DNA from: Alphaproteobacteria bacterium
Lineage (GTDB): Bacteria > Pseudomonadota > Alphaproteobacteria > GCA-2731375
DNA length: 34,527 bases
NCBI GenBank assembly: GCA_016869175.1
Contig: VGEV01000022.1
Span: forward strand, 1-34,527
Direction of reading: 5' to 3'
Part shown: piece after piece, positions 1-34,527 of the stretch
How positions within the stretch are numbered: position 1 is the first letter of the stretch
Layout of the letters: every line of letters starts with the position of its first letter
The notes under the pieces: model-generated
What the model was told of the DNA's origin: nothing
What the model saw: only the letters and a program-made list of their open reading frames with translations
Database searches by the model: none
Made by a program: the position numbers and the translations under genes

Positions 1-174
1 CCGCCTTATTCGCCGGACTTCAATCCGATCGAGCAGGCCTTCGCCAAGCTCAAAGCACATCTGCGAAAGGCTGCCGAACGATCCATCCCGGAGCTCTGGG
101 ACAGAATCGGCGCCATCCTCGACACCTGGACACCTCGAAGAACCCCATCATTGACGACGAAGCATCGCCGATGA
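1..174 (+). pseudogene. IS630-family transposase, C-terminal fragment
   Basis: The reading frame is open from the first base and stops at 172-174, giving 57 residues. It begins PPYSPDFNPIEQAFAKLK, the conserved block around the last catalytic acidic residue (the E of NPIE) of the IS630/Tc1-mariner DDE transposase family. Members of this family normally end with a short cysteine/asparagine-rich motif of the ECxNYF type. Here the frame instead runs into TPRRTPSLTTKHRR and stops, which suggests a frameshift or decayed end. The 5' part of the element lies outside the window, so whether the rest is intact cannot be judged. No terminal inverted repeat was recognised in the following bases. Confidence 0.8.
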
Positions 175-225
175 GGGCATGGCCTGCGGCCCAGCCTGCC
201 CCCGGATCATCAGCGGAAACGGATC

Positions 226-330
226 ATGAAAGGCCGGACGGCCATGGCCGAGGCTGTGGCGCTGGCCGTCCCGGACATGGCGCACGCCCAGACCGTGGTG
301 CGGTTCTGGCATGCCCTGGGCGGCGCGCCG
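226..330 (+). pseudogene. Possible 5' remnant of a UgpB-like solute-binding protein gene
   Basis: An ATG at 226 opens a short frame that reads like a signal peptide ending in AHAQ, followed by TVVRFWHALGGA. The FWHA(L/M)GG motif directly after the signal peptide is typical of sn-glycerol-3-phosphate or sugar ABC-transporter binding proteins of the UgpB type. After about 34 residues the frame turns into low-complexity proline/arginine-rich sequence with no family resemblance, so only the first part of a gene would remain. The rest of 175-475 holds nothing else I can support as coding. This is a motif-level reading of a very short segment and could be chance; it fits the neighbouring transposase scar. 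Confidence 0.3.
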
Positions 331-475
331 GGCGGAAAGCGGCCGGGCCGAACCGGCCGCCCGGCACCGGCACCTGTTCGACCTGGCTGGCCGACGCCGG
401 CCCTATCGCCGCCTTGCGGCCGACCGACCCGAACGCCATGCTGCGCGGGAGAAGCGCAGGGGATCCCCGCCGGCG

Positions 476-1573
476 ATGACGAGCCCACCGTTCCGCGCCG
501 AACATGTCGGCAGCCTGCTGCGCCCGCCCGCGCTGAAGGCCGCGCATGCCGCGCATCGCGCCGGAACGCTCTCGGCCCAGGGCTATGCGGAGGTGCTGGA
601 GCGCGAGGTGGCTCGCGCCGTCGGCATGCAGGAAGAAGTCGGCCTGCGGGCCGTGACCGATGGCGAGTTCCGCCGCTCGTCCTGGTTCGGCTTCTTCTTC
701 GAGGCGCTGGAGGGCTTCGGCCTCGCCCCCTCGCTCTTCCGCTTCCGCGACGAGACCGGCCACGAGCATGCTTGGCAAACCAGCTATGCGACCGGCCCGA
801 TCCGTCGCAGGCGCAGCATCTGCACCGAGGAGTATCTCTGCCTGCGCCAGCATGCTCGGGGGCTGCCCAAAGTGACCATGCCGAGCCCCAGCGCCTTGCA
901 CTTCTTCCGTGGCGCGCAATCGGCCGATCCCGCCGTCTATCCCGACTTGGAGCGCTTCTGGGAAGACGTGCTGCAAGTCTATGAAGCGGAGATGGCGGAA
1001 CTGGTGCGTCTGGGCTGCCGCTATGTGCAGTTGGACGAAGTGCCGCTCGCCATGCTGTGCGACGACGGCATCCGCGCGCAGGTCAAGGCGCAGGGCGCCG
1101 ATCCCGATGCGCTAACCCGCCGCTATATCGACGCCGCCAACCGGGTGATCGCCGCCAAGGGCGCCGACATGACAGTTGGCATGCATCTCTGTCGCGGCAA
1201 CTTCCGTTCGCGCTGGATGGCATCCGGCGGCTATGCGCCCGTGGCCGAGCGCCTGTTCCAGGAGTTGGCCGTCGATGCTTTCTTCCTGGAATACGACAGT
1301 GCCCGCGCCGGCGACTTCACGCCGCTTGCCCATATGGGTCGCGATAAGACGGTGGTGCTGGGCTTGGTCAGCAGCAAGACGCCGGAGCTCGAGGACGCGG
1401 ACGCGCTCAAGCGGCGGATCGATCAGGCGTCGCGCTTCGTGCCGTTGCAGCGCTTGGCGATCAGCCCGCAATGCGGCTTCGCCAGCGTCGCCGGCGGCAA
1501 CCTGCTGAGCGAGGATGAACAGCGGCGCAAGCTCGCGCGCGTGGTGGAAGTCGCTAGCGCGATTTGGAGCTAG
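476..1573 (+). CDS. Cobalamin-independent methionine synthase (MetE C-domain-like) family protein
   Basis: The 365-residue protein has the length of the stand-alone MetE C-terminal (catalytic barrel) domain, about half of full MetE. The N-terminus RAEHVGSLLRP is the usual opening of this family. Candidate zinc and homocysteine ligands are visible: His237 and Cys239 in MHLCRG, Glu272 in FFLEYD and Cys333 in ISPQCGF, plus Asp187 in QLDEVP. That is the HxC...E...C set used by MetE to activate a thiol. The methyl donor and acceptor cannot be told from sequence; members of this branch are often only called methyltransferases of this superfamily. The ATG at 476 was chosen because homology begins right after it, while upstream in-frame sequence from 311 looks non-coding. 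It converges on thiD with a 4-base overlap and follows the decayed region at the left edge. Confidence 0.85.
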   Translation: MTSPPFRAEHVGSLLRPPALKAAHAAHRAGTLSAQGYAEVLEREVARAVGMQEEVGLRAVTDGEFRRSSWFGFFFEALEGFGLAPSLFRFRDETGHEHAWQTSYATGPIRRRRSICTEEYLCLRQHARGLPKVTMPSPSALHFFRGAQSADPAVYPDLERFWEDVLQVYEAEMAELVRLGCRYVQLDEVPLAMLCDDGIRAQVKAQGADPDALTRRYIDAANRVIAAKGADMTVGMHLCRGNFRSRWMASGGYAPVAERLFQELAVDAFFLEYDSARAGDFTPLAHMGRDKTVVLGLVSSKTPELEDADALKRRIDQASRFVPLQRLAISPQCGFASVAGGNLLSEDEQRRKLARVVEVASAIWS

Positions 1574-2364
1574 CCGCCGCAGGTATGGGCGTGGTCGAGC
1601 GGTCCGTGGCCCCGGCCGAAACCGGGCGCACGCCGGATCGCTTCCAGCAGATAATTCCGCGCCCGGGTCACGGCCACTTCCAGCGCCAGACCTTGGGCCA
1701 GCCCGCAGGCGATGCTCGAGGCGAGCGTGCAGCCGGTGCCGTGCGTGTGGCGCGTCTCGATGCGGGCCTGCTGAAAGGATTTCACGCCATCCGTCGTGGC
1801 CAGCAAATCGGTCACCACCGGCCCCGGCAAATGCCCACCCTTCAACAGCACCGCGCCCGGGCCCAGCGAAAGCAGCATCGCTGCCGCCTGCGCCATCTCC
1901 GCCGGCGTGCGGATGGTCATTCCGGTCAAGGCTTCCGCTTCCGGCAGGTTCGGCGTCAGCACATGCGCACGCACGATCAGGCGGGCTTTCAGCGCCTGCA
2001 TGGCGTCCGCCCTGAGCAGGCTGGCGCCGCCCTTGGCCACCATCACCGGATCGACCACCAGCGGCACGTCGGGTGCCTTCGTCTCCAGCACCGCCGCCAC
2101 CGCCCCGATCACCGCCACGTCGTGCAGCATGCCGGTCTTCACGCAATCGGCGCCGATGTCGTCCAGCACCGCTTCCATCTGTTGGCGCACGAAGTCCGCC
2201 GGCACCTCGTGAATGCCGCTGACACCCAGGGTGTTCTGCGCGGTCAACGCGGTGATCGCGGTGGCGGCGTAGCCGTGCAACGCCGTCACGGTCTTAAGGT
2301 CTGCTTGGATCCCGGCCCCGCCGCCGGAATCCGAACCGGCGACGATGAGTACGCGCCCCTTCAT
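1570..2364 (-). CDS. thiD: Bifunctional hydroxymethylpyrimidine kinase/phosphomethylpyrimidine kinase
   Basis: A 264-residue ribokinase-fold enzyme that phosphorylates HMP to HMP-P and then HMP-PP for thiamine synthesis. The N-terminus [20 protein letters not shown] is the ThiD signature. VVDPVM (103-108) and the anion-hole motif GTGC (209-212) complete the active site. Length is normal for a ThiD-only protein with no fused ThiE. The ATG at 2364 overlaps the glmM stop (ATGA), so translation is probably coupled to glmM. It is the last gene of the minus-strand series and converges on the MetE-like gene. The partner enzyme ThiE lies in this window at 24681 but in a different operon. Confidence 0.95.
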
Positions 2365-3728
2365 GCCGCGACGCCGCTCCGCGCCACCGCGTCGATCAAC
2401 CGGCAGAGTTCGTCAACCGTGCCGGCCACCCGCTCCGCGTCGTCGCCTTCGGCCATCACGCGGATCACCGGCTCGGTGCCCGAGGGCCGGATGATCAAGC
2501 GGCCGCCATGCCCGAAACTCCGCTCGGTCGCGGCGATGGCCTCCTTGACGCGGGCATCGGCCAACGGCGACGCGCCGGCATAGCGAACGTTGCGCAGGAT
2601 CTGCGGCAAGGCGGTGAAACGCTGACAGACTTGGCTGACCGGCTGCCCGGCCTTGGCCACCACGGCCAGCACCTGCAACGCCGCCATCAGGCCGTCACCG
2701 GTCGTGGCGTAGTCGCCCAGCACCAGGTGGCCCGACTGTTCGCCGCCCAGATTGCAGCCCGTGGCGCGCATCTGCTCGACGACATAGCGATCGCCGACCT
2801 GCGTGCGATGTAGGCCCACGCCGTGCCCCGTCAGATAGCGTTCCAGGCCCATGTTCGACATCACGGTCGCCACCACGGCGCCGCCTTTCAGCCGGCCGTC
2901 GGCGGCCCAGGATTGTGCGATGGTGGCCATGATCTGATCGCCATCCACCAGCTGGCCGTGCTCGTCGGCCAGCACCAGTCGGTCGGCATCGCCATCCAGC
3001 GCGATGCCGAGATCGGCGTTGTGCAGCACCACCTGCTGACAGAGATAATCCGCATGCGTCGAGCCGCAGCCCTGATTGATGTTGATGCCATCGGGTGTGA
3101 CGCCGACCGCGATCACCTCGGCCTCCAGCTCCCACAGCACCGGCGGCGCCACGCGGTAGCCGGCGCCGTTGGCGCAGTCCAGCACGATCTTCAGCCCGTT
3201 CAGCCGTCGGTCGTCGGGGAAGGTGGCCTTGACGAACTCGATGTAACGGCCGCGCACGTCCTCCAGCCGGCGGGCGCGACCAAGGGCGCTTGGGCCCGCG
3301 ACCTCGCCCGCCGCTTCGCCGTCGTTCTCCAGCCTTCGCTCGATCTCGAGTTCGATCTCGTCCGACAGCTTGTAGCCATCCGGGCCGAACAGCTTGATGC
3401 CGTTGTCCTGGTACGGGTTGTGCGAAGCCGACAGCATGACGCCCAGATCGGCGCGCAGACTGCGCGTCAGCATGGCGATGGCGGGCGTCGGCAGCACGCC
3501 GACCAGGATCACGTCCATGCCGACGGCGGTGAACCCGGCGGTCAGCGCCGGCTCCAGCATGTAGCCCGACAGCCGCGTATCCTTGCCGATCACCACCCGG
3601 TGACGATGCTGGCCGCGGGTGAAGTGGCGGCCGGCCGCCATGCCGACCCTGAGCGCCACGTCGGCCGTCATCGGCCAGCTGTTGGCCTTGCCGCGTATGC
3701 CGTCGGTGCCGAAGAACTTCCGCCGCAT
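2361..3728 (-). CDS. glmM: Phosphoglucosamine mutase
   Basis: The 455-residue enzyme interconverts glucosamine-6-phosphate and glucosamine-1-phosphate, feeding UDP-GlcNAc for peptidoglycan and lipopolysaccharide. It starts [13 protein letters not shown], the standard GlmM opening. The phosphoserine loop is SASHNP with Ser102 at the expected position, the metal-binding loop is DGDADR (245-250), the sugar loop is GEQSGH (329-334), and the phosphate-binding loop is RPSGTEP (414-420). The ATG at 3728 was chosen over upstream in-frame codons because homology starts there and a purine-rich stretch precedes it. A gap of 59 bases separates it from folP, the usual partner in ftsH-folP-glmM clusters. 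Confidence 0.97.
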
Positions 3729-3787
3729 GCCGGGCCTCGCCCCCGCTGACTGTCCGCCCCAGCTTGCGCCGGAGAGGTGTACCATTC

Positions 3788-4873
3788 CTAACCCGTTCCG
3801 CCGCCAAAGCGCAAAGCCCGCCAGACCGCAAGGGCCTGCCGCGTCTCTGTCACATCGTGCACGCGCAATACCTGCACACCGTGTTCGGCCGCGAACAACG
3901 CAGCGGCCAGCGAGGCGGCCAGCCGACCCTTCGGCGCGGCGCCATCGCTGAACGCCGCCAGGAAGCTCTTGCGCGACAGGCCGAGCATGAGCGGCTGGCC
4001 GAGCGCGTGGAACAGCGGCAGATGTCGCAGCAGTTCGAGATTCTGCTCCGCCGTCTTGGCGAAGCCGATTCCGGGATCCAGCAGGATATCGGCGCGTGCG
4101 ATCCCCGCCGCCTCGGCGCGCACCAGCAGCCCCGACAGCTCGTCATAGACATCCAGCGCGACATCGCGGTAGCCCGCCAGCCGCCGCATGGTGTGCGGCT
4201 CGCCGCGGCTGTGCATCAGCACGACCCCGGCGCCAGCGCCGGCGGCCAGCGCCAAGCCCAGCGGTTCGTGGTGAAAGCCGCTCACATCGTTGACAATGCG
4301 CACCCCCAGGGCCAACGCCTGCCCGATCACCGGCGCGTGCCGGCTGTCGATCGACAGCGGCAGGCCGAAGCCGTCAAGGCCACGCAGCACCGGCCCGACC
4401 CGGCGCCATTCCTCGGCGGCGGTCACGGCCGCAGCGCCTGGTCGCGTCGATTCGCCCCCGATGTCCAGGAGATCGGCACCGTCCGTCGCCAGCCTTTGCG
4501 CCCGCGCGATGGCCGAAGCTGCCGTCGGATGTTCGCCGCCATCGGAGAAGCTGTCGGGCGTGACGTTGAGGATGCCCATGAGCAACGGGCGGCAGAGGGC
4601 CAGCCCAGCCACGGGCGGGCGCGGCGCCGAAAGCCGCGCCAGACTTGCCGCGAAGACCTCGCCATGCGCCGGCGCCAGCCGGTCGGCCCAACGCCGGGCG
4701 CCGGCAAGACCAGCACTGGCGGCATGGGTCAGCCCGCCCGCGCGCACGATGATTGCCAGCCGATGGAAGTGGAGCGGGCCGCCCGCCAGCGGCCGGCCGC
4801 CCTCATCGTCGGACGACAGGCACAATGGCTCCAGATAGAGCCGCGCCTCCTCCGGCAGCGCCACCGGCAGCAT
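3788..4873 (-). CDS. folP: Dihydropteroate synthase with N-terminal extension
   Basis: DHPS condenses 6-hydroxymethyl-dihydropterin pyrophosphate with p-aminobenzoate in folate synthesis and is the sulfonamide target. Signatures are clear: [15 protein letters not shown] (99-113), [11 protein letters not shown] (137-147), then [19 protein letters not shown] and LGLSRKSF. At 361 residues it is about 80 longer than E. coli FolP because of an N-terminal extension (roughly 1-95) with a YLEPL motif and a central LAGGPLHF segment. Similar extensions occur in alphaproteobacterial DHPS, but its role is not known to me. The start is uncertain: ATG at 4873 is used here, and a TTG at 4894 overlapping the ftsH stop would add seven residues. 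Either way it is tightly linked to ftsH. Confidence 0.93.
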
Positions 4874-4890
4874 GCGCCGCCGGCCCGCGC

Positions 4891-6822
4891 TCAAGTGCCC
4901 GGCTGCGGTTCCGGCGAGATTGGTCTCGGCCGCACACCGCCGCGCGGCTTGCCGGCGGGCGGCACGGCGCCGGCGGCATGGCCTTCGCTGGGGCTTTCCG
5001 GCGGGCGTTCGCGATGCACCGGCTCGCCGCGCAGCAGCCCGCGCACTTCGTCACCCGACAAGGTCTCGAACTCGAGCAGCGCCTTGGCGATCGCGTGCAG
5101 ATCGTTGGTCCGCGCGCGCAGCACGCCGCGCGCTCTCTCTTCCGCCTCGACGATCAACCGCTTCACTTCCCCATCGATCACCCGCGCCGTCTCCTCGGAG
5201 ACGTTCTTGCGCTGGGTCACCGAATGGCCGAGGAAAATCTCGGCCTCGTTCTCGTTATAGCGCAGCGGCCCCAGCTTCTCGCTCATGCCCCATTCGGTGA
5301 CCATGCGACGCGCCAGTTCGGTCGCCTGGCGGATGTCGTCGCCGGCCCCGGTCGTGATCTCGTCCGGCCCATAGATCAGTTCCTCGGCCACCCGCCCGCC
5401 GAACATCAACGCCAGCCGCGAGACCAATTCGATCTTCTTGTAGCCGTAGCGGTCCTTCTCCGGCAGGTTCATGGTCAAGCCCAGCGCCCGGCCGCGCGGA
5501 ATGATGGTGATCTTGTGCAAAGGATCGCTGCTGGGCATCGACAACGAGACCAGCGCGTGCCCCGCCTCGTGATAGGCGGTCAGGCGCTTTTCTTCCTCGC
5601 TCATGACCATCGAGCGTCGCTCGGTGCCCATCAGCACCTTGTCCTTGGCGTCCTCGAAGTCCGCCATGGTGACGATGCGCTTGTTGCGCCGGGCGGCCAG
5701 CAGCGCGGCCTCGTTCACCAGGTTGGCGAGATCGGCGCCGGAGAAGCCGGGCGTGCCGCGCGCGATCACGCGGGCCTCCACGTCGGGGCCGACCGGCACC
5801 TTGCGCATATGCACTTTCAGGATCTTCTCGCGCCCGACGATATCGGGGTTTGGCACCACGATCTGCCGGTCGAAGCGGCCCGGGCGCAGCAGTGCCGGAT
5901 CGAGCACGTCCGGCCGGTTGGTGGCGGCGATCAGGATCACGCCTTCGTTGGATTCGAAGCCGTCCATCTCCACCAGAAGCTGGTTCAGCGTCTGCTCGCG
6001 CTCGTCGTTGCCGCCGCCCAGGCCGGCGCCGCGATGCCGGCCGACCGCGTCGATCTCGTCGATGAAGATGATGCAGGGTGCGTTCTTCTTGGCCTGCTCG
6101 AACATGTCGCGCACCCGGCTGGCGCCGACGCCGACGAACATCTCAACGAAATCCGAACCGGAAATGGTGAAGAACGGCACGTTGGCCTCGCCGGCGATGG
6201 CACGCGCCAGCAGCGTCTTGCCGGTGCCGGGCGGCCCCACCAGCAGGGCGCCCTTTGGAATGCGCCCGCCCAGGCGCTGGAACTTCTGGGGGTCCTTCAG
6301 GAATTCGACGATCTCCTGCAGCTCGTCCTTGGCCTCGTCGATGCCCGCCACGTCCTCGAACGTGACGCGACCCGTCCGCTCGGTCAGCAGGCGCGCCTTG
6401 GATTTGCCGAAGCCCATCGCCTTGCCGCCGCCAGCCTGCATCTGCCGCATGAAGAAGATCCACACGCCGATCAGCAACAGCATGGGGAACCAGTTGACCA
6501 AGATGGCCAGGAGGGTGGGCGTGCCTTCCTCGTCCGGCGCCGCGGCGATGCTGATGGACCGTTCCGCCAGGCGGCGGATCAGATCGGGGTCCTTGGGCGC
6601 GTAGGTGCTGAACGCACGGCCGTCGGTGAAGTGGCCGGTGATGGTGTTGCCCTGGATCGTCACGTCGCGCACTTGGCCGGCTTCGACGTCGCTCAGGAAA
6701 TCGGAATAGGCCCGACTGGCGCTATGGCCACGCGAGGTCGGGCTCTGAAACAGGTTGAACAAGGCCAAGACCAGGAGCCCGATGATAACCCATAAGATGA
6801 TGTTCCGACTGATATTATTCAC
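4891..6822 (-). CDS. ftsH: ATP-dependent zinc metalloprotease FtsH
   Basis: A membrane-anchored AAA+ protease that degrades regulatory and misassembled membrane proteins. The 643-residue length matches E. coli FtsH (644). It shows TM1 at about 8-25, a periplasmic domain, and TM2 at about 104-125. The AAA module has Walker A GPPGTGKT (196-203), Walker B IIFIDEID (251-258) and a second region of homology near [20 protein letters not shown], followed by the zinc site HEAGH (418-422). The C-terminal tail is proline- and glycine-rich. A GTG start at 6822 is chosen because the conserved NNISRN...LWVII opening follows it and a GGAG lies 11 bases upstream. Upstream in-frame sequence lacks homology. 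Confidence 0.97.
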
Positions 6823-6936
6823 GTTCGTCGTTGCTCCGCGCCGGGCTCGGACGGCTGCGTCCGCGCAGCCATTGTCGCCCCCCTGCCTGGTCCCATTCCA
6901 GCTTGGTCGCCACAAGCATTAGATAGGCATCGCAGC

Positions 6937-8208
6937 CTAGCAAACAATTACGAAAGGGTCCGGCACAAGTTCGTGCACCGGCTGGAAGCGGACGCCGATG
7001 GCCGGCTCCCCCAGTTCCGCCCGCCACAGGCCAAGCTGCGGCAGGCCGGCCAAGCCGCCGGCGTCCTCCACGGCCAGCAGACCTGGCCGGACCGCCGCCG
7101 GCACAGCCGACAACCGCGCCCGGTCGCCGGCCGTCAGCACGCTTCGCCAGGCCCGCCGGCCGAGGGCGCCGACGCGGACCTGGCCGCGGAGCCGGTCGCC
7201 GGGCGACCGGGCGATCAGGAACCGATCCCAGCGCAGTTCCGCGCCCGGGCAGAGCAGTCCAGGCGGCGGCAGGCGGCGGAGTTCGCGCAGCACCAGCACG
7301 CTGCCATGGTCGGCGCGCAGAACGCAGCCCGCCAGGCTGGCCGCGACCCGGCCGTCGCCCGACAAGCGCGCGCACAGCCTGACAACCGCGGCAGAAGCGG
7401 GCGCGTGCGGGTGTCCGCCCAGGCAATGCAGCAGGCGGGCCAGCAGCCGCACCCGAAGCGCTGCCGGCAGCGCCGCGAAGTCCCCGCGAGCGAGGCGCAA
7501 GTAGCCGAGCGGCTCGACCGAGACGAGGCGCGAGGCATCGCGCAGGGCCGCCTGCCAGACTTGCCGCAGGCGGCCGAAGGCCTGCGCGGCGCCGGCAAGA
7601 CGCTCGACCAGGCGATCGGGGGCTGCTGCCAGCACCGGTCGCAGGCGGGCGCGCGCAAATCGGCGGGCGCGGTTGCTGGGATCGTCGAGAGAGGTTTCCC
7701 CGCGTTCCGCCAGGACCGCGAGAACGGCGCGGCGCGGCCAAGCCAGCAGCGGCCGCAGCAGCCACAGGCCGTCGCGCCGGCTGACCGCCGACATGCCGGC
7801 GGCGCCGTCGGCGCCGCTGCCGGCGGCAAGGCGCAGCAGCATGGTCTCGATCTGGTCGTCCCGCTGATGCCCCAGCAACAGGTGGCGCACGCCGCGCTGC
7901 CGGCAGGCCTCGGCCAGCAGCCGATAGCGCGCTTGGCGCGCCGACGCCTGCAGACCGGAAACGGGCGGCGCTCCGCTCCAGCGCAGGACCGTCGGCTCCA
8001 AGCCTCGCATCACGCACCAGCCGGCGACGGCCGCCGCCTCCGCCGCGGACGCCTGGCGCAGCCCATGATCGACCGTCAATGCCAGCAGCCGCACGCCCCA
8101 TTCCGCCGACCACTCGCGCGCCAGCAACGCCAGCGCGGTACTGTCAGGCCCGCCGGACAGCGCCACGGCCAACGCCGGCGGCGGGCTTTGCGGCAGCAGT
8201 TCGCGCAT
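6937..8208 (-). CDS. tilS: tRNA(Ile)-lysidine synthetase
   Basis: TilS attaches lysine to the wobble cytidine of the CAU anticodon of tRNA-Ile2, changing its decoding from AUG to AUA. The PP-loop motif SGGPDS is at residues 18-23, followed by LTVDHGLR and LLGHQRDDQIETMLLR, as in the N-type ATP pyrophosphatase family. The C-terminal substrate-recognition part is more diverged. The ATG at 8208 gives 423 residues. No ATG, GTG or TTG lies between the cpoB stop and this ATG in frame, and a longer start would overlap cpoB by about 100 bases, so 8208 is preferred. It lies between cpoB and ftsH, the common alphaproteobacterial order, with a 114-base gap before ftsH. Confidence 0.92.
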   Translation of the reverse strand: MRELLPQSPPPALAVALSGGPDSTALALLAREWSAEWGVRLLALTVDHGLRQASAAEAAAVAGWCVMRGLEPTVLRWSGAPPVSGLQASARQARYRLLAEACRQRGVRHLLLGHQRDDQIETMLLRLAAGSGADGAAGMSAVSRRDGLWLLRPLLAWPRRAVLAVLAERGETSLDDPSNRARRFARARLRPVLAAAPDRLVERLAGAAQAFGRLRQVWQAALRDASRLVSVEPLGYLRLARGDFAALPAALRVRLLARLLHCLGGHPHAPASAAVVRLCARLSGDGRVAASLAGCVLRADHGSVLVLRELRRLPPPGLLCPGAELRWDRFLIARSPGDRLRGQVRVGALGRRAWRSVLTAGDRARLSAVPAAVRPGLLAVEDAGGLAGLPQLGLWRAELGEPAIGVRFQPVHELVPDPFVIVC

Positions 8209-8252
8209 GACGCGGGCGAATCGCTGCGCCGCCTCCGCCCGGGTCGGCGTCG

Positions 8253-9152
8253 CTAGCGGCAGTTGTTCTCTTTCAGCTCGCGTACGGCTTCGTCCTTGAT
8301 GCGAGGCTCGGCATTGGCGAACTTGCGGCCGACTTCGGCCCAGGCGGCGCAAGCCTCCTTGTTTTGCCCCATGGCGTGCAGCGACAGGCCAAGCCGCAAC
8401 AGCGACTCCGGCGCCTTGCTGCTTTCGGGGTGCTTGGTATAGCCCTCCAGGAAGGCCTTGGCGGCGGGCTCGAACTGCTTGCGCACGAAATGCGTTTGGC
8501 CGAGCCAGAATTGCGCGTTGCCAGCCAACTTGTCGTTGGGATGCCTGGCAAGGAACTCGCGGAAGGCGCGCTCGGCCGCGGGGAAGTCCTGCTTGCGGAC
8601 CAGCGCGAAAGCATGGTCGTAGCGTTGCATCGCATTGCCTGCGGGCAGGCCGCCCTCATCGGCCGGCGGCGCGGCCGGGCGCGGGGCGGGCGCGGGCGCC
8701 GCGGCCTGCGCACCAGGTGCCGCGACCGCGGCGCCCTGGCGCAGGATGCCGATCTCGCGCTCCACGTCCTTCAGCCGGAAATCCACGTCGCCCACCAGCT
8801 TCTCCACGCGCTGGGAAAGCTGGTTGTTGGTGTATACCTGCCGTTCGAGTTGCCCTGTCAGACCGCGCAGCGCCTCCTCGAGCTGGCGGACCCGGTCCTC
8901 CGCCTGCGCCAGCCGCGCGGCCAGCACCTGATCGCCCGGCGGCGCGGCGCCCTGACCGGCCTGGGCGGGCGGCGCACCGCCGCGATAGACAAAGCGCTGC
9001 ACGTCGCGCATGTCGCGTTCCAGTCGATCCAGACGGTCGACCAGCACCGCGTCGCCGGCCGACTGTGCCCCGGCCGGCGGGCTTGGCCATAGGGCGCAGC
9101 AAAGGATCGACAGGACGAGCCACCGCTGGGTGGCGCTGATCGGCTGGGACAT
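8253..9152 (-). CDS. cpoB: Tol-Pal system protein CpoB (YbgF)
   Basis: A 299-residue periplasmic coordinator of outer-membrane constriction and septal peptidoglycan synthesis. A signal peptide runs to about residue 30 (hydrophobic core LVLSILCCALW, cleavage near AGAQS). A coiled-coil region rich in Leu, Arg and Glu follows (about 35-130), then an alanine/proline linker, and a C-terminal TPR domain (roughly 185-299) with repeats of the type AERAFREFLARHP. This coiled-coil plus TPR order is the CpoB architecture. The ATG at 9152 has GAGGAA seven bases upstream. It lies downstream of pal but beyond a strong terminator, so it probably has its own promoter or depends on readthrough. Confidence 0.93.
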   Translation of the reverse strand: MSQPISATQRWLVLSILCCALWPSPPAGAQSAGDAVLVDRLDRLERDMRDVQRFVYRGGAPPAQAGQGAAPPGDQVLAARLAQAEDRVRQLEEALRGLTGQLERQVYTNNQLSQRVEKLVGDVDFRLKDVEREIGILRQGAAVAAPGAQAAAPAPAPRPAAPPADEGGLPAGNAMQRYDHAFALVRKQDFPAAERAFREFLARHPNDKLAGNAQFWLGQTHFVRKQFEPAAKAFLEGYTKHPESSKAPESLLRLGLSLHAMGQNKEACAAWAEVGRKFANAEPRIKDEAVRELKENNCR

Positions 9153-9251
9153 CCTGGTTTCCTCAATCGGCCAGCAGGCGGGACGGCAGGCCCGCGGGCC
9201 GCCATAGACCGAGATTACGGCGGTTTTGCGACCGCCCCGCCGGCACAAGCG

Positions 9252-9279
9252 AAAAGGGCCCGCCGATCCCGGCGGGCCC
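9252..9279 (-). terminator. Rho-independent terminator after pal
   Basis: A perfect 10-bp GC stem (9256-9265 with 9270-9279) encloses a 4-base loop. On the minus strand it is followed at once by four T residues. It begins 30 bases past the pal stop and lies before the cpoB start. Confidence 0.8.
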
Positions 9280-9309
9280 CTGCTTGCCTCGCACCGACGA
9301 CGAAGGCAA

Positions 9310-9831
9310 TCAGTTGACCTTCATCACGTCGCGGCGGTTCTTCTGCCAGCACGCCTCGTTGCTTTCTCCGCAATCCGGCCGATCCTTGCCGTAGGAGATG
9401 GTGGCCACCCGCTGCGGGTTGATGCCGAGTTGCACCAGGTACCGCTTGGCGGTATCCGCGCGCCGCGCGCCGAGGCCCAGATTGTACTCGCGCGTGCCGC
9501 GCTCGTCGGCATGGCCCTCGACCGTCACGGTCACCTGCGGATACTGCTTCAGCCAAGCCGCCCACTTCTCGACCTGCGCGCGCCCCTCGGGCCGCAGATC
9601 GGCCTTGTCGAAGTCGAAGAAGATGCGGTCGCCCACATTGCGCGCGAGATCTTCCTGCGAACCAGGAACGATCGCGGTGGCAGCCGTGCGCGGTGCTGCC
9701 TGCGTCGTGCTCTGCGCGGCACCTTGGCCACCGGCACCGGCGGCGCCCTGCTGCTGCGTCTCGCAAGCCGCCAGTGCCAGCATGCCCGCGCCCAGGCACA
9801 ACGCCTTCCAAGACATCCATTCGATCCGCAT
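9310..9831 (-). CDS. pal: Peptidoglycan-associated lipoprotein Pal
   Basis: A 173-residue outer-membrane lipoprotein with a short signal peptide and lipobox LAAC (Cys at about 23), followed by a Gln/Ala/Gly-rich linker. The C-terminal OmpA-like domain includes FFDFDKADLRPEG and VTVEGHADERGTREYNLGLGARRA, which binds meso-diaminopimelate. It partners with TolB and TolA to keep the envelope tethered during constriction. The ATG at 9831 has AAGGAG nine bases upstream, which decides it over the ATG at 9816. It is separated from tolB by 276 bases that include the tolB terminator, so it is probably an independent unit. No clear promoter was picked out in that gap. Confidence 0.97.
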   Translation of the reverse strand: MRIEWMSWKALCLGAGMLALAACETQQQGAAGAGGQGAAQSTTQAAPRTAATAIVPGSQEDLARNVGDRIFFDFDKADLRPEGRAQVEKWAAWLKQYPQVTVTVEGHADERGTREYNLGLGARRADTAKRYLVQLGINPQRVATISYGKDRPDCGESNEACWQKNRRDVMKVN

Positions 9832-10043
9832 CTTGTTTGACTCCTTCGTCGCTCCGCGCCGCTAGGCCGGCGGTTGGGCCGTGGTATTGATCAGGAAGTT
9901 CTTAAGCTCTGCTTGATTCCAGCTCGGGCACTGGGGTGTTCAGCCCGTCGTCTTTTGGCGCCCTTGTTGCGCGCGCCTGCCGCCCCGAGCGCTGAGCCTC
10001 GCCGACGCTCCGCGCCCCCGCGATTCGTTGCAAGAACACAAGC

Positions 10044-10068
10044 AAAATAACTGCCGGTGCAGGCAGTT
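10044..10068 (-). terminator. Rho-independent terminator after tolB
   Basis: A 7-bp stem AACTGCC/GGCAGTT with a 6-base loop (10049-10068) is followed on the minus strand by ATTTT. It lies 40 bases past the tolB stop and ends the yebC-ruv-tol series before pal. The remainder of 9832-10107 holds no gene I can support. Confidence 0.7.
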
Positions 10069-10107
10069 TCAAGCGAAATGCGCGGCGCATTCGCGGCATT
10101 CGGTGGC

Positions 10108-11475
10108 TCAGCGGTTGCTCGCGGCAAGCGGTGCCGGCGGCGACCAGGCAGGGTCGGAAGCGTCCTGCGGCGTCAGCATCTCGCGCTCGTTGTAGCCCGT
10201 GAGGTCGACCGAACGCAGGCGGACGCGACCGCCGCGGCCGCCGGCCTCGCCTGGCTCCTGGCGGAAATACATCAGCACCCGGCCATTGGGTGCCCAGGTC
10301 GGACCTTCGTCGAGAAAGCTTTCGGTCAACAGCCGCTCGCCCGAGCCATCGGGCCGCATGACGCCGATGAAGAAGCGACCGCGATGCATCTTGGTGAAGG
10401 CAATCAGGTCGCCGCGCGGCGACCAGACCGGCGTCGCATAGCGCCCCTCGCCAAAGCTGATGCGTTGCGGGTTGCCGCCGTCGGCGCCCATCACATAGAT
10501 CTGCTGGCTGCCGCCGCGATCGGAATTGAAGGTGATCCGGCTGCCGTCGGGGGCGTAAACCGGCGAGGTGTCGATCGCCGGATGGTCGGTCAGGCGCCTG
10601 ACCGCGCGGCTGCGCAGGTCCATCTCGAAGATGTCCGAATTGCCGTCCGTTTCACGGCTGAAGATCACCCGGTCGCCATCGGGCGAGAAGCGCGGGGCAT
10701 AGGTCATGCCCGGGAAATCGCCCAGCACTTCTTGCCGCCCGGTATCGATGTTGTAGAGAAAGACGCGCGGCTGCCCGCGGGCATAGGACAGATAGGTGAT
10801 CTCCTGCCGGGTCGGCGAGAAACGCGGCGTCAATACCAGGTAGCTGCCGTCGGTCAGAAAGCGATGGTTGGCGCCGTCCTGGTCCATGATCGCCAGCCGC
10901 TTGACCCGCCGCGTCACCGCCCCGCTCTCGGAGATGTAGACGATGCGGGTATCGAAATAGCCCTGTTCGCCGGTGATGCGCTTGTAGATCTCGTCCGAGA
11001 TGATGTGGGCGATGCGCCGCCAGTTGTTAGGCGGCGTCTTGTAGCTGAAGCCGAGCATCTGCTGCGCGCCGAACACGTCCCACAGGCGGAACTCGACATC
11101 GAGCCGGCCATCGGGCTGCAGCTGCGCTTTGCCGGAGACCAGCGCCTGCGCATTGATCGCCCGCCAGTCCGGAAAGCGCGGGGCTGCCTGCAATTGCTCG
11201 GAGCTCTGCAGGAACGACTTGGGATCGAGCGGTCGGAACAGGCCCGAACGCTCCAGGTTGGCGGTGATGACGCCGGCGATGTTGCGTCCCGTCAGGCCGG
11301 CATCGGCGCCTTCGCCGTGGAAATCCGGGATGGCGATCAGCAGCGGATCGACGTTGCCGCGCGTGATGTCGATGCTGAGCTGCGCACGCGCCTGCGATAC
11401 CGACAGCAGCGTGGCCAACAGCAGGCAAAGCAACGGCAGGCGAGCGGCGGGTACGCGCGGCATCTTGGTCATCAT
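10108..11475 (-). CDS. tolB: Tol-Pal system translocation protein TolB
   Basis: A 455-residue periplasmic protein with a signal peptide ending near QARAQ (about 32). An N-terminal TolB domain (IAIPDF..., about 45-165) is followed by a six-bladed beta-propeller with WD40-like PD40 repeats such as [15 protein letters not shown] and [15 protein letters not shown]. TolB binds Pal through the propeller and TolA through the N-terminal segment. The first ATG at 11475 overlaps the tolA stop (ATGA); a second ATG follows immediately, so the true start may be one codon later. It is the last gene before a terminator. Confidence 0.97.
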
Positions 11476-12398
11476 CCACCCAGCATGTCTTTCGGATTGA
11501 ACTTGAGGACGAGTTCGCGCCATTGCTCGTAGCGCTCGAGTGGCAAGCCCTGCAAGGGACTGCAGCGCTGCACCGCGCGTCTGGCCGATTCGGCGGCGCT
11601 GCGGAAGGCTTCCTCGCCGGAGCGCGTCATGCGCGCTTCCTCCAGGATCTCCGGCGGGCGGAGCAGCGAACCGTCGCGATTGAGTGCCACCCGGACGGTG
11701 ACGATCAGGTCCTGCGCGTCGCGTGCCCCGGCCTGCACCGACCAGCATTGCTCGATCTGCTTGCGGATCGCGTCGATCACGGTCATCGACAGCGGCTGGT
11801 CGGACAACCGGGGAGCGGCAACGCTGACCGGCTGGAGCTTGGCCTGCGGCTTCGGCGGTTCGGGGGTTGGCGGCGCGGCTTCCTTGAGGCGGCGATCCAG
11901 CAGGGCGGCGATCCGGTTGGGATCGAATTCGGCCTCGCGTTTGGGCCGGGCCCGCGGCTCCGGCGCCTCGCTGGCGGCGATGCGTGGCGTCGGTTCCTTC
12001 GGCGGCTCGGGCCTTGCCACCGGTTCCGGCTTGGGTTCGGGTTTGGGCGGCAACGGCTTGGGCTCTGGCGCCGGCGCCTCGGCCAGTTTCGGCGGCTCGG
12101 GCTTGGGCGGCTCCGGTTCGGCCCGCGGCGGGGGCGGTGGCGGGGGTGGTGGTGGCGGGGGTGGCGGCGGCAGTTCCGCCTTCTTCGGCTCCACCTGCTC
12201 GCGTTTGGCCTCCGGTTTCGGTTCGGGCGCCTTCTCGCGTTTCTGCGGCGTCGTGACCTCGCCGATCGGGACCAGTTCCACCAGGATCGGCGGCGTCTCC
12301 ATCGGCTCGGTCCGGCGCATCAGTTCCGGCAGCCCGACCGCCGCCAGGGTCAGCAGCGCGGCATGCAGAAAGAGCGAGAAAGTGAAGCCGTTGCGCAC
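11472..12398 (-). CDS. tolA: Cell envelope protein TolA with polyproline linker
   Basis: A 308-residue TolA-type protein. A short cytoplasmic start and one TM helix (about 6-26, [19 protein letters not shown]) anchor it in the inner membrane. The middle third is dominated by proline with lysine and glutamate, including 15 consecutive prolines at about 76-90 and many PEP/PKP repeats. The C-terminal domain (about 205-308), with a predicted cysteine pair (CW... and QRCSP), is TonB/TolA-like. In E. coli the middle domain is a long helix; here it must be an extended polyproline rod. It starts with GTG at 12398, just after the tolR stop with an AGG nearby. It links TolQR proton-motive energy to TolB and Pal. 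Confidence 0.9.
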
Positions 12399-12410
12399 CG
12401 CCGCCGACCT

Positions 12411-12875
12411 TCAGGTGCCTCGCCTGGGCGCCGGCGCGACCGGCTTCGACTGGGTGACCAGCGCAACCTTGCTGAAGCCGGCGCTGTTCAACACCCCCAT
12501 CACTTCCATGAAGGTTCCGTAGTTGATGCCGGCGTCGCCGCGCACGAAGATCCGCGCATCGCGCCCGCGCTGACCGGCAATGGCGGCCAGCTTCGCCGGC
12601 AATTCGGCCAGCGGCACCTTGGCCTCTTGCAGGTAGACGGCACCGGACTTGTCGATGCTGACGGTCAGCGGCTGTTCGCTGTTGCGCAAGGCCTCGGCGG
12701 TGGCTTTCGGAAGATCGACCGGCACGCCCACGGCCAGCAGCGGCGCGGTCACCATGAACACCACCAGCAGCACCAGCATCACATCGACGAACGGCGTGAC
12801 GTTGATCTGCCAGAGCGGCGGAAAGCCACGGCCCGGACGCCGTCGCCCGCCGCCATGCTGGATATAGGCGGCCAT
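12411..12875 (-). CDS. tolR: Protein TolR (ExbD family)
   Basis: A 154-residue ExbD/TolR protein. After a basic, glycine-rich cytoplasmic stretch, a single TM helix (about 26-48) carries [19 protein letters not shown]. Asp31 in that helix is the proton-path acidic residue conserved in TolR and ExbD. The periplasmic C-terminal domain follows. The start overlaps the tolQ stop (TGATG). It forms the TolQ-TolR motor that energises TolA. Confidence 0.96.
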
Positions 12876-13609
12876 CAGGCGGGCCTCTCTTCCAGTTGCC
12901 TCGACAGGATGGCGGTGAACTCGCCGACGAAACCATCCAGCCGGTTGGCGTAGCGGCCGAGGTCGTTGGAGAACTTGTTGTAGGCGATCACCGCCGGTAT
13001 GGCCGCGACCAGGCCGACCGCCGTGGCGAACAGCGCCTCGGCGATGCCGGGTGCGACCGCTGCCAGGTTGGTTTGCTTGGTCACCGCGATCGCCTGAAAG
13101 CTGTTCATGATGCCCCATACCGTGCCGAACAGGCCGACGAACGGCGCCGTCGAGCCGACCGTGGCCAGGAAGCCGAGATAGCGCTCCAGCCGTTCCAGTT
13201 CGCGGCTCATGGTGATCTGCATGACCTGCTGGATCCGTTCGCGTATGCCCGCCCGCAGCGTGTTGTCGCTGGCCAGCCCCTTGGCGGTCGACCGCCGCCA
13301 TTCCCGCATGGCGGAGGCGAACAGCAGTTCCATGGGGTGGCGGGCGCGGTTGCCGACGTTGTCGTACAGCGTCTCCAGGCTGCCGCCCGACCAGAACTGG
13401 TCCTCGAATTGGTCGGCCTGCACCCGCAGGCGCCGGAAGCGGAGCCACTTCTCGAAGATGATCGCCCAGCACCAGATCGAGGCGCCGAGCAGCAGCAGCA
13501 GCACCGCCTTGACCACCACGTCGGCGCGCAGGATCAACGCCCAGATGCTGAGATCGCCCGCGCCGATCGATCCGGCCAGACGCATCGCCTCGACGCTTTG
13601 TGCTTCCAT
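12875..13609 (-). CDS. tolQ: Protein TolQ (ExbB/MotA family)
   Basis: A 244-residue inner-membrane proton channel subunit. Three TM regions are visible, at about 23-52, 145-170 and 184-208. The family signature is in [20 protein letters not shown] (152-171) and in the third helix, [17 protein letters not shown]. The ATG at 13609 follows the ybgC stop by two bases. An in-frame upstream codon at 13651 would overlap ybgC and adds no homology. Confidence 0.96.
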
Positions 13610-13611
13610 TC

Positions 13612-14046
13612 CTAACGGTCCTTCGCTGTCATGTCCGTCGCGCTCAGGCAAGCGCGCAAGCCGACCGGTATGCGCCGCGATCGGCCAGCCCGGTCGATGC
13701 AGGCCAGCCTGACCTGTCCCTGGGCCAGGGTCCGCGCCTGCCGGCGCACGCTCTGCGCAAGGTCGAGCGTGGCCGCGCCAAGGTGGGTCAGGCAGGTCTC
13801 CACCTGCAATTCGTCATCGAGCCGCGCCGGCGCCAGATAATCGACCGCGACCCGGCGCACCGCGAACATCAGGCCGTCCTGGCGCAGCAGCCGCTGCTGG
13901 TCGATGCCGCGCGCACGCACCAGTTCGCTGCGGCCGCGCTCGAAGTAGCGCAGATAATTGGCGTAATAGACGATGCCGGCGGCATCCGTGTCCTCCCAAT
14001 AGACGCGGAGACCCAGCACATGCCTTGCCTCAGCCATCGCCGGCAT
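13612..14046 (-). CDS. ybgC: Acyl-CoA thioesterase YbgC (Tol-Pal associated)
   Basis: A 144-residue hotdog-fold thioesterase with the 4-hydroxybenzoyl-CoA-thioesterase motif [20 protein letters not shown]; Asp21 is the catalytic-type acid. YbgC is the standard first gene of tol-pal operons and is thought to act on acyl-ACP or acyl-CoA near the inner membrane. Start choice: ATG at 14046 is preceded by AGGA but overlaps ruvB by 17 bases, while ATG at 14037 shortens the protein by three residues. Both are plausible. Confidence 0.93.
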
Positions 14047-15088
14047 CGTCCTGGGTGAACAGCCCGGGTTCGCGTCCGCCGCGCGGCACCGCCAGGCCCA
14101 GATGCCTGTAGCCGGCGGCGGTCAGCATCCGCCCGCGCGGGCTGCGTTGCAGCAGGCCGCGCTGGATCAGGTAGGGCTCGACGATGTCCTCAAGCGCGTC
14201 GCGGGTTTCCGACAGGGCCGCCGACAGCGTGTCGATGCCGACCGGCCCGCCGCCGAACTCGCGACCAATCGCGCCAAGATAGCGACGATCCATCGCGTCG
14301 AGGCCGCCGCCGTCGACCTCCAGCCGGGCCAGCGCGGCGTCGGCTTCCGCCCGCCCGACCTCGACCTGGCCGGCATGCGCGGCGAAGTCGCGCACCCGGC
14401 GCAACAGGCGAACCGCGATGCGCGGCGTGCCGCGGCTGCGCCGGGCAATCTCGCGCGCGCCCTCCGGCGTCAGCCTGAGCTCGGCAAGCCGAGCCGCCCG
14501 GCGCACGATCGCCTCCAGTTCGGCCACGTCGTAGAACTCCAGCCGCAGCGGGATGCCAAAGCGTTCGCGCAACGGCGTGGTCAACAGGCCCGAGCGGGTG
14601 GTGGCGCCGACCAGCGTGAAGGGCGGCAGGTCGATGCGCACGTTGCGCGCCGCCGGCCCCTCGCCGATCACCAGGTCGAGCTGAAAATCCTCCATCGCCG
14701 GATAGAGGATTTCCTCGACCGCCGGGCTCAGCCGATGGATCTCGTCGATGAACAGCACGTCGCGCGTCTGCAGATGGGTCAGGATCGCCGCCAGGTCGCC
14801 CGCGCGCACGATCACCGGCCCGGAGGTCGCGCGAAAACCGACCGCCAGTTCGCGCGCCACGATCTGCGCCAGCGTCGTCTTGCCCAGGCCGGGCGGGCCA
14901 TGCAGCAGCACATGGTCGAGCGCTTCCGCCCGCTGGCGCGCGGCCGCAACATAGATCGCCAGATTCTCCTTCAGCGCGCGCTGGCCAACGAAATCGGCCA
15001 GTCGCTGCGGCCGAAGCGTGCCTTCGCCGACATCCTCGGCCCCGGCTTCGGGCCCGACCATCCGTTCCGGCACCGCTTCCGGGCTCAT
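14030..15088 (-). CDS. ruvB: Holliday junction branch migration helicase RuvB
   Basis: A 352-residue AAA+ motor that drives branch migration with RuvA. It shows [12 protein letters not shown] (25-36), Walker A GPPGLGKT (64-71), Walker B LFIDEIH (112-118) and sensor-1 GATTR (161-165). The C-terminal winged helix is around [16 protein letters not shown]. The ATG at 15088 overlaps the ruvA stop (ATGA). Length is normal for the family. Confidence 0.98.
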
Positions 15089-15687
15089 GCGCTGAGTTCC
15101 CGCAAGCCGCCGCGGATCAAGCCCGCGAGATCGATCCGCTCGCCCAGCTTGCGTCGCGCGGCATCGACCGCCAGCGCCGCTTCGCCCTGCCGGTAGCCGA
15201 GATTGACAAGCGCCGAGACCGCATCGTCGCCAAGCGCGTCGGCGGGTGGCGCCGGCGCGGCCGATGGCGCCGGCGCCGGCACCACTGGCAACGCGCGGCC
15301 CTTCAGTTCGGCGACAATGCGAGCCGCCAGCTTGGGCCCGACGCCCGGCGCGCGCCGCAGACTGCCGGCATCTTGCCGGGCGACCGCGGCTGCGAGTTCG
15401 GCCGGCGCCAAGGCGCCCAGGATGCCAAGAGCCAGCTTGGCGCCGACGCCTTGCACCGCCTGCAACAGCACGAAGCACTGCCGCTCCGCCGGCTCGGCGA
15501 AGCCATAGAGGTGGATATGGTCTTCTCGCACATGCGTCTCGATGCCGAGCTGTGCCGCCTCGCCGACGCGGCCGAGCCGGGCGAGCGTGCGGGCAGAACA
15601 GAACACCAGATAGCCGACGCCGCCGACCTCGAGCACGACCTGGCCCTCGCCCAGTTCCACCAGCCTGCCCGACAGCCGCGCGATCAT
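15085..15687 (-). CDS. ruvA: Holliday junction branch migration protein RuvA
   Basis: A 200-residue Holliday-junction-binding protein. The OB domain starts [11 protein letters not shown] and contains VGYLVFCS. Helix-hairpin-helix motifs follow at [20 protein letters not shown] and [20 protein letters not shown]. After a proline/alanine-rich linker (about 134-148), domain III ([12 protein letters not shown]) contacts RuvB. It is coupled to both neighbours by ATGA overlaps. Confidence 0.97.
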
Positions 15688-16187
15688 TGCGCTTGCCCCG
15701 CTGGTGTCGCCCGCGCCGCGAAAGCGGCGTGCTGGGCATGGCAGAGAGCCACCGCCAGCGCATCCGCCGCGTCGGGATCGAGCGGCCCGGCCGCCGGCAG
15801 CAGCGTGCGCACCATCATGGCGATCTGCGCCTTCTCGGCATGGCCGGTGCCGACGATGGTCTTCTTCACCAGGTTGGGCGCGTATTCGGCAACCGGCACA
15901 CCGGCCAGGGCCGGCGCCAGCAGCACGACGCCGCGCGCCTGGCCCAGCTTCAGCGTGGAACCGGGGTTGCGATTGACGAAGGTCTCCTCCACCGCCGCCA
16001 CGTCCGGCAAAAATCGCGCCAGCACCGCGCTCAAGCCGCGGTAGAGTTCGGCCAAGCGCGGCGCCAGCGCCGGGCCGGCGGCGGAATGCACCGCGCCATT
16101 CCCAACATGCCGCAAGCGTCCGTGGCCAGCCTCGATCACGCCCCAGCCGGTGTGGCGCAGGCCGGGGTCGAGGCCCAGGATGCGCAA
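15684..16187 (-). CDS. ruvC: Crossover junction endodeoxyribonuclease RuvC
   Basis: A 167-residue Holliday-junction resolvase with an RNase-H-like fold. Catalytic acidic residues are visible at Asp7 ([12 protein letters not shown]), Glu67/Glu68 ([11 protein letters not shown]), Asp139 and Asp142 ([14 protein letters not shown]). The start codon is TTG at 16187, the only reasonable start between the yebC stop (10 bases upstream) and the conserved N-terminus. The ruvC-ruvA-ruvB order is typical. Confidence 0.97.
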
Positions 16188-16197
16188 CGCGCGCGCC

Positions 16198-16947
16198 TCA
16201 GGCGCTCAGCCGACGCATCACGTCGTCGGCCATCTCGAAATTGGCGATCACCTGCTGCACATCGTCGCTGTCCTCCAGCAGGGCGAGCAGTTTGAGCAGC
16301 GACTGCGCCTTTTCTTCGTCGACCGCAATCGCGGTCTGCGGTCGCCAGGTCAGCCGAACGCTCAGCGGATCGCCCAAGCGCGCTTCCAAGCCCGCGCGCA
16401 CGGCCTGCAATTCGTCGGCGGCGCAGTAGATGTCGTGTGTCTCGCCGCTGCTCTCGACGTCGCTGGCGCCGGCCTCGGCCGCCGCCTCGAACATCCCCTC
16501 CGCGCTGGCCGCGGCGGCCGGATAGCGCAGCAAGCCCACACGATCGAACAGGTAGGACACGCTGCCGGTCTCGCCCAGGGCGCCGCCATACTTGCTGAAC
16601 AGCGCCCGCACTTCCGATGCCGTGCGGTTGCGGTTGTCCGTCAGGGCCTCGACGATCACGCCAACGCCGCCCGGACCGAAGCCTTCGTAGCGCACCTCGT
16701 CGTAATTCTCGCCGGCGCCGGCCTGGCTTGCCCGCTTGATCGCCCGGTCGATGGTGTCCTTCGGCATGTTCTGTTCGCGCGCCGCCAGGATGGCCGCGCG
16801 CAGACGCGGATTGGCGGCCGGGTCGGGCAGTTCGGCCCGGGCCGACACGGTGATCTCGCGGATCAACTTGGTGAACATCTTCGAGCGCTTCGCATCCTGC
16901 GCGCCCTTGCGGTACATGATGTTCTTGAATTGCGAATGACCGGCCAT
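16198..16947 (-). CDS. yebC: YebC/TACO1-family protein
   Basis: A 249-residue protein with the characteristic opening [18 protein letters not shown] and the internal signature [19 protein letters not shown]. The family was annotated as a DNA-binding transcriptional regulator; members have more recently been linked to translation of proline-rich stretches. That would be a natural partner for the polyproline TolA encoded downstream, though this link is inference. It is adjacent to ruvC, as in most proteobacteria. A GAGG lies very close to the ATG at 16947. Confidence 0.95.
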
Positions 16948-17056
16948 GGCCTCGTTTCAGCCCTCTCCCTGGTATACTGATTGACGCTGTTTACCAGATG
17001 TTGTGGACGATCGCACGGGATACGACTACCCTTCCAATATGGCAACAATGCGGCGT
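16948..17056 (-). promoter_or_regulatory. Candidate promoter region of yebC-ruvCAB-tol operon
   Basis: This 109-base gap precedes yebC and follows the ymdB stop. On the minus strand a TTGCCA (around 17040) is followed 17 bases later by TATCCC, and a second possible -10, TATACC, lies nearer the gene (around 16970-16976). Arms CTGGTA/TACCAG frame the latter, 17 bases apart. These are weak matches to a sigma-70-type promoter, given as a lead only. Confidence 0.3.
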
Positions 17057-17860
17057 CTAGCCCGCAGGCAGGCAGCCCCCCTGGCGGAAGGCGCGCGCCT
17101 GGCGACAGAGCCCCGTGGCATCGTCCGTCTCGAACAGCGTGCCGCACAAGGTCGGTTCGCCCAGCGCCGGGCTCATGCGCCCGCCGGGCACCTTGTGGCG
17201 GAAGCGTTGCAGGGCTTCCGCCTTGTCCATGCCGATCACGCTGTCGTAGTCGCCGCACATGCCGATGTCGGTCTGATAGGCGGTGCCGCCCGGCAGGAAA
17301 CGCAGGTCGGCGGTCGGCACATGGCTGTGGGTGCCGACCACCGCCGAGACCCGGCCGTCCAGATGGTGGCCGAAGGCCATCTTCTCGGAGGTGGCCTCGG
17401 CATGGATGTCGGCCAGGATGAAGGCGGCATCGCGGCCAAGCGTGAGGTCGGCCAACGCCTGGTCGGCGGCGGCGAAGGGATCGTCCAGCGGCTCCATGAA
17501 CACCCGGCCCATCGCCTGCAGCACGATGGCCCGCCTGCCGTCCGGCAGTTCGAAGCGGCCCAGGCCGCGCCCCGGCGCGCTGGCGGGAAAATTGAGCGGC
17601 CGCAACAGCCGGGTCTCGCGCTGGAAGTAGGGGATGATCTCGCGCTGGTCCCAGACGTGGTTGCCGGTGACGATGCAATCGGCGCCAGCGGCGAACAGCG
17701 CCTCGGCGATCTCGCCGGTGATGCCAAAGCCGCCGGCCGCGTTCTCGCCATTCAGCACCACGAAATCCAGCGCCAGCGTTCGCCGCAAGTCCGGCAGCGC
17801 GGCCTGCACCGCCTCACGCGCGCGCCGGCCGACGATGTCGCCGAGATAGAGCGCCCTCAT
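17057..17860 (-). CDS. YmdB-type metallophosphoesterase (TIGR00282 family)
   Basis: A 267-residue protein of the YmdB family, whose characterised members hydrolyse 2',3'-cyclic nucleotides. Metal-site residues are visible: Asp8 (LGDIVGRR), Glu39 and Asn40 (NGENAAGG), Asn67 and His68 (TGNHVWD), His153 (DIHAEATSEK), and His178 and His180 (GTHSHVPTAD). The full set suggests an active enzyme. The ATG overlaps the fthC stop (ATGA), so it is translated with fthC. The physiological role in alphaproteobacteria is not established from this context. Confidence 0.93.
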   Translation of the reverse strand: MRALYLGDIVGRRAREAVQAALPDLRRTLALDFVVLNGENAAGGFGITGEIAEALFAAGADCIVTGNHVWDQREIIPYFQRETRLLRPLNFPASAPGRGLGRFELPDGRRAIVLQAMGRVFMEPLDDPFAAADQALADLTLGRDAAFILADIHAEATSEKMAFGHHLDGRVSAVVGTHSHVPTADLRFLPGGTAYQTDIGMCGDYDSVIGMDKAEALQRFRHKVPGGRMSPALGEPTLCGTLFETDDATGLCRQARAFRQGGCLPAG

Positions 17861-18450
17861 CCCTGTCGTATCCTTGCAAAATGCTCGACCCCCTTTTCGT
17901 GCGCCAAGGCGTCGAGCGGTTCGTCATTCGGTCCGTGCGGCAGCCGCTCGACCCGCTGGCCGGCAAAGGCATAGCCGACCGCCGAGGTCCGCGCACTAGC
18001 CCTGAGCGCGCGCAGGCTGCGGTCGTAGTAGCCACCGCCATAGCCCAGCCGATAGCCCTGGCCGTCGCAGGCCAGCAGCGGGGCGACGACCAGTTGCGGC
18101 ACCACCTGCGCGGCCCGCGGCAAGGGCTCGCGCAAGCCAAGCGGGCCTTCGGCCAAGGTCTCGCCCGGCTGCCATCGCCGGAAGACCAGCGGCTGTCCGC
18201 GCCCGACCACGACCGGCAGCGCGACGACGCAGCCGGCGGCCTGCAAGCGGACCAGCAACGGCCGGGTATCGAACTCCTCCGGCAACGGCCAGTAGACGGA
18301 AACCACGTGGCCCCGACCGGGCGCGAAGGCGGCCAGGAAGTGTTCGGCCGCCAGTTCGCCGGCGTTGGCCGGGGCGGCCGCCGCCAGGCGCACGCGATGG
18401 GCGCGCGCTTCGCCACGCAGCCACTGTTTCTCGGTTTTCAGGCTGTCCAC
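17857..18450 (-). CDS. fthC: 5-formyltetrahydrofolate cyclo-ligase
   Basis: A 197-residue enzyme that converts 5-formyl-THF to 5,10-methenyl-THF with ATP. The conserved C-terminal motif LGYGGGYYDR is at 135-144, preceded by VVAPLLACD. It starts with GTG at 18450 (upstream in-frame sequence lacks homology). In many proteobacteria this gene (ygfA) is cotranscribed behind 6S RNA. The same arrangement is seen here, with the RNA candidate ending about 22 bases upstream of the start. Confidence 0.94.
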   Translation of the reverse strand: MDSLKTEKQWLRGEARAHRVRLAAAAPANAGELAAEHFLAAFAPGRGHVVSVYWPLPEEFDTRPLLVRLQAAGCVVALPVVVGRGQPLVFRRWQPGETLAEGPLGLREPLPRAAQVVPQLVVAPLLACDGQGYRLGYGGGYYDRSLRALRASARTSAVGYAFAGQRVERLPHGPNDEPLDALAHEKGVEHFARIRQG

Positions 18451-18471
18451 GCGAGCGGCCGGGCTGACGAC

Positions 18472-18649
18472 GAGAGGTGAACGGGACCGCCGTGGCCGTC
18501 GGCATCGGATGCTCCGCTGTGGCCTGCTGTTGCAGGTGGGCGCCGTATTGCCGTGACCAGGGTCGCGGCAGGGACAGCTCCCATCACATCGGACATTGGC
18601 CCAGGGGCATGATGGACCTAACGCGCCGGGCAGTACCCGTCCGCTTCCC
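18472..18649 (-). ncRNA. ssrS: Probable 6S RNA (ssrS)
   Basis: The gap between zapA and fthC is the classical location of the 6S RNA gene. Its ends form a long-range helix on the minus strand: ACGGG (18640-18636) pairs with CCCGT (18485-18481), and CTGCC (18633-18629) with GGCGG (18491-18487). An outer, partly mismatched stem extends to 18649/18472. An apical hairpin (18550-18569) sits between two single-stranded arms that could form the central bubble mimicking open promoter DNA. The closed length of about 178 bases matches 6S RNA (E. coli 184). 6S RNA binds sigma-70 RNA polymerase in slow growth. Exact ends are estimates, and no covariance model was run. Confidence 0.7.
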
Positions 18650-18652
18650 TAT

Positions 18653-18955
18653 CTAGGCGGTCTCCAGGTGCCGGGCAACGCCCTCCAGGCGTTCGACCAA
18701 GCTTTCCAGCGTCGCAACCGACGCGGACGCGGGTTCCGCGGCTGTCGGCCGCTGTCGCAGCTCCAACACCTCGTCGGCCAGCAGCAGCGTGGTCATGAGC
18801 AACAGCCGCGCTTCGCCCACCTGGCCGATCTGCTCGACCAGCGCCGTGACGCGCCGGTTCACGTCGGCCGCCAGGCGCCGCACATGCTCCTCCTCGCCAT
18901 CCGCGCAGGCGACTTGGTAGTCGCGATTGTTGACGCGGACGGAGAGCTGGGCCAC
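18653..18955 (-). CDS. zapA: Cell division protein ZapA
   Basis: A 100-residue FtsZ-ring-associated protein. It shows the N-terminal [12 protein letters not shown] and then [16 protein letters not shown], followed by a helical coiled-coil C-terminal half ([20 protein letters not shown]...). It starts with GTG at 18955, one base after the DUF4164 stop, so the two are translationally linked. The stop lies within a few bases of the 6S RNA candidate. Confidence 0.93.
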
Positions 18956-18956
18956 T

Positions 18957-19241
18957 TCAGCTGTCCACCAGTTGATTGAGCTCGGCGATCGCCTGGTCGA
19001 GGCGGCTGGTCACCAGTTCCGTCAGGCGTTTCAGTTCGGCGTTCTCCGCCTTGAGGCCGTCGAGTTCGGCCGCCAAGCGCTCGCGCTCGGCCTTCAGCGC
19101 CGCCAGTTCGCGTTCCGCTTCGGCCCTGGCCTCCTGCAATTGCCGTCGGGTGGGCTCGCCCAAGGTGTTCTCAGCCACCCGGCCGACCACCCCCTCCAGC
19201 CGCCGGAGGGCGGTTTCCAGCCGTCCGCCATCATCGGCCAT
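18957..19241 (-). CDS. DUF4164-like coiled-coil protein
   Basis: A 94-residue protein that is almost entirely predicted coiled coil, with heptad-like Leu/Ala spacing and runs such as [34 protein letters not shown] without long hydrophobic segments. Small proteins of this kind (DUF4164) sit next to zapA in alphaproteobacteria and may act in the Z-ring or in cell-division structure. That role is inferred from position. The ATG at 19241 is preceded by an AT-rich leader. Confidence 0.85.
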
Positions 19242-19487
19242 AAGTCAAATTTCCCTGTTTTTTCAATTACATATAAAGCCTCGACCAAGCCCCAGCATAG
19301 GCCCGGACACGCCGCCGCGTCAACCGCACCGCCGCCCGCCCGGCCGCCTGCTTCGGCTGTTGACGGCAACCGCACCGACGGTCATGTTGCGGCGCCTTCC
19401 ACGACAGCCCGCGCGCGCATTCTGTTCCTGGTGGTACCGTTGCCCGCATGTCCGGAATGTCCGCCCACTCCGCGCCGGGAGCCCGCC
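19242..19487. promoter_or_regulatory. Divergent intergenic region DUF4164-zapA / tkt
   Basis: The DUF4164-proximal 45 bases (19245-19285) are unusually AT-rich for this genome and probably carry the promoter of the DUF4164-zapA-6S-fthC unit. No exact -35/-10 pair stands out. On the plus strand a TTGACG at 19360-19365 could serve tkt, but the expected -10 is poor. No operator-like repeat was recognised. Confidence 0.35.
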
Positions 19488-21494
19488 ATGACGGCAAGCG
19501 ACCTTCAAGCCTCATCCGCGACGCCGCATCGCGATCTGGCCAACGCCATCCGGGCGCTGGCCATGGATGCGGTGGAGGCGGCCAAGTCCGGCCATCCCGG
19601 CATGCCGATGGGCATGGCGGACGTGGCGACGGTGTTGTTCGGCGAATACCTGAAATTCGATGCGAGCGCGCCCGACTGGCCCGACCGCGACCGCTTCGTG
19701 CTGTCGGCGGGGCACGGCTCGATGCTGCTCTATGCGTTGCTGTACCTGACCGGGCATCCGCGGATGGAGCTCGCCGAGCTGCGCCGGTTCCGCCAATTGG
19801 GCAGCCGCACCGCCGGGCATCCCGAATACGGCCTTGCCCCCGGCATCGAGACGACGACCGGCCCGCTGGGCCAGGGTCTGGCAAACGCCGTGGGCATGGC
19901 GATCGCCGAGCGCCACTTGAACGCCCGGTTCGGCGACGACCTGGTCGATCACCGCACCTATGTCATTGCCGGCGACGGCTGCCTGATGGAGGGCATTAGC
20001 CACGAAGCGGCGTCGCTGGCCGGCCATCTGGGCCTGGCCCGGCTGGTCGTGCTGTTCGACGACAACCGAATCTCCATCGACGGCCCGACCGACCTGACCG
20101 TGAGCGATGATGTGCCGGCCCGCTTCGCCAGCTATGGCTGGCGCACCGACACCGCGGACGGACACAATCCAGCGGCGATTCGCCGCGCCCTGGCCGCGGC
20201 GCAGGCGGCGGATCGGCCGAGCCTGATCGCCTGCCGCACCAAGATCGGCTATGGCGCACCGAAGAAGGAAGGCAGCGCCGCCACGCATGGCAGCCCGTTG
20301 GGGGCCGAGGAAGTGGCGGGCGCGCGGCAGAAGCTCGGCTGGCCGCATCCACCATTCGTCGTGCCGGAACCGGTGCTGGCCGCCTGGCGCCAGGCGGGTC
20401 GGCGCGGCCACGGCCACCGTCAGGCCTGGCAGGCGCGGCTTGCCGCCGCCGGCGCAACGGGCCGCGAATTCAGCTGGGCCCTGGCCGGTGAACTGCCGAC
20501 CGCGGCGGCAGCCGCGCTGGCCAAGCTGCGGCTGGAGTTCCAGCAGGAAGCAAAGCCGCAGGCCACGCGCATGGCCTCGGGCCGGGTGCTGGCGGCGCTC
20601 AGCCCGGCGGTGCCCGAGCTGCTGGGCGGATCGGCCGACCTGACCGGCTCGAACAACACCTTGGCTCCCGATCAGCAGCCGTTGCGCAAGAGCGCCTATG
20701 GCGGGCGTTACCTCTATTACGGCGTGCGCGAACATGCCATGGCGGCGGCGATGAACGGCTTGGCGCTGCACGGCGGGGTGATCCCCTATGGCGGCACATT
20801 CCTGGTGTTCAGCGATTATTGCCGACCGGCCATCCGGCTGGCCGCGCTGATGCACCAACGGGTGGTGTTCGTGCTGACCCACGATTCGATCGGTCTGGGC
20901 GAGGACGGGCCGACGCACCAGCCGGTGGAGCAGCTGGCGGCCTTGCGCGCCATTCCCAACCTGCTGGTGTTCCGTCCGGCCGATGCGGTGGAGACGGCGG
21001 AATGCTGGCACCTGGCGCTGACGCAGGCGAATCGGCCATCGGTCATCGCGCTGACCCGGCAGGCGGTGCCGCTGTTGCGCCGGCAGCCAGAGAGCGCCAA
21101 CCGCTCGGCCGGGGGCGCCTATGAACTGGTGCCGGCCGACGGCGCGGCCCGTGTGACGCTGTTGGCGAGCGGTTCGGAAGTGGCCCTGGCGCTGGCCGCG
21201 CGAGAGGCGCTGCAGGCCGAGGCAACACCGACCCGCGTGGTCTCGATGCCGTGCTGGGAACTGTTCGAGGCGCGGCCCGAGGCGGAGCGTCGGGCCGTGC
21301 TGGGCCCCGGCACGGCGCGCGTCGCGGTGGAGGCGGCTTGCGCACTAGGCTGGCATCGCTACACCGGCGACACGGGGCGATTCGTCGGCATGTCGGGCTT
21401 CGGCGCTTCGGCGCCTGTCGAGGACCTTTACCGGCATTTTGCCATTACCCCGCAAGCTGTGGTCGAAGCGGCCCGCCTGGCGTTGGCGGGCTGA
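19488..21494 (+). CDS. tkt: Transketolase
   Basis: A 668-residue thiamine-diphosphate enzyme of the pentose phosphate (and, where present, Calvin) pathway that transfers two-carbon units. His36 lies in [10 protein letters not shown], the ThDP motif is GDGCLMEG...DDNRISIDG (162-199), and the pyrimidine domain carries [15 protein letters not shown] and [16 protein letters not shown]. The C-terminal domain is complete. The ATG at 19488 has a GGGAG about seven bases upstream; the open frame to 18927 upstream is non-homologous. It leads a plus-strand sugar-phosphate operon with gap, pgk, fba and thiE. ThiE supplies its cofactor precursor. Confidence 0.97.
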
Positions 21495-21515
21495 CGGGCA
21501 GGAACGGAGGCGAGC

Positions 21516-22523
21516 ATGGCAGTCAGGGTCGCGATCAACGGCTTCGGCCGCATCGGGCGTCTGGTCCTGCGGGCGATCTACGAGAACGGCCGCAAGGATA
21601 TCGAGGTGGTCGGCATCAACGATCTGGGCCCGGTCAAGGCCAACGCCCACTTGCTGCGCCACGACAGCGTGCATGGCGCCTTCCCGGGCAGCGTCAAGGC
21701 CGCCGAGAACAGCATCGACCTGGGCCGCGGCCCGATCCACGTCACCGCCGAGCGCGATCCGGCCAAGCTGCCCTGGGCGGAATTGCAGGTCGATGTCGCC
21801 CTGGAGTGCACCGGCATCTTCACCAAGCGCGAACAGGCCGAGTTGCATCTCAAGGCCGGCGCCAAACGGGTGTTGATCTCGGCGCCCGCCACCGGCGCCG
21901 ACCTGACCGTGGTCTATGGCGTCAACCACGAGAAACTGGCGGCCAGCCATCGCATCGTCTCCAACGCCTCCTGCACCACCAATTGCCTGGCGCCGGTCGC
22001 CTTCGTGCTGAACCAGGCGGTCGGCATCGAGCATGGCTACATGACGACCATTCACTCCTATACTGCCGACCAGCCCGTGCTGGACACGCTGCACAGCGAC
22101 CTGCGCCGGGCGCGCGCCGCCAACCTGTCGATGGTGCCGACCTCGACCGGCGCGGCCAAGGCGGTCGGCCTGGTGCTGCCGGAGCTTTCGGGCAAGCTGG
22201 ACGGGACCGCCATCCGCGTGCCGACGCCCAACGTCTCGCTGGTCGATTTCAAGTTCCGCGCCAAGCAGGCGACCAGCAAGGAGAACGTCAACCAAGCGAT
22301 CCAGGCGGCGGCGCAGGGTCGGCTCAACGGCGTGCTGGCGGTGAACGAGGAAGAGCTCGTTTCCACCGACTTCAACCACAACCCGGCCAGCTCGGTGTTC
22401 GACCTGACGCAGACGCAGGTGATCGACGGCACTTTCGTGCGCGTGCTGTCCTGGTACGACAACGAATGGGGCTTCTCCAACCGCATGTCGGATACCGCGG
22501 TCGCCATGGGCAAGCTTGGCTGA
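21516..22523 (+). CDS. gap: Type I glyceraldehyde-3-phosphate dehydrogenase
   Basis: A 335-residue enzyme that oxidises glyceraldehyde-3-phosphate to 1,3-bisphosphoglycerate. The Rossmann motif is INGFGRIGR (7-15), the catalytic cysteine is Cys153 in [12 protein letters not shown], and the C-terminal [13 protein letters not shown] is intact. A GGAGG lies seven bases upstream of the ATG, 21 bases after the tkt stop. The [18 protein letters not shown] segment is of the alphaproteobacterial type; coenzyme preference (NAD or NADP) cannot be settled by eye. Confidence 0.97.
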
Positions 22524-22533
22524 GGCGGCCGCC

Positions 22534-23730
22534 GTGGCGCGCTTCCGCACGCTCGACGAGTTGGCGGTCAAGGGCCGGCGGGTGCTGGTGCGCTCGGACC
22601 TCAACGTGCCCATGCAGGACGGCAAGGTGAGCGACGCCACCCGCATCGCGCACACCGCCGTCACCTTGCGCGAACTGGCCGGCAAGGGCGCGCGCGTCGT
22701 GGTGCTGTCGCATTTCGGCCGCCCGGAAGGCAAGCCGGTCGCCAAGCTGAGCCAAGCGCCGCTGGCGGCGGCATTGGCGGCGGCGCTGGGCGGGCGGACG
22801 GTCGGTTTCGCTGCGGACTGCGTCGGGCCGGCGGCGGCGGCGGCGGTGGCGGGCCTGCCGGAAGGCGGCGTGCTGCTGCTGGAAAACGTGCGGTTCCATG
22901 CCGGCGAGGAAGCGAACGATCCGGTCTTTGCCGGGCGTCTGGCCGAACTGGGCGACATCTACGTCAATGACGCGTTTTCCTGCGCGCATCGCGCGCATGC
23001 CTCGACCGAGGGGTTGGCGCGGCTGCTGCCGGCCGCCGCCGGGCGCGGCATGGAGGCGGAATTGAAGGCGCTGGAAGGCGCACTCGGCTCGCCAGCGCGG
23101 CCGGTCATGGCGGTGGTCGGCGGCGCCAAGGTCTCCACCAAACTGTCGGTGCTGGGCAACCTGCTGGGCCGCGTCGAGCAGTTGGCGATCGGCGGCGGCA
23201 TGGCCAATACCTTCCTCCACGCCCGCGGCCTGGAAGTGGGCAAGAGCCTGTGCGAGCGTGACCTGGCCGACACCGCGCGGGAGATCGAGGCCAAGGCCAG
23301 GGCCGCCGGCACCGAACTGGTGCTGCCGGCCGATGTGGTGCTGGCCAAGGCGCTGAAACCGGGGGTCGATACCGCGACCGTGGTGGTGGAAAAAGTGCCG
23401 GCCGACATGCTGATCCTGGATATCGGCCCGCGCGCGGTGCTGGACCTGCAGGCCCGCCTGGAACGCTGCCGCACGGTGGTGTGGAACGGCCCCTTGGGGG
23501 CGTTCGAAACGCAACCGTTCGACCGGGGCACCAATGCCGTCGCGCGACATGCGGGCCAGCTCAGCCGGGCCGGCAAGCTGCTCTCGGTGGCGGGCGGCGG
23601 GGACACCGTGGCGGCGCTCAATCATGCCGGCGCCGCCCAGGATTTCTCTTATGTCTCGACCGCCGGCGGCGCCTTCCTCGAATGGCTCGAAGGCAAGACG
23701 CTGCCGGGCGTCAAGGTCTTGATGGGTTAG
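22534..23730 (+). CDS. pgk: Phosphoglycerate kinase
   Basis: A 398-residue two-domain kinase. The N-terminal substrate site shows [11 protein letters not shown] and SHFGRPEGK. The hinge and ATP side include [19 protein letters not shown] and [16 protein letters not shown] start at 22534 is chosen because the protein then begins [10 protein letters not shown], as in homologues, with TGAGG upstream. A TTG at 22516 overlapping the gap stop would add six residues. It is cotranscribed with gap. Confidence 0.96.
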
Positions 23731-23755
23731 CCAACGCAAGCAAGGAGACGGCAGC

Positions 23756-24688
23756 ATGCGCGTCAGCCGCAAAGTCCGCGAGATCCTGTCCTGGTACGAG
23801 AGCGACAATCCCGGCACCAAGGCGAACTTGGCGCGCATCCTGATGACCGGCCGGCTGGGCGGCACCGGCCGCATGGTGATCCTGCCCGTCGACCAGGGCT
23901 TCGAGCATGGGCCAGCACGCAGCTTCGCGCCCAACCCTCCCGCCTACGATCCGCGCTACCATTTCCAACTGGCGCTCGACGCCGGCCTCAACGCCTATGC
24001 CAGCGTGCTGGGCATGCTGGAAGCGGGCGCCGACGGTTTCGCCGGCCAGGTGCCGATGATCCTGAAGATCAACAGCGCCAACTCGCTGCTTCCCAAGGCG
24101 GCGCCCAAGGATCAGGCGATCACCGCCTCGGTCAAGGACGCACTCCGGCTCGGCTGCGCCGCCATCGGCTACACCATCTATCCCGGTTCGGAAGCCGCCA
24201 ACGACATGATCGAGGAGATCCGCGAACTGGCCGAGGAGGCCAAGTCGCACGGCCTCGCCGTCGTGGTCTGGTCCTATCCGCGCGGCGGCGATCTGTCCAA
24301 GGACGGCGAGACGGCGATGGATGTCAGCGCCTATGCCGCGCATCTGGCCTGCCTGATCGGCGCGCATATCATCAAGGTCAAGCTGCCGACCACCGCCATG
24401 GAGCAGGCGGAGGCCAAGAAGGCCTATGAGAGCGCCAAGGTCGACATCGGCACGATGGCGGCCAGGGTCAGGCACATCATGCAGGCGGCCTTCAACGGCC
24501 GGCGCCTGGTGGTGTTCTCGGGCGGCACCCTGAAGGGCGAGAACGCGCTGTTCGACGAGGTGAAAGCGATCCACGACGGCGGCGGCAACGGCTCCATCAT
24601 CGGCCGCAACACCTTCCAGCGGCCGCGCGAGGAGGCGCTGAAGCTGCTCGATCGGGTCATCCGCATCTACCAGGGCAAGGATGGCTGA
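23756..24688 (+). CDS. fba: Class I fructose-bisphosphate aldolase (DhnA/FbaB type)
   Basis: A 310-residue Schiff-base aldolase of the archaeal-type DhnA family, not the zinc-dependent class II enzyme. It shows [10 protein letters not shown] (44-53), GYTIYPGS (138-145), VVVWSYPRG (169-177) and IIKVKLP (205-211), which carries the candidate Schiff-base lysine, then VVFSGG. An AAGGAGA lies about nine bases upstream of the ATG. It completes the triose-phosphate part of the operon and overlaps thiE at its 3' end. Confidence 0.94.
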
Positions 24689-25343
24689 CCCGATGGCCGA
24701 CGGTGCCGCCTGCCGGCTTTACCTGATTACCCCGCCCGCCTTCGCGCTCGACGCCTTCGCTGCGGCACTGGAGCAGGCGCTCGAGGCAGGCGATGTGGCC
24801 TGCCTGCAACTGCGTCTGAAGGACGTGCCGGACGACAGCGTCCGGCGCGCGGCCGAGCGCTTGATGCCGATCGCGCAGCGCCGCGATGTCGCCTTTCTGA
24901 TCAACGACCGGCCCGACCAGGCGGCCGAGTTGGGCGCCGACGGCTGTCATGTCGGCCAGCAAGACGCGAGCTATGCCGAGGCCCGACGCCTGCTGGGGCC
25001 GGAGCGGATCGTCGGCGTCACCTGCCATGCCTCGCGCCACCTAGCGATGGCAGCGGGCGAAGCGGGTGCCGACTATGTCGCGTTCGGCGCCTTCTTCCCC
25101 ACCGACAGCAAGGCGGCCAAGAGTCGGGCCGACCCCGACCTCCTGCGCTGGTGGTCGGAATTGTTCGAGATCCCTTGCGTCGCCATCGGCGGCATCACCG
25201 TGGCCAACTGCCCGGCCCTGGTCGCGGCGGGGGCCGACTTCCTGTCGGTGATCGGCGGCGTGTGGAATTACCCGGCCGGACCGGCCGCCGCCGTCAGGGA
25301 CTTCAACCGCGCCATCGCCTTGGCCCTGCGCCAGCGCGCCTGA
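24681..25343 (+). CDS. thiE: Thiamine-phosphate synthase
   Basis: A 220-residue TIM-barrel enzyme that joins HMP-PP and thiazole phosphate. Typical motifs are QLRLKD (43-48), [22 protein letters not shown] (74-95, pyrophosphate site), [10 protein letters not shown] and VAIGGIT. The ATG at 24681 lies inside the fba stop region (8-base overlap); an ATG at 24693 is an alternative. Its presence in a transketolase operon makes sense because transketolase needs thiamine diphosphate. No clear terminator was found in the 36 bases before convergent ridA. Confidence 0.9.
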
Positions 25344-25379
25344 CGGCGACAAACGGCCCCCACCGCCCGCGGCGTTCCG

Positions 25380-25727
25380 TCATTTCGCCGCCACGCACAT
25401 GATCTCCACCTTGAAGGCCGGATTGGCCAGCCGGCTCTCGATGCATGCGCGGGCCGGCGGATTGGCCGGGTCGATCCACGGATCCCAGACCGAGTTCATG
25501 TCGGCGTAGTAGCGGATGTCGGCCACCCAGATCTGCGCCGACAGGATCTTCGACTTGTTGCTGCCGGCGGCGGCCAACAGCTTGTCGATCTTGTCGACGA
25601 TCTGCTTGGTCTGGCCCTTGACGTCGAGCGCGCCGTCGTCGGCCACGATGCCGGCGAGAAAAACGAGATTGCCGTACTCGGCCGCCTGGCTGAGGCGCTG
25701 GCCCGGTTGATGGCGCTTGATCGTCAT
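25380..25727 (-). CDS. RidA family protein (YjgF/YER057c/UK114)
   Basis: A 115-residue Rid protein. Family features are NLVFLAGIVADDGALDVKGQ at the N-terminal side and the C-terminal RACIESRLANPAFKVEIMCVA, where the Arg corresponds to the carboxylate-binding residue of imine deaminases. RidA removes reactive 2-aminoacrylate, but this copy is shorter than classical RidA (about 128), so the exact subgroup is not certain. The ATG at 25727 is preceded by AGGGGGTGAG. Confidence 0.9.
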   Translation of the reverse strand: MTIKRHQPGQRLSQAAEYGNLVFLAGIVADDGALDVKGQTKQIVDKIDKLLAAAGSNKSKILSAQIWVADIRYYADMNSVWDPWIDPANPPARACIESRLANPAFKVEIMCVAAK

Positions 25728-25803
25728 GCTCTCACCCCCTGTTGCCGCCGGCCGCGCCGGCGCGGGCGGAACTCTAGGGCAAAACCCGGGCGCGGCGAAC
25801 CCA

Positions 25804-25833
25804 TTGCCAGGAGGCAAGCGACGCTATAGCGTC
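25804..25833 (+). promoter_or_regulatory. Candidate promoter/palindrome upstream of the SuhB-like gene
   Basis: A perfect 14-base palindrome GACGCTATAGCGTC (25820-25833) contains a TATAGC that could be a -10 box 31 bases before the ATG at 25862. A TTGCCA lies 15 bases upstream of it. The symmetry could equally be an operator or chance overlap with an extended -10. Confidence 0.35.
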
Positions 25834-25861
25834 CGCCGCTCGCCACGCTCCAGAACGGACC

Positions 25862-26683
25862 ATGGCACGACAATCGGCCTTGATCAATGTCATGACGGCG
25901 GCGGCGCTGAAGGCGGCGCGCGCGCTGGCGCGCGATTTCGGCGAAGTGGAGAACCTGCAGGTCACGCCGAAGGGTCCGGCGGAGTTCGTGGCGATCGCCC
26001 GCGCCAAGGCGGCCCGCACCCTGCAGGCCGAACTGCTCAAGGCACGGCCCGATTTCGGCCTGCTGCTGGCCGATGGCTCGGCCGCAGCCGGCGGCGACCG
26101 ACGCTGGCTGGTCCAGCCGCTCGACGGCGCCCAGAACTTCCTGCACGGCCTGCCGCATTTCTCGCTCGCCATCGCCGTCGAACGCGCGGGCGAACTGATC
26201 GCGGGCATCGTCTACCAGCCGATCACGCAAGAGCTGTTCTGGGCCGAGAGCGGCATCGGCGCCTTCGTCAACGACCGCCGCTTGCGCGTCTCGGGCCGCG
26301 GCGAGCTGGGCGAAGCGCTGGTGGCGGCGGATGTCGGCCCGCCGCCGGCGGCGGAGCAGCCGCGCGTGCTGGAGCAAACCCGCCGGTTTTGGTCGCACGT
26401 CGCCGGCCTGTGCCGGCTGGGCGCGCCGGCGCTCGATCTTGCCTATCTCGCCGCCGGCCGCCTCGATGGCGTGTGGCAAGAGGCGACCGCGCCGGCCGCG
26501 ACGGCGGCAGGCCGCGTGCTGGTCGCGGAGGCGGGCGGCTTCGTCAGCGACCTGGCCGGCGGCGCAGTGGCGCTCGGGAGCGGCGGCCTGCTGGCGGCGA
26601 ACCCGCGTTTGCACCCGCGCCTGCTCGCCCTGCTGGACCGGGCGGCGGCCGCCGGTCAACAGGCGCCGCTGGACGTGCTATGA
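25862..26683 (+). CDS. Inositol-monophosphatase (SuhB) family protein, metal site degenerate
   Basis: A 273-residue protein that aligns by eye with alphaproteobacterial SuhB along its whole length: SALINVM at the start, GEVENLQVTPKGPAEFV, LDGAQNFLHGLPHFS, the VYQPIT-ELFWAE-GIGAFVN segment, and ALDLAYLAAGRLDG. The metal-binding residues are mostly gone. The GEE loop reads LAD (69-71), DPLDGT reads QPLDGA (85-90; Asp to Gln, Thr to Ala) and the C-terminal PWD reads PAA (211-213). Only Asp88 is kept. Fold-determining parts look intact, so this is probably an expressed pseudoenzyme rather than a broken gene. It lies divergent from ridA and upstream of a polysaccharide locus. Function unknown; SuhB proteins also have RNA-polymerase roles. 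Confidence 0.85.
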   Translation: MARQSALINVMTAAALKAARALARDFGEVENLQVTPKGPAEFVAIARAKAARTLQAELLKARPDFGLLLADGSAAAGGDRRWLVQPLDGAQNFLHGLPHFSLAIAVERAGELIAGIVYQPITQELFWAESGIGAFVNDRRLRVSGRGELGEALVAADVGPPPAAEQPRVLEQTRRFWSHVAGLCRLGAPALDLAYLAAGRLDGVWQEATAPAATAAGRVLVAEAGGFVSDLAGGAVALGSGGLLAANPRLHPRLLALLDRAAAAGQQAPLDVL

Positions 26684-26710
26684 CGGCCGGCAAATGAGCC
26701 CAAGGCCTCC

Positions 26711-27700
26711 ATGACTTCGCCGGCACCGGGCGAACCGCCCGGCGCACCGCATCTGGTGGCGCCCGGGTTCGCCCCGCTTCCCCCGAAACCGAGCGCTTCG
26801 CCCGCGGACGAGTATGTCATCGACCTGCGGTTTCTCGGCCGGACGATCCTTCGGGCACGCTGGTTCGCGCTATTGGCTTTCGTGCTGGGCGCCGGCTACG
26901 GCTATTGGATGCTCGCCAAGTTCGATCCCAGCTATCAGGCCTTCATGGTGGTCTCGCCGTCGCGCAGCAGCGAGACGGCGCCATCGGATGCCTCGCCGGC
27001 GATCGGGGCGGCGGGGGCCCTGGGCCTGGCCTTCGGCGACCGCGGGGCGATCAATTTCGACCGGCTGACGCAGTTGATCGGCAGCTTGCAGCTGGCCGAA
27101 CGGCTGCAGCGCAAATACGGGCTGATGCAGACGATCTTCGCCGATGGCTACGACGGCGAAAGCAAGACCTGGCGTCGGCCGAGCGACGCCGCCTTCGAAC
27201 GCAAGGAGTATTTGCGCGCCCTGCTGCGCCAGACGCTGTGGCGCCCGCCGGATATCGACATGCTGGCCGACTATCTCAAGGCCGCGGTCAACGTGCGCAA
27301 CATGGACCCGCTGCCGTTCATGAAGCTGAGCTATGGCCATGCCGATCCGGTCATGGCGCGCTTCATCCTGGAGATCGTGTATGCCGAGGCGGATGCGCTG
27401 TTGCGCGAGCAGGACCTGCTGGAGAACAGCCGCCGCAAGGCCTACCTGCAGGACCAGCTCAACAAGGTGACGGTGCAAGATATCCGCGCCGTGCTGTTGC
27501 GCCTGCTGACCAGTGCCGAGCAGAGCGCCATGCTGCTGGAAAGCAATCTGCCCTATGCCGCGCGCATCGTCGAGCCGCCGCGCGCGCCGGTGCAGACCGA
27601 GGCGGCCAACCTGTTCCGTATCGTCGGCATTCCCGCGCTGACCGCGCCGGTCTTGGTTATCGTGCTCTTCCTGCTGGTCGCCCTGCTGCGGCGCGAGTAG
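26711..27700 (+). CDS. Wzz/GNVR-like chain-length determinant family protein
   Basis: A 329-residue inner-membrane protein. A proline-rich cytoplasmic N-terminus (1-45) is followed by TM1 (about 51-68), a periplasmic domain with predicted helices and coiled coil (QDQLNKVTVQDIRAVLLRLL), and TM2 at the C-terminus (about 305-326) ending LLRRE. The motif ARIVEPPRAPVQ just before TM2 is the proline-rich signature of polysaccharide co-polymerases. There is no fused kinase domain. Such proteins set polymer length in O-antigen or exopolysaccharide export. It starts the plus-strand polysaccharide series, six bases before the Wzy-like gene. The family call is by topology and motif only. Confidence 0.75.
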   Translation: MTSPAPGEPPGAPHLVAPGFAPLPPKPSASPADEYVIDLRFLGRTILRARWFALLAFVLGAGYGYWMLAKFDPSYQAFMVVSPSRSSETAPSDASPAIGAAGALGLAFGDRGAINFDRLTQLIGSLQLAERLQRKYGLMQTIFADGYDGESKTWRRPSDAAFERKEYLRALLRQTLWRPPDIDMLADYLKAAVNVRNMDPLPFMKLSYGHADPVMARFILEIVYAEADALLREQDLLENSRRKAYLQDQLNKVTVQDIRAVLLRLLTSAEQSAMLLESNLPYAARIVEPPRAPVQTEAANLFRIVGIPALTAPVLVIVLFLLVALLRRE

Positions 27701-27705
27701 CGGCG

Positions 27706-28809
27706 GTGGCCGACCCCACCAGGACCGGACGCGCCGCGCCGCTTACCTGGCCGGCTTTCCTTGCCTTCCTGTTCGCCTACCGGGTCGCGCTCAGCGTCGC
27801 GGCGGAAACCCTGGTGCGACAGTTCACTTCGCTGGGCGACTCGCACAAATACCAGGCCGGCGACCTGATGCAGGGCGCGTTCGCCGGCGGCTCGACCCAT
27901 GTGACCGTCTATCTCGGCTATCTGTTCAATCAGCTCTCCTTCGGCAACACTTACCTCGTCAACATCTGGTTCCAGGCGCTGGCCTTCGTCGGCATCGCCA
28001 GCTTCCTCACCGCGCTCGAAGGGCGCGACCGTCGGGCAGCGGCGCTGCTCTGCCTCATGCCGTCCTTCAACCTGTGGTCGTCGGTCGCTTCGAAGGAAGC
28101 GGTGCTGGTGTTCTGCGTCGGCATCGTCGCCGGCATGATCGCGCGGCTGGCCAGCGGCCGGTTTCGTCTGCGGCTCTGGCACATCCCGGTGATCTTGCTG
28201 ACCGCGCTCTACAAGCCGCATTTCATGCCGGCGATCGTCTTCCTGTTGGGCACCTACATGCTGGCGCCGCATCTGCGGCAGCGCACGGCGATGATCCTGC
28301 TGGCCTCGCTGGTCTCGCTGCTCGGCCTCTATCTGGCGGCCGACGCGGTCGACCAGATGGCGTTCGACATCATCCCGCATTTCCAAGGGGTCGGCTTCAG
28401 CACGCGGCCGGTCTTCTGGGAGCAGGAATACGACGTGTTCTACAAGGCGCCGCTCGGCATGTATCTCGCCTTTGTCGGTCCGACCTTGGAAGAAGCGGTC
28501 TCGGGTCACGCCATGCACACCTTCGCCTTCGCCGAGAGCATGCTGGTCCTGGCGATCGCGCTCTACCTGTTGTCGACGCGCCTCGCCCGGCTGCCGCTTT
28601 TCAACCTCTTCGTTTTTCTGTTCGGGCTGTTCTGGCTGCTGTTTCCGAACTACCCGGTCGGCGTGATGAATCCCGGCTCGGCGGTCCGCTATCGCACGGG
28701 CTACCTGCTGCTGTTCTTCCTGCTGTTCACGGTTATCCTGGCGCGCGAGCCCATCGTGCGCTGGGTGCGGCAGGGCCGGCAGCGGCACGCAGCCGCACAG
28801 CCGGCGTGA
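27706..28809 (+). CDS. Polytopic membrane protein, possible polysaccharide polymerase (Wzy-like)
   Basis: A 367-residue hydrophobic protein with roughly eight or nine predicted TM segments (about 15-33, 83-103, 110-118, 131-147, 157-185, 195-211, 250-262, 277-290, 298-316 and 331-347). I do not recognise a named family. Distinctive soluble motifs are GDSHKYQAGD (44-53), MPSFNLWSSVASKEAV (118-133) and NPGSAVRYRTGY (322-333). An arginine-rich RYR motif before the last helix is seen in some O-antigen and exopolysaccharide polymerases, and the position between a Wzz-like gene and glycosyltransferases supports that role. It starts with GTG at 27706, and the ribosome site is weak. Its stop overlaps the next start (GTGA). 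The function is inference. Confidence 0.7.
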   Translation: MADPTRTGRAAPLTWPAFLAFLFAYRVALSVAAETLVRQFTSLGDSHKYQAGDLMQGAFAGGSTHVTVYLGYLFNQLSFGNTYLVNIWFQALAFVGIASFLTALEGRDRRAAALLCLMPSFNLWSSVASKEAVLVFCVGIVAGMIARLASGRFRLRLWHIPVILLTALYKPHFMPAIVFLLGTYMLAPHLRQRTAMILLASLVSLLGLYLAADAVDQMAFDIIPHFQGVGFSTRPVFWEQEYDVFYKAPLGMYLAFVGPTLEEAVSGHAMHTFAFAESMLVLAIALYLLSTRLARLPLFNLFVFLFGLFWLLFPNYPVGVMNPGSAVRYRTGYLLLFFLLFTVILAREPIVRWVRQGRQRHAAAQPA

Positions 28810-29888
28810 AGCCGGCCGCGCCCATCCGGGTTGCCTTCGTCCTGCCGAACCTTGCGGCGGGCGGCGCGGAGCGGGTGGCGTTGTCCCTGCTGGCCGGTCT
28901 CGACCGGCAACGCTGCCGCGCCTTACTGATCGTGTTGCGGGAAGACGGTGCCTTGCGCGCCGCGCTTCCGGCGGATGTCGCGCTCTATTCGACCGGCCGG
29001 CCCCGCCTGCTGACCGCGTTCGTTCCGCTTCTGCGGACACTGCGGCGAACCCAACCCGACGTGCTGTTCTCGACGCTGGGCTACGTCAACTTGGCGGTGC
29101 TGGTCCTGGCACGGCTGCTGGCGAAGCGACCGCGCGTCGTCATCCGCGAAGCCAACATGCCCTCCGCCAGCTTGCCACGGCAGAACCTTGCCGGCCCGCT
29201 GGTCCTTGGCTATCGGCTGCTCTATCGCATTGCCGACGCGGTGATTGCCAGTTCGCGGCAAATGGCGAACGAACTGGCGCAGCGGTTCGCCGTGCCGGCG
29301 GCGCGTCTGCATGTCCTGGCGAACCCCGTGGACAGCGCCGGCCTGCGCCGGCAAGCGACGCCGCCTGTCCGTGCGCCAGGGGACGGCGCGCGCTATGTTG
29401 CTTGCGGTCGCCTGACGGCGCAGAAGGGCTTCGATCGCCTGCTGGACATGTTGCCATCGCTCCCCGGCGCATGGCAGCTCACGATACTGGGGGATGGCCC
29501 CGACTACGACGCCCTGACGCGACAAGCCGCCGCACTGGGCCTTGGCGATCGGGTGCGCTTGGCCGGTTTCGCGGCCAACCCCTGGTCCTGGTTCGCGGGC
29601 GCCGACGCTCTGCTGCTGCCATCGCGGTGGGAAGGCCAGTCGAACGTCGCCCTGGAGGCATTGGCCTGCGGCTGTCCGGTGATCGCGACGCCAGAGGCAG
29701 GCGGCATTGGCGAACTGGCGGACGAGGCGGCGGGCGCGGTGCAGCTCGCGCAAATTGGTGCGCCGTTCCTCGCCGCCCTGGCAGCCGTCCGGCCGGCGCC
29801 GCCCGCCTGCCCGCGGCCGAGCCTGCTGCCGGCGCGCTACGAAGCGGCGGCGGTGCTGGCCCAGTTCCAGCGGCTGCTGGAGGGCTGA
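28806..29888 (+). CDS. Glycosyltransferase family 4
   Basis: A 360-residue GT-B enzyme. The N-terminal domain opens IRVAFVLPNLAAGGAERVAL, the acceptor-side glycine loop. The C-terminal donor domain shows GRLTAQKGFDRLLDML, LTILGDGPDY, and the EX7E motif in SRWEGQSNVALEALACG. A retaining hexosyl transferase of GT4 is expected, probably adding a sugar to the repeat unit on an undecaprenyl carrier. It starts with GTG overlapping the stop of the previous gene. Donor and acceptor cannot be predicted. Confidence 0.88.
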   Translation: MKPAAPIRVAFVLPNLAAGGAERVALSLLAGLDRQRCRALLIVLREDGALRAALPADVALYSTGRPRLLTAFVPLLRTLRRTQPDVLFSTLGYVNLAVLVLARLLAKRPRVVIREANMPSASLPRQNLAGPLVLGYRLLYRIADAVIASSRQMANELAQRFAVPAARLHVLANPVDSAGLRRQATPPVRAPGDGARYVACGRLTAQKGFDRLLDMLPSLPGAWQLTILGDGPDYDALTRQAAALGLGDRVRLAGFAANPWSWFAGADALLLPSRWEGQSNVALEALACGCPVIATPEAGGIGELADEAAGAVQLAQIGAPFLAALAAVRPAPPACPRPSLLPARYEAAAVLAQFQRLLEG

Positions 29889-29889
29889 C

Positions 29890-31071
29890 TTGGCCGGCAG
29901 ACCCCGCCTGCTGTTCGTCGTCAACGAGGCCTATTTCTTCTGGTCGCATCGCCGCATCCTGGGCCAGGCGGCGCGCGACGCCGGCTTCGAAGTGCATGTG
30001 GCGGCGCCGTCCGATCACGTCTGGGCGCCGGCGGACTTCGAGGTCTCCGCCCTCAGCTCCGAGCGGTTCAGCTATCACGCCATACCGCTCTCCCGGCGCG
30101 GAACCGGACCGGTGGCGGAACTGCGCACCCTGCTGGCGCTCTATCGGCTTTATCGCCGGCTGCGCCCGGCCTTGGTACATCACATCACCATCAAGCCGGT
30201 GCTCTATGGCGGCATCGCCGCGCGGGCGGCCGGCGTGCCGGCGGTGGTCGCCGCCATCACCGGCCTTGGCCAGCTTTTCGTCGGCCGGGACTGGCGGACG
30301 CGGCTGCTGCGCTGGGCCGCCTTGCGGGTCTATCGCCTGGCGAGCGGGCACCGCAACCTGAAGGCGATCGTGCAAAACCCGGAAGACGGCCGGCGGCTGG
30401 CGGCAAGCGGCGCGATCCGGCCGGAGCGCATCGTGTTGATTGCGGGCGCCGGCGTCTCCATGCGGGAATTCCAGCCAAGCCCGGAACCCGAAGGGCCGCC
30501 GCTGGTGCTGCTGGCCGGACGGCTGCTGTGGGAGAAGGGTGTGGGGGTTTTCGCCGAAGCCGCCCGCCGCCTGCGCGGCGCGGGCGTGGCCGCGCGCTTC
30601 GTCGTGCTGGGCAATACCACGCGCACCAATCCGCACGCGGTGCCGGAGGCGGCCTTGCGCGGCTGGGCCGCGGAAGGCGTCATCGAATGGTGGCCGCGGC
30701 GCACCGACATGGCCGCGGTGCTGGCGGGCACGCATATCGTCTGCCTGCCGTCCGCCTATGGCGAGGGGGTGCCGAAGATCCTGATCGAGGCGGCGGCGGC
30801 CGGGCGCGCCATCGTGGCGAGCGACATCCCGGGCTGTCGCGACATCGCACGCGAGAGCGAGAACGCCCTGCTCGTGCCGCCCAACCGGCCGGATCTGCTG
30901 GCCGATGCCCTGCGGCGCCTGATCGACGATGCCGGGCTGCGCGCGCGGCTGGGCGCGCGCGGCCGCGCCATCGCGCTCGACGAATTCAGCGACAGCTTGG
31001 TGGTCGAGCGGACGCTTGCGGTCTACCGCTCGCTGCTGGACCCGGCTTCACGCGCGGCGATCTCGTCATAG
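29890..31071 (+). CDS. Glycosyltransferase family 4 (PglA/CapM-like)
   Basis: A 393-residue GT-B enzyme. The N-terminal part has LLFVVNEAYFFWSHR and VHHITIKPVLYGGIAAR followed by ITGLGQLF, seen in HexNAc-transferring GT4 enzymes of the PglA/CapM group. The donor domain has LLAGRLLWEKGVGVF and EGVPKILIEAAAAG (EX7E). The start is TTG at 29890, decided by a GGAGGG six bases upstream and by the position of the conserved N-terminus. Its 3' end overlaps the opposite-strand glycosyltransferase by 49 bases. Confidence 0.88.
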   Translation: MAGRPRLLFVVNEAYFFWSHRRILGQAARDAGFEVHVAAPSDHVWAPADFEVSALSSERFSYHAIPLSRRGTGPVAELRTLLALYRLYRRLRPALVHHITIKPVLYGGIAARAAGVPAVVAAITGLGQLFVGRDWRTRLLRWAALRVYRLASGHRNLKAIVQNPEDGRRLAASGAIRPERIVLIAGAGVSMREFQPSPEPEGPPLVLLAGRLLWEKGVGVFAEAARRLRGAGVAARFVVLGNTTRTNPHAVPEAALRGWAAEGVIEWWPRRTDMAAVLAGTHIVCLPSAYGEGVPKILIEAAAAGRAIVASDIPGCRDIARESENALLVPPNRPDLLADALRRLIDDAGLRARLGARGRAIALDEFSDSLVVERTLAVYRSLLDPASRAAISS

Positions 31072-32165
31072 AGCCGCATGCACGCTTCGGCATAGCGCGC
31101 GGGATCGTGGCGGGTCTCGGCCCACCGCCGACCGGCCAGCGCGAGCCGCGACGCCAGGCCATTGTCGTCCAGCAGGCGGGCGATGGCGGCGGCGAACGCG
31201 CCGGCCTCGTCGGGCGGCGCCAGCAGGCCGGTCTCACCGTCGCGCACGCTTTCCAGATGGCCGCCGGAGGCGGCCGCCACCACCGGCGTGCCGGCCAGCA
31301 TGGCCTCCACCGGCACACGGCCGAAACTCTCGTTGACGCCCGGCGCCACCACCACGTCGGCGGCCGCCAGCAGCGCCGGCAGATCGGCGCGGTAGCCCAG
31401 CAGGAAAAGCCGACCGGCGATGCCGGCCGCAGCCGCTTGACGGCGCAGCGCCGGCTCCAGGCCGTCGCGATCCTGGCCGGCGACCAGGCCGAGCGCCGGC
31501 CGGCCCAGCGCCGCCAGGGCGGCAACGAAAACCTCGGGCCGCTTCTGCCGGGTCAGATTGCCGGCGAAGCAGAGCCAAGGCTGCGCGGGATCGAGCCCGA
31601 GGTCGCGGGCAAGCCGCTGCCGCGTTTCGTCCGGGCGGGCCGCCGGCGCCATCGGTTCCAAGGGATTGGGCGTCAGCGCCGCCCGTTCGCGCACGCTTGC
31701 CGGCAGGGTGCGACGCGCAGTCTCCGAGACCACCAAAACGCCATCCGCCAGCGCCGCCAGGCCGCGCCACAGCGCATTGTCGCGCAGGTTGACATGCACA
31801 TGCCAGACGAAGCGCCGGCCCGCCAGCTTGGCCGCCGGCGCCCAGGCAAGATGCATGCGCAGGTCGCCGGTATGCACGGCCCAAATGCGCTGGCGGCGCA
31901 GCAACGCCATGCTGGCCGGCAACGAGCGGGCGATGCGCGCGAGGGCCTGCGCGGGTCTGGGCGCCTCGCCTGGCAGCGGACGCGGCGCCAGCAGCACGAA
32001 CGGCAAACCCAGCGCGGTCAGACGCTCGGCCACCGGGCCCGGACGCTCCAATGCCAGAACAGGCGAATAGCGCGATGCATCGAGCCGGCGCACGAGCGAC
32101 AAGGTGGCGAGCTGGCTGCCGCCCAGTGAATCGCCGACGACCGGATAGAGGATGCGGCGCGACAA
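31023..32165 (-). CDS. Glycosyltransferase family 4
   Basis: A 380-residue GT-B enzyme. It has ILYPVVGDSLGGSQLATLSL at the N-terminus, and CFAGNLTRQKRPEVFVAAL and ESFGRVPVEAMLAGTPVVA (EX7E) in the donor domain. The start is TTG at 32165, the only start near the conserved N-terminus; the ribosome site is weak. A 99-base gap that holds a long inverted repeat separates it from the ABC exporter upstream. Substrates cannot be predicted. Confidence 0.87.
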   Translation of the reverse strand: MSRRILYPVVGDSLGGSQLATLSLVRRLDASRYSPVLALERPGPVAERLTALGLPFVLLAPRPLPGEAPRPAQALARIARSLPASMALLRRQRIWAVHTGDLRMHLAWAPAAKLAGRRFVWHVHVNLRDNALWRGLAALADGVLVVSETARRTLPASVRERAALTPNPLEPMAPAARPDETRQRLARDLGLDPAQPWLCFAGNLTRQKRPEVFVAALAALGRPALGLVAGQDRDGLEPALRRQAAAAGIAGRLFLLGYRADLPALLAAADVVVAPGVNESFGRVPVEAMLAGTPVVAAASGGHLESVRDGETGLLAPPDEAGAFAAAIARLLDDNGLASRLALAGRRWAETRHDPARYAEACMRLYDEIAAREAGSSSER

Positions 32166-32184
32166 GCAGCCGCCCGGCGCCGCT

Positions 32185-32243
32185 AGGGCAATCTCCGTTC
32201 AAATCGAGCCGGCAGGTTCGGTTTGAACGGAAGCCATTGCCCT
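32185..32243. repeat. 59-bp composite inverted repeat
   Basis: The core has 13-bp arms (32195-32207 and 32218-32230; one G-T pair) around a 10-base loop. Outer 8-bp arms AGGGCAAT (32185-32192) and ATTGCCCT (32236-32243) add a second helix. The inner bulges are 2 and 5 bases. It fills most of the gap between the ABC exporter stop and the glycosyltransferase start. There is no run of T after either arm, so a standard terminator is unlikely. It could be a small mobile or palindromic element, or an RNA structure in the transcript. Confidence 0.8.
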
Positions 32244-32264
32244 GCCATCTGATCGGACACCGCG

Positions 32265-33995
32265 CTAGCTGACGCCGACGGCGCGGGCAGGCGGCGCGGC
32301 CTCGTTCACCTGGCCGTCGGCGATGCGATAAACCAGATCGGCCGCCGCCATCACCGCCGGCTGGTGCGATACCGCCAGCACCGTGATCGCGCCGGCCAGC
32401 CCGCGCAAGGTGGCCAGGATGCCCCGCTCGGTCTCCGGGTCGAGCGCCGAGGTCGCTTCGTCCAGGATCAGCAGGCGCGGGCGATGCGCCAGCGCGCGGG
32501 CCAGCGCGATGCGCTGGCGCTGGCCGCCGGACAGGCGCCCGCCCTGCTCGCCGACGACAGTGGCAAGGCCGTCCGGCAACGCCGCCACGAAATCCCAGGC
32601 GCCTGCCGCCTTCAGCGCCGCCGTTGCGTCTTCCGCACCCAGGCCCGGCGTGTCCAACGTCACGTTGGTCAGGATGGAGGCATGGAAGAGAAAGCTGTCT
32701 TGCGGCACATAACCGATCTCGTGCCGCCAGGCCGACAGGGCAACGCCGTCGAGTGGCACGCCGTCGATCAGGATGCGGCCTTCGCTCGGCTGGATCAGCC
32801 CCAGAAGCAGGTCGAGCAGGGTGGACTTGCCCGCCCCCGATGGCCCGAACAGACAGACGATGCGCCCCGCCGGAATGCGCAATTCGACGCTTCGCAGCAC
32901 CTTGAGCTCGCCATAAGCGAAAGAGACGGCGGCGAAACGGATCTCGCGTTGCAGCCGGGGCGCCGGCCCATCGGCCGAGAACTCCAGCCGCGCTTGCGCG
33001 CGCGCCAGCTTGGCCTCGAACCCCTTCAGAAACGCCAGGCTGCCGACGAAGCTCTGATAATGCCCCTGCACTTCCAGCACCCGCGTCACCAGGCGGTGGA
33101 ACAGGAAGGCCAGCACCAGCACCAGTTCGATGGCGAACTGGTAATGCGCGATGGCGAGATAGAGTGCCGGCGCGCCGACCAGTACCAGCAGCGGCTCGAC
33201 CATCTGCTTGCGCGTTTCGCCGGCGATGGCGCGCCGTCGCAGCGCGCGGTTGATCGCCGCCGCCTCGGCGATCAGCAGCGGCGCCACTTCGGCTTCGCGG
33301 GCCATCGCCTTCAGCGCCTTGATGCCGCGGAAGAAGTCCGTGAGTTGCCGACTGAGTTCGTTGAGCGCCAGCGCCTCGTCCTCGCCGGCCCGGCGCACCA
33401 TGCCGATCAGCCGGGTATAGAGCAGCGCGATGGCGAGCCCGGTGCCGAGCGCCGCAGCCGTCGCGGCTGGCGAGATGACGAGCGCCAGAGCGAGGTAGAC
33501 CAGCACCTGCGCCGCCTCGGCCACCAGCTTGTAGCCGGAGATGTAGGTCTCGGCCGCGTATTGCGCCTCCATGCCCATGGCATTGGCCAACCCGCCCACC
33601 GGCTCGGCGGTGAAATGCCGCCAGTCGGCGCGGAACAGGGCCTTCAAGAGGTCGCCGCGCAAGGCGGTCGCGATGCTGGCGCCGGCGAACCGGATGGCCA
33701 GGATGCTGGCCAGCAGCAGCAGCGACTTCAGCAGGATGGCCAGCGCGAACAAGGCCAGCAGCACCGGCAGCGTTGCCGGCAGGCCAAGCCAGCCCAGCAG
33801 TCCGGCGATCGCCGCCTGCACGCGGCCCTCGCCGCCGCCGCCCAGCAATTGCGCGATCAGCGGCAGCAAGGTGGCGATGCCGATGCCCTCGGCCAAGCTG
33901 GCGACGAGGAAACAGCCGAATAGCCAGGGAGCGCGACGGCGGTCCCGCCGCAGCACGCTCGCAACCTCGCCAAGCCCCACAAGGGGATAGCCCAT
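32265..33995 (-). CDS. ABC transporter, fused permease and ATP-binding protein
   Basis: A 576-residue half-exporter of the MsbA/lipid-flippase type. The TM domain covers about 25-310 with six helices. The nucleotide-binding domain has Walker A GPSGAGKS (384-391), Q-loop VPQDSF, signature LSGGQRQRIALARAL (488-502), Walker B LLILDEATSALD (508-519) and H-loop SHQ (544). Its setting next to glycosyltransferases suggests export or flipping of a lipid-linked saccharide, though this is inference. The ATG at 33995 overlaps the PIG-L stop (TAATG). Confidence 0.9.
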   Translation of the reverse strand: MGYPLVGLGEVASVLRRDRRRAPWLFGCFLVASLAEGIGIATLLPLIAQLLGGGGEGRVQAAIAGLLGWLGLPATLPVLLALFALAILLKSLLLLASILAIRFAGASIATALRGDLLKALFRADWRHFTAEPVGGLANAMGMEAQYAAETYISGYKLVAEAAQVLVYLALALVISPAATAAALGTGLAIALLYTRLIGMVRRAGEDEALALNELSRQLTDFFRGIKALKAMAREAEVAPLLIAEAAAINRALRRRAIAGETRKQMVEPLLVLVGAPALYLAIAHYQFAIELVLVLAFLFHRLVTRVLEVQGHYQSFVGSLAFLKGFEAKLARAQARLEFSADGPAPRLQREIRFAAVSFAYGELKVLRSVELRIPAGRIVCLFGPSGAGKSTLLDLLLGLIQPSEGRILIDGVPLDGVALSAWRHEIGYVPQDSFLFHASILTNVTLDTPGLGAEDATAALKAAGAWDFVAALPDGLATVVGEQGGRLSGGQRQRIALARALAHRPRLLILDEATSALDPETERGILATLRGLAGAITVLAVSHQPAVMAAADLVYRIADGQVNEAAPPARAVGVS

Positions 33996-34527
33996 TACGC
34001 GGCGCCTTCCACCTGGCGCACCACCACGAAGGCTTCGGCCGCGGCCAGTCCGACCGAGGCGCCGCGCCAGCTTGCCAGCGCCGCCACGGCCTCCGGGCTG
34101 CGGGGGTGCGGGAAGGCACGCATCTCGCCGGCATAGCAGTCGAGCGCGCGCGCCTTGGCCGCCAGGTGCGCCGCGATATCGACGAAATGCGTCGGCTGGA
34201 AGCCCTGCTGCTGCGCCGTCGCCGCCCATTCGCTGCTGGAGACGGTCTCGAAGGCGTAGATGCGGGCGACGCTGGCGCCCGGCACCGGCCGGCAGGCGGT
34301 CAGCACGGCGGCATGCGCGATGCGATGATCGACATTCAGATCGCCGCCGTGATGGGTGTAGACGATCGCCGGGCGCAGCCGCTCGACGACCCGCTCGACC
34401 CGCTTGACCACGTCGATCAGCGGCAGGCTGTCCAGTCGGTTATCGGGCAGGCCGCAGAACTCCGGCGGTGCGGCGCCCAGCACGCGGGCCGCCGCCCTGG
34501 CGGCGCGCCGCAAGGCCGCCAGTTCGG
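33995..34527 (-). CDS. PIG-L family deacetylase, partial (N-terminus outside window)
   Basis: The frame is open to the right edge, so only the C-terminal 176 or so residues are seen. The catalytic-side motif YTHHGGDLNVDHRI is present, matching the HxxH region of PIG-L/LmbE zinc deacetylases. The usual N-terminal HPDDE motif must lie beyond the window. Family members remove N-acetyl groups from sugars such as GlcNAc derivatives, which suits a polysaccharide locus. The downstream ABC exporter gene overlaps its stop. Confidence 0.88.
   Translation of the reverse strand, partial: ELAALRRAARAAARVLGAAPPEFCGLPDNRLDSLPLIDVVKRVERVVERLRPAIVYTHHGGDLNVDHRIAHAAVLTACRPVPGASVARIYAFETVSSSEWAATAQQQGFQPTHFVDIAAHLAAKARALDCYAGEMRAFPHPRSPEAVAALASWRGASVGLAAAEAFVVVRQVEGAA

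Follow-up and report, generated by a model that had tools for sequence, protein, structure and literature searches.

In E. coli, SuhB is an active inositol monophosphatase (IMPase), reportedly without a need for this activity in its cellular role. As a Nus factor it binds NusA and the boxA/nut RNA of the rRNA leader, and it is required both for the loading of NusB/NusE and for countering Rho on the rRNA operons, the phosphatase activity being dispensable for the phenotypes tested (PMC6614801; PMC4807359; PMC2834668). The functions of the catalytic residues have been described for mycobacterial and human IMPases. With the numbering of the protein studied here, the acidic side chains that bind Mg2+ are those equivalent to E70, D85, D88, and D213, the equivalent of T90 touches the phosphate, and that of E206 sets the substrate specificity (PMC2080633). 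Mutations in the metal site lead to a dramatic drop in the activity of mycobacterial SuhB, and this protein dimerises upon Mg2+ (PMC2080633). Pseudoenzymes in general have kept the fold of their family and lost its catalytic residues, and a non-catalytic role is proposed for them, which is also the situation of the protein described below. A literature search, incomplete in its coverage, found no pseudoenzyme of the inositol monophosphatase family.

The window, which is the whole stretch of 34,527 nucleotides analysed here, contains an open reading frame at 25862-26683 on the + strand that starts with ATG and encodes a protein of 273 amino acids. Residues 6-260 match PF00459 (Inositol_P) with 143 bits against a cut-off of 27 (E 1.7e-41), which places the protein in this family. 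The closest solved structure is Bartonella SuhB (3luz, E 5.6e-66), followed by SuhB from Pseudomonas and E. coli, and the top NCBIfam model is PRK10757, with 139.5 bits and thus under the equivalog cut-off of 332. The gene is found next to the ancestral neighbourhood gap-pgk-fba-thiE and a divergent ridA (21516-25817), with tkt farther upstream. In a genome of another genus of the same family (G004) the order tkt-gap-pgk-fba-thiE-ridA-suhB is identical, and among 80 named alphaproteobacterial loci thiE is found near suhB in 45, while gap or pgk is found there in about 30 each. Since SuhB is the best match among the IMPase subfamilies and the synteny is ancestral, the protein belongs to the SuhB orthologue group, being orthologous to the SuhB of Alphaproteobacteria by position as well as by sequence. 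The ridA-like gene beside it (PF01042; 25380-25817, - strand) encodes a protein that appears more diverged than its G004 counterpart, the mean identity to the other loci being 55.8% versus 63.8% (13 of 13 comparisons).

An AlphaFold2 model of the protein (30 sequences) has a mean pLDDT of 86 and a pTM of 0.87. When compared to SuhB chains from E. coli, Pseudomonas, Bartonella, and the rrn antitermination complex it gives VIA Z scores of 33.7-36. The Foldseek and VIA matches of the model are SuhB and IMPase chains, and the protein is predicted to form the alpha-beta-alpha-beta-alpha fold of the IMPases. A preliminary description of this DNA had stated that the landmarks of the SuhB fold are kept, and both the PF00459 match along the protein and the predicted structure agree with this. 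SuhB of Bartonella henselae (3luz/3lv0) resembles the query protein over its whole length, in the signature region discussed below, in belonging to the SuhB subfamily, and in fold (VIA Z 35.4, rmsd 1.3 Å). However, the Bartonella protein has intact AD, MEE, DPLDGT, and WD motifs where the query reads AR, LAD, QPLDGA, and AA. The fold is also that of the E. coli Nus factor (6ib7, 6ib8, and 6tqn; VIA Z about 34).

The alignment compared the query to 180 alphaproteobacterial orthologues, of which 179 were taken from collected loci and one was 3luz. D47R (26000-26002), E70A and E71D (26069-26074), D85Q and T90A (both within 26114-26131), and D213A (within 26495-26500), all encoded on the + strand like the other positions given below, are found in the query alone. 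The columns of D47, E70, E71, D85, and D213 show a conservation that rounds to 1.00, and that of T90 is 0.99; none of the 180 orthologues, and none of the 14 other genomes of the family, has the residues of the query at these positions. The changes at E70 and E71 turn the metal-binding loop M/G/T-E-E into L-A-D and remove the metal ligand h_70 (PMC2080633). In the motif that now reads QPLDGA, D85 and T90 are lost while D88 and G89 are kept, the roles of h_90, h_93, and h_95 being those given in PMC2080633. W212A and D213A together abolish the WD motif, the Asp of which is the metal ligand h_220 (PMC2080633). The query further displays D41E, G157D, E206Q (26477-26479) at the Glu responsible for substrate specificity (h_213; PMC2080633), and R184C (26411-26413) at an invariant Arg corresponding to E. 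coli R183. K37 (25970-25972), the equivalent of human K36, is retained. Of the four acidic residues that bind Mg2+, E70, D85, and D213 are thus lost and D88 alone remains, so that the ligand set of active IMPases, h_70/h_90/h_93/h_220, reads A70, Q85, D88, and A213. The preliminary description had reported an x-E-E loop changed to LAD, DPLDGT changed to QPLDGA, and PWD changed to PAA. These three losses read as claimed, but their extent was understated, as D47R, E206Q, R184C, G157D, and W212A were overlooked, and so was the retention of K37 and D88. Judged from the established chemistry of IMPases it is close to certain that the protein is catalytically dead; it should bind no catalytic Mg2+ and hydrolyse no phosphate monoesters.

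The losses are focused on the site. Among columns that are at least 95% conserved in the orthologues, the query has lost 10 of the 14 active-site columns versus five of the 55 others (Fisher p 6.4e-6, a value that is indicative since the site set consists of known IMPase residues chosen after the losses had been seen). The non-catalytic alphaproteobacterial signature RDFGEVENLQV (residues 24-34; 25931-25963, + strand) is retained at all 11 positions; in the orthologues 10 of these columns are 97-100% conserved, while N31 is found in 66%. The signature is nearly invariant in alphaproteobacterial SuhB, and its E. coli counterpart is KNYETPDAVEA. It is a candidate for a lineage-specific interaction surface. 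The reading frame is clean, as had been claimed earlier, with no stop, a normal codon periodicity (GC1/2/3 of 0.81/0.53/0.88), and a codon usage like that of the neighbouring genes.

The gene has also changed faster than its counterpart in G004. The identity between the window and the G004 locus (L193) is 76% for gap, 67% for pgk, 74% for fba, 72% for thiE, 67.5% for ridA, and 51% for suhB, and the suhB of G004 is canonical with an intact site. In relative-rate counts using ten outgroups the suhB of the window has 50-56 unique changes against 17-24 in that of G004 (chi-square 9.7-20), which means that it has evolved about 2.5 times faster, while the same counts show no significant rate asymmetry for gap, pgk, fba, or thiE. 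The query forms the longest end branch in the tree, 1.35 compared to a median of 0.34, and 1.55 in a smaller, careful tree. Its placement is without support, the nearest sequence by path being L009 of its own family, and the topology test does not reject a clade that unites the query with L009 and L013, both members of this family (p-AU 0.47). Lateral transfer of suhB was considered and is not needed, given this result and the ancestral synteny. The query comes from one genome of one genus, and order coincides with family in the genome collection used.

The long branch and the about 50-56 unique changes, compared to about 20 in the sister gene, are what relaxed selection would give if catalysis had become dispensable and the whole gene were drifting toward loss, caught before its first frameshift or stop. 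Uniform drift is, however, expected to affect conserved columns alike, and the query has kept 50 of the 55 conserved columns outside the site versus four of the 14 within it. The normal codon periodicity and usage, the lack of a stop, and the wholly retained signature also speak against such a decay, which we regard as rather unlikely. It is likely that suhB is maintained under selection. The maintained pseudoenzyme proposed in the preliminary description is thus well supported by the disappearance of all acidic Mg2+ ligands but D88, the focused pattern of losses, the kept fold, the ancestral position of the gene, and the outcome of the search for a second SuhB.

This search, using both profiles and proteins, found no second suhB, and hence no intact copy, in the draft genome (285 contigs, scored 100% complete). 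The genome encodes three other PF00459 proteins, all with intact motifs and none more than 33% identical to the query: one above the CysQ cut-off, one HisN-like protein just below the cut-off, and one that is CysQ/HisN-like. The CysQ and HisN proteins of this genome share the PF00459 fold with the query and are 28-33% identical to it, but have intact catalytic motifs. Another type of IMPase-family protein, encoded in this genome at 34925-35662 of contig C5 (L002), has about equal CysQ and HisN scores, both below the cut-off. Ino1 is absent from all 15 genomes of the family. Inositol metabolism was therefore rejected as the cause of the site loss, since relatives with intact sites also lack Ino1 and its absence does not discriminate between them. 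Nor does inositol synthesis through Ino1 account for the intact sites of the relatives. All other orthologues keep the site, including those from genomes that lack Ino1, which indicates that catalysis or metal binding normally matters.

The protein probably has a scaffolding role, the likeliest being that of SuhB as a Nus factor during the transcription of rRNA. This reading of a maintained pseudo-phosphatase builds on the function of E. coli SuhB without IMPase activity, combined with the presence of NusA and a boxA-like leader and the absence of Ino1. By analogy to E. coli, the suhB product would be kept for the non-catalytic work of SuhB as a Nus factor. The preliminary description had likewise suggested a role of the RNA-polymerase/NusA type, which is plausible. 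The NusA of the genome has both acidic repeats and is, unlike suhB, about 76% identical to those of family members. A boxA-like sequence, CGCTCTTTGA, lies about 165 nt upstream of the 16S gene, on the same strand as this gene and after a hairpin-like stretch; the match is weak, as it has one mismatch and a match is also obtained in 56 of 200 shuffles. The residues contacting NusA-AR2 in E. coli, K251 and L254, fall in columns that are variable in alphaproteobacteria, and the query has P252 and L255. What counts against the scaffold is this variability of the contact columns, the faster evolution of suhB compared to its orthologues, as expected of a weakly constrained gene, and the intact catalytic site in all other orthologues. 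A further step, which we put forward tentatively, is that this SuhB is independent of metal and has no function other than that of a scaffold in transcription, its site being re-packed and its assembly having become insensitive to Mg2+. A metal-free site might possibly owe its stability to D47R and to the disappearance of acidic residues, and the Mg2+-driven dimerisation of mycobacterial SuhB suggests that a metal-free form might assemble differently.

Two open reading frames at 26711-28809 (+ strand) start 27 bp past suhB and may be co-transcribed with it. Judged by eye, one product resembles a chain-length protein of polysaccharide synthesis and the other a membrane polymerase; neither matches a Pfam family, and tblastn gave no hit for them among the 80 named alphaproteobacterial loci. 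The suhB product could have been recruited to a new role, for instance as a phosphate- or sugar-binding regulator or as a partner of these polysaccharide-like genes. Its position directly before genes that are without a match in the named loci, the site-focused change, and the acceleration fit such a shift of function, and K37, D88, and the G187 loop might still hold an anion. The upstream neighbourhood is nevertheless ancestral, the query protein contains no new conserved insert or domain, and as both downstream frames are without a Pfam match their polysaccharide role is itself unproven; we consider a recruitment of this kind unlikely.

It is very improbable that the protein is still an enzyme with an altered use of metal or another mechanism: K37, D88, and the fold remain, but the equivalents of E70, D85, T90, E206, and D213 are all gone, and mutations in the metal site are known to cut the activity of mycobacterial SuhB dramatically (PMC2080633). 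It had been suggested earlier that canonical residues in the homologues would point to a sequencing error. The relatives are indeed canonical, but the eight key codons differ from the canonical ones by at least 14 base substitutions, and so many changes in a clean, codon-normal frame make an error unreasonable as an explanation. A sequencing or assembly artefact is thus hardly credible even in a draft genome of 285 contigs from a genus represented by one genome, as the substitutions are scattered over eight codons with the frame unchanged, the codon usage is normal, and the neighbourhood is conserved.

With SuhB being a transcription factor, the persistence of its perfect phosphatase site in so many bacteria is a puzzle. 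Point mutants of E. coli suggest that catalysis is dispensable, yet all 180 orthologues surveyed here keep the site. A lineage where the site has been lost naturally, in what is apparently its only suhB, offers a test case that separates the residues retained for the non-catalytic job, such as RDFGEVENLQV, from those retained for the chemistry. The erased site in an otherwise kept protein hints that the main job of SuhB in this organism is something other than catalysis. A metal-independent scaffold SuhB, if true, would be a natural and complete separation of the two functions of SuhB.
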